Source: Roseovarius carneus
GTDB taxonomy: Bacteria; Pseudomonadota; Alphaproteobacteria; Rhodobacterales; Rhodobacteraceae
Assembly: GCF_020141465.1 (NCBI RefSeq)
Contig: NZ_JAHSPD010000001.1
Coordinates: forward strand, 620,001 to 684,000
Length of the DNA: 64,000 bases
Direction of reading: 5' to 3'
Positions 1-64,000 of this stretch are shown here, piece by piece. The notes beneath the pieces are model-generated. The model did no database searches. It was given only the letters and a program-made list of their open reading frames with translations, and had not been told where the DNA came from. Each line of letters opens with the position of its first letter. Positions within the stretch are counted from its first letter, which is position 1. The position numbers and the translations under genes are program-made.

Positions 1-345
1 CGCCTGCGCCCTTGGGTTCTGGCCGCTTACGGCGCAGCTGCAAATGAGGCCGCCCCTCTTTATCTCATCGGCGCACCCTTCCAGATCAAGGTCTGGGAGG
101 CCCTGCTGCGCATCCCCTCGGGCCATGTCACCACATATTCCGAGATCGCCGAAGCAATCGGCCACCCCCGCGCCGTGCGCGCCGTCGGCACCGCCGTGGG
201 GCGCAACCCGATCAGCCTGCTGATCCCCTGCCATAGGGCGCTACGCAAATCGGGGGGCTTGGGCGGGTATCACTGGGGATTGCCGGTCAAACGCTCCATG
301 CTGGCATGGGAAAGCGCGCGTGCAGAAGCGTGTGCAGACATCTGA
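1..345 (+). CDS. Methylated-DNA--protein-cysteine methyltransferase, C-terminal part (5' end outside window)
   Basis: This is the last 114 codons of a suicide DNA-repair enzyme that moves methyl groups from O6-methylguanine to its own cysteine. The PCHR active-site motif is present, preceded by the DNA-binding helix region (VTTYSEIAEAIG) and the RAVG segment with the arginine finger. The reading frame is open from base 1, so the start lies outside the window. Whether this is a stand-alone enzyme or the C-terminal domain of an Ada-like fusion cannot be seen. The stop is TGA at 343-345. Confidence 0.93.
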   Translation, partial: RLRPWVLAAYGAAANEAAPLYLIGAPFQIKVWEALLRIPSGHVTTYSEIAEAIGHPRAVRAVGTAVGRNPISLLIPCHRALRKSGGLGGYHWGLPVKRSMLAWESARAEACADI

Positions 346-475
346 GCCACCCGATCACATAAAAATGCGCGGATTGCCGCCGAATTCCCCACGCTTTGGT
401 ATTGGGGGCAGAGCGCGGCATACCTATACTGCTCTCAGACCCGACAGATCGGGCGTTTTTTGAGAGGCTATATAC

Positions 476-1138
476 ATGTTCCGCGCATCCAAACCCCTTC
501 TTTTGACCACAGCAACCATTTTGACCCTTGGCGCGTGCACGGCACCCGCTCATCTGGGGGGGACCAACGATCCCAACCGCCAAGCCAAGCAAGGCGCGCT
601 GATCGGTGGCATCCTTGGGGCGGCGACCGGGGCGGTTGCAGCCGACAAGAGTGGCCAAGGTGCCATAATTGGCGGGGCCATCGGGGCGTTTGGCGGAGCC
701 GCCATCGGCAATCAGCTCGACAAACAAGAGGCCGAGCTGCGCCGCGATCTGGATAATCAAAACGTGCAGATAACCAATACCGGCGACCGTCTGATCGTGA
801 CCTTGCCGCAGGATATCATTTTTGCCGTGGATAGCGCGCAGGTCAATTCCGGGTTGCGCGGGGATCTTCTGACCGTCTCGAACAGCCTGCAAAACTATCC
901 GGGCAGCACGGTTCAGGTGATCGGCCATACCGACAACACCGGCGATGCGGGCTATAACCAAGGCCTTTCCGAGCGGCGCGCGAATGCTGTGGCGGACGTG
1001 CTGATGGATGGCGGCGTGGCCTTCAACCGGATCAATGCCATCGGCCGGGGCGAGGACCAACCCGCCGCGTCCAACCTCACCGAAGAGGGCCGCGCACAAA
1101 ACCGCCGGGTCGAGATCGTGATCCTGCCCAGCGCCTAG
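476..1138 (+). CDS. OmpA-family outer-membrane lipoprotein with glycine-zipper region
   Basis: The 220-residue protein starts with a lipoprotein signal peptide; the lipobox LGAC puts the lipidated cysteine at residue 21. Residues about 40-85 are a glycine-zipper segment (repeated GG/GA pairs) of the kind that inserts in or packs against the outer membrane. The C-terminal half is an OmpA/MotB peptidoglycan-binding domain with the IGHTDNTG and LSERRANAV motifs. The layout matches YiaD-like lipoproteins that tether the outer membrane to the wall. It stands alone, with 130 bp upstream. The domain assignment is firm; the exact physiological role is inferred. Confidence 0.9.
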   Translation: MFRASKPLLLTTATILTLGACTAPAHLGGTNDPNRQAKQGALIGGILGAATGAVAADKSGQGAIIGGAIGAFGGAAIGNQLDKQEAELRRDLDNQNVQITNTGDRLIVTLPQDIIFAVDSAQVNSGLRGDLLTVSNSLQNYPGSTVQVIGHTDNTGDAGYNQGLSERRANAVADVLMDGGVAFNRINAIGRGEDQPAASNLTEEGRAQNRRVEIVILPSA

Positions 1139-1288
1139 GGCCACAATCGATTTAGACACGAGAATTTATGAGCTGGGTGCATTATGCAACGCAGAGGGCC
1201 ACTTGGCGTGATGACGAGCGCCGTGTCGGAAGGGGCAGCTCATGCTGTATTCGGGGCCGGGATTATACCCGACCCCGATGATCTTGAT

Positions 1289-1336
1289 TAGAGCATCTCG
1301 CGTTCAATTGAGTTCAGTCAAACGCGATATTGCTTA
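1289..1336. repeat. Imperfect palindrome, REP-like, at the 3' end of the small secreted-protein gene
   Basis: An inverted repeat with core arms TCGCGTT (1298-1304) and AACGCGA (1321-1327) extends imperfectly outward through TAGAGCAT on the left and ATATTGCTTA on the right. It runs into the stop codon of the minus-strand gene (1334-1336). It may act as a terminator or mRNA-stabilising stem. Its form recalls dispersed palindromes of Rhodobacteraceae genomes, but only one copy is recognised in this window. Confidence 0.5.
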
Positions 1337-1879
1337 GTTGGCCGAGAACGGCAGCGACGAGTGGTGCAGCACGATCTTCGGCTCGCCGTTCTCCATTTGC
1401 TCAAATCCAAACGTGTACTCGACTTTCACCTCTGATCCGTCGGTCTGTGTGAAGAAGTAGTTGCCCATCGACATGGCCGTGTCGCCGCTGATGATGGTGC
1501 CCTCGTTTTCCCAACGAACATTCGTGTAGGGCGCAATCGCGAAACCGCCATCTTCGGCGATATCGCCACCGACAAAGTAGGACAGCGCTTCGTCGAATGT
1601 GCCACGGAACTGATCCTCGGCGGCAAGCGTCGGCTTGAAGAGAACCTCACTTTCCCCATACGCGTAGAACATGTTGATATGATCCGTTGCAGCCCCACGG
1701 TAGTCGCCGTTATCGGTATGGATCTTGCCGATGTTGACGATGCCTTCGCCCCAAGCGTCTTGAAGGGCGGTTACTTGCTCAAGGGTCAAACCAGCATCAC
1801 CGTCCGAAGCGAGGGCGACCCCGCTTGTGGTGGCGAAAGCGAAGGCTGCGGCGATGGCGAGGGCTTTGGGTTGTGTCAT
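1334..1879 (-). CDS. Secreted NTF2/SnoaL-like domain protein, function unknown
   Basis: The product is 181 residues. I chose the ATG at 1879 because AGGAAG lies six bases upstream; a longer frame to 1897 or 1951 lacks such a site. The N-terminus is a signal peptide ending at about GVALAS. The rest looks like the cone-shaped NTF2/SnoaL fold seen in ketosteroid isomerase-like and CaMKII-association-like proteins (a DAWGEGIVNIG helix, then antiparallel strands ending in VLHHSSLPF). Homologues are sometimes labelled phosphoribosyl-AMP cyclohydrolase, which the sequence does not support. It is transcribed divergently from a LysR gene, which may control it. Confidence 0.7.
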   Translation of the reverse strand: MTQPKALAIAAAFAFATTSGVALASDGDAGLTLEQVTALQDAWGEGIVNIGKIHTDNGDYRGAATDHINMFYAYGESEVLFKPTLAAEDQFRGTFDEALSYFVGGDIAEDGGFAIAPYTNVRWENEGTIISGDTAMSMGNYFFTQTDGSEVKVEYTFGFEQMENGEPKIVLHHSSLPFSAN

Positions 1880-2005
1880 TTCTGTCTTCCTGTTCATGGA
1901 TATGTGTTTGCTTAAAAACAGGAGATAAGGATGCCAAATCCATAAAACCAATTGAATAATTTCCTAGTTTATATAGCCTGAAGGCATGGATCATGGAGGC
2001 ACCTA

Positions 2006-2932
2006 ATGCGCCCGACCTTACGGCAGATCGAATATTTCGTGGCGGTCGCCGAGTATGGTGCCTTCGGCGCGGCGGCAAAAGCCCTCGCCGTCAGCCAACC
2101 GAGCCTTTCCAAGCAGGTGAGCACCATGGAAGAGGAACTTGGCACACGTCTGTTTGAACGCACGTCGCGGCGTGTGACGCTGACGCCGACGGGCCGGGCC
2201 GTGCTGGTCCGGGGGCGGTCAATCTTACAGGAGGTGCGTGATTTCAGGGCGGTTGCGCGAGGAACCACAAGCCTCTTTGCGGCCAAGCTGTCGATCGGGG
2301 TGCTGCCCTCGGTCGGCGCCTATTTCATGCCCAGCGCCAACCGGCGGCTCCACACGCTCTATCCGGATCTGCGCCTTGTGGTGCAGGAAGGGGCGACGCG
2401 CCAGCTTCTCGATCTGCTGAAGGACGGCAAGATTGACGCTGTCATCGGCGCGCCCACCAACGATCCCGAATTTGAAAGTGCCTCTCTCTTTGAGGAGACG
2501 CTATGGGTCTGCGCGGCCAGCGATGACCCCCTGTCATCCGGCAGCGGGCCGGTGACGTTATCGGACCTAGCAGACCGCCCGCTCTTGTCGCTGAGCGCGG
2601 GGTTCAGTCTTCATGATCTGGTCAAACAGCTCGCTGCGAAAGCAGGCACCTATCTGAGCCTTGACTACGAAGGGGGGAGCCTGGACGCGGTGCGGCAGAT
2701 GGCGGTCATGGGCGCAGGTGTCGCAATCCTGCCCTCTCTCTATGCCCTCGCCGAGGCTGTGCGGGACCCAGAGTTCAAAGTGCGCAGATTAGACCACCCC
2801 GACGCGTTTCATCCCATCGCGTTGCATTGGCGGCGAACCTCGCCCGCCGCAGAGGATTTTCACAGCCTGGCCGCCGACTTGGTCAGCGTGAAAGAAGAGA
2901 TCCGCGCCATTCGCGGCGACCGCTTCGGCTAA
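2006..2932 (+). CDS. LysR-family transcriptional regulator
   Basis: The 308-residue protein has an N-terminal winged helix-turn-helix (residues about 5-65; RQIEYFVAVAEYGAF followed by SQPSLSKQV) and a periplasmic-binding-protein-like effector domain. The GAGVAILPSLYAL segment near the C-terminus resembles the OxyR/CysB-type effector domain, but no redox-active cysteine pair of the OxyR kind is evident. It lies 126 bp from, and divergent to, the secreted NTF2-like gene, the usual arrangement for a LysR regulator and its target. The inducer is unknown. Confidence 0.92.
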   Translation: MRPTLRQIEYFVAVAEYGAFGAAAKALAVSQPSLSKQVSTMEEELGTRLFERTSRRVTLTPTGRAVLVRGRSILQEVRDFRAVARGTTSLFAAKLSIGVLPSVGAYFMPSANRRLHTLYPDLRLVVQEGATRQLLDLLKDGKIDAVIGAPTNDPEFESASLFEETLWVCAASDDPLSSGSGPVTLSDLADRPLLSLSAGFSLHDLVKQLAAKAGTYLSLDYEGGSLDAVRQMAVMGAGVAILPSLYALAEAVRDPEFKVRRLDHPDAFHPIALHWRRTSPAAEDFHSLAADLVSVKEEIRAIRGDRFG

Positions 2933-3235
2933 CGTCACTGAGTTTCGATACTGGGCTTCAATGCTTCGTTTGGAACATAGCCCGCTTCAATCTATACCCA
3001 CCTACGGTTTTCCAATCGCCCCTGATACACACTCAGAGGTTCAAGTGGGTGTCAGCACGGCTCAAAATAGCGTGCGGCGGCCAATCGTTGCACGCCAACA
3101 GCCACTCTATGTTAAACAGTTTCTCCAAAGCCAATCTCTGCCCATCTGAATACAAACCCGACCCCACATTGACCCCGCCCCCGCTTCGCGCTACGCGATT
3201 GGCCAATCACAATCCGCCCAAAAGGACCCCGCACC
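2933..3235. other. Intergenic region upstream of leuB, no gene seen
   Basis: These 303 bases hold no credible coding frame with a ribosome binding site. The only feature I can point to is the AAAGGA ribosome binding site of leuB near 3222-3227. No leucine-rich leader peptide is present here, unlike upstream of leuA. Confidence 0.6.
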
Positions 3236-4342
3236 ATGACCAATCCTTCGCTTCTCATTCTGCCCGGTGACGGGATCGGCCCCGAAGTCATGGCCGAGGT
3301 TCGCAAGATCATCGACTGGTATGGCACAAAGCGGGACATGCCCTTCGATGTGTCCGAGGATCTTGTGGGCGGCGCGGCCTATGACGCGCATGGCGTGCCG
3401 CTTCATGATGATACGATGGCAAAGGCGCAGGAGGTCGACGCAGTTCTGCTGGGTGCGGTCGGTGGGCCGAAATACGATGATCTTGATTTCTCGGTCAAAC
3501 CTGAGCGGGGCCTCTTGCGCCTGCGCAAGGAGATGGACCTTTTCGCCAACTTGCGCCCGGCGCAGTGCTTTGACGCGCTGGCGGATTTCTCCTCGCTGAA
3601 AAAAGAGGTCGTGGCGGGCCTCGATATCATGATCGTGCGCGAGCTGACCTCGGGCGTCTATTTCGGCGAGCCGCGCGGCATTTTCCAAGAGGGAAATGAA
3701 CGTGTGGGCATCAACACCCAGCGCTATACCGAGAGCGAGATTGACCGCGTGGCGCGTGCGGCGTTTGAGCTGGCCCGGCGGCGGGGCAACAAGGTCTGCT
3801 CCATGGAGAAGGCCAACGTGATGGAGAGCGGCATCCTGTGGCGCGAGGTGGTGACGAAGGTCCACGCCGAGAGCTACGCCGATGTGGAGCTGAGCCATAT
3901 GTATGCGGATGCGGGTGCGATGCAGCTCTGCCGCTGGCCCAAGCAGTTTGACGTGATCCTGACCGATAACCTCTTTGGTGATCTGCTCTCGGATTGTGCC
4001 GCGATGCTGACCGGCTCGCTCGGGATGCTGCCCTCGGCCAGCCTTGGCGCGCCGATGGCAAACGGCCGGCCCAAAGCGCTTTACGAGCCCGTGCACGGCT
4101 CCGCCCCCGATATCTCAGGCCAAGGTCTGGCCAATCCGATCGCCTGTATTCTTAGCTTTGCGATGGCCCTGCGCTATTCGTTTGATCAGGGCGATGAGGC
4201 GACGCGTCTGGAGCAAGCCGTCGAAGCGGTTCTGGCGAACGGCGCACGCACGGCGGATCTGATGGGTCCTGAGGATGGCACTCCGATGGGCACGGTCGCG
4301 ATGGGCGATGCAGTGATCGCAGCACTGGATGCCAGCCTCTAA
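3236..4342 (+). CDS. leuB: 3-isopropylmalate dehydrogenase
   Basis: This 368-residue, full-length enzyme oxidises and decarboxylates 3-isopropylmalate to 2-oxoisocaproate with NAD+, the third step of leucine synthesis. Family marks seen are the N-terminal [10 protein letters not shown], the substrate arginines in [10 protein letters not shown], the [13 protein letters not shown] segment, the metal-binding aspartates in SHMYADAG and [16 protein letters not shown], and the NAD loop [12 protein letters not shown]. leuC and leuD are not next to it in this window, and leuA is 22 kb away, so the pathway is split over several loci. Confidence 0.97.
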
Positions 4343-4363
4343 GATCGTGCTATATTGCCTGCC

Positions 4364-5833
4364 ATGATGGGTAAGCTCAACCTTTCCAGCCCCGTGCCGG
4401 CTGTCCTTGCGGCGCTGCTGATTGCAGCGTCGCTCTGGGTTTTGCAAGGCGCACGTGCGGGTGTCGAGATCACGGGCGGGGCTGTGGGTGCAACGCCCGT
4501 GACCACCTTTGCCAAGCCCGGTGCGGACGGCCCTCACGTTGTCGTCGCCCATGGCTTTGCCGGATCGCGCCAGATGATGCAGGGCTACGCGCTGCCACTC
4601 GCGCGGTCGGGATACCGGGTGCATGTGTTCGATTTTCTGGGCCATGGGCGCCATACCCTGCCAATGTCCGGGGATGTTTCGGTGATCGAGGGGACTACAC
4701 GGCGCTTGATGGACCAAACCTCTGCCGTGATTGATGCGGTGGCCGATCCCGGCGTGCCCGTAGCCCTTATGGGGCATTCCATGGCCACGGATGTTCTGGT
4801 GCGGGTGGCGGCGGAGCGGGATGATATTGGCCCGATGGTGCTGATCTCGGCCTTCTCGCAAGCGATTGATGCGCAGCATCCCCGTCAGCTTTTGCTGGTG
4901 ACCGGCGCGTGGGAGGCCGGGCTGCGCGGCTATGCGGTCGAGGCCGCGCAGATGGTTGCGGCGGATACACAAGAGGGCGGCCTCGCTGTGAATGGCGATG
5001 TTGAGCGCCGTGCCGTGGCCGCGCCTTGGGCCGAGCATGTGGCTGTCCTGCACAGCCGCGCGGGCCGGGCCGCAGCGGTCGAGTGGCTCGATGCGGCGTA
5101 TGATCGTGAGAGCGCGCCGCGTATCTGGCACACCGGCTGGGGTATCTTGGGGCTTCTGGCAGGCCTCGTTCTGCTCTTTGGGCCAATGGCCAAGCGCCTG
5201 CCACAGACCGCCCCCCCCCACACACAAAGGCTCACCCGCACGCGCCTTGCTGTGGCGTCTCTTTTGCCCGCTCTGGCGGCGCCCCTGTTGGCCGTACCGC
5301 TCAACCCCAATCTGCTGCCGGTTCTGGTGGCTGATTACCTCGCGCTGCATCTGGCAATTTTCGGGATCATTCAGCTTGTCTTGCTGCGCCGCTGGGGCGT
5401 GCCACTGGGCGGGCTGTCGCTGGCGGGGTTCGCCCTTTTGCTGTTGTGGTGCGCCGCGTTCGGCTTTGCCATGGATCGCTATGCGGCCAATTTCTGGCCC
5501 GTGGGGCAGCGGGTCTGGATCATCGCCGCCATAGCCATTGGCGCTGTGCCTTATATGCTGGCCGATGCGGCACTCATGCGCGGCGCGCCGGTGCTGCACA
5601 GGCTGGCGACACGCGGCGGGTTTATCGCCTCGCTGGGCCTCGCCGTGGCGCTTGATTTCTCGGGTCTCTTTTTCTTGCTGATGATCGCGCCGGTGATCGT
5701 GCTCTTCTATCTCACCTTCGGCACGATGGGCAGACAAGCCGCCGCACGGATCGGCCCGCTCGCACCGGGCCTCGCCCTCGGCCTCGTTCTGGCTTGGGCG
5801 CTGGGGGTTAGCTTTCCGCTGTTCCAATCCTAA
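4364..5833 (+). CDS. Membrane protein with N-terminal alpha/beta-hydrolase domain
   Basis: The product is 489 residues. After one N-terminal membrane segment (residues about 10-28) comes an alpha/beta hydrolase domain of about 220 residues with the oxyanion motif VAHGFAGSRQ and a nucleophile elbow GHSMA (Ser139). The second half holds about seven hydrophobic helices between residues 255 and 485, so the protein is an integral membrane hydrolase, with the catalytic domain probably periplasmic. It starts 21 bp after leuB and may be co-transcribed. There is no strong ribosome binding site, and ATG at 4367 is an alternative start. I do not recognise a characterised homologue; lipid or ester substrates are possible but unsupported. 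Confidence 0.75.
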   Translation: MMGKLNLSSPVPAVLAALLIAASLWVLQGARAGVEITGGAVGATPVTTFAKPGADGPHVVVAHGFAGSRQMMQGYALPLARSGYRVHVFDFLGHGRHTLPMSGDVSVIEGTTRRLMDQTSAVIDAVADPGVPVALMGHSMATDVLVRVAAERDDIGPMVLISAFSQAIDAQHPRQLLLVTGAWEAGLRGYAVEAAQMVAADTQEGGLAVNGDVERRAVAAPWAEHVAVLHSRAGRAAAVEWLDAAYDRESAPRIWHTGWGILGLLAGLVLLFGPMAKRLPQTAPPHTQRLTRTRLAVASLLPALAAPLLAVPLNPNLLPVLVADYLALHLAIFGIIQLVLLRRWGVPLGGLSLAGFALLLLWCAAFGFAMDRYAANFWPVGQRVWIIAAIAIGAVPYMLADAALMRGAPVLHRLATRGGFIASLGLAVALDFSGLFFLLMIAPVIVLFYLTFGTMGRQAAARIGPLAPGLALGLVLAWALGVSFPLFQS

Positions 5834-6129
5834 GCGTCACCACGCACTGCTTAAGCCTCGCGAAATAAGGCACTCCCCCCCCACCGGGTTCTGCGCATCC
5901 AACAGACTCTTCCCGTGCGGCCCCGACACAAGCGTGCGTTCTGCACCCCACCAAAACTACTGGTTGCCATTGCTCAAAAATAACCCAACAGTAAACATTG
6001 TTTCCTGAAGTGCGCATCAACGGGAGTGATGATGCGTTTTGATTTCAACATAAGAAGCAACCTGGAAACTCAAGAAACGATGTCGGCAAAGCGGTCGCCG
6101 ATATTATGAACAGTGGAGGAGACCCAAAT

Positions 6130-7509
6130 ATGTCCGTAGAATTAGCGACAATATACGCAGAGCAGGTAAGCCTGAACTCATTGGTGCAAAACCTCGTTTA
6201 CGCCTCAGGCGTTGTCGGGGCGATCACCGTGGTGGTCGGGCTTTTAATGATCGACGCGGGCACGACCCGACGCAAAAGCCTTTTCAACTCGACCATCGAA
6301 AAAGTCATGGGCTTTTTCATCGGTTTCTCTGTCTATTTCATAATCGGCTTCGGCTTCTGGGCCGCGCAGTATTACATCATGGAAGGTGCTACCATGGCTG
6401 ACAGTCTGCGGGACTGGTGGCTCTTTGGCGGCATGTTGAACGCGAATGCGTCCCTCACGGATCCGGCGGTCTTTCCGGGGCTGAACACGTTCCAGATCTT
6501 CGTGTTCTTCCTTGCCTGTTTTGCAGGCATCATCAACATCCTGTTCCACTTCGCCGTATCTGAGCGGATGAAGGCCTCGGCCTATTACGTGTTGTCGGCG
6601 GTCGCAGCCGTCGTGTCATCGGTGCTGAGCTATTACACTTGGGGCTCGGTCGGGCCGCTGACAAATGCGGGCTTCCACGACTTCTTCGGGGTTGGCTTCG
6701 TCTATCTCTTCCCCACCGGTATCGCGCTCGCTTTGCTGCCAATGCTTGGGGCGCGTCCCGGCATTTTCGAGCCACATCCGATGGTGCCGGGCTATTACGC
6801 GCCCAGCATCGGGCTGGCGGCTGTTGGGCTTTTGACCATATTCGCGGGCCTGCCCATGGTGATCGTTTCATGCCTGTTCTTCTTTGATCCCGAGGCGTTG
6901 GCGGTCAGCGTGACCATGGCCGACACCAGCGTGGGCCTTGCCCTCAACAACTATGCGATGTCATGGGCCGGCGGCGCCATTGGCGGCGGCATCATCGCCT
7001 ATGCGACCCGCAAATACGCCTACCTCCTCTTGGGGCCTTTGGGCGGATATGCGGCAGGCGCGTCAGGGTTTGACGTCTATGAACCCGCGCAGATGTTCCT
7101 TGTGGCCTTGGGCGCGCCTGTGGTGTGCTTCCTCGTGTATGAGTTCACACAGAAACGCCGCATCGACGAGCACAAGCTCCTGCCGCTCTTTTTCGGTGCG
7201 GGGGTGTATGGCCTGATCATGGTGGGGCTTGTGAAAGCTGGCACGCCGCGCGGCGGGTATTTCGGCATTGAGGAAGGCATCTACGCCTTCCAACACGGCG
7301 AAATCGGCATCGTGATGCAATTGGTCGGTATTGTGGTCTGCCTTGGCGCAGGGATCGTGACAGGCCTGGTCACAGCCCTTCTGTGTAAGGCCACGATCGG
7401 TCTGAAAGTCCCCGAGGAGGAGATGGCCGCAGGTCTGGATCATCTGCGCTGGGGCGTCGAGACCGACGTGGCCACCCATGAAGACACAAGCGCGTCCAAG
7501 TCCGCCTGA
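6130..7509 (+). CDS. Divergent ammonium-transporter (Amt) family protein lacking the twin histidines
   Basis: The 459-residue protein has about eleven hydrophobic helices and ends in the Amt C-terminal signature (LKVPEEEMAAGLDHLRWG). ATG at 6130 is preceded by GGAGGA nine bases upstream. By hand alignment with E. coli AmtB, the segment matching DFAGGTVVHI reads DFFGVGFVYLF, so the first pore histidine is Tyr, and the segment matching VFGVHGVCG reads LFFGAGVYG, so the second is Ala. The pore chemistry should therefore differ from ammonium transport. It converges on the amine-oxidation operon, which suggests an amine or methylated-amine substrate. The family is fairly sure; the substrate is inference. 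Confidence 0.75.
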   Translation: MSVELATIYAEQVSLNSLVQNLVYASGVVGAITVVVGLLMIDAGTTRRKSLFNSTIEKVMGFFIGFSVYFIIGFGFWAAQYYIMEGATMADSLRDWWLFGGMLNANASLTDPAVFPGLNTFQIFVFFLACFAGIINILFHFAVSERMKASAYYVLSAVAAVVSSVLSYYTWGSVGPLTNAGFHDFFGVGFVYLFPTGIALALLPMLGARPGIFEPHPMVPGYYAPSIGLAAVGLLTIFAGLPMVIVSCLFFFDPEALAVSVTMADTSVGLALNNYAMSWAGGAIGGGIIAYATRKYAYLLLGPLGGYAAGASGFDVYEPAQMFLVALGAPVVCFLVYEFTQKRRIDEHKLLPLFFGAGVYGLIMVGLVKAGTPRGGYFGIEEGIYAFQHGEIGIVMQLVGIVVCLGAGIVTGLVTALLCKATIGLKVPEEEMAAGLDHLRWGVETDVATHEDTSASKSA

Positions 7510-7519
7510 TCACGCGACG

Positions 7520-7543
7520 CGGGCGGGGGCCTCTCCCCGCCCG
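7520..7543 (+). terminator. Terminator-like hairpin after the Amt-like gene
   Basis: A nine-base-pair GC stem pairs 7520-7528 with 7535-7543 around a six-base loop, 11 bases after the stop codon. There is no clear T-run after it, so termination is likely but not certain. Confidence 0.55.
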
Positions 7544-7600
7544 TATTGCCCCCAAAGGACGAAAAGATGATCGCGCTTTGGGATCAACACCCGGTTTGCT

Positions 7601-7807
7601 TTAGGATTCCGGGCGGGTTTTCATCTCTTTCAAATGCTCCCGCAGGCGCGCTTTGTCCGCCTTGCGCGCGGTGCAGCTATCGCAATCCTCGGCAGCGGCC
7701 TCCGCCTCTGCTTCAAGCGCGGGCGAGGGTTTGGGCACCAAAAGCGCCCAAGCCGCACCGCTCGCCCCGAGGGTGAGCGCCGCCGCAAGGATCACCGCGC
7801 GCCTCAT
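7601..7807 (-). CDS. Small exported or membrane-anchored protein with a CxxC pair
   Basis: The 68-residue product starts with an ATG that overlaps the TGA of the upstream flavoprotein gene (ATGA at 7804-7807), strong evidence of a translated, coupled gene. Residues about 4-22 form a signal peptide or membrane anchor. The remainder is Ala/Glu-rich, carries one CDSC motif (a possible metal or disulfide site), and ends in a charged helix. I do not recognise a family. As the last gene of the amine-oxidation operon it could be an accessory of the flavoprotein or of an export step, but this is only inferred from position. Confidence 0.6.
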   Translation of the reverse strand: MRRAVILAAALTLGASGAAWALLVPKPSPALEAEAEAAAEDCDSCTARKADKARLREHLKEMKTRPES

Positions 7808-10350
7808 GCCGTGCCCGTTTCAAGATAGCGCTCCATCGGAGCTGCACTCGCCGGATCACCCTTCGCTTCCAACTCCAAAAAGTTGATCGCGGCCACTTCA
7901 TGTGCCGTAAGAGTGCGCAGCATGGGCAGGTCCTCCGCTGGGGCCATCGCTTCAAGCCCCCAGAAATCATCCATGTAATCAGGGAAGGACTTACGCCAAT
8001 CCGCAACCAGCTTTGCGAAATCCGCATCCGTTTTGGCGGCGGACGCGCGACCCGAGGCCAGAAGCTCATCGCGCGACCGTGGTGTCAGCCTGTATTTCTC
8101 CAAAAGGGGCACGACAGAGGCGGCGGCATATTCCTCGACCCGGGCCATAAGGCCCATTTTGCGCTGCTCGTCGTCGCTCAGCCGTTCTGCGATACCGTCA
8201 AAATAAGCCTCGCCCTCGACCTCCTCCTCATAGTATTGGACGAGCGTTTCAAGATACTTGGCCCGGCGCGGCGCCTGCATATGCGCCCCATCCGGCGTCT
8301 GGCCCACATCGACCCGGTCATGGATCAGCGGCACGTCGATGTCGTGATCCGTGTCCAGCTCGCGCGCATAGCGGTGCCCGGCATAGACCGCCGCCGCAAT
8401 GATCGCAGGGGCCTCGGCATCACCAATCCGTTTGAGCGTAAAGGGCAGTTTTGAGGCATCCTCGGCACCGTCCAGAAGCGCATGGTAAAGCGCATCATTC
8501 GGGGCGCGCTGCGTCACCATCACAACACTGGCGAAAGGCAGTTTGCGCGTCTCGCCGGTGTATTCACAGCTGAGCGTGGCGTGCGATCCGTCAAACGTGG
8601 TCAGAGCATGGCTCAGCTCGATCTTGACGCCCATACCCTGCAAGTGGCTGCGCACGCGCCACCGCTCGGACGTGTTCGCAGCCCATGGCGAAATCGCATC
8701 AGACGGCGTGCAGATCGTCACATCCAGCCCCGCCGATTTCAGCTTCTCGGCAATCACACCGCCCATGTAATAGCCGTCTTCGTCATAAACCAGCACGGGA
8801 CATGAGGGCAGTTTGCCGTCCATGATATCGTCGGGCGTGAGGATCTCGGCCCCCTCAGCGGCAACATCGACGTAAATCTCACCGTCAAAGCGATCCCTGC
8901 GCCATGTAGCGCCCGTGGCGAGAACCACGTGATCGGCCTCAACCGCGTGCACGTCTTCGGCGCTCAGATAGCTGTCCATGAAGATGTCGACATTCACCAT
9001 CTCCTGTAATTGCTGCACGCGGTAGTCACGCACGCGAATATATTCGCTCATCCCCGGCAGCTTCGCCTCACGGGTCACACGCCCACCAAGTTCGGTGTTG
9101 GCCTCCGCCACCATGACCTCGTAGCCGCGTTGTCCCAGCGCGCGCGCCGCCTCAAGCCCGGCGGGGCCGGAGCCTACGACGAGCACCTTTGCATCGCTGC
9201 CCTTTTCGGGTACGTCCTCAGGGTGCCAGCCCTTGCGCCACTCCTCTCCCATCGTGGGGTTCTGGGTGCAGCGAATGGGCACGCCAAGGCTGTCGCCGCT
9301 ATAGCAGATGTTGCAGCCAATACATTCTCGGATTGCGTTGAGGTCGCCAGCCTCAATCTTGGCAGGCAGATACGGATCGGCGATGGAGGGTCGCGCTGCG
9401 CCGATAAAATCAGTGATGCCGCGCTTGATCTGGCTGACCATCGTGTCGGGCGAGGTGAAGCGGCCCACGGTCACGACGGGCTTGGTTGTCTTGGATTTGA
9501 TGAAATCCATGTAAGGCTCCAGCGACGCCTCCTTGGTGAAACGGGACACACCCATTTCCACAGAATAATCCGCAATGTTGATGTCCCACAGATCGGGCAT
9601 TTCGGCCATCATCTCGAACATATCGCGCCGCTCGCCATGGATCGGCACCCCGTCCTCGCCAATCTCCTCGTCGGCGGCAAAACGCACAGCCACGGCGCAG
9701 CGATCGCCCACGGCGTCTTTCGTCTCCTCGATCAGCTCGCGGATGAGACGCGTGCGGTTCTCAAGGCTGCCGCCATATTCGTCAGATCGCTGATTAATCC
9801 GGGGGCTGAGGAAGTTGGACAGAAGATAAGTGTGCGTGGCGTAGACATAAACGATATCAAACTCCGCATCGCGCGCGCGCAGGGCCGCCTTGCGGTGCCA
9901 GCGGCGCAGATTGCGGATATCGGTCTTGTCCATCGCGCGGGTCTGGTAGGGGTGGCCCGCAAGGTTGGGCATGGAGGTGATATCCATCGCCACTTCGCGG
10001 CTGAAATTATTGGAGCTGCGCGCCCCGCCATACCAAAGCTCGGCCCCCGCCAGCGCGCCGTATTCGTGGATCTTCTCGGTCATCAGAGCGTTGGCGCGCA
10101 CGTCGCTATCGTCCCAGAGCGAGGCAGAGGCGTGTGGCAGATCATCCGAGGTGGGGTGGATCGAATTATATTCGGTGTTGATCACCCCCCAGCCGCCTTG
10201 CGCCTTCACATGACGCATCTCGGCCAGCATACGCGGACGGACCCAGCCCATGCCGGTGCAATGAGGCACCTGATAAAAGCGGTTCTTGGCCGTGACGGGC
10301 CCGATCTTCATCGGCTCAAACAGGATATCGTAACGGGGATCGCGGGTCAT
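7804..10350 (-). CDS. Trimethylamine dehydrogenase-like flavoprotein with extra C-terminal helical domain
   Basis: The 848-residue protein matches the TMADH/DMADH/histamine-dehydrogenase family over residues 1-683. It has an OYE-type barrel with VPHC (Cys31, the position of the 6-S-cysteinyl-FMN cysteine), a catalytic Tyr170/His173 pair, a 4Fe-4S set (Cys343, 346, 349, 361), then an FAD/NAD-like domain (VLVVGSGPAGLEAARAL). By alignment it keeps Tyr61, Ser75, Trp106 and the Trp of DLWDI, but the second bowl tryptophan next to the iron-sulfur site is missing. Residues 684-848 are an added helical domain. It is third in an operon after tetR and the second paralogue. Oxidative N-demethylation or deamination of an amine is likely; the substrate is unknown. 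Confidence 0.88.
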   Translation of the reverse strand: MTRDPRYDILFEPMKIGPVTAKNRFYQVPHCTGMGWVRPRMLAEMRHVKAQGGWGVINTEYNSIHPTSDDLPHASASLWDDSDVRANALMTEKIHEYGALAGAELWYGGARSSNNFSREVAMDITSMPNLAGHPYQTRAMDKTDIRNLRRWHRKAALRARDAEFDIVYVYATHTYLLSNFLSPRINQRSDEYGGSLENRTRLIRELIEETKDAVGDRCAVAVRFAADEEIGEDGVPIHGERRDMFEMMAEMPDLWDINIADYSVEMGVSRFTKEASLEPYMDFIKSKTTKPVVTVGRFTSPDTMVSQIKRGITDFIGAARPSIADPYLPAKIEAGDLNAIRECIGCNICYSGDSLGVPIRCTQNPTMGEEWRKGWHPEDVPEKGSDAKVLVVGSGPAGLEAARALGQRGYEVMVAEANTELGGRVTREAKLPGMSEYIRVRDYRVQQLQEMVNVDIFMDSYLSAEDVHAVEADHVVLATGATWRRDRFDGEIYVDVAAEGAEILTPDDIMDGKLPSCPVLVYDEDGYYMGGVIAEKLKSAGLDVTICTPSDAISPWAANTSERWRVRSHLQGMGVKIELSHALTTFDGSHATLSCEYTGETRKLPFASVVMVTQRAPNDALYHALLDGAEDASKLPFTLKRIGDAEAPAIIAAAVYAGHRYARELDTDHDIDVPLIHDRVDVGQTPDGAHMQAPRRAKYLETLVQYYEEEVEGEAYFDGIAERLSDDEQRKMGLMARVEEYAAASVVPLLEKYRLTPRSRDELLASGRASAAKTDADFAKLVADWRKSFPDYMDDFWGLEAMAPAEDLPMLRTLTAHEVAAINFLELEAKGDPASAAPMERYLETGTA

Positions 10351-10351
10351 A

Positions 10352-12427
10352 TCATAGCTCCGGAATATGGCGTTTCGTGTCGCTCAGCTCGGTTAGTTCG
10401 CGGTCAAAAGGCACAGCGTCACCACGATCCACCCCAAGATCGCGGGCATAGCGGTGCCCCGCATGAACCGCGGCGGCAATGGTGCTCGGGGCCAGCGCAT
10501 CACCAATCTTGGTGGCGCTGATCCCGGCGGCCTGTAAAGCATCGGCCAAGGTGCTATCCGGCTGCCGCATCGTCACCAGCAATGTGTGCGCGCAATCTAT
10601 CTGCGTCTCGGCGCCGGTGTAGCCGCACTCGGCGATCACATGGCCCTCATTGATGCGCGCAATGTTATGCGACAGCACAATCCGCGCGCCCATCTCAATC
10701 AACTTAGCCTGAATTTTGTGCTGCTCCAGCGTGTATTCTGTCCATGCGGAGACGGACGCGGCGGGCGTGACGAAGGTCACGTCCAGACACGCCGCCAACA
10801 ATTTTTCGGCAATGCTGCCGCCCATATAGAAGTGATCATCGTCGAAGATCACCACAGGCCCCTCGGGGATCATGCCTTTGAAGATATCATCGGGGGTGAG
10901 CACGCTTGCCGCCCCCGCCGTCTCGATGCCCAGCGGGTTGGCGCGGCCCCGGCCCGTGCGATCCCACGCAGCGCCAGTGGCAAGCGCGATGTGATCGGCC
11001 TCAAACTCGGCCACGGTCTCGGCACTCATCGGGCTGTTGAGGTAAAGGTTCACGTTTGGCATCTGGCTGATCTGGTACTCGCGGTAATCAGCCACACGGC
11101 CCCATTCAGCCAAGCCCGGAAGCCCACGCTCATCCGCCACGCGCCCACCGATCCGGTCCGATTGCTCCGCCACGGTCACGTCATAGCCTCGTTGGCCGAG
11201 CGCGCGCGCAGCCTCAAGCCCCGCGGGGCCTGCGCCGATGATCAGAACGCTCTCATCAGCGGCGCGTGGCGCGATCCGCTCAGGGTGCCAACCGCTGCGC
11301 CATTCCTCGCCCATTGTTGGGTTCTGCGTGCAGCGCAGGGGCTGAAACGTGCTGTCGGAGGCCACGCAGATATTGCAGCCGATGCATTCACGAATATCCT
11401 CAATCCGACCTTCCTCAACCTTCTTGGGCAGGAACGGATCTGCGATGGAAGGCCGTGCGGCCCCGATGAAATCCAGGTGACCGTTCTTGATCAGCGACAC
11501 CATCTGATCGGGCGAGGTATAGCGGCCCACACCCACAACAGGCTTCGTGGTGATGGATTTGACGAAGGACACATATTCATCCTGATAGCCCGTCTGCTTG
11601 AACCGCGAGGTGGCGCTGTCATTCTCCCAATCGGCGATGTTGACGTCCCACAGATCGGGGATCTCGGCCAGCATCTCGACCACATCGCGCCCCTCGCCGC
11701 CCGATTGCATACCAATGGCCCCGCGCAGCTCGTCCACGGAAAACCGGAATGCGATGCCGCAAGTGCCGCCCACGGCCTCCTTGGTTTCCTCCATCACCTC
11801 GCGCAGAAGGCGGATGCGGTTCTCAAGGCTGCCACCATACTCATCCATACGTTGATTCCAATCACGCGACAGGAAATGCGACAAGGTCGTTAGGCGGTGA
11901 CCCGCGTAAACATAGATAATATCAAACCCCGCATCACGCGCACGGCGCGCACCGTTCACATACCAGCGGCGCAGATCGCGAATGTCTTGGCGGTCCATCG
12001 CGCGGGCCTGCACCGGGTCGAGCGAGGCCACGGGTTGATGCGAGGGGGCCATGGGAGGCAGGCGGCTGAACCGGTTAGCGGCCATGAGGCCCGCATGGTT
12101 CAACTGTATCCCGGCAAGGCTGCCGTGCTCATGGATGCCCTCAACCATCCGCGAGAGATATGGCAGATCGCGGTCGTCCCAGATGCGCCCGCCATTCCAC
12201 GGGCTGTGATCACCAGAGGGATGGATTTCCGCCTCTTCCGTATTGACCACGGCCCAGCCGCCCTCGGCCTTGATGCGGCGCATTTCGGCCATGGCGCTGG
12301 GATAATTACGGCCCATACCGTTGCAATGGGGCACTTGATAGAACCGATTGCGCGCCGTCACTGGGCCGATTTTTACGGGTTCAAAAAGGATATCATAACG
12401 CGGATCGCGGGCGGTATCACGGGGCAT
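10352..12427 (-). CDS. Trimethylamine dehydrogenase-like flavoprotein, second paralogue
   Basis: The 691-residue protein has the usual length and order of the family: barrel with VPHC (Cys35), catalytic Tyr174/His177 pair, 4Fe-4S cysteines 348, 351, 354 and 366, then the dinucleotide-binding fold (VLIIGAGPAGLEAARAL). The amine-binding aromatic positions differ from TMADH: the Tyr60 equivalent is Glu65, the Trp105 equivalent is Asn110 (QLNHAG), and the Trp355 equivalent is absent. That points away from trimethylamine and towards a larger or zwitterionic N-methylated substrate, as in DgcA-type dimethylglycine or N-methylproline demethylases. Its start overlaps the tetR stop by 11 bp, and the next flavoprotein gene follows directly. 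Confidence 0.88.
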   Translation of the reverse strand: MPRDTARDPRYDILFEPVKIGPVTARNRFYQVPHCNGMGRNYPSAMAEMRRIKAEGGWAVVNTEEAEIHPSGDHSPWNGGRIWDDRDLPYLSRMVEGIHEHGSLAGIQLNHAGLMAANRFSRLPPMAPSHQPVASLDPVQARAMDRQDIRDLRRWYVNGARRARDAGFDIIYVYAGHRLTTLSHFLSRDWNQRMDEYGGSLENRIRLLREVMEETKEAVGGTCGIAFRFSVDELRGAIGMQSGGEGRDVVEMLAEIPDLWDVNIADWENDSATSRFKQTGYQDEYVSFVKSITTKPVVGVGRYTSPDQMVSLIKNGHLDFIGAARPSIADPFLPKKVEEGRIEDIRECIGCNICVASDSTFQPLRCTQNPTMGEEWRSGWHPERIAPRAADESVLIIGAGPAGLEAARALGQRGYDVTVAEQSDRIGGRVADERGLPGLAEWGRVADYREYQISQMPNVNLYLNSPMSAETVAEFEADHIALATGAAWDRTGRGRANPLGIETAGAASVLTPDDIFKGMIPEGPVVIFDDDHFYMGGSIAEKLLAACLDVTFVTPAASVSAWTEYTLEQHKIQAKLIEMGARIVLSHNIARINEGHVIAECGYTGAETQIDCAHTLLVTMRQPDSTLADALQAAGISATKIGDALAPSTIAAAVHAGHRYARDLGVDRGDAVPFDRELTELSDTKRHIPEL

Positions 12428-13121
12428 GTCGGGACGGGTCCTCTTGGCAGGAGCCTACGCCAATTTGGGCTGTGGCACCAAAATGTTTCGGCAAGGTCTG
12501 CGCGAGATATTCATGCACGCGTTGCTTGGCCTCCTCGCGCGAAAAATCACCAGGATAGATCAGGATGTTGAGCCAGAACCCATCGTAAAGCCCTTCGAGC
12601 ATGGTCGCGATCTGCTCGCCATCAAGCCCCTCATAGCCGCCCTCCGCAATGATGGTTTTCAACAGCTCATTCGAGGTCTCCCACCGCTCCGTGTCGATCT
12701 CGCTCACCAGTTCGCGATACGCCGCGCGGTAGCCCGCCTCGCCATAGAACCCAAACCAGACAGACAGGTTTTTACGGTTGCAGATCATTGGGTCAAAATG
12801 CGCATCCGCAATCGCCAGAAGCTGGGCTGCGGGCGTCATATCCGGGCTTCGCAGGCGTTTGCGCCACGTCTCGCGGTGCTCTTCGGCGAGATAGCGCAGC
12901 GTCTCCTCAAAGAGGTTTTCCTTGTTCTTGAAGTGGAAGTTCACAATACCCATCGACAGGCCCGCATACCCCGTCACCGTGGTCATCGTGGTGCCCGCAA
13001 TGCCAAATTTCGCAATGGATTCGATGGTGGCATCAATCAATTGCTGGCGGCGCACTTCGCGCGAGGCGGTGCGTCCGACTTTCTTGTTTGTGCGGGCCGC
13101 CTTGGCGGTCACTTCGGTCAT
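12417..13121 (-). CDS. TetR-family regulator, BetI-like
   Basis: The 234-residue regulator has an N-terminal helix-turn-helix (residues about 22-72; RRQQLIDATIESIAKFG through GIVNFHFKNKENLFEETL) and a C-terminal ligand domain whose LEGLYDGFWLNILIYPG segment matches BetI proteins, which repress choline-to-betaine genes and release DNA on binding choline. It sits between the transporter genes and the two flavoprotein genes and overlaps the latter, so it probably controls this cluster. A likely operator palindrome is found at 17463-17480. The inducer here need not be choline, because no betA or betB is present in the window. Confidence 0.88.
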   Translation of the reverse strand: MTEVTAKAARTNKKVGRTASREVRRQQLIDATIESIAKFGIAGTTMTTVTGYAGLSMGIVNFHFKNKENLFEETLRYLAEEHRETWRKRLRSPDMTPAAQLLAIADAHFDPMICNRKNLSVWFGFYGEAGYRAAYRELVSEIDTERWETSNELLKTIIAEGGYEGLDGEQIATMLEGLYDGFWLNILIYPGDFSREEAKQRVHEYLAQTLPKHFGATAQIGVGSCQEDPSRHAP

Positions 13122-13219
13122 GGCGTGTCTATCCTCGACTCGTCTTGGCTGCGGGGACTCCGCACCGTTTCTCGTCTGAAGCGCCGCGCGAGTTTGGCGG
13201 CGGTTGGCCGTGCGCGGGC

Positions 13220-14317
13220 TCAGTCTTTGGCCAACACTACGATCGCATCATCGCTCCAGTTGAGCCAAACCGGGCGCTCATCCGAAGGGTCGGGCGCAAA
13301 GCGCGTGCGGTTCTGCGCCGAGACGGCAACCGGCGCGTCCACACCGTCGATTGCCACATAGAAATGGCTCCGCTCACCCAAATAGGACGAATTGCGCAAT
13401 TGTCCCTGAACCATCTGGCCGTCGCCTTCGGGCTTGTCATCCGTCAGGAGCAGCTTCTCGGGACGGATGGCGACCTGAACCGCCTCACCCTCGTTGAAAT
13501 GGCGCTCGCCACGCGGCAACTGGAGGTTTCCAAGGCCCTGCGCTTCGATGTTCATCATCGCGCCATTGGTGGATTTCACCTCAGCCTCGAAGAAGTTCAT
13601 TGTGCCGATGAAAGATGCGACCTGCCGGGTTTTGGGCGTCTCATAGAGCCCGCTGGGCGTGTCCATTTGCAGCACGGTGCCAGCGGACATGACAGCCACT
13701 CGGTCCGACAGGGTCAGGGCCTCTTCCTGATCGTGGGTCACGAACACAAAGGTAATGCCCACTTGCCGCTGAAGTGCGCGCAGCTCAAGCTGCATCTGTT
13801 CGCGCAGCTGTTTGTCGAGCGCGCCGAGCGGTTCATCCAGAAGCAGCACTTTGGGTTTGAGGATCAAGGCACGCGCCAGGGCGATCCGTTGCCGCTGCCC
13901 TCCCGAAAGCTCGTTGGCCGCCCGGTCGCCATACCCCGGAAGGGCAATGAGATCGAGCATCTCGTCCACCTTGTCGGCGCGCGCCTGCTTGGTCAGCTTC
14001 TGACGGCGCAGGCCATAAGCGATGTTATCGCGCACATTGAGATGCGGGAAAATCGCGTAGCTCTGGAACACCATATTGACGGGGCGGTGATGCGGCGGGA
14101 CCTCGGACATGGGCTGTCCGTCGATATAGATCTCGCCCTTGGAGGGGTTCTCGAACCCCGCAAGCATCCGCAAGAGCGTGGTCTTGCCACAGCCCGACGC
14201 GCCAAGCAGCGAGAAAAACTCCCCATGGCCGATATCCATTGAGACGTTGTCGATGGCCTGAAACTTGCCGAAAAACTTGTCGACATTCTGGATCGAAATG
14301 AAGGCGTCGTTGCTCAT
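13220..14317 (-). CDS. ABC transporter ATP-binding protein, polyamine (PotA/PotG) type
   Basis: The 365-residue ATPase has a Walker A (LLGASGCGKTTLLR), the signature LSGGQRQRIALARAL, Walker B (VLLLDEPLGALD) and the switch histidine in FVTHDQEEAL, followed by a C-terminal TOBE domain (AIRPEKLLL). I took the ATG at 14317, nine bases after the upstream permease stop; a frame open to 14368 lies inside that permease. It energises uptake through the two permeases that precede it. The PotA-type sequence suggests a cationic amine, polyamine or related small molecule. Confidence 0.93.
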   Translation of the reverse strand: MSNDAFISIQNVDKFFGKFQAIDNVSMDIGHGEFFSLLGASGCGKTTLLRMLAGFENPSKGEIYIDGQPMSEVPPHHRPVNMVFQSYAIFPHLNVRDNIAYGLRRQKLTKQARADKVDEMLDLIALPGYGDRAANELSGGQRQRIALARALILKPKVLLLDEPLGALDKQLREQMQLELRALQRQVGITFVFVTHDQEEALTLSDRVAVMSAGTVLQMDTPSGLYETPKTRQVASFIGTMNFFEAEVKSTNGAMMNIEAQGLGNLQLPRGERHFNEGEAVQVAIRPEKLLLTDDKPEGDGQMVQGQLRNSSYLGERSHFYVAIDGVDAPVAVSAQNRTRFAPDPSDERPVWLNWSDDAIVVLAKD

Positions 14318-14325
14318 GGTCTGGC

Positions 14326-15138
14326 TCACTTTCGCACGGTGCTGATATGGGCGTCGCGGTTGATCCACTGGCCGAGGAAGACGATCACAAACGAGACCCC
14401 GATAATCATCGACGACAGGGCGAGAACCGATGGGAATTGCTGCGGGAAGCGCAACTGGCCCCAGATATACATCGGCAGGGTCGGCTCGGTCCCGGTCAGG
14501 AAGAACGCCATGATGAATTCGTCAAACGAGACGGTGAAGGTCAACAAAAGGCTGGCGAGGATACCCGGCCATACGACAGGCAGGGTCACCCGCCAAAATG
14601 TGTGCCACGCATTTTCGCCCAGATCGGCCGACGCCTCCTCCAGCGAGGGATCAAGCCCCTCGAAGCGGGGGATGAGCGTGGCGATGGCAAAGGGCAGGCA
14701 GATGATCACATGCCCAATGGCAACCGTATAAAGGCTGAGCGTTACGCCGAGGCTGCTCATCAGCACCAAAAGGGCCACGCCGAAGATAATCCCCGGCACA
14801 ACGAGCGGCAGCATGATAAACGCAACAATCGCGTTCTGGCCTGGCAGGCGGTACTTGGTGATCGCCTTGGCCGCGAAGATGCCCAGTGTGGTGGCCATCA
14901 CAGCCGTCGCCGCCCCCACTTTGACACTGTTCATCAAAGCGGCCCAGACAGGCTCGCGCTGAAAAAGCTCCGTATACCATTGCAGCGTGAACCCGGTGAG
15001 CGGGAAGCTGACATAGAGCGAATCGTTGAAGCTGAAGAGCGGCAGGAACAGGATCGGGATGTAGAGCGCGATAAGAAAGATGATCGCATAGACCTGAAGG
15101 GGCCTGTTCGGCCGTCGGATATAGGATTCGGTGCTCAT
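14326..15138 (-). CDS. ABC transporter permease, PotC/PotI type
   Basis: The 270-residue inner-membrane protein has about six transmembrane helices and the EAA loop (LEEASADLGENAWHTFWRVT) that docks on the ATPase. The start overlaps the preceding permease stop as ATGA at 15135-15138, so the two are translationally coupled. It forms the heterodimeric channel with the upstream permease. Confidence 0.93.
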   Translation of the reverse strand: MSTESYIRRPNRPLQVYAIIFLIALYIPILFLPLFSFNDSLYVSFPLTGFTLQWYTELFQREPVWAALMNSVKVGAATAVMATTLGIFAAKAITKYRLPGQNAIVAFIMLPLVVPGIIFGVALLVLMSSLGVTLSLYTVAIGHVIICLPFAIATLIPRFEGLDPSLEEASADLGENAWHTFWRVTLPVVWPGILASLLLTFTVSFDEFIMAFFLTGTEPTLPMYIWGQLRFPQQFPSVLALSSMIIGVSFVIVFLGQWINRDAHISTVRK

Positions 15139-16073
15139 GCCATCCGCTCCTTGAAGACTTTGGTTAGGGCGAGGAACACGAGGCCAATCGCCGAGATGTA
15201 AAGCATCAAGCCAATGGCCAGCGTCGCCCCCATGGGCCAGTTATTCACCGGACCAAATTGCAGTTGAATGAGGTTACCGATCATCATCCCGTCCGGGCCG
15301 CCGAGAAGGGCGGGCGTGATGTAATCACCGGTCGTGGGAATGAAGATCAAAAAGCTCGCGGCGATCACACCGGGCATCGACAGGGGCAGCGTGATGCGGA
15401 AGAAGCGGGCCATAGGCCCGTCGCCCAGATCCGTTGCCGCCTCAAGAAGCGAGCGGTCGATCTTCTCAAGGCTCACATAAATCGGCAGGATCGCAAAAGC
15501 GACCCATGAGTGGGCGAGCGTGATGACGACCGCCTGTTGGCTATAGAGCAAAAACTCAAGCGGTGCGTCGATGAACCCGGCCCAAAGCAGACCCGAGTTG
15601 ATCACACCCTCATAGCCCAGCACCACTTTCCACGCGAAAACGCGCAACAGGTAGCTTGTCCAGAACGGAAGGGTCATCAACACGATCCACATCATCTTGT
15701 TTTTGTGGACGTGGAAAGCGACGTAATAGGCCATCGGGTAGGACAAGAGCACCGTCGCGACAGTGGCCCAGCCCGAGATAACCAAAGACCGGTGCATCAG
15801 GGCGCCGTAGATCGGCTGCTCCAGAGCGGTCTCGTAATTTGCGGTTGTGAGGGTGGTGTCGAAGTCAAAGCCCATGGCGGTCCAGAGGCTCATCGTGATG
15901 AGAATAGCGAAGGGAACGACGATGCCAACGGTCATTACAACCAAGGTCGGGCTCAGCAGGAAAAAGCCGCGCAATGTCTCGCTGCGCTGAAGCATGCCTG
16001 CGAATTTTCCGCGCCTTCGGGCGGGCGGCGCCTCTACCGCGGCATCGTTCAAAGTGACATTCGTATTGGTCAT
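15135..16073 (-). CDS. ABC transporter permease, PotB/PotH type
   Basis: The product is 312 residues from the ATG at 16073, which has GAAGAGG about nine bases upstream; the frame open to 16154 has no such site. A hydrophilic N-terminus of about 35 residues precedes six membrane helices, and the EAA loop (LLEAATDLGDGPMARFFRIT) is clear. The long periplasmic loop after the first helix is typical of PotB/PotH. It follows the binding-protein gene after a gap that holds a strong hairpin. Confidence 0.92.
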   Translation of the reverse strand: MTNTNVTLNDAAVEAPPARRRGKFAGMLQRSETLRGFFLLSPTLVVMTVGIVVPFAILITMSLWTAMGFDFDTTLTTANYETALEQPIYGALMHRSLVISGWATVATVLLSYPMAYYVAFHVHKNKMMWIVLMTLPFWTSYLLRVFAWKVVLGYEGVINSGLLWAGFIDAPLEFLLYSQQAVVITLAHSWVAFAILPIYVSLEKIDRSLLEAATDLGDGPMARFFRITLPLSMPGVIAASFLIFIPTTGDYITPALLGGPDGMMIGNLIQLQFGPVNNWPMGATLAIGLMLYISAIGLVFLALTKVFKERMA

Positions 16074-16158
16074 TTCAGGCCTCTTCCCATGGTGTCTGGC
16101 ATACGGCGCTAGATCCAAGCCGCATAGCGCGCGGCAAGGAGGGTCTGCGTGCAAGATC

Positions 16159-16180
16159 AGGGCGGCCCCATGGCCGCCCT
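16159..16180 (-). promoter_or_regulatory. Intra-operon hairpin between binding-protein and permease genes
   Basis: A nine-base-pair stem pairs 16159-16167 with 16172-16180 around a CCAT loop. It has no T-run. Such stems between a binding-protein gene and its permease genes usually protect or partly terminate the mRNA, so that more binding protein than channel is made. Confidence 0.6.
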
Positions 16181-16195
16181 GTCAGACTGTCTGGA

Positions 16196-17317
16196 TCAGA
16201 AGCCGGCTTTGATTTGCTCAAAGAGGCCATTCATCTTGGATTCGAACTCTTGCGTCTGGGGCTTTTGGAAGTGTCCGGCCTCAAGAATTTCCGCAGGGTT
16301 TTTGCTCAGGCCGAGACCGACGAGTGTTTCCTCATCGAACTCATCAAAGCTCTTGGCGTTCGAGTGGCCATAACCGTAATCGTTGATCATGAACTTGCCG
16401 GTATCGACGCTCAGCAGGCTGTCGATCACGTCATAGGCACGGTCCACATTGGGCGCGTCCTTGTGAACCATCAGACCGCACACCCATGTCAGGGCACCCT
16501 CTTTGGGCTGTGCGAAACGGACCGGGATACCTTCGGCGGCCAGAAGCGTGGCCGAGGAGTTCCATGTCATCGCCGCAACCATCTCGCCCGAGGCAAGAGC
16601 CTGCTCCAGCGTGGTGGTATCATCGGTATAGACCCGGATATGGGGGCGCTGCTCACGCATGACGGCTGCAATCGCCTCAAACGCTTCGGGCGTGTCGATG
16701 TTATCGAAATCAACGCCCGCTTTGATCGCGCCAACCCACCAAGCATCCGCGCCGGAGCCGAGGCTGCCAAGGCGACCTGCATAACGCTCGTCCCACAGAA
16801 GATCCCAGCTTTCTTCGCCTTCGATCTCAACCAGATCGGTGCGGTACGTGATGGAGGTCTGACCCCAATCAAATGGCACCATCCAGAGGTTGTCGCCGTC
16901 CACATTACCATCAAGCTGCGTCAGCTCGGGGATGATGTCGCCAAAATGCGCAAGGCGCGAGGTATCGACCGATTGGAAAAGGCCGCTGGCGGCCCAGCGT
17001 GGCACAGCCTGATTACAGGGGTGCGACACGTCCACGACGAAACCGCCACGCATTTTGGTCAGCGCCTCCTCAGACGCACCAAAGATTGAGAAGTTTGGCA
17101 GCTCACCATGCTTGGCCTGATACTCGCCAAAAAGCTCTGGGATGTCATAGCCACCCCATGTGAAATATGTGGCCTGATCTTCAGGTGCGGCCATTGCCTT
17201 GCGGCCTGCAAACGGCACTGTGGCCATGCCGACACCTGCCGCAGCAAGCGAGCGCGTGAACGCGCGGCGGCTCATTTTGCCTTCCCGCACAGCGCCGATT
17301 TGGTCGAGTACATCCAT
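16196..17317 (-). CDS. ABC transporter substrate-binding protein, polyamine (PotD/PotF) type, Tat-exported
   Basis: The 373-residue periplasmic binding protein has a twin-arginine signal (SRRAFTRSLAAAGVGMATVPF) at about residues 16-40 and then the PotD-like fold (TYFTWGGYDIPELFGEYQ; DLWMVPFDWGQTSI; MTWNSS). The ATG at 17317 has GGGAGA five to six bases upstream. It is the first gene of the long minus-strand operon, 293 bp from the divergent cupin gene. The ligand is unknown; the family binds polyamines and related cationic molecules. Confidence 0.9.
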   Translation of the reverse strand: MDVLDQIGAVREGKMSRRAFTRSLAAAGVGMATVPFAGRKAMAAPEDQATYFTWGGYDIPELFGEYQAKHGELPNFSIFGASEEALTKMRGGFVVDVSHPCNQAVPRWAASGLFQSVDTSRLAHFGDIIPELTQLDGNVDGDNLWMVPFDWGQTSITYRTDLVEIEGEESWDLLWDERYAGRLGSLGSGADAWWVGAIKAGVDFDNIDTPEAFEAIAAVMREQRPHIRVYTDDTTTLEQALASGEMVAAMTWNSSATLLAAEGIPVRFAQPKEGALTWVCGLMVHKDAPNVDRAYDVIDSLLSVDTGKFMINDYGYGHSNAKSFDEFDEETLVGLGLSKNPAEILEAGHFQKPQTQEFESKMNGLFEQIKAGF

Positions 17318-17403
17318 TTGGTCTTCTCCCTAGTTGATCGAGCCTGTTCCGGCCCCTTTAGTGGCGTCGTTTATGACGCTGACGATGCGGGTTGCCTTTG
17401 GTC

Positions 17404-17421
17404 CGTCTCTCAAGGGAGACG
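17404..17421. promoter_or_regulatory. Six-base-pair inverted repeat in the divergent leader
   Basis: CGTCTC at 17404-17409 is repeated inverted as GAGACG at 17416-17421 around a six-base spacer, between the palindromic operator and the binding-protein gene. It may be a second protein site or a short stem in the 5' leader; nothing else distinguishes these. Confidence 0.3.
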
Positions 17422-17462
17422 TCCCTTTAACTGACAGACCTAGCACTCTTTCCCGCTCGCTA

Positions 17463-17480
17463 ATTGAATGATCGTTCAAT
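17463..17480. promoter_or_regulatory. Probable BetI-like/TetR operator in the divergent promoter
   Basis: The 18-mer ATTGAATGATCGTTCAAT is palindromic at eight of nine base-pair positions. It lies about 146 bp from the start of the minus-strand transporter operon and 130 bp before the plus-strand cupin gene. As I recall the E. coli bet operator, it also contains the ATTGAAC half-site, so binding by the BetI-like regulator of this cluster is a reasonable inference and would control both directions at once. Confidence 0.65.
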
Positions 17481-17610
17481 GAATGGGTTGCTTTACAAGA
17501 CCTGTCAAGACAACAATCCGGCCATGCAACAGCTGCATGGCTAAATTCCACGCGCTGCCAAAAAATGCAGCAGGTCGCAAATTTGCCTCTGAAATCAGGA
17601 GAGAAAACCG

Positions 17611-18378
17611 ATGACAAACCAAGCAAGCATTATCAGACTTGAGGCAAATGGCCCCGGCGGCGCGGGCCTCAAACCGATGACGCTGAACGCGGCGGATTTC
17701 CAGTCGCCCCTGCCCAATCAGCACTCTCACTCTTACTACAGTGATGAATCAAAAGGGATAAACGTCGGTGTCTGGGACACGACCACGATGCAGGAGGCGT
17801 TCGGCCCCTACCCCGGAGACGAGTTCATCTGGGTGCTGGAGGGCGCGTTTGAAATGACCGACGGCAAGGGCGGCAGCGTGCCTGCCCGCGCAGGTCAGGC
17901 CGTGTGTTTTCGCAATGGCGCCCCAGTCAGTTGGAAGCAGGACGGATACCTTAAGAAATTCTTCATCACATATTTGGAACCGGGCGCCAAAACGCCAAAA
18001 ATCGAATCGGCAGAAGGCGGAATTGTTGTTCTCGACCCCGATGCGAAGATGGACCTGATGGACACAACAGACCCGTTCGTGATCAAGGGTGCGGCCCCCA
18101 AGCAGCACAATCTGACCAGCTTCACCAATGACACAGGCAACATGTTCATGGGCCAGTGGGATAGCGGCCCGATGATCAGCGAAATGCGGCCCTTCCCCAC
18201 CCATGAGTTTGTGCAAATGCTCGAAGGGGAGGTGACCATCACCGAAGACACCGGGGCGGAGCAAACCTTCCGCGCGGGGGATTGCTTTTTCGTGCCAAAG
18301 GGGACCGTCTGTAGCTGGGAAATCCCGGATTACGTGCGCAAATTCTATTGCATCCTCGATGTGGGATCGGACGCATGA
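17611..18378 (+). CDS. Double-cupin protein (DUF861-like)
   Basis: The 255-residue cytoplasmic protein has two cupin barrels, at about residues 55-125 and 175-250. Each ends with a similar YLKKFFITYLE or YVRKFYCILDV strand, a sign of internal duplication. Family members include ureidoglycine aminohydrolase-like and small-ligand-sensing cupins. Metal-ligand histidines are sparse (a THEF motif in the second barrel), so catalysis is uncertain. GGAGAG precedes the start. Its stop overlaps the amine oxidase start as ATGA, and the pair faces the transporter operon across a shared promoter region, so it probably serves the same amine pathway. Confidence 0.82.
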   Translation: MTNQASIIRLEANGPGGAGLKPMTLNAADFQSPLPNQHSHSYYSDESKGINVGVWDTTTMQEAFGPYPGDEFIWVLEGAFEMTDGKGGSVPARAGQAVCFRNGAPVSWKQDGYLKKFFITYLEPGAKTPKIESAEGGIVVLDPDAKMDLMDTTDPFVIKGAAPKQHNLTSFTNDTGNMFMGQWDSGPMISEMRPFPTHEFVQMLEGEVTITEDTGAEQTFRAGDCFFVPKGTVCSWEIPDYVRKFYCILDVGSDA

Positions 18379-19730
18379 GCGCAGGCATGACACGCCGCGC
18401 GGCACTGGCCGCCATCGCCGGGGGGATTGCCGGGGCCACAGCCTCCGCAGGTCGCGCCACTGCGCAGGCTATTCCAACCAACCCCGATGTCGTGGTGATC
18501 GGCGCAGGGGCTGCCGGTCTCGCCGCCGCGCGCGAGCTTAAGGCGCAGGGTAAATCGGTGGTCGTTGTGGAGGCCGCAGGCCGCATGGGCGGACGGGCGT
18601 GGACCGAAAGCGAGACATTCGGCGTGCCCTACGATCAGGGGGCGGCTTGGATCAACGCGTCCAACATCAACCCGTTCACCCGCATCGCGCGCGAGGGGGG
18701 ATTTGATCTGGTCGATTACACCAATGCAGGCTCTGCCTTTTACGTAGATGGCACACGCGCCACCGCGGCCCAAAGCGCCTCTTACAGCCGCGCGTGGAGC
18801 GCGGTCGGGGGCGCGCTGGCCAAGGCGGGCGAAGCAGAGCAGGACATTGCCGCCTCGGAGGTGATACCGAAGGACATAAAATATTCCGGCACGGTCAAAG
18901 CATGGATCGGCCCGATGGATTGGGGGGTCGATATGTCTGACCTTTCAACCGCTGATTATTGGAACAGCGGCGAGGCGCAGCCCTCATTCATGGTGCGCGA
19001 AGGCCTTGGGGCTGTGGTGGAATACTACGGGCGGGACGCGCCCGTGGTCCTCAACGCCCCGGTGAGCGAGATCGACTGGAGCGGGGCCGGCGTGCGTGTG
19101 ACCACCTCGCAAGGGGTGATCAGCGCCAAGGCGGCCATCGTCACCGTCTCCACCGGCGTTCTGGCCAGCGGCGCAATCCGCTTCACGCCCGCCCTGCCCC
19201 TTACCACGCAAGAGGCGGTGGACGGCCTGCCCATGGGCCTTTTGATGAAGATCGCGCTGCAATTTGATGGTGCAAAGCTTGGTCTCGCCGATAACAGCTG
19301 GCTTGATTATGCGGTGCCCGAAAACATGCCTGCCAAGGCGTCATTCTTTGTCACATGGCCCTTCGGCGGGGATATCTCCGTGGGATTTGCGGGCGGCGAA
19401 TTCGGCTGGGAGCTTTCGACGGCAGGACCAGAGGCGGCTGTGGATTTCGCCTTGGGAGAGTTGGTGAAGATTGCAGGCTCGGACGCGCGCAAACATTTCG
19501 TCAAAGGCGCGATGAGCGATTGGGCAAGTAACCCGCTTACCCTCGGGGCCTATGCTGCGGCGCGGCCCGGACAATACGGCGCGCGCGCCGCGTTGGAAGC
19601 CCCATTGGGCGATAAAGTCTGGTTCGCCGGTGAGGCGCTTGGCGGGGATTACACGGGCCTTGTGAGCGGTGCCTATTTCAGCGGCAAATCAATGGCACAG
19701 CGGCTGGTGACGGCTGGGGCGGCCGAGTGA
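18375..19730 (+). CDS. FAD-dependent amine oxidase with Tat signal
   Basis: The 451-residue flavoprotein has a twin-arginine signal (MTRRAALAAIAGG) near residues 5-30, an ADP-binding fold (VVVIGAGAAGLAAARELK) and the GGRAW motif after it, as in monoamine and polyamine oxidases. The C-terminal FAD segment VWFAGEALGGDYTGLVSGAY is also typical. It should oxidise an amine to imine or aldehyde with release of ammonia or a smaller amine, probably in the periplasm. The start at 18375 overlaps the cupin stop (ATGA). It converges on nadE with three bases between the stops. Confidence 0.88.
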   Translation: MSAGMTRRAALAAIAGGIAGATASAGRATAQAIPTNPDVVVIGAGAAGLAAARELKAQGKSVVVVEAAGRMGGRAWTESETFGVPYDQGAAWINASNINPFTRIAREGGFDLVDYTNAGSAFYVDGTRATAAQSASYSRAWSAVGGALAKAGEAEQDIAASEVIPKDIKYSGTVKAWIGPMDWGVDMSDLSTADYWNSGEAQPSFMVREGLGAVVEYYGRDAPVVLNAPVSEIDWSGAGVRVTTSQGVISAKAAIVTVSTGVLASGAIRFTPALPLTTQEAVDGLPMGLLMKIALQFDGAKLGLADNSWLDYAVPENMPAKASFFVTWPFGGDISVGFAGGEFGWELSTAGPEAAVDFALGELVKIAGSDARKHFVKGAMSDWASNPLTLGAYAAARPGQYGARAALEAPLGDKVWFAGEALGGDYTGLVSGAYFSGKSMAQRLVTAGAAE

Positions 19731-19733
19731 TCC

Positions 19734-21395
19734 TCAGCGACCGCCATCGCGCCAACGGTTGGCAATCGGATAGCGCCGATCAAGCCAGAACGCCTTCTTG
19801 CTGAGCCGGGTGCCGGGCGCTGACTGAAAGCGTTTGTATTCGCTGATATAGATCAGATGTTCGACCCGCGCGGCATCCGCGCGGTCAAACCCGGCAGCCA
19901 CGCAATCCGCGATGCTGCCATCTTGATCTACGAGGATCCCCAATATCCCATCCAGCACCGGATAATCCGGCAAAGAATCGCTGTCTTTTTGGTCCGCGCG
20001 CAGCTCCGCCGTGGGCGCTTTGTCGATCACACGCGGTGTGATCACCTCGCCTGCCGGGGCCCGCATCCAGTCGCGGTGATTGGCATTGCGCCAGCGGCAT
20101 ATCTCGAACACCCGCGTTTTATACATATCCTTGATCGGGTTATACCCGCCCGACATATCGCCATAGATCGTGGCATAGCCCACCGCGACCTCGGATTTAT
20201 TGCCGGTGGTCAAAAGCATCTCACCAAACTTGTTGCTCATCGCCATCAAGAGAAGGCCGCGCAGGCGCGACTGGATGTTCTCCTCGGTCACATCCTCGTC
20301 GCGGTCCTCAAAGAGGGGGGCAAGCGTTGCCGTGATCGCCGCGCGGCCTTGCGTGATCGGCACAAAATCATAGCGACAGCCCAGCGCCTCGGCCACCGTC
20401 TTGGCATCTTCCAGCGAATGCTCCGACGTATATTCCGACGGCAGCATCACACAGCGCACGTTCTCAGGGCCAAGCGCATCCGCAGCCACGCTCGCCACAA
20501 TCGCCGAATCGACCCCGCCCGACATCCCCAGAAGCGCCTTTGAGAACCCTGTTTTGCGGAAATAATCCCGCAGACTGAGCACCATCGCGTGATAATCCTG
20601 CTCATGGCTGTCGGGAATATACGCCAGCGCGCCGGGCTCCGCGTGCCAGCCTTGGGCCCCGCGCACCATGTCCAGATGTGCCACCGCCTCTTCCATCACC
20701 GGCATTTGCAAGGCCAGCGCCCCTCCGGGGTTGAGCACGAAACTGCCCCCGTCAAAGACCTGATCATCCTGCGCCCCCGCGAGGTTGAGATAGATCAGCG
20801 GCAGACCTGTCTCGACCACACGGCTCACCATATGGCTCTGCCGCGTGGCCAATTTCCCGCGATAATAGGGCGAGCCATTTGGCACGAGGAGAAATTCCGC
20901 ACCGGTCTCGGCCAGCGTCTCAGGCACGTCCGCGTGCCAGCTATCTTCGCAAATCGGGCTGCCGATGCGCACGCCGTCCACCGTATAAGGCCCCGCCAGG
21001 GGGGCGGAGGCGTAAAGCCGCTCTTCGTCGAACACGGTCTCATTGGGCAGGTTATGCTTGCGCACCACCGCCGAAATCTCGCCGCCCTGAAGGATGTAAT
21101 AGGCGTTGAAAAGCTCCGTTCCCTCAAGCGCAGGGCCACCGATGGCCAGCGCCGGACCCTCAGCACAGTCTCGCGCCAAGGCCTCAATCGCCGCAATCGC
21201 TGTTTGGTGAAACACGGGCTTCAGGATCAGGTCCTGCGTATTATACCCGGTGATGAACATCTCGGGCAGCGCCACAAGATCAGCGCCCGCCGCACGCCCT
21301 TCGTCCCACGCGCTGCGCGCGCGAGCCGCATTGCCCTCGATATCGCCCACAGAGGCGTTGAGTTGTGCAAGCGTCAGGCGAAACCTGTCTGTCAT
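19734..21395 (-). CDS. nadE: Glutamine-dependent NAD+ synthetase
   Basis: The 553-residue enzyme amidates nicotinic acid adenine dinucleotide to NAD+. The N-terminal nitrilase-type glutaminase supplies ammonia, with Glu in ALPEMFITGY, Lys in VVRKHNLPNE and Cys in PICEDSWH. The C-terminal synthetase domain has the ATP-binding SGGVDSA motif at about residue 295 and the KSEVAVGYATIYGD segment. Length and domain order are standard for the two-domain form. It appears single and is convergent with the amine oxidase gene. Confidence 0.96.
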   Translation of the reverse strand: MTDRFRLTLAQLNASVGDIEGNAARARSAWDEGRAAGADLVALPEMFITGYNTQDLILKPVFHQTAIAAIEALARDCAEGPALAIGGPALEGTELFNAYYILQGGEISAVVRKHNLPNETVFDEERLYASAPLAGPYTVDGVRIGSPICEDSWHADVPETLAETGAEFLLVPNGSPYYRGKLATRQSHMVSRVVETGLPLIYLNLAGAQDDQVFDGGSFVLNPGGALALQMPVMEEAVAHLDMVRGAQGWHAEPGALAYIPDSHEQDYHAMVLSLRDYFRKTGFSKALLGMSGGVDSAIVASVAADALGPENVRCVMLPSEYTSEHSLEDAKTVAEALGCRYDFVPITQGRAAITATLAPLFEDRDEDVTEENIQSRLRGLLLMAMSNKFGEMLLTTGNKSEVAVGYATIYGDMSGGYNPIKDMYKTRVFEICRWRNANHRDWMRAPAGEVITPRVIDKAPTAELRADQKDSDSLPDYPVLDGILGILVDQDGSIADCVAAGFDRADAARVEHLIYISEYKRFQSAPGTRLSKKAFWLDRRYPIANRWRDGGR

Positions 21396-21561
21396 GGCGC
21401 GGTGCTCTCCTCATGCGAGATCAATACGGGATGTAGCAGAACCCCAAGCGAGGGAAAGCCGAATTGAACAAAACCAAGTTGTCAGCGCGGGTCCGGGCGG
21501 CTACATTTTACGCCAGCCCGCAGGCCACGCGGGCGCACACACTCGCATCCGGGGATTCGCA

Positions 21562-23016
21562 ATGGCCTTTTCGCTGACACGACCGATTGCTCTGGCACTG
21601 GCGCTGACACTCGCCCCCGGCCTCTCAATCCTGCCCGCTTTCGCACAGAGCGACGCGATTGAGACCAAGCAATATGACGATGGCGGCATTTATGTAGGCA
21701 CCTTCCGCGACGGGCTGCAACATGGCACCGGCACTTACACGCTCCCTAATGGCTATGAGTATAACGGCGAATGGGACAGCGGCCAGATCAAGGGCGTGGG
21801 CGTTGCGCGCTTTCCCAACGGCTCGGTCTATGAGGGTGAGTTTGCGATGGGCAAACCCAATGGCGTGGGCAAGATCGTCTTTACCGATGGCGGCACCTAC
21901 GAGGGCACATGGAAAGACGGCAAAATCTCCGGGCGCGGTATTGCCGTTTATGCCAATGGCGTGCGCTATGAAGGCGATTTCCTGAACGCGATGCACAATG
22001 GGCGCGGCACGATGGCGTCGCCCGGCGGCTATGTCTACGAGGGCGATTGGGCCAGCGGCGTCAAGGAGGGCACCGCGCGCATTACATATCCCGACGGCGC
22101 GATCTATGAGGGCGCGGTTCAGCGCGGTGCGCGCCACGGGGAAGGCACGCTGACCATGCCCGGCGGGCTGGTCTATGCCGGGCTTTGGAAAGACGGACAG
22201 ATCGACGGCACCGGCACGCTCAGCCAGCCCAATGGCGATGTCTATACAGGCGCGCTTGTCTCCGGGCAGCGCGAAGGCATGGGGCGCATGGTCTATGGCA
22301 ATGGTGACATCTATGAAGGTGAATTCGCCGCCGACCGCCGCGATGGGCAAGGCACGTTCACTGGCACCGATGGCTATACTTACACCGGATCATGGGTCGC
22401 CGGGCGCATCTCCGGCACCGGCACCGTGACCTATCCAGACGGCTCCGTCTATGTGGGCGAGCTGCGCGATGATCTGGCCAATGGCGAGGGGAAGATCACC
22501 TATCCCGATGGCGCGACCTATGAGGGCGCGTGGGTGGACGGCGTGATCGAGGGGCAAGGCCGCGCGACCTATCCCAGCGGGTTGGTCTATGAGGGCATGT
22601 TCAAGGCCGCTCAAAACGAAGGCTTCGGCGTGATGACCTATGCCGATGGCTACCGCTACGAGGGCGAATGGCTCGGCGGTCAGCGCCACGGCACCGGCAC
22701 CGCCACCTATGCGGATGGCACCGTCTATACTGGCACATTCGAGAACGGGCAGCGCCACGGCACCGGCCGGATCGAAATGACCGACGGATTTGTCTACGAG
22801 GGCGCATGGGCCGATGGCGAAATCAACGGCATGGGGATCGCCACCTATGCAAATGGCGATGTTTATGAAGGCATGTTTGCGGATGGCAAACGCCAGGGCA
22901 CCGGCACGATGCGCTATGCCACGGGCGAGGAGGCAAGCGGCGATTGGCGCGATGGTGCGCTGGCACGGCAAAATGCTGCGCCCACCGAGGGTGCACCAAA
23001 TACGGCAACAGAATGA
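21562..23016 (+). CDS. Secreted MORN-repeat protein
   Basis: The 484-residue protein has a signal peptide (cleavage near PAFA-Q, residues 28/29) and is then almost only MORN repeats: I count 18 good 23-residue units of the form GxxYEGxWxxGxxxGxGxxxYxx, plus one degraded unit, from about residue 40 to 475. MORN arrays bind lipids or act as protein scaffolds in eukaryotes; in bacteria the role is mostly unknown. The ATG at 21562 has GGGGA seven bases upstream. The unit is 69 bp at DNA level. Its stop overlaps the start of the GFA-family gene. Confidence 0.85.
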   Translation: MAFSLTRPIALALALTLAPGLSILPAFAQSDAIETKQYDDGGIYVGTFRDGLQHGTGTYTLPNGYEYNGEWDSGQIKGVGVARFPNGSVYEGEFAMGKPNGVGKIVFTDGGTYEGTWKDGKISGRGIAVYANGVRYEGDFLNAMHNGRGTMASPGGYVYEGDWASGVKEGTARITYPDGAIYEGAVQRGARHGEGTLTMPGGLVYAGLWKDGQIDGTGTLSQPNGDVYTGALVSGQREGMGRMVYGNGDIYEGEFAADRRDGQGTFTGTDGYTYTGSWVAGRISGTGTVTYPDGSVYVGELRDDLANGEGKITYPDGATYEGAWVDGVIEGQGRATYPSGLVYEGMFKAAQNEGFGVMTYADGYRYEGEWLGGQRHGTGTATYADGTVYTGTFENGQRHGTGRIEMTDGFVYEGAWADGEINGMGIATYANGDVYEGMFADGKRQGTGTMRYATGEEASGDWRDGALARQNAAPTEGAPNTATE

Positions 23017-23396
23017 GCGCCGTGACTGGCAAATGCCTCTGCGGTGCGTGCACATTTGAGCTGAGCGGGGCGCATAATTTCATCGGCCATTGCCATTGCG
23101 ACAGCTGCCGCCGCGCCACCTCTTCTCCAATGACCACGTTCATCGGTCATCCCGATGGCGCATGGCGGTGGACCGGCACTGCCCCGCGCCTTTTTGAAAG
23201 CAGCCCCGGGAACACCCGTGGCTTTTGCGGCGATTGCGGCTCGCCCATGATGTTCGCCGCTGCCCGCTTTCCCGGCGAGACGCATTTCTACGCAGCCCTT
23301 CTGGATGATCCCACAGCCGTGGAGCCCAAGGCTCAGTATCATGCAGATGAACGCCTGCCTTGGATGCCTGCTCTGGAGGCACTACCCGAGGAGTGA
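23013..23396 (+). CDS. GFA / CENP-V family zinc protein
   Basis: The 127-residue protein has the zinc-binding cysteine sets of the glutathione-dependent formaldehyde-activating (GFA) fold: CLCGAC near the start, CHCDSC at about residues 27-32 and CGDCGSP at about 72. The start overlaps the MORN gene stop as ATGA, so the two are coupled. Many members do not act on formaldehyde, so the named activity should not be assumed; a link to formaldehyde from amine demethylation is only speculation. Confidence 0.88.
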   Translation: MSAVTGKCLCGACTFELSGAHNFIGHCHCDSCRRATSSPMTTFIGHPDGAWRWTGTAPRLFESSPGNTRGFCGDCGSPMMFAAARFPGETHFYAALLDDPTAVEPKAQYHADERLPWMPALEALPEE

Positions 23397-23425
23397 TAAG
23401 CTTGGGCAACCGCCTGAATGTCCGC

Positions 23426-24955
23426 TCAGACCGCGTCGCCCCGGTCCAGCCGCTCCAGAAAATGCTCTGCCGTTGCCAGCACATCACGTTTGTGATCGGC
23501 GTCCATCTTGTCCCATGTCCGGTAGATCATGCCCATCCTGTGATTGCCCTTGAACCGCTCCCGGTGGCGATCCAGAAAATGCCAGTAGAGCGTGTTGAAC
23601 GGGCAGGCATCGGGGCCGGTTTTCACCTTCACCTTATAGGCGCAATTGCTGCAATAATCGCTCATCTTGTTGATGTAGGCGCCTGAGCTGACATAGGGTT
23701 TCGACGCGATGATCCCGCCATCGGCATATTGGCTCATACCGATCGTGTTGGGCGCCTCCACCCACTCAAACGCATCGAAATAGACCGCAAGATACCACTC
23801 ATGCAGCGCATGTGGGTCAATCCCGGTGAGCAGGCCGAAATTGCCGGTGACCATCAGACGCTGGATGTGGTGGGCATAGGCCTCCTCGCGGGTCTGGGCC
23901 ACCGCATGGGCCATGCAGGTCATCTGCGTGTTGCCACCCCAATACACATCAGGCAGCGGGCGGGAATGCTCCAGCGCATTGCGCGACGTATACTCAGGAC
24001 CCTCACGGAAATAGATGCCCCGCACATATTCGCGCCACCCGATGATCTGGCGTATGAACCCTTCGGCGGCATTGATCGGCACGTCGCCCGCCGCCCATGC
24101 CTTCTCGACCCGCTCACACAGTTCCAGCGGTCCCAGCAACCCGACATTGAGATAGGGCGACAAGAGCGAATGGTGCAGGAACCTGTCGCCTTGCAACATC
24201 GCGTCTTGCGTATCGCCAAATTCAGGCAGCAGGTGCGCGATGAAATGGTCCATCGCCTTGAGGGCCTGCCCCCGTGTCACAGCAAGGCCAAACGCCTCCA
24301 GCTTTCCAAAATTATTGCCGAACCTGCGCGCCACAAGGCTGAGCACATCTTGGGTGATCGCGTCCTCACGGAACCGGGCAGGGCGGGCACGGAACATATC
24401 GGTTGTGGCGCGCTTGCGATTGTCATGGTCAAAGTTCCACTTTCCCCCCGCTGGCTGGTCCCCCTCCATCATCAGCCCCGTCTTGCGGCGCATTTCGCGA
24501 TAGAAAAACTCCATCCGAAGCTCTTTGCGCCCTGTCGCCCAGGCGTCGAACTCCTCCGCCGAACACAAGAACCGATCATCGCTCAGAAGGGTCATCTTGA
24601 GCGGCATTTCCTGCAATACGGCGCGCAGCCGCCATTCGCCCGGTTGCGTGGCCAAAACCTCGGACGCACCATGGGTCTGGGCCGCCGCCAGAATCGCCTC
24701 CGGGATAGAACCGGGGGCGTCTTTGTCATCAAGCTTGGTGTAGGCAACCTGCCAGCCCTCGTCGCGCAATTCTTCGGCGAAATGGCGCATGGCCGAGAGG
24801 ACAAAGGCAATTTTCTTGGGATGATGCGGAACGTACCCCGTCTCCTCGGCCACCTCGGCCATCACCACAACATCGCGCCCGCGCTCAGCTTTTCCAAGGG
24901 CGCTCAGACCCCGGCTCAGCTGATCGCCAAGCACCAGAACCAATCGTGTCACCAC
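23426..24955 (-). CDS. Iron-sulfur bacterial cryptochrome / (6-4) photolyase (FeS-BCP)
   Basis: The 509-residue protein begins like the FeS-BCP group (LVLVLGDQLS) and has an FAD-binding helical domain. Four cysteines fit the group's 4Fe-4S cluster: one in TCMAHA and three near the C-terminus with the spacing C-x2-C-x12-C (YCSNC to DACPF). These enzymes repair (6-4) photoproducts using light, FAD and a lumazine antenna. The start overlaps the SDR gene stop by seven bases, so both are one transcript. It is full length. Confidence 0.93.
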   Translation of the reverse strand: MVTRLVLVLGDQLSRGLSALGKAERGRDVVVMAEVAEETGYVPHHPKKIAFVLSAMRHFAEELRDEGWQVAYTKLDDKDAPGSIPEAILAAAQTHGASEVLATQPGEWRLRAVLQEMPLKMTLLSDDRFLCSAEEFDAWATGRKELRMEFFYREMRRKTGLMMEGDQPAGGKWNFDHDNRKRATTDMFRARPARFREDAITQDVLSLVARRFGNNFGKLEAFGLAVTRGQALKAMDHFIAHLLPEFGDTQDAMLQGDRFLHHSLLSPYLNVGLLGPLELCERVEKAWAAGDVPINAAEGFIRQIIGWREYVRGIYFREGPEYTSRNALEHSRPLPDVYWGGNTQMTCMAHAVAQTREEAYAHHIQRLMVTGNFGLLTGIDPHALHEWYLAVYFDAFEWVEAPNTIGMSQYADGGIIASKPYVSSGAYINKMSDYCSNCAYKVKVKTGPDACPFNTLYWHFLDRHRERFKGNHRMGMIYRTWDKMDADHKRDVLATAEHFLERLDRGDAV

Positions 24956-25602
24956 GCGATCCTTTCGCCCTGCCAGTCGTAGAAATTCCCGCTATCGTCA
25001 GGCGTCAAGCCGTCGATCACGCGCAAGAGGTTCTCGGCGGAAGTCTCTGACGGCACCGCCGGGTGGCGCCCGCGATAATCAGCGGTGAACGAGGTGGCCA
25101 CGGTGCCGGGATGCAGCGCGGTGATGATCGCCTCGCGATGGCTGCGCGCAATCTCGATCGCGCCGCACCGCAACACCTGATTGAGCGCCGCTTTGGACGC
25201 GCGGTAGGAATACCACCCCCCCAAGCGGTTGTCCCCGATGGACCCCACCCGTGCCGAAAGCGCTGCAAAGACCGACCGACCTTTGCGCGGCAAAAGCCGA
25301 GGCGCGTGCTGAAGCACCAAGGCGGGGCCAATCGTGTTGATCGCAAACTGCGCGGCCATTGCATCCGCGTCCAGATCTTTAAGCGATTTCTCCGGCTCGC
25401 CCAGCGCGCCTGAGGCCACAAAAATCAGATCAAACGGCCCATCCAAAGCGCCCAAGATCCGCGCCACCGAGGCCCCATCAGTCAGGTCCAGCCCATCTCC
25501 GGAGCGCGACAAAGCGGTCACAGATACGCCACGCGCCACGAGTGCCGTCGACACCGCCCGCCCGATTCCGCCAGAGGCGCTTATGACCAAAGCCCGTTTC
25601 AT
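24949..25602 (-). CDS. Short-chain dehydrogenase/reductase, CsgA-like
   Basis: The 217-residue SDR has a Rossmann motif near the N-terminus (SASGGIGRAV), the LSARVGSIGDN segment and the catalytic YxxxK pair (YSYRASKAAL). It resembles small C-factor-like SDRs. Its substrate is unknown. It is the first gene of a two-gene unit with the photolyase and is divergent from leuA, 98 bp from the leucine leader peptide. Confidence 0.88.
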   Translation of the reverse strand: MKRALVISASGGIGRAVSTALVARGVSVTALSRSGDGLDLTDGASVARILGALDGPFDLIFVASGALGEPEKSLKDLDADAMAAQFAINTIGPALVLQHAPRLLPRKGRSVFAALSARVGSIGDNRLGGWYSYRASKAALNQVLRCGAIEIARSHREAIITALHPGTVATSFTADYRGRHPAVPSETSAENLLRVIDGLTPDDSGNFYDWQGERIAW

Positions 25603-25700
25603 CGACGACAGACTTTAGCCTAAGATTCGGGCAGATCAACGCTTTGGTATACAAAAATATACACTTTCCATTCGGAAATCGCACGCTTATGGTGCATCCC

Positions 25701-25787
25701 ATGTTGACCGCCACGCATCCCCCTATTGCCACGTCCGCTTCTGAGCGGGCTCTTGGCCTTTGCCTGGCTCTCCTAACCCGCCTCTGA
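25701..25787 (+). CDS. leuL: Leucine-rich leader peptide of leuA
   Basis: A 28-codon frame upstream of leuA has leucine at positions 18, 20, 22, 24, 25 and 28, that is six of the last eleven codons, including a CTA codon that should be rare in GC-rich DNA. This is the hallmark of a ribosome-mediated attenuation leader that senses charged tRNA-Leu. An in-frame ATG at 25689 would add four residues. Neither start has a strong ribosome binding site. The frame ends inside an inverted repeat, and leuA begins 80 bp later. Confidence 0.8.
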   Translation: MLTATHPPIATSASERALGLCLALLTRL

Positions 25788-25844
25788 GCGTGCCGGAACT
25801 GGTGCGACCGCTCAGAGGATGCGCCTTCTCGCGCCAAAGGCTTT
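25740..25844 (+). promoter_or_regulatory. leuA transcription attenuator with mutually exclusive stems
   Basis: TCTGAGCG occurs at 25740-25747 and again at 25783-25790. Either copy can pair with CGCTCAGA at 25809-25816; the second copy gives a perfect ten-base-pair stem (25781-25790 with 25809-25818). A weaker stem (25823-25827 with 25837-25841) followed by TTT may be the terminator. A ribosome stalled on the leucine codons would mask the second copy and change which stem forms. The geometry fits attenuation; which state terminates is inference. Confidence 0.65.
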
Positions 25845-25867
25845 AGGACAATCAAAGAGATCAAAAC

Positions 25868-27451
25868 ATGACCGATTCAACACATCAAACAGCCCCGGCT
25901 GACGGCAAAGACCGCGTAGTGATTTTCGACACCACCCTGCGCGATGGTGAGCAATCGCCGGGCGCGACCATGACCCACGCAGAAAAGCTGGAGATCGCGG
26001 GCCTCCTGGACGAGATGGGCGTGGATATCATCGAAGCCGGGTTCCCCATCGCCTCTGAGGGTGATTTTCGCGCCGTGAGCGAGATTGCCAAACGGGCGGA
26101 AACCTCCGTGATATGCGGCCTTGCGCGGGCTCAATTGAAAGATATCGACCGTTGCTGGGAGGCGGTGAAGCACGCGCGTCGCCCACGCATCCACACCTTC
26201 ATCGGCACCTCGCCGCTGCACCGCGCGATTCCAAACCTCACCCGCGATGAGATGGCCGAGCGTATCCACGAGACGGTCACCCACGCCCGTAATCTGTGCG
26301 ACAACGTGCAGTGGTCGCCGATGGACGCCACGCGCACCGAATGGGATTATCTCTGCCGCGTGGTGGAGATTGCCATCAAAGCAGGCGCGTCGACGATCAA
26401 CATTCCCGACACGGTGGGCTATACCGCCCCGGTCGAGAGCGCTGATCTCATTCGCCGCCTGATCGCCGAAGTGCCGGGCGCAGACGACGTGATCTTCGCC
26501 ACCCATTGCCATAATGATCTGGGCATGGCGACGGCCAACTCCCTTGCCGCCGTGGCGGGTGGCGCGCGCCAGATCGAATGCACGATCAATGGTCTGGGTG
26601 AGCGGGCGGGCAATACCGCGCTGGAAGAGGTGGTGATGGCGATGAAGGTGCGGGGCGATATCATGCCCTATTCTACCGGGATCGACACCACCAAGATCAT
26701 GAACATCTCGCGCCGTGTGGCCGCTGTCAGCGGCTTTGCCGTGCAGTTCAACAAGGCCATCGTGGGCAAGAATGCCTTTGCCCATGAGAGCGGCATCCAC
26801 CAGGACGGGATGCTGAAAAACGCCGAGACCTTCGAGATCATGCGGCCCGAGGATGTGGGCATCGCAGGCACCTCCCTGCCCTTGGGCAAGCATTCGGGCC
26901 GCGCGGCCCTGCGCGCCAAGCTGAAGGACCTCGGCATCGAGGTGGGGGATAACCAGCTCAAGGATATCTTCGTGCGGTTCAAGGACCTCGCCGACCGCAA
27001 GAAGGAGGTCTACGACGATGACATCCTCGCGCTGGTCCGCACCAGCGGCGAGGGCGAGGATCATCTGGAACTGATCAACCTCAAGGTCATTTGCGGCACC
27101 GGACCCGCCGAGGCCGTTCTGGAAATGGAAGTGGACGGGGTAGAGCATTCCGCCACCTGCGAAGGCGACGGGCCAGTGGATGCAACCTTCAAAGCCGTGC
27201 GCGCCATCCACCCCAACGAGGCGCGGCTTCAGCTTTATCAGGTGAACGCCGTGACCGAGGGCACAGACGCGCAGGCAACTGTCAGCGTGCGTCTGGAAGA
27301 GGATGGGATGATCGCCACGGGACAATCGGCGGATACAGACACGGTCGTCGCCTCCGCCAAGGCCTATATCAACGCGCTCAACCGCCTGATCGTGCGGCGC
27401 GCGAAGACGGGCAGCGATACAGCTGAGGTCAGCTACAAAGACCTTGCCTGA
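25868..27451 (+). CDS. leuA: 2-isopropylmalate synthase
   Basis: The 527-residue enzyme condenses acetyl-CoA with 2-oxoisovalerate, the committed step of leucine synthesis. It has the TIM-barrel signature ([16 protein letters not shown]), the metal-binding HCHNDLGMA motif, and a C-terminal LeuA allosteric domain for leucine feedback. The length fits the bacterial LeuA type 1 group. It is preceded by a leucine leader peptide and attenuator, so it is probably controlled by leucine at both transcript and enzyme level. Confidence 0.97.
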
Positions 27452-27457
27452 GCGGAT

Positions 27458-27483
27458 CGGCGGGCCAGCGTTTTGGCCCGCCG
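27458..27483. terminator. Bidirectional terminator between leuA and the cupin gene
   Basis: A perfect ten-base-pair stem pairs 27458-27467 with 27474-27483 around GCGTTT. It lies between two convergent stop codons, six bases after leuA, and can serve both strands. There is no long T-run. Confidence 0.65.
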
Positions 27484-27488
27484 CACCC

Positions 27489-27845
27489 TCATTCCGTGAT
27501 CATGTAGATCTTGCGCAGTGTCTCGGTGATTTCCCAGACCATCTTCTTGCCCTTAGCGATGTAAAAGCTGTCGCCCGCCCCCAGATGCTCGGCAGTACCG
27601 TCTGCATGGGTCACGGTGATCTTGCCCGACACGATCGTCATCAACTCGTGCACCGGATAGGCGTCGATGACTTCGCGGGTGGGGGCACATTCCCAAACGC
27701 CCGAATAGGTGGTCTCGTCCTCGTTGATGTAGTGGGTGTGGTTCAATTCGGTATGGTCCGACGTAGTGAAGACCTCGGCCTCCACCATCGACGATGGTTC
27801 CATCTTGGCGGGGTGGGGATCAATCCGAAACGGGATGTTGGTCAT
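27489..27845 (-). CDS. Single-domain cupin (DUF861-like)
   Basis: The 118-residue protein is one cupin barrel with the strand pattern of the DUF861 group (TYSGVWECAPTREVIDAYPV; HELMTIVSGKITVTHADG; LGAGDSFYIAKGKKMVWEI). It resembles each half of the double-cupin protein at 17611-18378. It begins 12 bp after the acyl-CoA ligase stop and is probably co-transcribed with it. Function is not known; a role in sensing or handling the ligase substrate is possible. Confidence 0.8.
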   Translation of the reverse strand: MTNIPFRIDPHPAKMEPSSMVEAEVFTTSDHTELNHTHYINEDETTYSGVWECAPTREVIDAYPVHELMTIVSGKITVTHADGTAEHLGAGDSFYIAKGKKMVWEITETLRKIYMITE

Positions 27846-27857
27846 TCAAGCTCTCCT

Positions 27858-29741
27858 CTACTGCGTCCACTCCCATGGCCGCGTATACTGGCCCAGCGTC
27901 GACGCGACCTGAGCGTTGTCAACATCACCTGTCTTTACGATTCGCGCCACCAGTCCGCGCTTTTTATCGTCGATAACCTCAATAACATGCGCCGGCAGGC
28001 CCGCACCCTCCAGCGCCGCATCATAAATCCGCGTGATCGCCCGCTTGCGCAGATCGGGTTTGAACACTTTGCCAACGGCAGTTTTTGGCAACTCAGCCAA
28101 TATCTCCACATGTTTGGGATGGGCCGCCCGTTCGTGCACATGGGTTTTGCAATGCGCGCGCAGATCTTCAGCGGTGGTCACGGCACCCTCCACAAGCTCC
28201 ACATAGACGCAGGCTACTTCGCCCGCATGGGCATCCGGCTGCCCAATCGCACCCGCCATTGCGACCGCAGGATGCGCCATCAGCGCCTCCTCGATCTCGG
28301 CGGGGTCGATGTTATGCCCGCCCCGGATGATCAGATCCTTCTGCCGCCCAGTGATCCAAAGATACCCATCAGCGTCGATCCGGCCCAGATCGCCGGTCCG
28401 CAGATATATCTCCGCGTGATACAAATCGTTGTTCTTCGCGGCCTCGGTATAGGTCTGCCCCACATGAACACCGGGACTGGCGATGCAAATCTCGCCCACC
28501 TCATCGGCACCGCATTCCGTCTCGCCATCCGGGCCAGTGTGGAAAATTTTCACATCCGTATAGGGGAAAGGCACCCCGACCGAGCCCACTTTCTTGTCGC
28601 CCTGCGGCGGGTTGCACGACACAAGGCATGTGGCCTCGGTCAGGCCGTATCCTTCGATCACCGAGATGCCTGTAGCGCTCTCAAACCGGGTGAAAAGCTC
28701 CATCGGCATGGGGGCTGAGCCGGAGAACGCATTGCGCACGGTTGAGATATCCGCATCCACCTTGCGCTGCATCAGGGCCGAGACGGCGGTGGGCACTGTA
28801 ATGATAAAGCTGATCTTCCAGCGCGCGCAGAGCTTCCAGAAATTGTCGAACACTCCGTCCCCGCGATAGCCCGCAGGCGTGGGGAACACCCCATGCGCGC
28901 CCGATTTGATCATCGCCATCAAGATCACATGACAGGCAAATACATGGAAAAGCGGCAGCGGGCACATAACATTGTCCTGCTCGGTAAAGAGCAGCGTGTG
29001 CCCGATCCATCCGTTATAGATCATCCCGCCATAGGTATGCTGCGCAACCTTAGGCATGCCCGTCGTCCCGCCGGTGTGGAAATAGGCCGCGACACGGTCC
29101 TGCCCCGGATCGTTGAAACCAAGCGATTTGCTCTGCCGTGCCATCTCCTTGCTGAAATTCTTGATTGTGGCGTGATGCGTGGTCGTGGTCTTGGGACGGA
29201 TGAGTGGCACGATCCAGCTTTTGGGCGGCGACAGGTAGCGGTTGAGGTCAATTTCCAGAACCGTCTCGACATTGGGCGCAAGACGCACAGCTTGGGCAGT
29301 TTTCTGAGCCACATCTGTCTTGGGAAAGGCCTTGAGCGTGACCACGACCTTCGCGTTTGTTTCGCGGAGGATGGAGCCAATCTGCTCCGGCTCCAAAAGC
29401 GGGTTGATCGGGTTCACGATCCCCGCAACCATGCCGCCGACGGTGGCCACAGCCGTCTCCAGACAATTGGGCAGGACAAGCGCCACCACGTCAGTCTCCG
29501 ACACGCCAAGACCCCGAAAGAGGTTCGCAGCCTGACAGACCTGCGCGTGAAAGCCGCGCCAAGTCAGGGTCTGGGCCTTGTCAGTGGGGCCGGAGAACAG
29601 CTGATAACTGAGCGCCGGGCGGTCCGGGAATTTCTGCGCCGTCTGCGACAGCATCGCGTAAAGGGTTGCGGGCCTCTCGCGTGCGTCCCAAGGCATCTCG
29701 TTTTGAAGCGCAAGCACATCGCAGCGATTGACAAAGTTCAT
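27858..29741 (-). CDS. AMP-forming acyl-CoA synthetase
   Basis: The 627-residue ligase activates a carboxylic acid to an acyl-adenylate and then to a CoA thioester. Motifs seen are the P-loop HTGGTTGMPKVAQHT, GYGLTEAT, the RTGDLGRIDADGY motif and the GRQKDLIIRGG hinge, with the catalytic lysine region PKTAVGKVFKPDLR at the C-terminus. The ATG at 29741 has GGGGAGG eight bases upstream; the frame extending to 29879 lacks comparable support. The acid substrate cannot be told from the sequence. It forms a unit with the downstream cupin gene. Confidence 0.92.
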   Translation of the reverse strand: MNFVNRCDVLALQNEMPWDARERPATLYAMLSQTAQKFPDRPALSYQLFSGPTDKAQTLTWRGFHAQVCQAANLFRGLGVSETDVVALVLPNCLETAVATVGGMVAGIVNPINPLLEPEQIGSILRETNAKVVVTLKAFPKTDVAQKTAQAVRLAPNVETVLEIDLNRYLSPPKSWIVPLIRPKTTTTHHATIKNFSKEMARQSKSLGFNDPGQDRVAAYFHTGGTTGMPKVAQHTYGGMIYNGWIGHTLLFTEQDNVMCPLPLFHVFACHVILMAMIKSGAHGVFPTPAGYRGDGVFDNFWKLCARWKISFIITVPTAVSALMQRKVDADISTVRNAFSGSAPMPMELFTRFESATGISVIEGYGLTEATCLVSCNPPQGDKKVGSVGVPFPYTDVKIFHTGPDGETECGADEVGEICIASPGVHVGQTYTEAAKNNDLYHAEIYLRTGDLGRIDADGYLWITGRQKDLIIRGGHNIDPAEIEEALMAHPAVAMAGAIGQPDAHAGEVACVYVELVEGAVTTAEDLRAHCKTHVHERAAHPKHVEILAELPKTAVGKVFKPDLRKRAITRIYDAALEGAGLPAHVIEVIDDKKRGLVARIVKTGDVDNAQVASTLGQYTRPWEWTQ

Positions 29742-29888
29742 GGTGGGTCCTCCCCGGACTGGCCCGCGCCTCTCTCCCGGACGCATCGGGCCGTGTGTCT
29801 CAGCGTGGGCGGGAACAGCCCAGCAATCAAGCGAAACGCTACGTTTTCGGTGCGATGGGCCAAAGGTGAGATTTTTCAAAGCAATCTC

Positions 29889-29936
29889 TTGACTCTTTTA
29901 GTCGGATACAGTCCTTTACCCGAGTAATTCACTCGG
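29889..29936 (+). promoter_or_regulatory. Two dyads upstream of the iron-binding protein gene, one resembling an Iron-Rhodo box
   Basis: GACT-N5-AGTC (29891-29903) sits inside TTGACTCTTTTAGTCGG, which resembles the TGACT/AGTCA palindrome reported as the Iron-Rhodo box in Rhodobacterales. A second dyad, CCGAGT-N5-ACTCGG (29920-29936), follows. Their centres are 31 bp apart, about three helical turns. TTGACT could also be the -35 element. Iron control is inferred from position. Confidence 0.5.
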
Positions 29937-29956
29937 ACAAACCACAGGAGTCCCAA

Positions 29957-30976
29957 ATGAAGCGTTTCGCAACCCGCCTGACCGCGGCCCTTTCCCTCTC
30001 CGCCATGGCCGCCACCGCCATGGCCGCCGAGGTCAACGTCTACTCCTCGCGCCACTACGACACCGATGATGCGCTCTATGCCAAATTTACCGAGCAGACG
30101 GGGATCGAGGTCAACCGCATCGAGGGCAAGGCAGATGAGCTGATGGCCCGTATCGAGGCCGAGGGTGCCAACAGCCCCGCAGATGTGTTCATCGCTGTGG
30201 ACGCAGGCCGCATGTTCCGCGCCGCCGATGCCGGGATGTTGCAAGCCGTCGACTCGGACCTGCTGACCACTAAGATCCCCGCGCATATCCGGCACCCAGA
30301 CAACCTTTGGTTCGGCGTAAGCCAGCGCGCGCGCGTCATCTTCTATTCCAAGGACCGCGTTGAGAACCCGCCGCAGACATACGAAGAGCTGACAGATGAG
30401 AAGTGGAAAGACAGTATCTGTATCCGCACCTCATCCAACATCTACAACCTGTCGCTTCTGGCCTCGATCATCCACGCCGATGGCGAAGACGCAGCAAAAG
30501 AATGGGCCGCCGGCGTCAACGCCAACCTCGCCCGCGCCCCTCAGGGCGGTGACACGGACCAACTGCGCGGGATCATCTCAGGCGAGTGTGATCTGGCCGT
30601 CTCCAACCACTATTACTACCTGCGCGGCTTTGATCAGGACATTGAAGGCCTGACCGCCGAGATTGATCAGCTGGGCTGGGTCTGGCCCAACCAAAGCGAT
30701 CGCGGTGTGCACATGAACCTCACCGGCGTGGGCATGCTGGCCAACGCGCCCAACACGGATGAGGCGAAAGCCCTGATGGAGTTCTTCACATCCGAGTTCG
30801 CGCAGCGCCACTTTGCCGAGCAAAACAACGAATACCCCGCCGTACCCGGCATCCCGCTGGACGAAGACACAGCCCGCATGGGGTATTTCATCATCGACAA
30901 TGACACGCCGACAGAGGCCTACGGCTCCAACGCCGCCAAGGCTCAGGCGATCTATAACGAGGTGAATTTCCCCTAA
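29957..30976 (+). CDS. Ferric-iron ABC transporter substrate-binding protein (FbpA/FutA-like)
   Basis: The 339-residue periplasmic protein has a signal peptide (cleavage near AMA-AEV) and the ferric-binding fold: VNVYSSRHYDTD at the mature N-terminus and the tyrosine-rich SNHYYYLRG segment that supplies iron-ligating tyrosines. It captures ferric iron for import. CAGGAG precedes the start. No permease or ATPase genes are next to it, so it works with a transporter encoded elsewhere. A strong terminator follows directly. Confidence 0.93.
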   Translation: MKRFATRLTAALSLSAMAATAMAAEVNVYSSRHYDTDDALYAKFTEQTGIEVNRIEGKADELMARIEAEGANSPADVFIAVDAGRMFRAADAGMLQAVDSDLLTTKIPAHIRHPDNLWFGVSQRARVIFYSKDRVENPPQTYEELTDEKWKDSICIRTSSNIYNLSLLASIIHADGEDAAKEWAAGVNANLARAPQGGDTDQLRGIISGECDLAVSNHYYYLRGFDQDIEGLTAEIDQLGWVWPNQSDRGVHMNLTGVGMLANAPNTDEAKALMEFFTSEFAQRHFAEQNNEYPAVPGIPLDEDTARMGYFIIDNDTPTEAYGSNAAKAQAIYNEVNFP

Positions 30977-30999
30977 ACCGGGACGCCTGAAAGCCAAGG

Positions 31000-31029
31000 A
31001 CCGGGGGGCCACGCGCCTCCCGGTTTTTT
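31000..31029 (+). terminator. Rho-independent terminator after the iron-binding protein gene
   Basis: ACCGGG at 31000-31005 pairs with CCCGGT at 31019-31024, extended by further GC pairs around an inner loop, and is followed by a run of six T (31024-31029). It lies 24 bases after the stop codon. Confidence 0.85.
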
Positions 31030-31040
31030 GTGCGCAAAAC

Positions 31041-32456
31041 TCAGCGTGCGCGCAGCACAGCACCCGGATTCATGATCCCAAGCGGGTCAAGCGCGTCCTT
31101 GATCGCCCGCATGGCCGCAAGCTTTGCCGGATCGCTGTATCTCTCCAGATCCGCAACTTTCAGCCGCCCGATCCCATGCTCCGCGCTGACCGACCCGCCC
31201 ATGGAATGGACCAGATCATGCACCGCCGTCTTGATCGCCTCACGCTGATCCGCGTGATCGGCGCGGGTTTTACCGGGCATGGGAAAGACGTTGTAATGCA
31301 GGTTGCCGTCGCCAAGATGCCCAAAACAATTGATCCGAAACGCGCCAAGTGCTGCAATCGCAGGACCGCCTTGCGCAATGAATTCGGGCACCATCCCGAG
31401 GGGCACGGAAATGTCATGCGAGCTGACAGCACCAATGCGGCGATTGCCCTCGGGGATAGTTTCGCGGATCTCCCAAAAATCGCGGCGTTGCGTCTCGGAT
31501 TGCGCAATCATGCCATCGGTGACCAGCCCGGCCTCCAGCGCCTCGCCAAAAAGCGTCTCAAGCGCCAGCGCCGGGTCAAGCCCGCGCGCGAGCCCCACAT
31601 CAATGAGAACAAACCATTCGGGCGGCGTGGAAAAGGGCTGGCGCAAGTCTGGCATCGTCTCGGCCAGAAAATCGAGGCCCTGACGGTGCATCAACTCAAA
31701 GGCGCTCACCCCCTCGCCCATGTGATCACGTGCCAAAGCAAGCAGGCTCAGCGCGGCGGCAGGGCTCTCGACCACCATCAACGCCGTTCCCTCCCCCGCG
31801 GGGCGCGGCACGAGCTTGAGCGCGGCGGCAGTGATCACGCCCAGCGTGCCCTCGGAGCCGATCATCAGGTTGCGCAGATCATAGCCGGTGTTGTCCTTGC
31901 GCAGACGGCGCAGGCCGTGCCAGAGGCTGCCATCCGGCATCACCGCCTCTAGCCCCAAACACAGATCGCGCGCATTGCCATAGCGCAGCACGTTCACGCC
32001 CCCCGCATTGGTCGCCAAAAGCCCGCCCACACGGGCCGATCCCTTGGCCGCGATGCTGAGCGGGAAAAGACGCTCAACCGCGCCCGCCGCATCATGCACA
32101 TCCGACAGGATGGCACCCGCCTCGACCACTATTACGTTTTCCTCGGGGTAGTTCTCGCGCACCCGGTTCATCCGCTCAAGGCTAAGCAGGATCGGCACGG
32201 GGCCATCCGGCGTGATCTGCCCACCCACAAGACCAGTACCCCCCGAATAGGGCAGCACCGGCACGCGGGCCTTGGCGGCCATGCGGATCACTTGCGCCAC
32301 GCCCTCGGCGCTGTCCGGTGCGACGATTGCCCCGGCAAGCCCCTGCCAACGGCCCCTCGGCTCCTCGACATATCGGGGCGACACCTCGCGCATAGCACTG
32401 GGCATGGCGGCGGTCAGCTGCTCCAGCAGCACGGAATCAACGGAATTGAGTGTCAT
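31041..32456 (-). CDS. FAD-linked D-2-hydroxyacid dehydrogenase (GlcD / D-2-hydroxyglutarate dehydrogenase family)
   Basis: The 471-residue protein has an N-terminal PCMH-type FAD-binding domain (VPVLPYSGGTGLVGG; SARVGGLLATNAGG) and a C-terminal FAD-oxidase domain with the metal/substrate region HLGDGNLHYN and the SAEHGIGRLK motif. These enzymes oxidise D-lactate, glycolate or D-2-hydroxyglutarate, passing electrons to a carrier. The AKGSARVGG pattern fits the D-2-hydroxyglutarate/D-lactate group, but the substrate is not certain. No glcE or glcF is adjacent. Confidence 0.9.
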   Translation of the reverse strand: MTLNSVDSVLLEQLTAAMPSAMREVSPRYVEEPRGRWQGLAGAIVAPDSAEGVAQVIRMAAKARVPVLPYSGGTGLVGGQITPDGPVPILLSLERMNRVRENYPEENVIVVEAGAILSDVHDAAGAVERLFPLSIAAKGSARVGGLLATNAGGVNVLRYGNARDLCLGLEAVMPDGSLWHGLRRLRKDNTGYDLRNLMIGSEGTLGVITAAALKLVPRPAGEGTALMVVESPAAALSLLALARDHMGEGVSAFELMHRQGLDFLAETMPDLRQPFSTPPEWFVLIDVGLARGLDPALALETLFGEALEAGLVTDGMIAQSETQRRDFWEIRETIPEGNRRIGAVSSHDISVPLGMVPEFIAQGGPAIAALGAFRINCFGHLGDGNLHYNVFPMPGKTRADHADQREAIKTAVHDLVHSMGGSVSAEHGIGRLKVADLERYSDPAKLAAMRAIKDALDPLGIMNPGAVLRAR

Positions 32457-32495
32457 GCAAGCGGTCTAGCCGGGCCTGCGTGAAATGGCAAAACC

Positions 32496-33332
32496 TCACT
32501 CATCATTGCGCAAAAACGCAGGCCGCAGAATGATCACCGTCGGATCATCGGGCAAATTGCGCAGCGACACTGTGATCTCATGCGCGCCGCCGTCCACCAC
32601 GTCGAACACATCCTCCATCCCCGCCGCAAAGCGCACGAGATTGTCTTGCGTGAACCAATGCATGGGGATGACGATCCGCGCCTCCAGCCGCTTGAGCACC
32701 GAGATCATGGTTTCCAGATCCATCGTATAACCACCATCAACCGGGGCCATGACCACATCCATCCGGCCAAGCGCCGCGTATTGATCATCCGTGGGCGCGT
32801 GGTGCAGATGGCCCAGATGGCCGATGCAAAGCCCCGCCGCCTCGAACACAAAAATGGAATTGCCGTTTGGCTCCACCCCAGACATCGCACTTCGGATATC
32901 GGTGGAGACATTACGCACCAGCATGTCACCCACGCTCACATGATGATCCACCCCCTCGCCAAAAGGCCCCCACCCCTTGAGGACATGGGCGATACCCGGG
33001 TCGGGATTGGCCGTCCAATGGGTGGAATGGGCGTGATTCATCGTGACCACATCAGGCAGAAAATTCGCGCTGCCGACAAAGCCGTTGAAATCGGTCACAG
33101 CACTCACACCACCCGTCGTCTGGATCAAGAAGGCCGCATGGGTGAGATATCTCAGTCGCACGGAAAACTCAGGGACAGGCGCTCGAAAGCTGGCGGTTTG
33201 GATGTATTCAAGCCCCGGCGCGGTTTGCGCCAAGGCGATACAATGGCTGGGTTTTCGGTCTTGAGCCGTGGCAGGCAGCGCGAAGGCTGTGGTCGTGAGT
33301 GCGGCGAGCAAAAAAGCGATGGTGCGGATCAT
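32496..33332 (-). CDS. Exported metallo-beta-lactamase-fold hydrolase
   Basis: The 278-residue protein has a signal peptide (cleavage near ALPATA-Q) and an MBL-fold core resembling the UlaG-like group: YLTHAAFLIQTTGG, VVTMNHAHSTHW in place of the usual HxHxDH motif, then IGHLGHLHH and a late histidine in IPMHWF. The first metal motif is altered (NHAHSTHW), so metal binding may differ from classic family members. The substrate is unknown. It follows the dehydrogenase with 39 bp between them on the same strand and may be a separate unit. Confidence 0.8.
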   Translation of the reverse strand: MIRTIAFLLAALTTTAFALPATAQDRKPSHCIALAQTAPGLEYIQTASFRAPVPEFSVRLRYLTHAAFLIQTTGGVSAVTDFNGFVGSANFLPDVVTMNHAHSTHWTANPDPGIAHVLKGWGPFGEGVDHHVSVGDMLVRNVSTDIRSAMSGVEPNGNSIFVFEAAGLCIGHLGHLHHAPTDDQYAALGRMDVVMAPVDGGYTMDLETMISVLKRLEARIVIPMHWFTQDNLVRFAAGMEDVFDVVDGGAHEITVSLRNLPDDPTVIILRPAFLRNDE

Positions 33333-33389
33333 GGCAATCTCCCTTCACATCGGGATGATAGCGCGAATTTACGCGGCGTCAGCCAAATC

Positions 33390-33977
33390 TCATACGCCCG
33401 CTTCCGTGCGCCCCCGCCGATCAGCGCGTAGCCCGGCATAAAGAACATGGGTCCGCCAGCGGCCGTTGATCTGAAGATAGCTCTGCGCGACGCCCTCGTA
33501 TTTGAACCCACAGCTCTCCAGGAGCGCCCGCGAGGCCGCGTTTTCCGGCAGGCAGGCGGCCTCGATCCGGCTGAGGTCCAGACGATCGAACGCATAGTGC
33601 ACCACGGCCTCAATCGCCTCGCGCATATAGCCTTGGCGCGCGTGCTGCTCCCCAATCCAATACCCAAGCGTGCCAGATTGGCTGGGCCCGCGCCGGATAT
33701 TGTCGAGCGTGATCGCACCCAAAAGGCGCGCATCCTCGCGCCGCACCAAGAAAAGCGGCATGGCCGAGCCGTTGCCAATGGCCCGCTGCGCCCAGTAAAC
33801 CCGATTGGTAAACCCTTTGCGTGACAGGTGGTCGGGGGACCAAAGCGGCTCCCACTGCGCCAGGAAACCCTCGCTCTCGCGGCGCAAACATGCCCAGTCA
33901 CGGAAATCCGGCATGGCAGGTTGGCGCAGGGTCATCCGCTCCGTCTCAATCCGGACCTTGCGGCGCGGCAGGAACAT
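33390..33977 (-). CDS. rimJ: GNAT-family N-acetyltransferase, RimJ-like
   Basis: The 195-residue enzyme has the RimJ/RimL start (RIETERMTLRQPAMPDF), a central LGAITLDNI strand, the acetyl-CoA loop region (YWIGEQHARQGYMREAIEAV) and the LPENAASRALLESCGFKYEG segment. It probably acetylates protein N-termini, perhaps ribosomal protein S5. Its start overlaps the M16 peptidase stop by one base (TAATG), so the two are coupled. The symbol follows overall similarity; specificity is not proven. Confidence 0.82.
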   Translation of the reverse strand: MFLPRRKVRIETERMTLRQPAMPDFRDWACLRRESEGFLAQWEPLWSPDHLSRKGFTNRVYWAQRAIGNGSAMPLFLVRREDARLLGAITLDNIRRGPSQSGTLGYWIGEQHARQGYMREAIEAVVHYAFDRLDLSRIEAACLPENAASRALLESCGFKYEGVAQSYLQINGRWRTHVLYAGLRADRRGRTEAGV

Positions 33978-35239
33978 TACGCCGCGCGCCTTTGCTCAAG
34001 CGCTTCCAACGTAGGCGCCGCATCCACAGGTCCGTAAAGCGCCATTGCCGCGGGCGCGCGCGCCACGATCGTCTCGGCCAGATCGCGCACATCCCCGAGG
34101 GTCACCGCGTCGATCTTCTCGACAACTTCTTCCAGCCCCGGAACACGGCCCCATATCTGGACCATCCGCGCCAGCCGCTCGGCCCTGTTCGACGGGCTTT
34201 CAAGCCCCATGAGAAGGCCTGCCTTCATCTGCGCGCGGGCGCGCTCAATCTCGTCGGGGCGCATGTCGGAGGCGGCGCGCTTCATCTCGTCAATCGTAAT
34301 ACCAGCCAGATCACCCAGCTGCTCCGCAGACGTGCCCGCATAGACGGTCATCATGCCGGTGTCTGAATACGCACCGGCCTGCGCATAGATCGTGTAGCAC
34401 AGGCCGCGCTTCTCGCGGATCTCCTGAAAGAGTCGCGAGGACATGGAGCCACCGAGAGCCGTCGAATATATCTGCGCCGCGTGGATCGCCGGATCGGCAT
34501 AATCGGGGCTCTCAAACGCCAATGCGAAATGCGCCTGCTCCAGCGCCTTCACGGTCCGCGCCTCGCCACCAGTGAATTTCGCGAGCGGCGCTTGCGGGGC
34601 CGGCCCGGCCTGCATATCGCCGAAAAGCGCCTCTGCCGCCTTAACCAACGCATCGTGATCCACAGCGCCCGCCGCCGACAGGATCATCTGCCCCGGCACA
34701 TAATGCTGCCCGACAAAGCCTTGCAAATCAGCGCGCGAAAAGCCTTTCACGCCCTCTTCCACACCCAAAATCGCCCGGCCCAGCGGATGATCCGGATAGG
34801 CCTTCTCCTGAAGCCAATCAAAGATGATGTCGTCGGGCGTATCAAGCGCTTGGCCGATCTCTTGCAAGATCACGCCACGCTCCACCTCGATCTCCGACGG
34901 ATCAAACACGGCATTGCGCAGAAAATCCGCAATCACATCGAGCGCGAGGCCTACATCATCCTTCAGCACCCGCGCATAATAAGCTGTCACCTCGCGGCTG
35001 GTATAGGCGTTGATATAGCCGCCCACATCCTCGATCGCCTCGGCAATCTGAAGCGCGCTGCGCGTCTTGGTGCCTTTGAAGGCCATATGCTCCAGAAAAT
35101 GCGCGATGCCATTCTGCTCAGCCCGCTCATGGCGCGCGCCGGACAAGACCCAGATGCCAATGGCCGCGGATTGCAGGCCTGGCATCGGCTCGGACACGAC
35201 GCGAAAGCCGTTTTTCAAGGTGGTAAGGGTGACGCTCAA
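33977..35239 (-). CDS. M16-family zinc peptidase (mitochondrial processing peptidase-like)
   Basis: The 420-residue enzyme has the inverted zinc motif HFLEH and the distal zinc glutamate in ERGVILQEIGQ, so the catalytic set is complete. It resembles the alphaproteobacterial relatives of the mitochondrial processing peptidase. The start is a TTG (35237-35239) that overlaps the thrC stop (TGA at 35236-35238); GGAG lies about 11 bases upstream. The thrC - M16 - GNAT order with overlaps indicates one operon. Confidence 0.92.
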   Translation of the reverse strand: MSVTLTTLKNGFRVVSEPMPGLQSAAIGIWVLSGARHERAEQNGIAHFLEHMAFKGTKTRSALQIAEAIEDVGGYINAYTSREVTAYYARVLKDDVGLALDVIADFLRNAVFDPSEIEVERGVILQEIGQALDTPDDIIFDWLQEKAYPDHPLGRAILGVEEGVKGFSRADLQGFVGQHYVPGQMILSAAGAVDHDALVKAAEALFGDMQAGPAPQAPLAKFTGGEARTVKALEQAHFALAFESPDYADPAIHAAQIYSTALGGSMSSRLFQEIREKRGLCYTIYAQAGAYSDTGMMTVYAGTSAEQLGDLAGITIDEMKRAASDMRPDEIERARAQMKAGLLMGLESPSNRAERLARMVQIWGRVPGLEEVVEKIDAVTLGDVRDLAETIVARAPAAMALYGPVDAAPTLEALEQRRAA

Positions 35240-36624
35240 GATGTGGTGCGCTCCGTGATGAGGGTCTCGATCGCACCCAGATCATTTGCGATCCGGGTGA
35301 TCCGTTCGGGCCGCTCATACAGGTCCGCCATATGCGAGGGCAAGGGGGGATGCTGCCCGCTCGCCGCCTCAACCGTCGCCGGGAATTTCGCCGGATGCGC
35401 CGTGGCCAGCGTGATCATCGGCACGCCGGGTGTGAGATGCGCTTCCGCCACCTGCACGCCGATGGCGCTGTGCGGGCAAAGAAGCTCGCCCGTCTGCGCG
35501 AATGTGCGGGTGATCGTGGCGCTGGTCTCCTCCTCCGAGACACGCCCGCTATCAAACGCTTCGCGCAGGGCCTGCATCGCACCTTGGCTGACGGTGAACC
35601 CGCCTTCTTTCAGCTCATCCATCAGCTGCGCAATCGCGCGCCCATCGCGACCATAAGCCTCAAAAAGCGCACGCTCGAAATTGGAGCTGACGCCGATATC
35701 CATCGACGGGCTGATCGACGGCTTCACGCCATTGGGCGTATATTCCGCCTGTGTCAGGCAGCGGTGCAGAATATCGTTCTGGTTCGTTGCCACCACCAGC
35801 CGATCAATCGGCAGCCCCATCCGCTTGGCGATATAGCCTGCGAAGATATCGCCGAAATTACCCGTGGGCACGGTGAAGCTTACCTTGCGGTGTGGCGCGC
35901 CCAGCGCCGTGGCCGCGTAGAAGTAATAGACCACCTGCGCCAGAACCCGTGCCCAATTGATCGAGTTGACCCCCGCAAGACCCACCGCATCGCGGAACTC
36001 GAAATGGTTGAACATGTCCTTCACGCGGGCCTGCGCATCGTCAAAATAGCCATCAATGGCCAGCGCATGAACATTCGCCTCGGTCGGCGTGGACATCTGG
36101 CGGCGCTGCACCTCACTCACCCGGCCATGGGGATAGAGGATGAACACATCCACCGCCTCAAGGCCGCGAAACGCCCCAATCGCCGCCGATCCGGTGTCGC
36201 CACTGGTGGCGCCCACAATGCAGACACGCTTGCCACTGCGCTTAAGAGCCGCCTCGAAAAGCTGCCCGATCAGCTGCATCGCGAAATCCTTGAAGGCCAG
36301 TGTGGGCCCGTGGAAAAGCTCCAGCAGGTGATGGTTCGGGCCAAGCTGCACAAGCGGTGCGCGCGCGTCATGCGCAAAACCAGCATAGGCGCGCGCGATA
36401 ATCTCATGGAATTCATCATCGGTGAAGGCATCGCCGATAAAGGGCCGCATCACGCGGAACGCCACCTCCTCATAGCTCTGCCCCGCAAGCGCCGCGATGT
36501 CCCCGTGGCTCATCTGAGGGATCGTCTCGGGCAGATAGAGCCCGCCGTCGCGCGCGAGCCCGGTCAGCATCGCTTCTTCAAAGCTCAGAACAGGGGCCGC
36601 ACCCCGCGTGGAGATATACTTCAT
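35236..36624 (-). CDS. thrC: Threonine synthase
   Basis: The 462-residue PLP enzyme converts O-phosphohomoserine to threonine. Seen are the start MKYISTRG, the PLP-lysine motif HGPTLAFKDFAMQ, and the phosphate-binding GATSGDTGSAAI loop. The ATG at 36624 overlaps the SURF1 stop as ATGA; the frame extending to 36705 lies within the SURF1 gene. It therefore belongs to a transcript with SURF1, the M16 peptidase and the acetyltransferase. Confidence 0.96.
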   Translation of the reverse strand: MKYISTRGAAPVLSFEEAMLTGLARDGGLYLPETIPQMSHGDIAALAGQSYEEVAFRVMRPFIGDAFTDDEFHEIIARAYAGFAHDARAPLVQLGPNHHLLELFHGPTLAFKDFAMQLIGQLFEAALKRSGKRVCIVGATSGDTGSAAIGAFRGLEAVDVFILYPHGRVSEVQRRQMSTPTEANVHALAIDGYFDDAQARVKDMFNHFEFRDAVGLAGVNSINWARVLAQVVYYFYAATALGAPHRKVSFTVPTGNFGDIFAGYIAKRMGLPIDRLVVATNQNDILHRCLTQAEYTPNGVKPSISPSMDIGVSSNFERALFEAYGRDGRAIAQLMDELKEGGFTVSQGAMQALREAFDSGRVSEEETSATITRTFAQTGELLCPHSAIGVQVAEAHLTPGVPMITLATAHPAKFPATVEAASGQHPPLPSHMADLYERPERITRIANDLGAIETLITERTTS

Positions 36625-37304
36625 GTCTCGATCCTTTGCGCGCGCCGCATGCGCATGATGAAATAGGCTGTCATGATCACCCAAATCGCAGCCAGCGAAA
36701 ACCACGTGATGACATATTGCAAATGATTGTTCGGGATATCGCCGCTGTCCACGGGGAGGGGCGTCACGTCAGAGGCCCCCGGCCCCACCTCGCTGCGGGC
36801 GATCACCAAGACCGGTGCCGCCCCAAGCGCCGCCGCCATCGCCGGCACATCGCGCGCAAACCAGATCGCACGGTCCATGTCCGGCGCGGGGGTCCAGCGA
36901 TCCACCTCATCGGGCCAATGCAGATTGCCAATAATCGTAACCGCACCGCCTGCCCGCGCCACATCCTTGGCCTCAAGCGGGATATAGCCGCGATCCACCA
37001 TGATCCGACCGCTTTCTGTCTCAAGCACTTGGATCACACGGTAGCCCGCGCCATGCTCCTTGGTGGAAATCAGCACGTGAAGCTCGGGGCCGCCCAGCAC
37101 ACCCTCGGCGCGCACCGGAAGATACCCATCAGCCTCCGCGCTAGGCTGCATCGGCACCCACACCGGCTCGGCCGCAATCCGCGCCTCGATCTGCGCCAGA
37201 ACGGTCTCTTTCCATGCAAGACGGTCCAACTGCCACAGACCAAGCCCGACCAGAATGGCCGTGCCAAACACGCCAAAAATCAACGGACCAATCAGACGCT
37301 GCAA
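36621..37304 (-). CDS. SURF1-family cytochrome oxidase assembly protein
   Basis: The 227-residue protein has one transmembrane helix at each end and the SURF1 features GLWQLDRLAWKE near the start and NNHLQYVITWFSLA near the end. It helps place heme a in subunit I of cytochrome c oxidase. I chose the TTG at 37304 because AGGAGG lies eight bases upstream and the protein then begins like other family members; there is no ATG nearby. It follows the cta genes after a terminator and overlaps thrC. Confidence 0.9.
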   Translation of the reverse strand: MQRLIGPLIFGVFGTAILVGLGLWQLDRLAWKETVLAQIEARIAAEPVWVPMQPSAEADGYLPVRAEGVLGGPELHVLISTKEHGAGYRVIQVLETESGRIMVDRGYIPLEAKDVARAGGAVTIIGNLHWPDEVDRWTPAPDMDRAIWFARDVPAMAAALGAAPVLVIARSEVGPGASDVTPLPVDSGDIPNNHLQYVITWFSLAAIWVIMTAYFIMRMRRAQRIET

Positions 37305-37327
37305 GACAGCCACCTCCTCTGAGAACC

Positions 37328-37360
37328 AAAAATGCGGAAGGCGCGCCCCCCGCATTTTTT
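37328..37360. terminator. Bidirectional terminator between ctaE and SURF1
   Basis: A ten-base-pair stem pairs 37328-37337 with 37350-37359 around a GC-rich loop and has a T6 run on the plus strand and a T5 run on the minus strand. On the minus strand it ends the cta transcript, so SURF1 probably has its own promoter or depends on readthrough. Confidence 0.75.
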
Positions 37361-37387
37361 CTTGGTCAAAATACCCGCGCCGCAGGC

Positions 37388-37409
37388 ACGGGTTTTGTCA
37401 AAAACCCGT
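37388..37409 (-). terminator. Hairpin directly after ctaE
   Basis: A nine-base-pair stem (37388-37396 with 37401-37409, loop GTCA) begins at the ctaE stop codon. With the next hairpin it forms a tandem terminator for the cta operon. Confidence 0.5.
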
Positions 37410-38221
37410 CAGGCGCCCCAGACATAGATTGCGGCAAAGAGGAAGAGCCACACCACATCCACAAAGTGCCAGTACCAGGCCGCCGCTTCAAACCCGACAT
37501 GGTTCTCGGGAGTGAAGTGGCCACGCCGTACCCGCAGGTAGCACACGAAAAGAAAGATCGTGCCGATGAACACATGTGCTCCGTGAAAGCCCGTCGCCAT
37601 GTAGAAGTTGGCACCATAGATATTGCCTGCAAACCCAAAATTGGCGTGGGTATACTCATAAATCTGGCAAATCGTGAAGAACACGCCAAGACCCACGGCC
37701 GTAATCAGGCCCATCTTGATGTCCTTGCGGTTGTTCTCATGGACCAGCGCATGGTGCGCCCATGTGGCCGCAGCCCCAGAACAGAGCAGGATCAGCGTAT
37801 TGATCAGCGGCAAATGCCACGGGTCAAACGTCTCGATCCCCACAGGAGGCCAGACACCATCGACCATGGGGGACATCTCGCCCATCGGATACATCGCGTG
37901 TTTGAAAAAGCTCCAAAACCACGCGGCGAAGAACATAACCTCTGACATGATGAACATGATGAAGCCATAACGCAGACCAATCCGCACCACTGGCGTATGA
38001 TCACCCGCCTGATTTTCCGAGACCGTATCGGCCCACCAGCCAAACATGGTGTAAAGCACACCTGCCAGCCCAATGAGGAACATCCAAGGCTGATTTGTCT
38101 CCGCCTGCGGCGAGATCATCAGAACCGCCCCGAAGAGCATGACGAACCCAGCGACCGAGCCAAGAAGCGGCCAGACAGAGGGGTTCAGGATGTGATAGTC
38201 GTGGTTTTTTTCTTGTGCCAT
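37409..38221 (-). CDS. ctaE: Cytochrome c oxidase subunit III
   Basis: The 270-residue protein has seven hydrophobic helices and starts [16 protein letters not shown], as in aa3-type subunit III. It stabilises the oxidase core in the inner membrane. It is the last gene of the ctaC-ctaB-small gene-ctaG-ctaE cluster, 25 bp after ctaG. The missing subunit I gene (ctaD) is encoded elsewhere, as is usual for this group. Confidence 0.97.
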
Positions 38222-38246
38222 TTTTCAGGGTCCCTCGAATAGCGGC

Positions 38247-38831
38247 TTAGTTAACGGTTTGGCCCGTTTTGGTGTCGGTCTCAAGAGAGGCTTGCCCCTC
38301 GGGCAGGTCAATCTCGTAAAATGTGTAGGAGAGCGTGATCGTGTGGGTGAACTTTGCGTCGCGATCATCCACCAGATCGGGATCAACGAAGAACGTCACC
38401 GGCATTTCCACCCGCTCACCGGGTTGCAGCACCTGCTCTTCAAAGCAAAAACAGTGGATCTTGGAGAAAAACGCACCCGCCTCATAAGGCGTCACATTAT
38501 AGCTCGCCATGCCCGCTACAGGCCGGTCGGTGGGGTTATAGGCCTCATAGAAGGCCAAACCTGTCTCACCGATGCGCAGCTCCATTTCGCGTTCCACGGG
38601 TTTGAACTCCCACGGCATATCGCGCTCTTTGCTCGCGTCAAACCTTACCTTGATCGTCTGATCAAGAATCACATCCGAGTCGCCCTCAGCCACGTTGGTC
38701 ACGCCGCCAAAGCCCGTGACCCGGCAGAACCAGTCGTAGAACGGCACCGACGCCCAGGCCAGTCCGCCCATAAACACGACAACCCCCACAAGACGCACCA
38801 CGGTGCGGGACGTATCTGTCATCTTTGCCAT
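38247..38831 (-). CDS. ctaG: Cytochrome c oxidase copper-assembly protein (Cox11 type)
   Basis: The 194-residue protein has one N-terminal membrane helix and a periplasmic Ig-like domain with the copper motif CFCFEEQ. It delivers copper to the CuB site of subunit I. The ATG at 38831 overlaps the stop of the preceding small gene (TGATG) and has GGGGGA about five bases upstream. It is full length. Confidence 0.95.
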   Translation of the reverse strand: MAKMTDTSRTVVRLVGVVVFMGGLAWASVPFYDWFCRVTGFGGVTNVAEGDSDVILDQTIKVRFDASKERDMPWEFKPVEREMELRIGETGLAFYEAYNPTDRPVAGMASYNVTPYEAGAFFSKIHCFCFEEQVLQPGERVEMPVTFFVDPDLVDDRDAKFTHTITLSYTFYEIDLPEGQASLETDTKTGQTVN

Positions 38832-38995
38832 CAATATCCCCCTTCAACCTGTGTCGGCACCACAAAACTATCGTCGCTCACCTTCGCAATCGTCAGTCCG
38901 AAGATCAGCGCCACGGACCCCGCCAGAACGACACCAAGCCCCAGATTGCGGCCAAAGCGGCGGCCATGAAGCTCGTGTGGTTTGCGAAAGCTCAT
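38831..38995 (-). CDS. Small membrane protein of the cta cluster
   Basis: The product is 54 residues, with one transmembrane helix (LGLGVVLAGSVALIFGLTIA) after a basic N-terminus beginning MSFRKPHELHGRR. It sits between ctaB and ctaG with start/stop overlaps on both sides (ATGA at 38992-38995; TGATG at 38831), so it is certainly translated with them. Similar short proteins occur at this place in Rhodobacterales oxidase clusters and are usually unnamed; it may be an oxidase subunit or assembly factor. Confidence 0.85.
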   Translation of the reverse strand: MSFRKPHELHGRRFGRNLGLGVVLAGSVALIFGLTIAKVSDDSFVVPTQVEGGY

Positions 38996-39954
38996 ACCAG
39001 CACGCTCAAAATCTGCCATCCGCCCACGCCGTAATAAGTCAGGATCGCCTCCCCCCAGAGCGCGCCGAATAGCGCAAAGAGGTAATAGAGCGAGTGTTTG
39101 AAGACCTTCTTCTCGGTGGCATACCCATCGGCCTCGGCCATGTCCTCATCGCGCCGCCAGATCTCCCAAGCGCCCTTGAGAAACAACAGGCTGTAAAAGA
39201 GCGCGACAGCCAGATAGAGAGGCCCGCCAATCGACGTGAACGCAAGCGCCAATGCAACCGGGGCCAGAAGGACCGTATAGACAAGGATGTGGTTGCGCGT
39301 GGAGCGCCGCCCATGCGTCACGGTCAACATGGGCACACCCGCCTCGTGGTAATCACCCTTCATGAAGAGCGCGAGCGCCCAGAAATGCGGCGGCGTCCAC
39401 ATAAAGATCAGTGCGAACATCAAGACGGCCTCGATGGAGACAGAGCCCGTCGCCGCAGCCCAACCAATCATCGGGGGAAACGCGCCCGCAGCCCCACCGA
39501 TAACAATGTTCTGCGGCGTCCAGCGTTTGAGCCACATCGAGTAGACAACGACATAAAAAAAGATGGTGAAGGCCAAAAGCCCTGCCGCGACAAAGTTCGT
39601 CGCAAGCCCGAGCATCACGACCGAAATCCCCGAAAGCGCCATGCCAAAGCCGAACGCCTCCCCCTCCGAGACTTTGCCCGCAGGGATTGGACGACCACGT
39701 GTGCGCTTCATGATCCGGTCAATATCAGCGTCCCACCACATGTTCAGCGCGCCAGACGCGCCGCCCCCCACAGCGATGAACAAGATGGCTGCAAAGCCGA
39801 TCACGGGATTCACGGCACCGGGGGCCACAAGCAAACCCACAAGGGCGGTGAACACCACAAGGGTCATCACGCGCGGCTTTAGCAGCGCAAAGAAGTCGCC
39901 GAAGCTCGCATCACCCGGCTGGGTTTGGCTAGCAGAGAGGCTTGCGTCGCTCAT
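38992..39954 (-). CDS. ctaB: Protoheme IX farnesyltransferase
   Basis: The 320-residue UbiA-family membrane enzyme attaches a farnesyl group to heme b, giving heme O for the oxidase. It has about eight or nine helices and the magnesium-diphosphate motif NMWWDADIDRIMKRT. I prefer the ATG at 39954 with AGGA five to six bases upstream; ATG at 39960 is the alternative. It lies 96 bp downstream of ctaC. Confidence 0.95.
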   Translation of the reverse strand: MSDASLSASQTQPGDASFGDFFALLKPRVMTLVVFTALVGLLVAPGAVNPVIGFAAILFIAVGGGASGALNMWWDADIDRIMKRTRGRPIPAGKVSEGEAFGFGMALSGISVVMLGLATNFVAAGLLAFTIFFYVVVYSMWLKRWTPQNIVIGGAAGAFPPMIGWAAATGSVSIEAVLMFALIFMWTPPHFWALALFMKGDYHEAGVPMLTVTHGRRSTRNHILVYTVLLAPVALALAFTSIGGPLYLAVALFYSLLFLKGAWEIWRRDEDMAEADGYATEKKVFKHSLYYLFALFGALWGEAILTYYGVGGWQILSVLV

Positions 39955-40050
39955 TTCCATCCTGTTCCGGTGGTATGCACAGGCACACCGCCCACATAGC
40001 TACAGAAACACCGGGCACCGCCACACGGGCGCGCCCGGCATGTTCAGCGT

Positions 40051-40938
40051 TTACTCGGCGGCGGCCACGTCGAAACTCTGCGGGTTGCCCGCATATTCCT
40101 CGATTGCCCCGTCCAGCCACTCGGCATAGGCCTCTTCGCTCACCACTTTCACGGTGATGGGCATATAGGCATGATCCTTGCCGCAAAGCTCGGAACACTG
40201 TCCGAAATAAACGCCTTCTTTCTCAGCCTGGAACCAAAGCTGCGCGAGGCGGCCCGGAACGGCGTCCTGCTTGACCCCGAAGGCCGGGATGGTCCAGCTG
40301 TGGATCACATCTGCGCCTGTCACGGTCATAACAACGACCTTGCCCACGGGCACGACAACGGCGGTGTCGGTTGCCAGAAGGAATTCATCTTCACTATAGC
40401 CCGCGGCCTCAAGCTCGGCGATAACTTCATCATTCTTCACCTTGCCTTCGCCGATCATGAAGCTGTCGAACGCAAACTCGTGATCAGTATATTCATAGCC
40501 CCAATACCACTGGTATCCGGTGACTTTGATATTGATATCGCCCTCGGGGATTTCCTGCTGCTTGAAGAGCACAGGCAGCGAGAAGGCGCCGATAAAGACC
40601 AGGATCACAATCGGCACCACGGTCCACGCGATCTCGATGGGCGAGTTGTGGGTGAAGGTCGCAGGCGTCGGGTTGGCCTTCCGATTGAACCGGACAATCG
40701 CGTAGATCAACAGCCCCGTCACGAACAAGGTGATCGCCGTGATGATCACCAGCAACAGACCGTCAAGCCATTGCAGATCGCGCGCCAGTTCCGTCGCTGC
40801 GGGCTGAAACCCGATACCGGCATCCTTGGGCGCACCGATGATCTCAAGGCCTTCCTTTTCAATCAGGGTTTCCTGCGCCCAAGCGGGCATCGCAGCGGTT
40901 GCTGCGGCAGCGGCCAACAGTTTGGAAAAATATCGCAT
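40051..40938 (-). CDS. ctaC: Cytochrome c oxidase subunit II
   Basis: The 295-residue precursor has a signal peptide (cleavage near AWA-QET), two transmembrane helices and a periplasmic CuA domain. The CuA ligands are visible: the histidine in [11 protein letters not shown] and the C-x3-C with His and Met in [15 protein letters not shown]. It accepts electrons from cytochrome c. AAGGTG precedes the start. It opens the cta cluster and is divergent from tldD. Confidence 0.97.
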
Positions 40939-41065
40939 GAGTCACCTTGGTCGGTTAGGGCGGATATACGCGTTAAATCAGGTGCTACGTTCGGCTAGAA
41001 CACGCACCTATTGTTTCAGGTGCTGTTAAAACCATATTCTGAACATACAAACAAGAAAGACCATT

Positions 41066-41086
41066 GCGTCAAACAGACGCTTTTTT
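41066..41086 (+). terminator. Short stem with T6 run in the tldD leader
   Basis: GCGTC (41066-41070) pairs with GACGC (41076-41080) and is followed by TTTTTT. It lies 44 bp before the tldD start with no gene upstream on this strand, so it may be an early terminator or attenuator of the tldD transcript. Confidence 0.4.
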
Positions 41087-41129
41087 GATCCAGATCAAGA
41101 AAAGCGTTGTAAATCAGAGGCCAGCCCCC

Positions 41130-42551
41130 ATGATAGATAGCCCTTTTCGCCCTTTTGACACCATGCTGGACGCAGGCGAGGCTCTTACGCTTTTGCAAAA
41201 CGCCACCAGCGGCGCCGATGATGGGGAGCTTTTTCTGGAACGCACGCGGAGCGAGGCGCTTGTTTTCGATGACGGGCGGGTGAAAACCGCAAGCTATGAT
41301 GCGGCAGAGGGATTCGGCCTGCGCGCCGTGCGCGGAGAAGCGGTGGGATACGCCCACAGCTCCGAGATTTCCGAGGCCGCGTTGAGCCGCGCTGTGAAAA
41401 CCGCCCAGTTGGCCGTGGGCGAAGGCGGCGGCACGCTTGCCGATGGGCCGGTGGCGACGAACGTAAAGCTTTACACCGACGAAGACCCGATTGCGGGGGC
41501 GAGTTTTCCAGTAAAGATCGAGACATTGCGCGAGATAGATGCCTTCGCCCGCGATCTTGATCCGCGTGTGGTGCAGGTCACCGCCGTGATCATGGCGTCG
41601 TGTCAGGAGGTTGAGATTCTGCGTCCCGACGGTGCGCATCTGCGCGACGTGCGCCCCATGACCCGCGTCAACGTCTCGGTGATCGTGGAGCATAACGGCC
41701 GCCGCGAATCGGGCACGGCGGGCGGCGGCGGGCGCGTGGGCCTCGACGGTCTGATGGACCCCGCAGATTGGCAGGGCAAAACCCGCGAAGCGCTGCGCGT
41801 GGCCCTCGTGAACCTTGAGGCGGTGCCTGCCCCAGCGGGCGTTATGGATGTGGTGCTTGGCCCCGGCTGGCCCGGCATCTTGCTGCATGAAGCCATTGGG
41901 CACGGGCTTGAAGGCGATTTCAACCGCAAGGGAAGCTCGGCTTTTGCCGGGCTGATGGGGCAACAGATTGCGTCCAAAGGCGTGACCGTGCTGGATGATG
42001 GCACCCTCCCCGACCGGCGCGGGTCAATCAGCGTGGATGATGAAGGCACCCCCTCGCGGCGCAATGTGCTGATCGAGGACGGTGTGCTGGTCGGCTATAT
42101 GCAGGACCGCCAGAACGCACGGCTGATGGGCGTTGAGGCCACGGGCAACGGGCGGCGTCAGAGCCATGCACATGTCCCAATGCCGCGCATGACCAACACC
42201 TATATGCTGGGCGGCGACACCGCGCCGGGCGATATCGTCGCCGATCTCAAAGACGGGATTTACGCCGTGGGCTTTGGCGGCGGTCAGGTGGACATCACCA
42301 ACGGCAAGTTCGTGTTCTCCTGCACCGAGGCGTATCGTGTGAAGGACGGCAAGGTGGGCGCGCCAGTGAAGGGAGCCACGTTGATCGGGGACGGGGCCAC
42401 GGCACTGCGCCAGATCCGGGCGCTTGGCAATGACATGGCGCTTGACCCCGGCATGGGCAATTGCGGCAAGCAGGGGCAATGGGTGCCTGTGGGCGTGGGC
42501 CAGCCGACGCTGATGATCGGCGGGCTGACCGTTGGCGGCTCCGCGACCTGA
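41130..42551 (+). CDS. tldD: Metalloprotease TldD
   Basis: The 473-residue protein is one half of the TldD/TldE protease that trims modified peptides and some toxins. The zinc motif HEAIGHGLEGD (HExxxH) is intact, and the N- and C-terminal PmbA/TldD domains are full length. The ATG at 41130 follows GAGG; the frame is open upstream to 41064 but that part overlaps a hairpin. tldE is not in the window. Confidence 0.95.
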   Translation: MIDSPFRPFDTMLDAGEALTLLQNATSGADDGELFLERTRSEALVFDDGRVKTASYDAAEGFGLRAVRGEAVGYAHSSEISEAALSRAVKTAQLAVGEGGGTLADGPVATNVKLYTDEDPIAGASFPVKIETLREIDAFARDLDPRVVQVTAVIMASCQEVEILRPDGAHLRDVRPMTRVNVSVIVEHNGRRESGTAGGGGRVGLDGLMDPADWQGKTREALRVALVNLEAVPAPAGVMDVVLGPGWPGILLHEAIGHGLEGDFNRKGSSAFAGLMGQQIASKGVTVLDDGTLPDRRGSISVDDEGTPSRRNVLIEDGVLVGYMQDRQNARLMGVEATGNGRRQSHAHVPMPRMTNTYMLGGDTAPGDIVADLKDGIYAVGFGGGQVDITNGKFVFSCTEAYRVKDGKVGAPVKGATLIGDGATALRQIRALGNDMALDPGMGNCGKQGQWVPVGVGQPTLMIGGLTVGGSAT

Positions 42552-42754
42552 GGGGCGGTGCGTTAAAGTGCGGCTGCTTAGTTGAATGATTCTGTGGGGT
42601 TTTTCTGAATGAGGGATGAGTTTTTTGAACTCCGGTATGGTATTTTTATAACGTAAAACAGTCTCTTGTCGCCTCATCACCAATGATCCGGATGTGGTTT
42701 ACCGCCTATTAACCTCGTTGCCGCTACGGTGTCTTAGCAACAGGCGGAGCGACG

Positions 42755-43969
42755 ATGTCCGAGGATACACATCCTTCCACTCACCCCCCACTCCCACCCA
42801 CCACGGAAGATGATCGGGTGTCATGGCTTCGCCTGTTGCGATCACGCCGGGTTGGCGTGGCGACATTCTATCGGCTGCTGGCCGAACATCACACTGCGCA
42901 AGAGGCGTTGATCGCCCTGCCCCGCATTGCCCGGTCGGCGGGCGTGAACGGGTATGAAATCGCGCCGGAGCGCTCTATCCGCGCCGAAATGCGCGCGGCA
43001 GACGATGTCGGCGCGCATATGATCTGCATAACTGACCCGACATACCCCCCCTTGCTACGCGAAATCCCTGACCCGCCGCCGATCCTTTGGGCCATCGGCG
43101 ATCTTGGCATTCTCAGCCGCCCAATGGTGGGCATGGTGGGCGCGCGCAACGCGTCGTCACTGGGCACGCGGATGGCCCGCGCGCTCGCCGCGGATCTGGC
43201 CAAGCGCGGCTATGTTATCGCCTCGGGCCTTGCACGCGGGGTCGATACCGCCGCGCATAAGGCCGCGCTCAAAGGCGGTACGGTGGCCGTGATGGCGGGC
43301 GGTGTCGATGTGATGTACCCCGCCGAAAACACCGTTTTGGCCGAAGAGATTGCCCAAACAGGCCTGCGCCTGTCGGAGCAACCTGTGGGCCTTATCCCTC
43401 AGGCACGTCATTTCCCGCGCCGCAACCGCATCATCAGCGGTCTGGCCAGCGCGACCGTGATCGTGGAGGCGGCAGCGAAGTCCGGCTCTTTGATCACGGC
43501 CCGCAACGCGTTGGAGCAGGGGCGAGATGTGCTTGCGGTTCCGGGCCACCCGTTCGATGCGCGCGCCGCCGGGTGCAACCAGCTTTTGCGCGATGGCGCG
43601 CGGCTTGTGCGCAGCGCCGATGATATCGTCGAAGCGCTACCCGAGTTGCTCCACCCCACCCCACAGCCCGACCTGCCGCTTCAAACGCCCCAGCCGCACG
43701 CCGACATCCGCCCCAATATCCGCCCTGCGGCCAACGCGCCGACGGTGCCGGCCATACCCGCGCCACATGCCGCACGGACACGCACCCTCCGCGAGACCGC
43801 GGACTTGCACAGCGAAATCCTCAACCGTTTGGGCCCGTCCCCTTTGGCCGAAGATCAGTTGATCCGCGACCTGAAGACACCTGCGCAAAAAGTAGCGCCT
43901 GTGCTTCTGGATCTGGAGCTTGATGGCCGCATCCGGCGCCAGCCGGGCGGGCTTCTCTCGCTCACCTAA
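42755..43969 (+). CDS. dprA: DNA-processing protein DprA
   Basis: The 404-residue protein loads RecA on incoming single-stranded DNA during transformation. It has a Rossmann-like DprA domain (VGARNASSLGTRMARAL; ASGLARGVDTAAH; SGLASATVIVEAA) and, after a proline-rich linker at about residues 300-345, a C-terminal winged-helix domain (LNRLGPSPLAEDQLIRDL). GGAG precedes the start. topA follows 116 bp downstream, the common dprA-topA order. Confidence 0.96.
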   Translation: MSEDTHPSTHPPLPPTTEDDRVSWLRLLRSRRVGVATFYRLLAEHHTAQEALIALPRIARSAGVNGYEIAPERSIRAEMRAADDVGAHMICITDPTYPPLLREIPDPPPILWAIGDLGILSRPMVGMVGARNASSLGTRMARALAADLAKRGYVIASGLARGVDTAAHKAALKGGTVAVMAGGVDVMYPAENTVLAEEIAQTGLRLSEQPVGLIPQARHFPRRNRIISGLASATVIVEAAAKSGSLITARNALEQGRDVLAVPGHPFDARAAGCNQLLRDGARLVRSADDIVEALPELLHPTPQPDLPLQTPQPHADIRPNIRPAANAPTVPAIPAPHAARTRTLRETADLHSEILNRLGPSPLAEDQLIRDLKTPAQKVAPVLLDLELDGRIRRQPGGLLSLT

Positions 43970-44085
43970 GTCCCGCGCTCTGCACGCAGCACTCCGGCCC
44001 CTCTATCAGGCCGCATTGACAATTGCCCTTGCCAGCCCACATGTTGCGCCGCCATAACGCTTCCTTGCAAAGCGAAAGGAATTTC

Positions 44086-46800
44086 ATGCCCGTTGTTGTC
44101 GTCGAATCCCCGGCCAAGGCCAAGACTATCAACAAGTATTTGGGGTCTGATTACGTCGTTCTGGCCTCTTATGGTCATGTGCGTGACCTGCCGCCCAAAG
44201 ATGGTTCGGTCGATACCGAGAACGATTTCGAGATGAAATGGGAGGTGGGTTATGACAGCCGCAAACATGTCAAAGCCATCGCAGACGCCCTGAAAAACGA
44301 CAACTCGCTGATCCTCGCAACCGACCCAGACCGCGAAGGTGAGGCGATCAGCTGGCACCTTGAAGAGACGCTGCGCAAACGCAAGATCATCACCAAAGAC
44401 ACCCCCGTCAGCCGCGTGGTGTTCAACGCCATCACCAAGGCCGCCGTGACCGAGGCGATGAAGAACCCCCGCGAGGTGGACGCGCCGCTGGTGGAGGCGT
44501 ATCTCGCCCGGCGCGCACTGGATTACCTCGTGGGCTTCAACCTTTCCCCGGTGCTTTGGCGTAAGCTGCCCGGTGCGAAATCCGCAGGCCGTGTGCAATC
44601 GGTCTGCCTGCGCGTCATCGTTGAGCGCGAGATGGAGATCGAGGCGTTCAACCCGCGCGAATACTGGTCCGTGAAGGCCCTTTTGACCACACCGCGCGGG
44701 CAGGAATATGAGGCGCGCCTCACCACGCTTTCGGGCAAAAAGCTCGACAAATTCGATCTTGCCAACGCCACGCAGGCCGAAATGGCCGTGCAGGCCGTGT
44801 CATCCCGTGCGCTTCATATCGCGTCGGTAGAGGCCAAGCCCGGCACGCGCAACCCCTCTGCCCCCTTCATGACCTCAACACTTCAGCAAGAGGCGAGCCG
44901 CAAGTTCGGCATGGGCGCGCGCCAAGCGATGAGCACGGCGCAGCGTCTTTATGAGGCAGGCCACATTACTTATATGCGGACCGACGGCATCGACATGGCG
45001 CCCGAGGCGGTGACAGCTGCGCGGGACGCGATCAAGGATCGCTATGGCGACAAATACGTCCCCTCATCTCCGCGCATCTATAAAAACAAGGCCAAGAACG
45101 CCCAAGAGGCGCATGAATGTATCCGCCCCACGGATATGACCAAGGACGCCGCCGCACTGAAGATCAGCGAAGGCGATCAGCGCAAGCTTTATGACCTGAT
45201 CTGGAAGCGCACGCTGGCCTGTCAGATGGAGGCCGCACGGCTGGAACGCACGACGGTAGATATCGCCAGCAAAGATGGCGAAGTTACCCTGCGCGCGACG
45301 GGTCAGGTCGTGCTCTTTGACGGGTTCTTGCGGGTCTATGAAGAGGGCCGCGATGATGTGGCGGATGATGACGAAGGTCGCCTGCCGCAGATCACCGAAG
45401 GCGAGACCGCGGCCTTTGCCAAATCCTCGCTCGGCGCGCAATTCGCCAAAGCGGGTGAGAAATCTGATGACGTGATCGAGGCGAGCGCCAGCGGTGCAAT
45501 GTCCCGCAGCAGCGCCGCGATCCTTGCGGGCAATGAGGCCGTTCTGGGCCTGCAACACCACACCCAGCCGCCCCCACGCTATACCGAGGCCACGTTGGTC
45601 AAGCGGATGGAGGAACTTGGCATCGGGCGCCCGTCCACCTATGCCAGTATCGTCACCACAATTCAGGACCGCGAATATGTCCGCAAGGATGGCAACCGCC
45701 TGATCCCCGAGGACAAGGGGCGGATCGTCACGATCTTCCTGCTGAACTTCTTCCAGAAATACGTAGGCTATGAGTTTACCGCCAATCTTGAGGCGGAGCT
45801 TGACCATGTCAGCGCCGGTGAGGCCGATTGGAAAGAGCTTCTTGCCCGCTTCTGGACCGATTTCTCAGCCGCCATTGGCGAGACGTCCGAGCTGCGCATT
45901 TCTGAGGTGCTGGATGTGCTGGACGACGCGCTCGCGCCTACTCTCTATCCGCCGCGCGAAGATGGCAGCGATCCGCGCGCCTGTCCGCTCTGCGGCGATG
46001 GGAGATTGCACCTCAAGACGTCCAAATCCGGCGGGTTCGTCGGCTGCGGCAACTACCCTGAATGTCGTTATACCCGCCCCATCGGCGGCGATGCGGCCGA
46101 GGGGCAGGACCGTATTCTGGGCGAGGACAATGGCGACGAAATCAGCCTGCGCACCGGGCGGTTTGGCCCTTATGTGCAGCGCGGGCAGGTGACCGAGGAC
46201 GTGAAGAAACCCCCGCGCGCGTCATTGCCCAAAGGCTGGCAGGCCGAGGCGATGGATCTGGAGAAGGCGCTGATCCTGCTCAGCCTGCCACGCGAGATTG
46301 GCGAGCACCCCGAGGGCGGCATGATCTCCAGCAATTTTGGCCGCTTTGGCCCCTATATTTTCCATAAGGGCCCTGAGGATGCCAAGGGCGTCTATGCCAA
46401 CCTCAAGGACCCCGACGATGTGTTTGCCATCGGCATGAACCGCGCGGTGGAGCTTTTAGCCGAGAAGCGCGCCAATCCCGGCGGGCGCGGGCGCACGGCG
46501 GCCAAACCCCTCAAGGAGCTGGGCGAGCACCCCGAAAACGGTGGCCCGGTCAATGTGATGGAGGGTCGTTACGGCCCCTATATCAAATGGGACAAGATCA
46601 ACGCGACCCTGCCCAAGGAGACGGCCCCCGAGGATGTAACGATGGATATGGCAGTGGCCCTTGTGGCCGAGAAGGCCGCGAAATCGGGCAAGGGGCGCAA
46701 GGCCGCACCGAAGAAGGCCACTGCAAAAAAACCTGCCGCCAAGAAGAAAGCCCCAGCGAAGAAAGCCGCACCAAAGGCAAAAACAGCGCCCAAGGCCTGA
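44086..46800 (+). CDS. topA: DNA topoisomerase I
   Basis: The 904-residue type IA enzyme relaxes negative supercoils. It starts with the Toprim domain (VVVVESPAKAKTINKYLG), has the catalytic tyrosine in YMRTDG (where E. coli has YMRTDS), and carries one clear four-cysteine zinc finger (CPLCGDG to CGNYPEC) followed by further C-terminal topoisomerase repeats. It ends in a Lys/Ala-rich tail of about 40 residues, probably DNA binding. The ATG at 44086 has AAAGGA upstream. Confidence 0.97.
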   Translation: MPVVVVESPAKAKTINKYLGSDYVVLASYGHVRDLPPKDGSVDTENDFEMKWEVGYDSRKHVKAIADALKNDNSLILATDPDREGEAISWHLEETLRKRKIITKDTPVSRVVFNAITKAAVTEAMKNPREVDAPLVEAYLARRALDYLVGFNLSPVLWRKLPGAKSAGRVQSVCLRVIVEREMEIEAFNPREYWSVKALLTTPRGQEYEARLTTLSGKKLDKFDLANATQAEMAVQAVSSRALHIASVEAKPGTRNPSAPFMTSTLQQEASRKFGMGARQAMSTAQRLYEAGHITYMRTDGIDMAPEAVTAARDAIKDRYGDKYVPSSPRIYKNKAKNAQEAHECIRPTDMTKDAAALKISEGDQRKLYDLIWKRTLACQMEAARLERTTVDIASKDGEVTLRATGQVVLFDGFLRVYEEGRDDVADDDEGRLPQITEGETAAFAKSSLGAQFAKAGEKSDDVIEASASGAMSRSSAAILAGNEAVLGLQHHTQPPPRYTEATLVKRMEELGIGRPSTYASIVTTIQDREYVRKDGNRLIPEDKGRIVTIFLLNFFQKYVGYEFTANLEAELDHVSAGEADWKELLARFWTDFSAAIGETSELRISEVLDVLDDALAPTLYPPREDGSDPRACPLCGDGRLHLKTSKSGGFVGCGNYPECRYTRPIGGDAAEGQDRILGEDNGDEISLRTGRFGPYVQRGQVTEDVKKPPRASLPKGWQAEAMDLEKALILLSLPREIGEHPEGGMISSNFGRFGPYIFHKGPEDAKGVYANLKDPDDVFAIGMNRAVELLAEKRANPGGRGRTAAKPLKELGEHPENGGPVNVMEGRYGPYIKWDKINATLPKETAPEDVTMDMAVALVAEKAAKSGKGRKAAPKKATAKKPAAKKKAPAKKAAPKAKTAPKA

Positions 46801-46888
46801 TCCGCGCATGATAACGCCGATGTGAGTGGCAAAGGGGCGCAGCAGTCCTTATCTTCAAATTGAATCGCCTGACGCAGGAGCCTTAGCC

Positions 46889-47455
46889 ATGTCCAAGTCC
46901 AACATCACCCGCCGCAGCGCCCTTATCCTTGGCGCGGGCGCTCTGGGCACGCTCGCCGCTCCGGCCATCGCGGCCACGCCCCTCGCCCCCGTTAGGCGCA
47001 ACGCGTCGAGCTTCAAAACACAAGCGTGGCAGGACCATTTTCAAACCTTGGGCTCTGGCGCGATTATCTGCGACACAGATTCGCGCGCGCTCCATTACTG
47101 GAACGCGGACGGCACAGATTACCGCGTCTTTCCGACATCCGTTCCCATGACTGACGAGTTGACCCGCCGCGGCTATACCAAGATCGTGCGCAAGAAAGTC
47201 GGCCCCACATGGACACCGACCGCGAATATGCGCAAGCGTGATCCGTCGCTTCCGGCCTTCATGCCTGCGGGTGCGGACAATCCGCTCGGCACGCACGCGA
47301 TGTATCTGACTTGGCCTGCCTATCTGATCCACGGCACGCATGATACGCGCAAGATCGGGCGGCGCTCTTCCTCGGGCTGTATTGGGCTTTACAATCAAAT
47401 GATCGAAGAGCTTTATGATATCACGCCCGTCGGAATGCAGGTTCTTATTCTGTAA
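46889..47455 (+). CDS. L,D-transpeptidase (YkuD) with Tat-like signal
   Basis: The 188-residue protein has a twin-arginine signal (ITRRSALILGAGALG) and a YkuD catalytic domain with the motif IHGTHDTRKIGRR then SSSGCIGLYNQ, where the cysteine is the nucleophile. Such enzymes make 3-3 peptidoglycan cross-links or attach lipoproteins to the wall. The ATG at 46889 has CAGGAG eight bases upstream. It appears to be a single gene. Confidence 0.92.
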   Translation: MSKSNITRRSALILGAGALGTLAAPAIAATPLAPVRRNASSFKTQAWQDHFQTLGSGAIICDTDSRALHYWNADGTDYRVFPTSVPMTDELTRRGYTKIVRKKVGPTWTPTANMRKRDPSLPAFMPAGADNPLGTHAMYLTWPAYLIHGTHDTRKIGRRSSSGCIGLYNQMIEELYDITPVGMQVLIL

Positions 47456-47536
47456 GGCCACCGCCCCCCACCCGTTGACACCTCACGCGCCGCGCCTCAT
47501 ATCGGGCGCAAGAGATCATATTTGAGGGGACACGCC

Positions 47537-48241
47537 ATGAAAAAAGTCTATGGCTCGGCCAAGGAGGCGCTCGACGGGCTTCTCTTTGACGGGATGTTCA
47601 TCGCCGCAGGCGGCTTTGGCCTCAGTGGCATCCCGGAATTACTGTTGCAAGCGATCAAGGAAGCCGGAACCAAGGATCTAACCTTTGCGTCCAACAATGC
47701 GGGCGTGGATGACTTTGGCATCGGCATCCTGCTGCAAACCCGCCAAGTGAAGAAAATGCTCAGTTCCTATGTCGGCGAAAATGCCGAGTTCATGCGCCAA
47801 TACCTCAGCGGCGAGCTTGAACTGGAGTTTAATCCCCAAGGCACCTTGGCCGAGCGCATGCGCGCAGGCGGTTGCGGCATCCCCGGCTTCTACACCAAAA
47901 CGGGCGTCGGCACGGTGATCGCCGAGGGCAAAGAGGTCAAAGAGTTTGACGGGCAGGACTATATCCTTGAGCGCGGCATCTTCGCGGACCTGTCCATCGT
48001 GAAAGCATGGAAAGCCGACGAGACCGGTAATCTGGTCTTCCGCAAGACTGCGCGCAACTTCAACCCACCCGCCGCCATGTGCGGCAAGGTCTGTGTCGTG
48101 GAGGTCGAAGAGATCGTACCGACAGGGTCGCTTGATCCCGACGCGATTCACCTGCCCGGCATCTATGTGCACCGCATCATTCAGGGCGATCACGAGAAAC
48201 GCATCGAGCAACGCACTGTTCGCCAAAGAGAGGGTGCATAA
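47537..48241 (+). CDS. 3-oxoacid CoA-transferase, subunit A
   Basis: The 234-residue subunit has the CoA-transferase family 1 signature ([19 protein letters not shown]). With subunit B it moves CoA from succinyl-CoA to acetoacetate or a related 3-oxoacid. GAGGGGA precedes the ATG at 47537. Subunit B starts two bases after its stop. SCOT-type substrate use is likely, but AtoDA- or PcaIJ-like use cannot be excluded. Confidence 0.94.
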
Positions 48242-48242
48242 C

Positions 48243-48863
48243 ATGTGGGACCGCAACCAAATGGCCGCCCGCGCGGCGGAAGAGCTTGAAGACGGCATGT
48301 ATGTGAACCTCGGCATTGGGATTCCGACGCTCGTGGCCAACTATGTAGGCGACAAGGACATCACCTTGCAATCAGAGAATGGGATGTTGGGCATGGGCCC
48401 CTTCCCCTATGAGGGCGACGAGGACCCGGACCTGATCAACGCGGGCAAGCAAACCATCACCGAACTGCCCCGGACCGCCTATTTCGACAGCGCGCTCAGC
48501 TTTGGCATGATCCGGGGCGGCAAGATCGCCGCCGCGATCCTTGGCGCGATGGAAGTGGCCGAGAATGGCGATCTGGCGAACTGGATGATCCCCGGCAAGC
48601 TGGTGAAGGGGATGGGCGGCGCGATGGATCTTGTCGCAGGCGTGGGCCGTGTGATCGTCGTGATGGATCACACCAACAAGCATGGCGAGAGCAAATTGCT
48701 TAAAGAATGCACCCTGCCGCTGACCGGGAAAGGCGTGGTGGACCGGATCATCACCAATCTGGGCGTTCTGGATGTGGTGGAGGGCGGTCTGCGCATCGTT
48801 GAAACCGCCGAGGGCGTGACCGAAGAAGAGCTGCGCGCAGCGACCGAGGCGACGCTTGTCTGA
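48243..48863 (+). CDS. 3-oxoacid CoA-transferase, subunit B
   Basis: The 206-residue subunit has the catalytic glutamate motif [12 protein letters not shown], which forms the covalent CoA intermediate, and the [11 protein letters not shown] region. Length and order match bacterial succinyl-CoA:3-ketoacid CoA-transferase. It follows subunit A by one base and probably depends on translational coupling. Confidence 0.95.
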
Positions 48864-48938
48864 GGCCCTGCTTGTGTGAGGCCATATATATAATATGACG
48901 CGACATAGCGGCCTTTGTCGGGGCCGCCGTTTGCACGT

Positions 48939-49772
48939 CTACGGGATCGACGCGAGGTTCAGGGCGCAGCCATCCGATAAAAATTCGGGCCGCGTCTTGC
49001 ACAGGCCCCGCGCCACGTCATAGGCGGCCAGAACCTTGGGCACGTAATCGCGCGTCTCGGCAAAGGGGGGCACACCCTTGTTGGCCTTCACCGCATTCTC
49101 CCCGGCATTGTATCCCGCCAGCGCAAGGATCGGATCACCATCAAATTCCTTGAGCAGCCAATCGAGATAGGCCACACCGCCGCGAATGTTCTGTTCCGCC
49201 GACAGGCTATCGGTGACGCCAAACCGCGCGGCCGTGGCGGGGATCAGCTGCATCAGGCCTTGCGCGCCCTTATGGCTCTCGGCGGTCTCATTGCCGCTCG
49301 ATTCCACCGAGATCACGGCCAACACCAGCGCCGGAGACACGTCTGTTCCGATTGTGGCCATCAGGATGTTCTGTCCTTGGGCCAATGCGATCTTCTGGAT
49401 ATGTTGAAGGCGCGGGCTGGGCGCGGGCTTTCCGCTGGGCGGTTTGGCCAGTTTTAGAAGCGCCTCCTCAAAGCGCAGCGCGCCCGCATCCGAATAGCCA
49501 GGCGTGATATGCTCCCAGAACCAACCATAGGTGGCACCGGTAATCACCGGGCTGTCGTGGGCATCCACCTTGGATGGGCGCAAGGCCGCGCTTGGCAATG
49601 TTTGATCCCCCGGCTCGATCTGGACGGTGATACGCCTCGTCGTGCCTGCCTTAGGGGGTTTTTCGCTTTTGAACGTGAAATCAGGGAACGCCTGCGGCTC
49701 CTGTGCAGCCCCTGATATAGGCGCGAGGGCTATTCCAAGCGCCAAAGCGCCAGAAAAAATACATCGTGTCAT
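48939..49772 (-). CDS. Soluble lytic transglycosylase (SLT domain)
   Basis: The 277-residue exported protein has a signal peptide (cleavage near GAAQ) and a C-terminal SLT domain with the catalytic glutamate in VISVESSGN and the GLMQLIPATAARFG and ALAGYNAGENAV motifs. It cleaves peptidoglycan and may open the wall for envelope machines; the tad pilus locus begins 340 bp away on the other strand. The ATG at 49772 gives a good signal peptide; the frame is open to 49859. Confidence 0.9.
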   Translation of the reverse strand: MTRCIFSGALALGIALAPISGAAQEPQAFPDFTFKSEKPPKAGTTRRITVQIEPGDQTLPSAALRPSKVDAHDSPVITGATYGWFWEHITPGYSDAGALRFEEALLKLAKPPSGKPAPSPRLQHIQKIALAQGQNILMATIGTDVSPALVLAVISVESSGNETAESHKGAQGLMQLIPATAARFGVTDSLSAEQNIRGGVAYLDWLLKEFDGDPILALAGYNAGENAVKANKGVPPFAETRDYVPKVLAAYDVARGLCKTRPEFLSDGCALNLASIP

Positions 49773-50114
49773 CGAGCCTGCCTGCAAATTTATGCTTCTT
49801 TTGTTGCCAGTGTCGCAAAAATTCGGGCTCAACGCCAGCTTTGGCTGCGATTCTCGCAACAGTGGAAAGGCTCATTTTAACCAATAACAAATTATTCACA
49901 TCTTTATATCGTTTAAAAACAGATACTTGAATCCATTCCCCCTGCAAATATTAACGTGCTTCAAAATCGCACCAATCCCGCCCAATTGCCGCCCCTTTTG
50001 AACGGCAAAAACTACTCATCCGAGGCGCTAACGGGCCAACAGAGAGAGGCGGCCCAGACGGCGAGACGGAATTTAACCTGAGAAACCTTTATGATCCTTT
50101 GGAGGGACAAAACC
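49773..50114. other. AT-rich promoter region upstream of the pilin genes
   Basis: These 342 bases lie between the transglycosylase gene and the first pilin and contain no credible gene. The segment is clearly richer in A and T than its surroundings. It holds a dyad TTGCCG-N11-CGGCAA (49986-50008), about 107 bp before the pilin start, which could be an operator. GGAGG at about 50100 is the pilin ribosome binding site. Confidence 0.5.
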
Positions 50115-50321
50115 ATGATGAAATTTATCAAACGCTTTAACAAAGACGAAGACGGTGCCGTGACAGTTGACTGGGTCGTTCTGACCGCAGCCGTCGTTGG
50201 CCTTGGTACTGCCGGTGTGCTCGCCGTGCAGGGTGGTGTGACAGGCCTGGCCGGGTCGATCTCGACTGGCGTGTCCGGGACAGCTATCGGGACCGGTGGT
50301 GGCAGCACTACTACCCCCTAA
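50115..50321 (+). CDS. Flp/Fap-type pilin, first copy
   Basis: The 68-residue prepilin has a short basic leader (MMKFIKRFNKDEDG), a likely cleavage site after Gly, and one hydrophobic helix (AVTVDWVVLTAAVVGLG). Classic Flp pilins have the conserved Glu-Tyr pair after the cleavage site; here the matching positions read Asp-Trp. It is the main subunit candidate of the tad pilus and is followed by a strong terminator, which would raise pilin over machinery transcripts. Confidence 0.88.
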   Translation: MMKFIKRFNKDEDGAVTVDWVVLTAAVVGLGTAGVLAVQGGVTGLAGSISTGVSGTAIGTGGGSTTTP

Positions 50322-50348
50322 TCTGCCCCTTCTGTCCAACGTTTATCC

Positions 50349-50390
50349 AGGGGCTGCACGTCACAGTGATGTGCGGCCCCTTCCTTTTTC
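50349..50390 (+). terminator. Strong terminator after the first pilin
   Basis: A 15-base-pair stem pairs 50349-50363 with 50367-50381 around a three-base loop, with two G-T pairs, and is followed by TTCCTTTTTCC. It separates the two pilin genes. Confidence 0.85.
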
Positions 50391-50497
50391 CGATGCAAGT
50401 AGCGCGATCTTTTCGGCTCTGCCACATGGCATAGCTGTTCAGATCCCCCTTACATTCGCGACGGTACATGCCGCGCTATATAGTGATAGGATCGTTC

Positions 50498-50686
50498 ATG
50501 TTTACTTATCTTAAAAAGTTCCGCGCCGACGAATCTGGCGCCATCACAGTGGATTGGGTGGTTCTGACCGCCGCCATAATCGGCCTTGCAGTCGCAGGCG
50601 TGGTCGCCGCGCAGACCGGTGTTATTTCCCTCGCAGGGACTATCGGCACAGCAGTGTCCTCCACGTCGACGAGCTCGGGACAATAA
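50498..50686 (+). CDS. Flp/Fap-type pilin, second copy
   Basis: The 62-residue prepilin parallels the first: basic leader (MFTYLKKFRADESG), cleavage after Gly, helix AITVDWVVLTAAIIGLAVAG, and a Ser/Thr-rich tail. It shares the ITVDWVVLTAA core with the first copy but differs in the tail, so it may be a minor subunit. AGGA lies six bases upstream of the ATG at 50498. A terminator follows. Confidence 0.87.
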   Translation: MFTYLKKFRADESGAITVDWVVLTAAIIGLAVAGVVAAQTGVISLAGTIGTAVSSTSTSSGQ

Positions 50687-50716
50687 TAAGGCCATGTCAT
50701 CGCGTATCGGAAAAAT

Positions 50717-50737
50717 GGGCCCATGCGGCCCTTTTTT
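50717..50737 (+). terminator. Terminator after the second pilin
   Basis: GGGCC (50717-50721) pairs with GGCCC (50727-50731), with A5 before it and T6 after it (50732-50737). It is compact but typical. Confidence 0.75.
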
Positions 50738-50889
50738 GCGTAGCCGTTCGGCGCTTTGTCTATCGCCCGAAAACAGCCCCCCTCTAGTCGATCTTCCGCC
50801 ACAATCATGAACGACAAGAGCCTTGAGGATGTCCCTGCATTGATCGGCGCAAACGACCCTCCCAGAGTTATATGTGAAAGGATGCGAAA

Positions 50890-51759
50890 ATGCGTTTGGT
50901 ATTTGGACTGGTTCTGATCGTCGGCGTTGGCCTTGCGGGCTTTGCCGTCTTCATGGCCAAAGGTTACATTCAGTCATATCAGGCCGCGCTTGATAATGAG
51001 CGCAACAGCCGCGGGCCTGTCATCGAGACGGTTGAGGTCTATGTGGCCGCCCGCCCCATGAAGTACGGCGAAGAACTGAAGATGCAGGATGCACGTTTGG
51101 TGCAATTCCCCGTCAGCGCCCTGCCCGAGGGCGTTTTCAAAACAGTGGATGCGCTTTTCCCCAAAGGTGATGAAGAGCCCCGCACCGTGCTGCGCATGAT
51201 GGAAGCGAACGAAGCGATCCTGGAGGTCAAAGTAACGGGCCCCGGCGAGGATGCGGGCATTACGACCAAACTTGAGCGCGGAATGCGCGCCTTTGCGATC
51301 AGCGTGGACCGCACGACGGGTGTGTCTGGCTTCTTGCGGCCGGGCGACCGGGTGGATGTTTATTGGACCGGCTCCATCGGGAAAGGTCAATTGCAGCTGG
51401 AAGGCGCGGGCACCGGCGATGTGACCAAGCTGATCGAGGCTGGATTGCAACTGATCGCGGTGGATCAATCCGCCAATGCTGAAAAAACCGAGGCCACTGT
51501 TGCGCGCACCGTAACTGTCGCCGCCCGCCCAGAGCAGGTGGCAGCCCTCGCACAGGCCCAATCGACCGGCAATCTCAGCCTGTCTTTGGTTGGTGCCCGC
51601 GATGACACCGTCTCCAGCGCAATCGAGATTGATCAACGCGAGCTTCTGGGCCTCGTTTCGGCCCCCACGATCGCAAAAGCGCCCGAGGCACAGGTTTGCA
51701 CCATTCGCACACGCCGCGGAGCAGACGTGATCGAAACAGCCATCCCTTGCACGAACTGA
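50890..51759 (+). CDS. cpaB: Flp pilus assembly protein CpaB (RcpC)
   Basis: The 289-residue protein has an N-terminal membrane anchor, a SAF domain (VYVAARPMKYGEELK at about residues 50-65) and the RcpC/CpaB region (LRPGDRVDVYWTG). It sits in the periplasm near the secretin. AAAGGATG precedes the start. It follows the pilins and is separated from cpaC by a GC-rich stem. Confidence 0.94.
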   Translation: MRLVFGLVLIVGVGLAGFAVFMAKGYIQSYQAALDNERNSRGPVIETVEVYVAARPMKYGEELKMQDARLVQFPVSALPEGVFKTVDALFPKGDEEPRTVLRMMEANEAILEVKVTGPGEDAGITTKLERGMRAFAISVDRTTGVSGFLRPGDRVDVYWTGSIGKGQLQLEGAGTGDVTKLIEAGLQLIAVDQSANAEKTEATVARTVTVAARPEQVAALAQAQSTGNLSLSLVGARDDTVSSAIEIDQRELLGLVSAPTIAKAPEAQVCTIRTRRGADVIETAIPCTN

Positions 51760-51789
51760 TACAAAATCTGCGTCAGACCACAAGATATG

Positions 51790-51815
51790 GGGGGGGCCGC
51801 ACGGGCGGCCCCCCC
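51790..51815 (+). terminator. GC-rich hairpin between cpaB and cpaC
   Basis: An 11-base-pair stem pairs 51790-51800 with 51805-51815 around ACGG, 31 bases after the cpaB stop. There is no T-run beyond GTTTC, so it may slow rather than fully end transcription. Confidence 0.6.
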
Positions 51816-51965
51816 GTTTCATTCCTGCAACTACTGACGCGTTAGCATGAGAAAAGCCGCATAAGTTGCATTGATTCTTGAAAAGTTACAGAAACTGAGC
51901 GATGCTTCACACAATGCGGGCAAAAAGACCCGAAAAATGAGGCGTGATCCGAGAGGCAGGTTCAC

Positions 51966-53387
51966 ATGAAAATGACACGTGTGTTTGCGGCAGCCATTGT
52001 GGGCATGTCGATGATTATGGGCGCAGGCCCGACTTATGTGCAGGCCGAAACGCTTCAGGTTGTCCAAAAGGGCACCGGGCGTGATCTGAACGTTTCGATG
52101 AACCGCGCCGTTGTGGTTGAAAGCGACGTGCCGTTCGCAGAGCTGAGTATCGCCAACCCGGCGATTGCGGATTTCTCCACCCTGTCCGACCGCACTATAT
52201 ATGTGCTGGGAAAATCCCCCGGTCGCACGACGCTGACCTTACTGGATGAAAACGGCAGGCTGATTGCGAATGTCGAGGTGAGGGTGAGCGCGGATGTTTC
52301 CGAGTTCAAGGAGCGTTTGCGCCAGATCCTTCCCAAAGAACAAATCGAAGTGCGCACTGCCAATGACGGAATTGTCCTGTCCGGTACGGTGTCCAGTGCG
52401 CCGCGCATGCAGCGTGCCCTTGATCTGGCCGAGCGTTATGCACCCGAGCGGGTCTCCAACCTGATGAGCGTGTCGGGCAAACAACAAGTCATGCTGAAGG
52501 TTCGCTTTGCTGAAATGCAGCGGACGGTGGCGAAAAGCCTCTCGACCTCGCTTGCTGTGGACGGTCTGTCCGGGGCGGGCCTGGGCGCTGGGATTGGCAC
52601 CAATGGTTTGGCATCCGATACGGTCGCCACCGGTGTCGCGCCTGGCCTGAACGTCAATGGCCAAGCGAACAATGGCGCGCTTTTCTTCGGATTCAACGCC
52701 GGATCGGCCCAAATTGGCGTCCTGATGCGCGCGCTTGAAAGTAAGGGCGTCGTGCGGACCTTGGCCGAGCCAAACCTCACGGCCTTGTCAGGGCAAGAGG
52801 CACGCTTCCTTGCCGGGGGCGAGTACCCAATCCCCGTAAGCCAGGAAAACGGCGCCATCACGGTCGAGTTCAAACCCTTCGGTGTGGAGCTTAACTTCGT
52901 TCCACGCGTACTCGATGATGATGTGATCAACCTTGAAATGGCCGCAGCCGTCTCCTCGCTCGATCCGACATCCAGCTTCACAGGCGCGGGCTTCAACATC
53001 AGCGGTTTCCGCCGGCGCGATGCCTCAACCACGGTGGCGCTGCGCGATGGGGAAAGCTTTGCAATCGCTGGACTTTTGCAAGATGACTTCCGCGATACCA
53101 ACGGCCAGGTGCCATGGATCGGTGACGTGCCAATCCTCGGCGCGCTCTTCCGGAGCGCGGATTATCAGCGCTCGCAGACCGAGCTGGTGATCATTGTGAC
53201 AGCACATCTCGTTACCCCCACACGTGGCGAGGCTCTGGCCTTGCCTACAGACCGGGTAAAACTGCCCTCCGAGGTAGATCTCTTCCTCAACGGTCGTGTG
53301 GCGCGTGAGGTTGGACCAACCTCAGGGGCCGCGGGCGAGGTTGCTAAACAGGATTTCACCGGGTCTTATGGTTACGTATTGGACTGA
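51966..53387 (+). CDS. cpaC: Flp pilus outer-membrane secretin CpaC (RcpA)
   Basis: The 473-residue protein has a signal peptide (cleavage near VQA-ETL), an N-terminal pilus-specific domain, a BON-like segment (VEVRVSADVSEFKERLRQI) and a C-terminal secretin domain (LAEPNLTALSGQEARFLAGG; VPWIGDVPILGALFRS). It forms the outer-membrane channel for the Flp pilus. The length is normal. Confidence 0.95.
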   Translation: MKMTRVFAAAIVGMSMIMGAGPTYVQAETLQVVQKGTGRDLNVSMNRAVVVESDVPFAELSIANPAIADFSTLSDRTIYVLGKSPGRTTLTLLDENGRLIANVEVRVSADVSEFKERLRQILPKEQIEVRTANDGIVLSGTVSSAPRMQRALDLAERYAPERVSNLMSVSGKQQVMLKVRFAEMQRTVAKSLSTSLAVDGLSGAGLGAGIGTNGLASDTVATGVAPGLNVNGQANNGALFFGFNAGSAQIGVLMRALESKGVVRTLAEPNLTALSGQEARFLAGGEYPIPVSQENGAITVEFKPFGVELNFVPRVLDDDVINLEMAAAVSSLDPTSSFTGAGFNISGFRRRDASTTVALRDGESFAIAGLLQDDFRDTNGQVPWIGDVPILGALFRSADYQRSQTELVIIVTAHLVTPTRGEALALPTDRVKLPSEVDLFLNGRVAREVGPTSGAAGEVAKQDFTGSYGYVLD

Positions 53388-53405
53388 TTGATGGGACGGG
53401 AGCAT

Positions 53406-54071
53406 ATGAAACCTTTTCTGATCATCCCGCTGATCGGCGTTTTGGGAGCCTGTAGTCAGGCATCCGGTACTGTGTATCGGTCTTACTTCAGCGAAGCCGG
53501 CGCTTTGGTCGATGGTGGCAGTTTCGGCAATGCCAACATGCAAAACACACAAGTAATGTCCGGCGAGCGCGCCTATGTCTTTGACCTCAGCAACCGCTTT
53601 GCGAATGAGGTGATGACGACGGTAAACTTCGCGTTCAACTCGTCCCAGCTTGACGCAGGCGCACGCGATACATTGCGCGAACAGGCGACATGGATCCGGC
53701 AATTCCCCGAGGTGCGCTTCAAGGTCTATGGCCATACAGACGCCGTCGGCTCGGACGCATTCAATGAGAGCCTTGGGATGTTGCGGGCGCGGGCGGTTGT
53801 GGCCTATCTCGCCACCCAAGGCATCAGCACTTCGCGGCTTGAGGCGGTCGTCTCGCTTGGCGAAGCGCAGCCTTTGATCGTCACCCAAGGCCGCGAGCGT
53901 CGCAACCGGCGCACCGTGACCGAAGTGTCGGGCTTCGTGAAATCGCATCCCATCGTGATGGACGGCCAATATGCCCAAGTGGTTTACCGCGAATACATCG
54001 CCAGCGGCGTCCCGCCATCGACGATCGCGATGGTCACAGAAGGCTCAGAAATAGCAGGCGGCACTGAATAA
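53406..54071 (+). CDS. OmpA-family lipoprotein of the tad locus
   Basis: The 221-residue lipoprotein has the lipobox LGAC with Cys16 and a C-terminal OmpA-like peptidoglycan-binding domain (VNFAFNSSQLDAGARDTL; YGHTDAVGSDAFNESLGMLRA). The ATG at 53406 has GGGAG upstream. It lies where cpaD is found in many tad loci, so it may anchor the secretin or pilus base to the wall. It is followed by a strong terminator that divides the locus in two units. Confidence 0.88.
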   Translation: MKPFLIIPLIGVLGACSQASGTVYRSYFSEAGALVDGGSFGNANMQNTQVMSGERAYVFDLSNRFANEVMTTVNFAFNSSQLDAGARDTLREQATWIRQFPEVRFKVYGHTDAVGSDAFNESLGMLRARAVVAYLATQGISTSRLEAVVSLGEAQPLIVTQGRERRNRRTVTEVSGFVKSHPIVMDGQYAQVVYREYIASGVPPSTIAMVTEGSEIAGGTE

Positions 54072-54122
54072 GCCCGCCTTTTCGAGCATCTCCCTGCCCG
54101 GCTTGCCGGGACACCTCAAACA

Positions 54123-54147
54123 CCCGCCAGTCCGCTGGCGGGTTTTT
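54123..54147 (+). terminator. Rho-independent terminator after the OmpA-like gene
   Basis: A perfect eight-base-pair stem (54123-54130 with 54135-54142, loop TCCG) is followed by T5. It ends the first tad transcript; cpaE starts about 200 bp later and so needs its own promoter. Confidence 0.88.
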
Positions 54148-54347
54148 CTTTGTCCACCAAAACCGCATAATTACGATCTTTTGGCCCTAATGTCGCCCAG
54201 ATTTCAGCAGACATTCTCCCAGACAAAAGCCCCATCTCGCGATTCCATTCGCCGATAGGCCGGGGGTGAGCAGCGGTGCAGGGACAAGGCACCACACGAC
54301 CAAAGGCCCGGCAAGGGTGACATGTATATTAGTAGGACCGGAGCGCC

Positions 54348-55577
54348 ATGAGCAGTGCGATGAACCAATCAGACCAAAGCCCGTTGGTGGCGATCACGAT
54401 CAGCCGCGATGTGACGAATTTTGATCTGTTGATCGAAGATATGGAAGCCAATTTGGGTGAGGCCTGGGGTGATCTGGGCTTTCCCGAGGCGCTGACTTTC
54501 CTGACACAGCTTGACGACAAACAGCTCAATTTCGTGGCCATCGCAATTGATGAGGCCGACGAGGAAGAGTTGGACCTGATTGGACAGATCATCGAGCTTG
54601 CGGGGGCTCGTAAGATCAAGGTGATCCTGATCGCCGATGATGTGAGCCCCGCCGCATTGCACACATTGCTGCGCCAGGGCGCGGATGAGTTTGTCCCCTA
54701 CCCCCTGCCCGAGAATGAGCTGAAGGCCGCCATCGACCGGCTGAACAAACCCGAGCCTGTGGCAGCCCCGGTTCCAAGCGCCGCCCCCGGTGCCAGAACT
54801 GAGGATGGCGTTCTTTTGGGCGTGCATGGTCTTGCGGGGGGCACGGGTGCCACGACATTTGCCGTGAACCTCGCGTGGGAATTGGCCACTGTGGAAAAAG
54901 ACGCGTCGCCGCGCGTATGCATCATTGATATGGGCCTACAATTTGGCTCGGTCTCGACCTTTCTCGACCTGCCCCGGCGCGAGGCGGTCTATGAGATGTG
55001 GTCCGACACCGAAGCGATGGATGAAGACATCTTCAAACAGGCGCTCGTCTCCTATGAGGATCGCCTCTGGGTGCTGACCGCCCCACCCGAAATGCTGCCG
55101 CTCGACCTGATCACGCCCGATGATGTGGCGCGGGTTCTGGAACAGGCGCGCCATCATTTTGACTATGTGATCGTGGATATGCCCACGACGCTGGTGCAGT
55201 GGACCGAGACTGTGCTCACCGCGAGCCAGATCTACTTCGCCACTCTGGAAATGGACATGCGCTCGGCCCAGAACACGCTGCGCCTGAAACGCGCGCTGAA
55301 GGCTGAGGACCTCCCGCTGGAGCGTTTGCGCTTTTGCGTGAACCGCGCACCCAAATTCACCGATCTGAACGGGAAATCCCGGATCAAACGCATGGCCGAG
55401 AGCCTTGAGATCGGTATCGAATTGCAATTGCCCGACGGCGGCAAAGCCGTGGCCCAAGGCGCGGATCACGGTCTGCCGCTGGCCAATTCGGCCCCCAAAA
55501 ACCCGCTGCGCAAAGAAATCGCCAAGCTCGCACATTCGCTGCACGCTCTTGGCAAAAGCGATGCCGAAGCGGCCTGA
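54348..55577 (+). CDS. cpaE: Pilus assembly ATPase-like protein CpaE (TadZ)
   Basis: The 409-residue protein has an N-terminal receiver-like domain of about 130 residues and a C-terminal ParA/MinD-like domain with a deviant P-loop (GVHGLAGGTGATTFAVNL) that lacks the usual GKT. TadZ proteins place the pilus machine in the cell. CGGAG precedes the start. It begins the second tad transcript and is 13 bp from cpaF. Confidence 0.93.
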   Translation: MSSAMNQSDQSPLVAITISRDVTNFDLLIEDMEANLGEAWGDLGFPEALTFLTQLDDKQLNFVAIAIDEADEEELDLIGQIIELAGARKIKVILIADDVSPAALHTLLRQGADEFVPYPLPENELKAAIDRLNKPEPVAAPVPSAAPGARTEDGVLLGVHGLAGGTGATTFAVNLAWELATVEKDASPRVCIIDMGLQFGSVSTFLDLPRREAVYEMWSDTEAMDEDIFKQALVSYEDRLWVLTAPPEMLPLDLITPDDVARVLEQARHHFDYVIVDMPTTLVQWTETVLTASQIYFATLEMDMRSAQNTLRLKRALKAEDLPLERLRFCVNRAPKFTDLNGKSRIKRMAESLEIGIELQLPDGGKAVAQGADHGLPLANSAPKNPLRKEIAKLAHSLHALGKSDAEAA

Positions 55578-55590
55578 AAGGTAGATTGAT

Positions 55591-57030
55591 ATGTTCTCGC
55601 GTTACAAAAAATCCGATGCGGCCAAGGCCAAGCCTGTGGCCCTTGAGCCCGAAATCATCGACGCGCTGCCCGAAGTTGGCGCGCCGCGTCCCAGCCTGCG
55701 CCGCCCGCAAGAGGCCTCGGCCGCACGCGCGGCACCGCAAGACAAAGAGCGCAAGCGCAAGGAGCGCATGGGCGAGATCAAGCTCGATCTGCACCGCGCC
55801 CTTCTCGACAACCTCAACCTGAGCGCGCTTGATACCGCGACCGAGGCTGAATTGCGCGCCGAGATTGCCGAAATTGCATCGGAGGTGCTTGAAGAACGCT
55901 CCATCGTGCTCAACCGCGAGGATCGCACCACGCTGGTGCAGGAGCTTTACGACGAAGTGCGCGGCCTCGGGCCGCTTGAGACACTGCTCAAGGACGATAC
56001 GGTCAACGATATTCTCGTGAACGGCCCGCAACAGATTTTTGTGGAGCGCGACGGCAAGCTTGAGCTGTCAGACGTCACGTTCAAGGACGAAAAGCACCTC
56101 CTGCGCATCATCGACAAGATCGTAAGCGCCGTGGGCCGCCGCGTGGATGAAAGCAACCCTTACGTCGATGCGCGTCTGCTGGATGGGTCACGCTTCAACG
56201 CGATGGTACCGCCCGTGGCCGTGGATGGCAGCCTTGTCTCCATTCGTAAGTTCAAGAAAGACAAGCTGGGCATCGACGACCTGGTAAAGTTCGGCGCGTT
56301 TTCCGAGGAAATGGCCGCCTATCTTCAGGCCGCCGTGGCGTGTCGTCTCAACGTGATCGTGTCGGGCGGGACCGGCTCGGGTAAGACAACCACGCTCAAC
56401 GCGCTGTCGGGTTTCATCGACAATGCAGAGCGCATCCTGACGATTGAGGACACCGCCGAATTGCAGCTGCAACAGATCCATGTGGGCCGGATGGAAAGCC
56501 GCCCACCAAACGTGGAAGGCAAGGGTGAGGTTTCCCCCCGCGACTGTCTGAAAAACGCGCTGCGGATGCGCCCGGACAGGATCATCGTCGGCGAGACGCG
56601 CGGCGAGGAAGTGATCGACATGCTTCAAGCCATGAACACGGGCCACGATGGCTCGATGACGACGATCCACGCGAACAACCCGCGCGACGGGATCAGCCGT
56701 CTGGAAAACATGGTCGCTATGGCCGGGATCGAGATGCCGCTCAAGGCCGTCCGCTCCCAGATCGCGTCCGCTGTGAACCTTATCGTGCAGGCCTCGCGCC
56801 TTCAGGATGGCTCGCGTCGCATGACGTCGATCACCGAGATCACCGGCATGGAGGGCGAGGTCATCTCCATGCAGGAGATCTTCCGCTTTCAGCGTGTGGG
56901 CCTCAGCCCCGACAACAAGATCATCGGGCATTTCACCGCCACCGGCGTGCGCTCGCACTATTCCGAGCGGTTCCGTCTGTGGGGGTATGATCTGCCCGCC
57001 TCGCTCTATGAACCCGTGAACCCGGAGTAA
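55591..57030 (+). CDS. cpaF: Pilus assembly ATPase CpaF (TadA)
   Basis: The 479-residue type II/IV secretion ATPase has a Walker A ([15 protein letters not shown]) at about residue 260, an Asp box ([12 protein letters not shown]), Walker B ([14 protein letters not shown]) and the His box ([14 protein letters not shown]). It powers pilin assembly. It is full length and starts 13 bp after cpaE, with tadB five bases downstream. Confidence 0.96.
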
Positions 57031-57035
57031 ACCGC

Positions 57036-58004
57036 ATGTCCATTTCGCCAGAGCCGATAATCTATGCGTTGATCTTCTTCGGGGTGCTCGCGCTCGTCGA
57101 GGGGATTTATCTCACCGTTTTCGGCAAATCCATCAGCCTCAACAGTCGCGTCAACCGCCGGTTGGAGATGCTTGATAAGGGTGCGAACCGCGAAGAGGTT
57201 ATGGAGAAGCTGCGCAAGGAGATGTCGCAGCACCTCAAGGCACGGCGCCTGCCGATCTATTCGATCCTGTCGAACAAGGCACAAAAAGCAGCCATCGCAT
57301 TCACCCCGCCGCAGCTCGTGATGCTGATGGTCGGGGTCAGCGTTCTGGCCTTTCTAGGCCTGACAATCGGCACCGAAACACAGCTTCCCGTGCGCATTAT
57401 CGCGTCTATCGCCATCGGGGTCGGCGGGATTTTCATGTGGATTTCCATGAAGGCGAAAAAGCGGATGGGGATGCTCGAAGAGCAATTGCCCGACGCGATT
57501 GAGCTCATGGTGCGCTCGCTCAAGGTTGGCCATCCGTTTTCGTCCGCCGTGTCCATCGTGGCCAATGAGGTCAGCGATCCATTGGCCACCGAATTTGGCA
57601 TCATCGCCGACGAGGCCGCGTTTGGCCGCGATACGGGCGAAGCGCTGAAAGACATGGCCGAACGTCTGGACATGCAGGACCTGCGCTTTCTCGCCGTGGC
57701 CGTGACCATTCAGCAGCAATCGGGTGGTAACCTGGCCGAGATCCTAGAGGGCCTCGCCAAGGTGATCCGCGCACGCTTTCGCCTTTTCCGCCGTGTGAAG
57801 GCAATCACGGCCGAGGCGCAATGGTCGGGCAAGTTCCTGTCGGGTTTCCCGCTTATGGCGCTTGTGGGCATCCAGCTTCTCGATCCGCACTATTATGACG
57901 AGGTGATGGAGCATCCGTTCTTCATCCCCGCCTGCCTACTGGTCGGCGCATTTCTTATCGTCAATCTTATCGTGATGCGCGCCCTCGTGAACATCAAAGT
58001 CTAG
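57036..58004 (+). CDS. tadB: Tad pilus inner-membrane protein TadB
   Basis: The 322-residue protein has a T2SSF domain (LEEQLPDAIELMVRSLKVGH through GEALKDMAERL) and hydrophobic helices at the N-terminus, around residue 90-130 and at the C-terminus. With TadC it forms the inner-membrane platform for the CpaF ATPase. Spacing to both neighbours is short, as in one operon. Confidence 0.95.
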   Translation: MSISPEPIIYALIFFGVLALVEGIYLTVFGKSISLNSRVNRRLEMLDKGANREEVMEKLRKEMSQHLKARRLPIYSILSNKAQKAAIAFTPPQLVMLMVGVSVLAFLGLTIGTETQLPVRIIASIAIGVGGIFMWISMKAKKRMGMLEEQLPDAIELMVRSLKVGHPFSSAVSIVANEVSDPLATEFGIIADEAAFGRDTGEALKDMAERLDMQDLRFLAVAVTIQQQSGGNLAEILEGLAKVIRARFRLFRRVKAITAEAQWSGKFLSGFPLMALVGIQLLDPHYYDEVMEHPFFIPACLLVGAFLIVNLIVMRALVNIKV

Positions 58005-58016
58005 GACACCAAACTC

Positions 58017-58988
58017 ATGTCGATGATCAACGATATCCTTACAGGCGCGCTTGGCCCTTTCGGCCCGCTGATTGCGGTCGGGCTCTTGGGCGTCCTGCTG
58101 ATCGCCATCACGGTTGTGCTGATGATCAATCAGCCCGAAGACCCGCTGGACAAGCTCAAGCGCGCCCAGAAGGGCATCGTGGCCGACAAGGGCAGCAAGC
58201 AAAAGCTGCGCTCGGCGGGCAAGAATGACAAGCTCGACAAATACGCCAACTTTCTTGAGCCACAGGACGAAAAGCAGCTGACGGACATGCGGCGCACCCT
58301 GATGCAGGCGGGCTATCGCAACCGCGATGCGGTGCGGTATTTCCACTTCGCTCAATTCGCGCTCGGCCTTGGGTTTCTGGCCGTTGGCACGCTCTATTAT
58401 CTGGTATTCAAAGCCGGCGGTGAAACCGACACGACCAAAATGATCATGTATATCCTCGGCCCTTGCGGCGTGGGTTACATCCTGCCCAAATACTGGATCA
58501 CCAAACGCCAGCAAACCCGGCAGGAAGAGATCACGGATGGCTTCCCGGATAGCCTCGATATGATGCTTGTCTGTATCGAAGCCGGGCAATCTCTCGATCA
58601 ATCCATCATCCGCGTCAGCAACGAAATCCGCACCTCCTTCCCCGCGCTTGCGGACGAATACGAGATGGTCAGCCAACAGATCAAAGCGGGCCGCGACAAA
58701 GCGTCGGTGCTCAATGAGATGGCTGATCGTTGCGGGGTGCAGGATATCTCCAGCTTCGTGACCGTTCTGGTGCAATCGCAAACCTTCGGGACATCCATCG
58801 CCGACGCCCTGCGCGTTTATGCGGGCGAGATGCGCGACAAGCGCGTCATGCGCGCCGAAGAAAAGGCCAACAAGCTGCCAACGAAGATGACATTGGCCAC
58901 CATGATGCTTACAGTACCACCACTATTGATCATTCTGGTCGGTCCATCGGTTCTGGGTATCATGCAACTCACCGCCATGAGCCAATAA
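58017..58988 (+). CDS. tadC: Tad pilus inner-membrane protein TadC
   Basis: The 323-residue T2SSF-domain protein carries the TadC-type segment GFPDSLDMMLVCIEAGQSLDQS and the SFVTVLVQSQTFGTSIADALRV region, with membrane helices near the N-terminus, the middle and the C-terminus. It starts 12 bp after tadB. The order cpaF-tadB-tadC is standard. Confidence 0.95.
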   Translation: MSMINDILTGALGPFGPLIAVGLLGVLLIAITVVLMINQPEDPLDKLKRAQKGIVADKGSKQKLRSAGKNDKLDKYANFLEPQDEKQLTDMRRTLMQAGYRNRDAVRYFHFAQFALGLGFLAVGTLYYLVFKAGGETDTTKMIMYILGPCGVGYILPKYWITKRQQTRQEEITDGFPDSLDMMLVCIEAGQSLDQSIIRVSNEIRTSFPALADEYEMVSQQIKAGRDKASVLNEMADRCGVQDISSFVTVLVQSQTFGTSIADALRVYAGEMRDKRVMRAEEKANKLPTKMTLATMMLTVPPLLIILVGPSVLGIMQLTAMSQ

Positions 58989-59013
58989 GGCCAGCCCAAA
59001 AGCTGGGATATGA

Positions 59014-59562
59014 ATGCCGCGAGCAGGCGCTTTGATACTGGGGCTGTTGATGCTGATGGGCTGCGCTGAGCAGGCCCCGGAAACAGGCCTTTTCGCGCCC
59101 GGAGTGGCGCAAAGCGGCGAGGCCGTGGACGGCACAATCGTTGGCCATCGCCTTATCAGGGCTGGCGAATATGATCTGGCCATAGATGCGTTTTCGCGCG
59201 CGGCCGTCACCCAAGGCATGACCGGCGAGATCCTCACCGGGATGGGCAGCGCCAGTCTCGGGCTGGGCCGTCTGGGCGAGGCAGAGCAGCTCTTGCGCGA
59301 CGCGGTTGAGGCAGAGCCGGAAGCGGCGGAAGCGTGGAACAATCTGGGTGTTGTCCTGATGGAAAAGGGGGATGCAGGCGAGGCGTCTGAGGTCTTTCGC
59401 CGTGCATTCGCACTCGATAATGGCGAAAGTGACTCAATTCGCAATAATCTGCGCTTAGCACTCGCAAAATTGGACGATTCAGATTATGGTGCTGAGGAAG
59501 AACAAGAATATAAATTGATACGGCGCGGAAGCAGTGATTTCCTGATCCGCTCGATATCATGA
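59014..59562 (+). CDS. TPR lipoprotein (TadD-like)
   Basis: The 182-residue protein has a lipobox LMGC (Cys17) and about three tetratricopeptide repeats (LIRAGEYDLAIDAFSRA; LGLGRLGEAEQLLRDAVEAE; AWNNLGVVLMEKGDAGEA). It matches TadD, the pilotin-like lipoprotein thought to help the secretin. It lies 25 bp after tadC. Confidence 0.88.
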   Translation: MPRAGALILGLLMLMGCAEQAPETGLFAPGVAQSGEAVDGTIVGHRLIRAGEYDLAIDAFSRAAVTQGMTGEILTGMGSASLGLGRLGEAEQLLRDAVEAEPEAAEAWNNLGVVLMEKGDAGEASEVFRRAFALDNGESDSIRNNLRLALAKLDDSDYGAEEEQEYKLIRRGSSDFLIRSIS

Positions 59563-59591
59563 CGAGGCCGAGGCAGTAAAAGGACGCAAAA

Positions 59592-60449
59592 ATGCGCCAC
59601 CCTATCCTACTTTCGCTGAGCGCAGCGGCGTGCGTTGCGCTGTCTGCATGTGCTGAATCCGACTCCGAAACTGTGGATCGGAAATTTCAGGGCGTAAACG
59701 TCGTTGATGAGAGCAATCTCAACGATGTGATGCTGACCGTTGCCGATCCCAATGAGGCCGTGGCCTATTTCCAGCGTGCCACGAGCGAGCAGCCGGATCG
59801 CATTGATTTGCAACGCGGTCTGGCCAAATCCCTGATCCGCGCCAAGCGCAACGTCGAAGGCGCCTCCGCGTGGGCGCGCGTCGCCGCACATCCCGAGGCT
59901 ACAGATGAAGACCGCGTCGATCTGGCCGATGCCTATATCCGCAACAGCAATTGGGACCGTGCCGAAGCGATCCTCGACAAGATCCCACCCACGTTCGAGA
60001 CCTTCAAACGCTATCGCCTTGAAGCAATGGTCGCCGACAGCAACAAGGAATGGGAAAAGGCCGACAGTTTCTATGAAACTGCCGTTGGCCTCACCACCCG
60101 GCCTGCTGGCGTGATGAACAATTGGGGTTTTTCCAAGCTCACGCGCGGCGATTTTGCCGATGCAGAGCGTCTTTTCAGCGACGCCATCCGTCAGGATCAG
60201 ACTATTTTTACCGCCAAGAACAACCTGATCCTCGCCCGTGGCGCACAGAAAAAATACACGCTGCCCGTCCTGCCCATGACCCAAGATGAGCGTGCCCAAC
60301 TCCTTTACACGCTTGGCCTCACGGCGATCAAACAGGGCGACGTGAACACCGGCAAGACCCTCTTGCGCGATGCTATTGAGACCCATCCACAGCATTTCGA
60401 GGCGGCCGTACGCTCGCTTCGCGCACTTGACGGAACTGTGGTCAACTAG
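59592..60449 (+). CDS. Second TPR lipoprotein of the tad locus
   Basis: The 285-residue protein has a lipoprotein signal ending LSAC (Cys20) and TPR-like repeats (VAYFQRATSEQPDRIDLQRG; MNNWGFSKLTRGDFADAERL; YTLGLTAIKQGDVNTGKTLL). It differs from the first TPR lipoprotein in length and sequence. It probably also supports assembly of the outer-membrane part of the pilus. Confidence 0.87.
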   Translation: MRHPILLSLSAAACVALSACAESDSETVDRKFQGVNVVDESNLNDVMLTVADPNEAVAYFQRATSEQPDRIDLQRGLAKSLIRAKRNVEGASAWARVAAHPEATDEDRVDLADAYIRNSNWDRAEAILDKIPPTFETFKRYRLEAMVADSNKEWEKADSFYETAVGLTTRPAGVMNNWGFSKLTRGDFADAERLFSDAIRQDQTIFTAKNNLILARGAQKKYTLPVLPMTQDERAQLLYTLGLTAIKQGDVNTGKTLLRDAIETHPQHFEAAVRSLRALDGTVVN

Positions 60450-60475
60450 GCCCTCGATCTGAAGGGGCAGCGCCC

Positions 60476-60970
60476 ATGTTTCTCTCATCCACAGCGGCAC
60501 TTTGGTTTTTTCCCTTGGTGCTGCCGATCTGCATTTGGGTGGCATGGAACGACATGGCCGCGATGAAAATCCCCAACAAAGCCGTTGTTGCCCTTGTGGT
60601 CGTCTATCTGATCGTGGGCCTGATCGCCTTGCCCCTTGATCTTTACGCTTGGCGCCTCGTGCATCTCGTGGTCGTATTGCTTGCAGGAATTGCGATCAAC
60701 GCAGCGGGGCTTGTGGGCGCAGGCGACGCCAAATTCGCCGCCGCCGCCGCGCCCTTCATTGCAATCGGTGATCTCCAGCTTCTGGGGCTCATCTTCGCGG
60801 CGAACCTGCTGGCGGGCTACACGGCGCATCGGATCGCCAAATACACCCCCCTGAGACAGCTTGCCCCAGACTGGGAAAGCTGGGATCGCGGCAAGAAATT
60901 CCCGATGGGCCTGTGCCTAGGCGGCACCCTCGCCATCTACCTGGGGCTCGCTATTTTTAACGGCACATAA
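60476..60970 (+). CDS. cpaA: Prepilin peptidase (A24; CpaA/TadV)
   Basis: The 164-residue membrane protease has the two catalytic aspartates of the family: one in NDMAAMKIPNKAV near residue 25 and one in the GAGDAKFAAAAAPF motif. It cleaves the Flp prepilin leaders. It lacks the N-terminal methylase domain, as usual for tad peptidases. It is 26 bp after the TPR gene. Confidence 0.93.
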   Translation: MFLSSTAALWFFPLVLPICIWVAWNDMAAMKIPNKAVVALVVVYLIVGLIALPLDLYAWRLVHLVVVLLAGIAINAAGLVGAGDAKFAAAAAPFIAIGDLQLLGLIFAANLLAGYTAHRIAKYTPLRQLAPDWESWDRGKKFPMGLCLGGTLAIYLGLAIFNGT

Positions 60971-61073
60971 CGAGCGCCGCCCGCCCATTGCCGGGTTCTG
61001 CCCACAATTTTTCCATGTTTGTCTGCCATGCCGAGGGGGAACCCAACCCCAGAGTTTGAGGCAGAGCAGACCA

Positions 61074-62387
61074 ATGAACATGCAAGTGACGCACAGCGCC
61101 GTCCAGCCCCCGCCGCCGCCCGTGCGGCTCGAAGAGATGCGTCTGCCCGTCGTGATGATGCGCGACATCCTTCTCAAAACGATTTTCCGCAAGAACGTCG
61201 ATCTGGTGAGCGAGATTGCTGTGGCAATCTGCCTGCCCCGCACCGTGACACAAGAGCTTGTGGACATGGCCCGTGAGCAGCGCCTGCTGGAAGCGACCGG
61301 CACGATGAGCGCGACCTCCGGCTCCGAAATAGGATACCAGCTGACCGATGCGGGCAAGGCACGCGCACTCGATGCGCTAGCGCAGTCAGAATATTTCGGC
61401 CCCATGCCGGTCCCGCTGGCCGTCTATGCCGAACAGGTCAAGCGCCAGTCGATCCGCAACATCCAGATCAGCCGCGATCAACTAACCGGCGCGATGGGCC
61501 ATCTCGTGCTGCCCCCCACATTGCTGGATCAGCTTGGCCCCGCTGTGAGCGCGGGCCGATCAATCTTGATGTATGGCCCACCCGGCAATGGTAAATCCAG
61601 CATTTCCAACGGCATCCGGGACGCGATGGGCGATAAGATTTACGTGCCCATGGCAATTGAGTACGCAGGTCAGGTGATCACCGTCTATGATCCCATCGTT
61701 CATTCCAAAGCCGAGGCCGAGGCGGATGATCCCAATTCCCTGCGCCGCCGCCGCACGTTCGATTCGCGCTATGTGCGCTGCGAACGGCCCACCGTGATCA
61801 CCGGGGGCGAGCTGACGCTCGACATGCTCGACCTCGTCTACAACCCGACGGCGCGCACCTATCAGGCTTCGCTTCAGCTCAAATCGACCGGCGGGATTTT
61901 CATCGTCGACGATCTGGGCCGTCAAGCGGAGCCGCCGCAAAACCTCGTGAACCGCTGGATCGTCCCGCTGGAAGAAAGCAAAGACATCCTCGCGCTGCAA
62001 TCGGGCGAAAAATTCGAAGTGCCCTTCGATACGCTCGCGATCTTCTCGACCAACTTTCACCCAAACAAGATCTTCGATCAGGCCGCCCTGCGCCGGATTT
62101 TCTACAAGATCAAAATTGATGGGCCAAGCCAGGCGGATTTCCTCAAAATCTTCGCCATGGTCGCACGCAAAAAGCAGATTCCGCTGGATGAGCCGTCCCT
62201 CGTGCATCTGCTCAAAAAGAAATACGCCGAGATCAACAATGTCTACGCCAACTATCAGCCGGTCTTCCTGATTGATCAGATCATTTCGATCTGTGAATTC
62301 GAGGGCATTCCCTACCAGATGACGCCCGATCTGATCGACCGCGCTTGGGCCAACATGTTCGTCGAGGACTCCGATATCGTGAACTGA
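61074..62387 (+). CDS. Winged-helix AAA-type ATPase at the end of the tad locus
   Basis: The 437-residue protein has a proline-rich N-terminus, a winged-helix-like domain (residues about 20-105), and an AAA core with Walker A (LMYGPPGNGKSSISNGI), Walker B (GGIFIVDDLGRQ), a sensor segment (LAIFSTNFHPN) and an arginine-finger-like ALRRIFYKI. It lies 103 bp after cpaA and is likely linked to the pilus system, but I know no assigned function. The ATG at 61074 has only a weak upstream AGAG. Confidence 0.8.
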   Translation: MNMQVTHSAVQPPPPPVRLEEMRLPVVMMRDILLKTIFRKNVDLVSEIAVAICLPRTVTQELVDMAREQRLLEATGTMSATSGSEIGYQLTDAGKARALDALAQSEYFGPMPVPLAVYAEQVKRQSIRNIQISRDQLTGAMGHLVLPPTLLDQLGPAVSAGRSILMYGPPGNGKSSISNGIRDAMGDKIYVPMAIEYAGQVITVYDPIVHSKAEAEADDPNSLRRRRTFDSRYVRCERPTVITGGELTLDMLDLVYNPTARTYQASLQLKSTGGIFIVDDLGRQAEPPQNLVNRWIVPLEESKDILALQSGEKFEVPFDTLAIFSTNFHPNKIFDQAALRRIFYKIKIDGPSQADFLKIFAMVARKKQIPLDEPSLVHLLKKKYAEINNVYANYQPVFLIDQIISICEFEGIPYQMTPDLIDRAWANMFVEDSDIVN

Positions 62388-62442
62388 CAAGGGCGGTCTT
62401 TTTTGCGCGCAACTTGAGGCCGCGCGCTCTATATGGGAGGGG

Positions 62443-64000
62443 ATGACGCCCCTCCCCTCCCCACAACTGCCCGCGAGTTTCGACGCTTGGTTCGCCGCGC
62501 GTGGCTGGTCCATCCACCCGCATCAACGCGAGATGGTGGCGCGTGCGCGCGACCCCGCGCTTTTGCTCATCGCCCCCACGGGCGGGGGCAAAACGCTGGC
62601 CGGATTCCTGCCTACCTTGGCCGAGTTGGCCAGCGGCGGTCACGCTGGCATGCACACGCTCTACATCTCTCCGCTCAAGGCGCTGGCCACAGATATCAAG
62701 CGCAACCTCACCGCTCCGGTAGAGGAAATGGGCCTGCCCATCCGCATTGAGGATCGCACTGGCGACACATCCTACACCAAAAAGCGCCGCCAGCGCGCGG
62801 ACCCGCCCCATATCTTGCTGACCACACCCGAAAGCCTCGCCCTGCTGACCTCATACGAGGATGCACCGCGTATTTTTGCGGGGCTTCAGCGCGTTGTGAT
62901 TGACGAAATACACGCCCTCGCCGACAGCAAGCGCGGCGATCAGTTGATGCTGGCGCTCACACGGTTGCAGACCCTTTGTCCCGGCCTGCGTCGTGTGGGC
63001 CTTTCGGCCACAGTCGAAGACCCCGCCGCCATCGCGCATCTTCTAGCCAGCCACCCCGACCCTTGCGCGATCCTTCAGGCCGATCCCGGACCCGCGCCGG
63101 ATATCTCCATGCTCGAAATCAACGAACCGCCCCCTTGGGCCGGTGGCGGTGCGGCCTATGCCATTCCCGCCGTGCTGGAGGAGGTGAAAAAGCACAACAC
63201 CACGCTCATTTTCCACAACACCCGCGCGCAGGCCGAGATTTTCTTTCGCAACCTGTGGCTGGCGAATGATGACACCCTCGCCATCGGCATCCACCACGGA
63301 AGCCTTGATCGCGAGCAGCGGGTGCGGGTCGAAGGCGCTATGCAGCGTGGGGAATTGCGCGCAATCGTCTGCACGGGAAGCCTTGATCTGGGCATTGACT
63401 GGGGCGATGTCGATCTTGTCATTCAGGTCGGCGCACCCAAAAACGTCAAGCGCCTCGTGCAACGGATTGGCCGCGCGAACCACCGTTACAACGCGCCTTC
63501 CAAGGCGCTTCTGGTGCCCGCCAACCGGTTTGAGGGGGTCGAATGCCGCGCAGCCCTTGAGGCGGCCGCGGCCCATGATCTGGACGGTGATCCGCGCGGA
63601 CCGGGACCTTTGGATGTGCTGTGCCAGCATATCCTGATCCGCGCATGCGCCGGACCGTTTGACGCGGATCACCTCTACGCGGAGGTGATCACATCAGGCG
63701 CCTACACCGCCCTCACCCGCGCCGATTTCGACGCCTGTCTTGAGTTTTGCGCCACCGGAGGCTACGCGCTTCGGGCCTATGACAAATGGCAGCGACTACA
63801 TCTGCGTGACGGCCTCTGGCAGTTGCGAGACCCCCGCGCGACACAGCTTATCCGGATGAATGTTGGCACGATTCAGGATAGCGACACGCTCAAAGTTCGG
63901 CTTAAGCGCAATCGCGGCGGCAAGCCTCTGGGCGAGGTGGATGAGGCCTTTGCAGCCACCCTCACCCCCGGTGATACGTTCCTGATCGGGGGGCAGGTCG
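62443..64000 (+). CDS. Ligase-associated DEXH-box DNA helicase, Lhr-core type (3' end outside window)
   Basis: The reading frame from ATG at 62443 is open to the window edge (519 full codons). It has helicase motif I (APTGGGKTLAGFLP), motif Ia (YISPLKALATDI), a DEIH box (VVIDEIHALADSKRG), the SAT motif (GLSATVEDP) and motif VI (LVQRIGRANHRY), as in Lhr-like repair helicases that are often next to an ATP-dependent DNA ligase. The ligase genes, if present, are beyond the window. GGGAGG lies just before the ATG. Confidence 0.92.
   Translation, partial: MTPLPSPQLPASFDAWFAARGWSIHPHQREMVARARDPALLLIAPTGGGKTLAGFLPTLAELASGGHAGMHTLYISPLKALATDIKRNLTAPVEEMGLPIRIEDRTGDTSYTKKRRQRADPPHILLTTPESLALLTSYEDAPRIFAGLQRVVIDEIHALADSKRGDQLMLALTRLQTLCPGLRRVGLSATVEDPAAIAHLLASHPDPCAILQADPGPAPDISMLEINEPPPWAGGGAAYAIPAVLEEVKKHNTTLIFHNTRAQAEIFFRNLWLANDDTLAIGIHHGSLDREQRVRVEGAMQRGELRAIVCTGSLDLGIDWGDVDLVIQVGAPKNVKRLVQRIGRANHRYNAPSKALLVPANRFEGVECRAALEAAAAHDLDGDPRGPGPLDVLCQHILIRACAGPFDADHLYAEVITSGAYTALTRADFDACLEFCATGGYALRAYDKWQRLHLRDGLWQLRDPRATQLIRMNVGTIQDSDTLKVRLKRNRGGKPLGEVDEAFAATLTPGDTFLIGGQV

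Follow-up and report, generated by a model that had tools for sequence, protein, structure and literature searches.

Gene content of the locus

The window analyzed here is a 64,000-nucleotide stretch of the Roseovarius carneus genome (contig NZ_JAHSPD010000001.1, positions 620,001 to 684,000). Between nucleotides 7601 and 19730 it holds a gene set in which the genes for a substrate-binding protein (SBP), two permeases, an ATPase, a TetR regulator, and two flavoproteins (FLA and FLB) are divergent from those for a cupin and an amine oxidase (AO). The set is conserved, being common to marine Rhodobacteraceae and their relatives, and it looks as though it were built for the import and stepwise oxidation of an amine.

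The ABC importer genes together span 13220-17317 on the minus strand: a PotD/PotF-type SBP (16196..17317), a PotB/PotH-type permease (POTB, 15135..16154; PF00528, 2.7e-9), a PotC/PotI-type permease (POTC, 14326..15138; PF00528, 4e-14), and a PotA/PotG-type ATPase (POTA, 13220..14368). POTA scores above the cutoff of the PotA family TIGR01187 (374.2 versus 355.6 bits), and the best NCBIfam matches of the permeases are PotB and PotC, both below cutoff. The same strand carries the TetR gene (12417..13121), FLB (10352..12427; 691 amino acids), FLA (7804..10350; 848 amino acids; PF00724, 2.4e-72), and an open reading frame for a 68-residue protein with a hydrophobic N-terminal stretch and a CDSC motif (7601..7807). 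The plus strand encodes a double-cupin protein of 255 amino acids (17611..18378; two Cupin_3 stretches; PDB 3myx, 5.8e-18) and a flavin AO of about 451 amino acids (18375..19730; PF01593, 1.8e-51).

Pfam and NCBIfam profile matches recovered every protein named in a preliminary description of this DNA in the family proposed there, and the overlaps it reported are present (FLB/TetR, 11 bp; POTA/POTC, 43 bp; POTC/POTB, 4 bp). FLA and FLB are separated by 1 bp, the start of the small gene overlaps the FLA stop (ATGA), and cupin and AO likewise share ATGA if AO starts at 18375, a start read from the overlap. Scans for promoter-like sites (3 versus 4.8 in shuffles) and terminator-like sites (16 versus 11.8) were not used.

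Conservation across genomes

The best 80 of 576 matches in a collection scan were taken as the loci to be compared, and the ortholog-locus counts and residue tallies below refer to them. Forty-three, in which FLA is matched at 60% identity or more over more than 300 residues, were treated as ortholog loci and their synteny compared with that of the 37 more-distant ones. Because contigs often end inside the island, presence counts in the ortholog loci are lower bounds: TetR was found in at least 30 of the 43, an extra C-terminal domain of FLA in at least 26, FLB (≥60% identity) in at least 22, the same SBP in at least 18, the cupin (≥45%) in at least 14, and AO (≥45%) in at least 11. Among the 18 loci that share this SBP, the ATPase occurs in 18, TetR in 17, the extra domain in 14, FLB in 12, and cupin or AO in 12. 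The divergent cupin/AO arm is thus only loosely conserved compared with the other arm, partly because contigs end. FLB forms no clean clade (30 of 58 terminals), which, together with its presence in 22 of the 43 loci, suggests that a second oxidation step is not universal. Counterparts of the small gene include similar genes in two loci (L039 and L043) and tblastn matches in 4 of the 43.

The Amt-like gene (6106-7509, plus strand) stands apart. It matches the Pfam family Ammonium_transp and falls below the TIGR00836 cutoff (106.8 versus 343.3 bits). As first described, it lacks the twin His of ammonium transporters, with Tyr and Phe at the alignment positions that we take to be the twin His of Amt-1. 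Its proposed membership in the amine island was rejected, since the gene is missing from the flanks examined in all 43 ortholog loci (best 80 of 576) and, of 149 family genomes, just 5 (its own included) have a match. Without Amt, the gene set recurs in numerous loci of Rhodobacteraceae and also in Pelagibius litoralis; co-occurrence in related genomes, on which the original proposal had in part been staked, therefore holds for the remaining genes.

The neighborhoods speak both for and against the pathway proposed below. In its favor, the same strand of a Yoonia locus (L071) runs on into a DAO-type oxidase and an aldehyde dehydrogenase. Against it, a different Pot system adjoins FLA in 6 loci, and a DMGDH-type neighbor (≥35% identity) that is not an island gene occurs in only 6 of the 43 ortholog loci.

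Two flavoproteins with altered pockets

FLA and FLB both combine an Oxidored_FMN domain with a FAD/NAD-binding C-terminal half and thereby belong to the TMADH/histamine dehydrogenase superfamily. For both, the closest solved relative in the PDB is histamine dehydrogenase 3k30 (FLA, 676.7 bits; FLB, 779 bits), followed by TMADH (516.9 and 542 bits, respectively). They share domain order, the FMN-linking Cys, and the [4Fe-4S] Cys residues with the histamine dehydrogenases of Nocardioides simplex (3k30) and Rhizobium sp. (6de6). Residues were tallied in 41 relatives of FLA, 26 of FLB, and 18 of SBP, plus the window. The Cys expected to carry 6-S-cysteinyl FMN, placed in agreement with the Cys-to-Ala change that distinguishes the 1djn and 1djq rows, is present in all 41 readable FLA rows of 42 and in 27 of 27 FLB rows; the four Fe-S Cys residues occur in 42 of 42 FLA rows and were seen in the FLB alignment.

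Compared with Methylophilus TMADH (1djn), FLA retains the NTEY.SI.P.SDD loop, W105, Y169, H172, and Y60 (the latter in 41 of 42 rows), whereas W264 is replaced by Y (42/42), D267 by E (42/42), and W355 by D (41/42). Assuming the residue roles that we attribute to TMADH, including an aromatic bowl formed by Y60, W264, and W355, neither protein has this bowl (FLA, Y/Y/D; FLB, E/W/D), and the predicted FLA pocket is rebuilt relative to TMADH. Neither window protein carries the histamine dehydrogenase set Gln65, Trp267, and Asp358 listed in the accessible part of PMC10180351: FLA has Y/Y/D, with E at the acidic position after W267 (D in 3k30), and FLB has E/W/D. In FLB rows, E occupies the Gln65 position in 22 of 27 and Q in 5 of 27 (the latter reading Q/W/D), the pocket residues W, D, and D are present in 27 of 27, and the Tyr/His, W267, and D358 equivalents are retained; its pocket thus appears to be partly of the histamine dehydrogenase type.

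This kinship bears on the possibility that the island breaks down ordinary polyamines or other biogenic amines (putrescine, spermidine, agmatine, or histamine) through a Pot importer, AO, and histamine dehydrogenase-like enzymes, a reading that we consider rather unlikely. In its favor, no solved structures are closer to the two flavoproteins than those of histamine dehydrogenases, for which PMC10180351 reports that agmatine, 1,3-diaminopropane, and polyamines are oxidized as a side activity; FLA, however, is TMADH-like rather than histamine dehydrogenase-like at Y60, at W105, and in the DD loop. Genes recurring near FLA also favor this reading, with a PuuB-like oxidase in 14, a class III aminotransferase in 10, and an aldehyde dehydrogenase in 9 of the 43 ortholog loci (best 80 of 576), and a glutamine synthetase-like gene in one genome (L044, the same place as L080).

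The claim that the island has no obvious described counterpart proved too strong, because Agrobacterium tumefaciens S33 has a nicotine cluster that, as described in PMC5500553, brings together the same classes of genes (Pno, Hno, TetR, and Pot ABC), including the same flavoprotein family. Degradation of a nicotine-like N-heterocycle by the S33 logic (AO, ring opening, and then a flavoprotein releasing methylamine) is nevertheless highly improbable here. FLB shares 48% identity with the Sphingobium xenophagum protein NdpC, which carries the same enzyme annotation as Pno, but in this one NdpC sequence the FMN Cys is replaced by Ala and the D358 position is occupied by Val, unlike in FLA and FLB, neither of which has the 6-hydroxypseudooxynicotine oxidase pocket residues. 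Identity between AO and NdpB is only 24%, and a scan of ten window proteins gave no match to the pyridine-ring enzymes annotated in a comparison locus (L175).

A predicted ferritin-like domain in FLA

The preliminary description missed an additional helical domain of about 160 amino acids at the C terminus of FLA (FLAct; residues 676-848; 7807..8325, minus strand), which neither TMADH nor histamine dehydrogenase 3k30 possesses. Its AlphaFold2 model is all helix (pLDDT, 93.2; pTM, 0.85), and the Foldseek list is led by ferritin-like chains, which account for the majority of its 50 displayed PDB rows, with TM scores mostly of 0.4-0.65, rmsd values of 4.5 to 10 Å in most rows, and weak E values (best, 0.05; none ≤0.001). 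The model thus predicts a ferritin-like helical-bundle fold. Sequence comparisons gave a best Pfam E value of 0.017 (24 members) and a best PDB profile match of 0.13 to a splicing factor subunit. In a viral fold library the best E value was 0.006, to a rubrerythrin-type domain, with none at 0.001.

The dimetal ligand set of ferritin-like proteins is E, ExxH, E, ExxH. An alignment of 24 members (L063 and L076 were left out) has E33-35, E64, E125, H142, E143, and E153 as invariants, with no ExxH after E64. In 25 loci compared for this purpose, the domain is fused to FLA in 18, separate in 6 (including L063), and cut in 1 (L076); L093, with FLAct on the other strand, is outside this list. Quaternary-amine-type ABC genes, recognized by eye, lie near one stand-alone FLAct (L165); another (L166) has DMGDH-like genes and, again recognized by eye, an MttB-like gene in its vicinity.

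Importer and putative export signals

SBP belongs by sequence to the fold family of the polyamine-binding proteins PotD and PotF and shares conserved Trp positions with them, but differs by two gained Cys residues, a twin-Arg motif, and the loss of the acidic anchors. D168, E171, and D257 of PotD, presumably the acidic residues that hold the polyamine nitrogens, are replaced in the orthologs by G/A, A/S/V, and C, respectively (C in 18 of 18 readable rows; best 80 of 576). The best scores of the importer, obtained with Pot families, favor ordinary polyamines as substrates, whereas the replaced carboxylates argue against them.

The twin-Arg motif of SBP (SRR.F) was recognized by eye in 18 of 18 rows; a regular expression found 13 of 18, three of them elsewhere in the protein. 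The window AO has TRRAAL in its N terminus, in agreement with its first description as a Tat-type protein. This signal is absent in 6 of 16 relative rows, and in 5 of those 6 loci another AO copy has one.

Regulator and candidate operator

The TetR protein shares the C-terminal domain PF13977 (2.9e-19) with BetI-type repressors but falls below the BetI equivalog cutoffs (TIGR03384, 117.9 versus 201.3 bits; NF001978, 116.4 versus 118 bits), and it is set in an amine oxidation operon with a predicted operator, TGAAY-N4-RTTCA. This palindrome precedes SBP in 16 of the 18 upstream regions compared (17 of the 18 same-SBP relatives, L138 being without upstream sequence, and the window). Its 16-base form, TTGAATGATCGTTCAA, occurs once in the whole genome, at 17464..17479 in the divergent gap. 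The 80 loci contain 39 copies, all within the 43 ortholog loci (791 kb; 1.6 expected from base composition; none of the backward pattern), and none was found in 632 kb of other loci (0.6 expected), the pattern having been chosen after inspection of the sequences and G+C being lower in ortholog than in control loci (0.576 versus 0.645). Through this one conserved palindrome, situated in the divergent gap, the two operons are linked. It is likely that the gene set forms one regulon and is probably under one regulator. In a Roseovarius locus (L128), two more copies lie between matches to a class III aminotransferase and a DMGDH/GcvT-type protein.

The BetI-type domain also raises the question of quaternary ammonium compound or betaine breakdown (of a carnitine-, proline betaine-, or choline-like compound). 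FLB-like paralogs adjoin Rieske oxygenase genes in R. carneus itself (L054; best NCBIfam match GbcA, below cutoff) and in Leisingera (L177) and a trimethylamine methyltransferase family gene in Mesorhizobium, and the surroundings of the two stand-alone FLAct genes mentioned above point the same way. Yet scanning ten window proteins gave no match to the Rieske or MttB families, a Rieske gene (≥30%) is present in only 3 of the 43 ortholog loci, and TetR misses both BetI cutoffs, so that we regard this explanation as decidedly improbable.

Proposed pathway

We rate as about evenly balanced between right and wrong the proposal that 7601-19730 is one TetR-controlled regulon through which an N-alkylated amine, most likely an N-methylated one and distinct from both plain polyamines and trimethylamine (TMA), is taken up and oxidized step by step. 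Gene content, synteny, conservation of the palindrome, pocket residues, and the fold class of the added domain are computational results; the reaction, the order of steps, the class of substrate, the routes of export and of electrons, the part played by the ferritin-like domain, and the pairing of TetR with the palindrome are inferred from them. On sequence grounds, the best reading of the overall reaction is import followed by oxidative N-dealkylation/deamination. A Tat-exported Pot-type binding protein and the ABC importer would take the amine in, and Tat-exported AO could make a first cut in the periplasm. Cytosolic FLA, with its TMADH-like but acid-containing pocket, would act on a secondary or tertiary amine, yielding an iminium, which would hydrolyze to an aldehyde and a smaller amine, and FLB would oxidize the remaining amine. 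Electrons would pass from flavin to [4Fe-4S] and probably to ETF; the ferritin-like domain may bind metal and handle electrons or peroxide. The TetR protein would sit on the palindrome and be released once substrate or product binds.

TMA is an unlikely substrate because genes at C1:1.08-1.09 Mb, about 440 kb from the island, score above NCBIfam cutoffs as TMAO demethylase and as type III glutamine synthetase, the latter of which we take to be GmaS-type. The earlier statement that no gene of the Tmm/GMA route is present holds for the window proteins scanned, although the genome encodes these two enzymes elsewhere, and the location of their genes agrees with the island being a separate pathway. 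The bacterium would accordingly carry, in addition to them, a regulon for an amine that is open to testing and that may explain part of dissolved organic nitrogen turnover overlooked by current marker genes.

A bolder version, which we consider improbable, makes FLA a new class of TMADH-type 6-S-Cys-FMN/[4Fe-4S] amine dehydrogenase in which a rebuilt pocket (Y/Y/E/D) is joined to a diiron ferritin-like module of its own; this module would accept electrons from the Fe-S cluster or eliminate by-products (peroxide or aldehyde). Its substrate would be an environmental N-methylated amine new as a bacterial nutrient, e.g., the N-methylated polyamines of diatom silica.

In the open-access literature searched (polyamines, the gene combination, a ferritin-like fusion, and long-chain polyamine degradation), no description of such an island was recognized apart from the nicotine papers PMC5500553 and PMC7688666. 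No homarine operon was found there by title or abstract start, homarine being mentioned only once or twice; stachydrine/StcD (PMC12239276, accessible part) was considered as a comparison. The FLA signature together with the ferritin-like domain provides a recognizable search marker, and the candidate operator is likewise searchable. As a candidate function of the island, homarine catabolism is our own supposition.

Gene layout and conservation of the island

The island is real and conserved. In the genome of Roseovarius carneus (3.05 Mb), a minus-strand series begins with the gene of a Pot-type substrate-binding protein (SBP; 16196-17317) and continues with those of two permeases (POTB and POTC), an ATPase (POTA) and a TetR regulator, in that order, followed by those of two flavoproteins resembling trimethylamine dehydrogenase (TMADH) and histamine dehydrogenase, FLB (10352-12427) and FLA (7804-10350), and of a small protein with a CDSC motif (7601-7807). 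A cupin (17611-18378) and an amine oxidase (18375-19730) are encoded on the plus strand. These coordinates bear out the gene overlaps described earlier within the island.

FLA matches at E ≤ 1e-150 were found in 70 of the 248 genomes of the family sample, and the best match reaches at least 62% identity in 16 of the 70, that of R. carneus included. From a named collection, the best 80 of 576 FLA loci were kept, 43 with an FLA ortholog (at least 60% identity) and 37 others; the top named matches among these 80 are Rhodobacteraceae. As lower bounds, with many contigs ending inside the island, the 43 ortholog loci contain TetR (30), FLAct, the C-terminal ferritin-like helical domain of FLA (26), FLB (22), the same SBP (≥55%; 18), POTA (≥55%; 18), the cupin (≥45%; 14), the amine oxidase (≥45%; 11), and the small protein (4). 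Among the 37 other loci of the best 80, the same SBP (≥55%), the amine oxidase (≥29%) and FLAct were found in none, any SBP (≥20%) in 4, POTA (≥40%) in 5, TetR in 2, and the cupin (≥25%) in 1. All 18 loci with the same SBP have POTA, 17 have TetR, 14 FLAct, 12 FLB, and 12 a cupin or amine oxidase. A different Pot system (SBP 22-26% identical) adjoins FLA in six of the best 80 loci (L064, L072, L076, L081, L085, and L090), and the importer is thus exchangeable.

The preliminary description had included an Amt-like gene in the island; the set without it co-occurs across relatives, whereas the Amt-like gene is absent from all 43 ortholog loci and all 37 others among the best 80, and it was therefore excluded as a member. 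Its product (6106-7509 in the window) has Tyr and Phe in place of the twin His. Beyond R. carneus, only 4 of the 149 family genomes have an ortholog (69-76%), without link to the island; the protein is a candidate sensor or altered-substrate Amt.

Other genes recur in the 43 ortholog loci of the best 80, namely, those for a PuuB-like DAO oxidase (14), a class III aminotransferase (10), an aldehyde dehydrogenase (9), and a DMGDH/GcvT-type protein (6). In a Yoonia locus (L071), the DAO oxidase and aldehyde dehydrogenase genes follow FLA on the same strand.

Flavoproteins and the ferritin-like domain

Among solved proteins, histamine dehydrogenase ranks best for both FLA and FLB, then 6l6j, with TMADH after it. 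Every FLA row (42/42) has the four Fe-S Cys residues, and the FMN-linked Cys is there in each of the 41 readable ones. Tyr is kept at TMADH Y60 in 41/42 rows, while W264 is replaced by Tyr and D267 by Glu in 42/42 and W355 by Asp in 41/42; we take the compared TMADH positions to be pocket residues. When FLA- and FLB-like proteins are placed in one midpoint-rooted tree, with TMADH and histamine dehydrogenase left out, the FLA rows form a single clade (support 0.985; 42 terminals). The Y/Y/E/D pattern also occurs in at least 11 of 40 more distant rows, and the FLA subfamily is therefore wider than this clade. The titles of eight of these distant rows (L100 to L105, L107, and L109) place five in Acidimicrobiia or below and one each in Actinomycetes and Acidobacteria, the last being unclassified. 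FLB retains W, D, and D in 27/27 rows; at the Gln65 position of histamine dehydrogenase, whose residue list is that of PMC10180351, it has E in 22 and Q in 5.

A third, more distant OYE-type flavoprotein (~650-690 amino acids, 28-32%) follows FLA/FLAct in several loci (L061 12802-14763, L063 12788-14854, L075 12784-14739, and L039 1486-3447). The most similar candidate in R. carneus lies outside the island (C1:1574025, on the window's contig; 29%).

Two Pfam scans of FLA residues 676-848 produced, respectively, nothing at E ≤ 0.1 and a single match at E 0.1; with 24 FLAct members, the best matches were DUF2383 (0.017), Mrr_N (0.023), and Rubrerythrin (0.028). The predicted model is all-helical (mean pLDDT, 93.2), and ferritin-like proteins (YciE and ferritins) top its Foldseek list with weak E values (best, 0.05). 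Of 25 loci, 18 have FLAct fused to FLA and 6 have it as a separate gene; in 1 it is cut. In the class sample, it occurs in 9 of 289 genomes, R. carneus included. Among the eight others, amine oxidase genes adjoin it in L162, which also carries TetR, FLA, and the complete importer, and in L164, which has part of an SBP gene; the short L163 has a POTA match nearby; in L165, quaternary-amine-type ABC genes (recognized by eye) are close; and in L166 the neighbors are DMGDH-like genes together with an MttB-like gene, the latter recognized by eye. The remaining three, L167 to L169, are weak matches (28-30% identity) with no island gene nearby. Such gene neighbors tie most FLAct copies to amine catabolism. 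In L164, a histone deacetylase family protein (PF00850; 455-1399), possibly an acetylpolyamine amidohydrolase, adjoins the stand-alone FLAct gene and the amine oxidase gene.

Substrate-binding protein and export signals

SBP scores far under the cutoffs of its profile matches, the PotD and PotF families. At PotD D168, E171, and D257, the R. carneus protein has G, A, and C, and its orthologs have G/A, A/S/V, and C; PotD S83 corresponds to C in 18/18 readable rows. We take these PotD positions to be ligand positions. The substitutions argue against a plain polyamine, although the pocket of a binding protein can be remodeled. The R. carneus SBP has only two Cys residues, located at the S83 and D257 positions of PotD. 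All 17 full-length relatives retain this pair, with a third Cys in 11 of them, and it may represent a disulfide or a ligand contact. A twin-Arg motif (SRR.F, by eye) is present at the SBP N terminus in 18/18 relatives, and 10/16 amine oxidase rows have a twin-Arg match.

Candidate operator and regulon

The SBP-cupin gap contains ATTGAATGATCGTTCAAT. TGAAY-N4-RTTCA is found in 16/18 SBP upstream regions, including that of R. carneus, a count that is not a blind test because the pattern was fixed after the palindromes were seen. In the best 80 of 576 loci, the palindrome has 39 copies, all in the ortholog set (27 of its 43 loci) and 36 of them outside matched genes; base composition predicts 1.6 copies for the 791 kb of this set. 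The remaining 37 loci (632 kb) have none, against 0.6 predicted; the two sets differ in G+C content. The reversed pattern is absent from both sets. The R. carneus genome has 1 site of the 16-base form and 7 of the 14-base form. The island is probably one regulon. Two copies lie between class III aminotransferase and DMGDH/GcvT-type matches in L128, and one between a DMGDH-type match and the TetR gene in L080; these positions suggest that such enzymes can be regulon members elsewhere.

Comparison with described systems

According to PMC5500553, the part classes of the island are also those of the S33 nicotine cluster; a Pot importer with a histamine dehydrogenase-like enzyme, an amine oxidase, and TetR is thus a known arrangement type. 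In NdpC of the nicotine system, the FMN Cys is replaced by A and D358 by V, unlike in FLA and FLB. The part of the open-access literature covered by our search yielded no description of the pocket signature of FLA, its fusion to a ferritin-like domain, the candidate operator, or the conserved regulon, all of which are apparently new.

Two R. carneus genes at 1.08-1.09 Mb encode a TMAO demethylase (1209 bits against a cutoff of 1100) and what we take to be a GmaS-type enzyme, a type III glutamine synthetase (653.7 bits against 469.6). Any methylamine released by the island could thus be assimilated, and TMA is probably handled by a separate route.

A second R. carneus cluster (L054 8642-14434; G000:C1:1633.6-1639.4 kb) encodes an FLB-like flavoprotein (58%), a Rieske oxygenase, TetR, and a class III aminotransferase; a related set on a Leisingera thetidis plasmid (L177) comes with a Pot importer and an agmatinase-annotated gene. 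Adjacent CrtO-like FAD oxidoreductase genes and a second TetR gene lie near FLA in 4 of the 43 ortholog loci among the best 80; the pair was located in L045 (17884-20000), L048 (3550-6716), and the Shinella locus L055 (965-4127), the last with TetR, Pot importer, aminotransferase, Rieske, and aminomethyltransferase-like genes.
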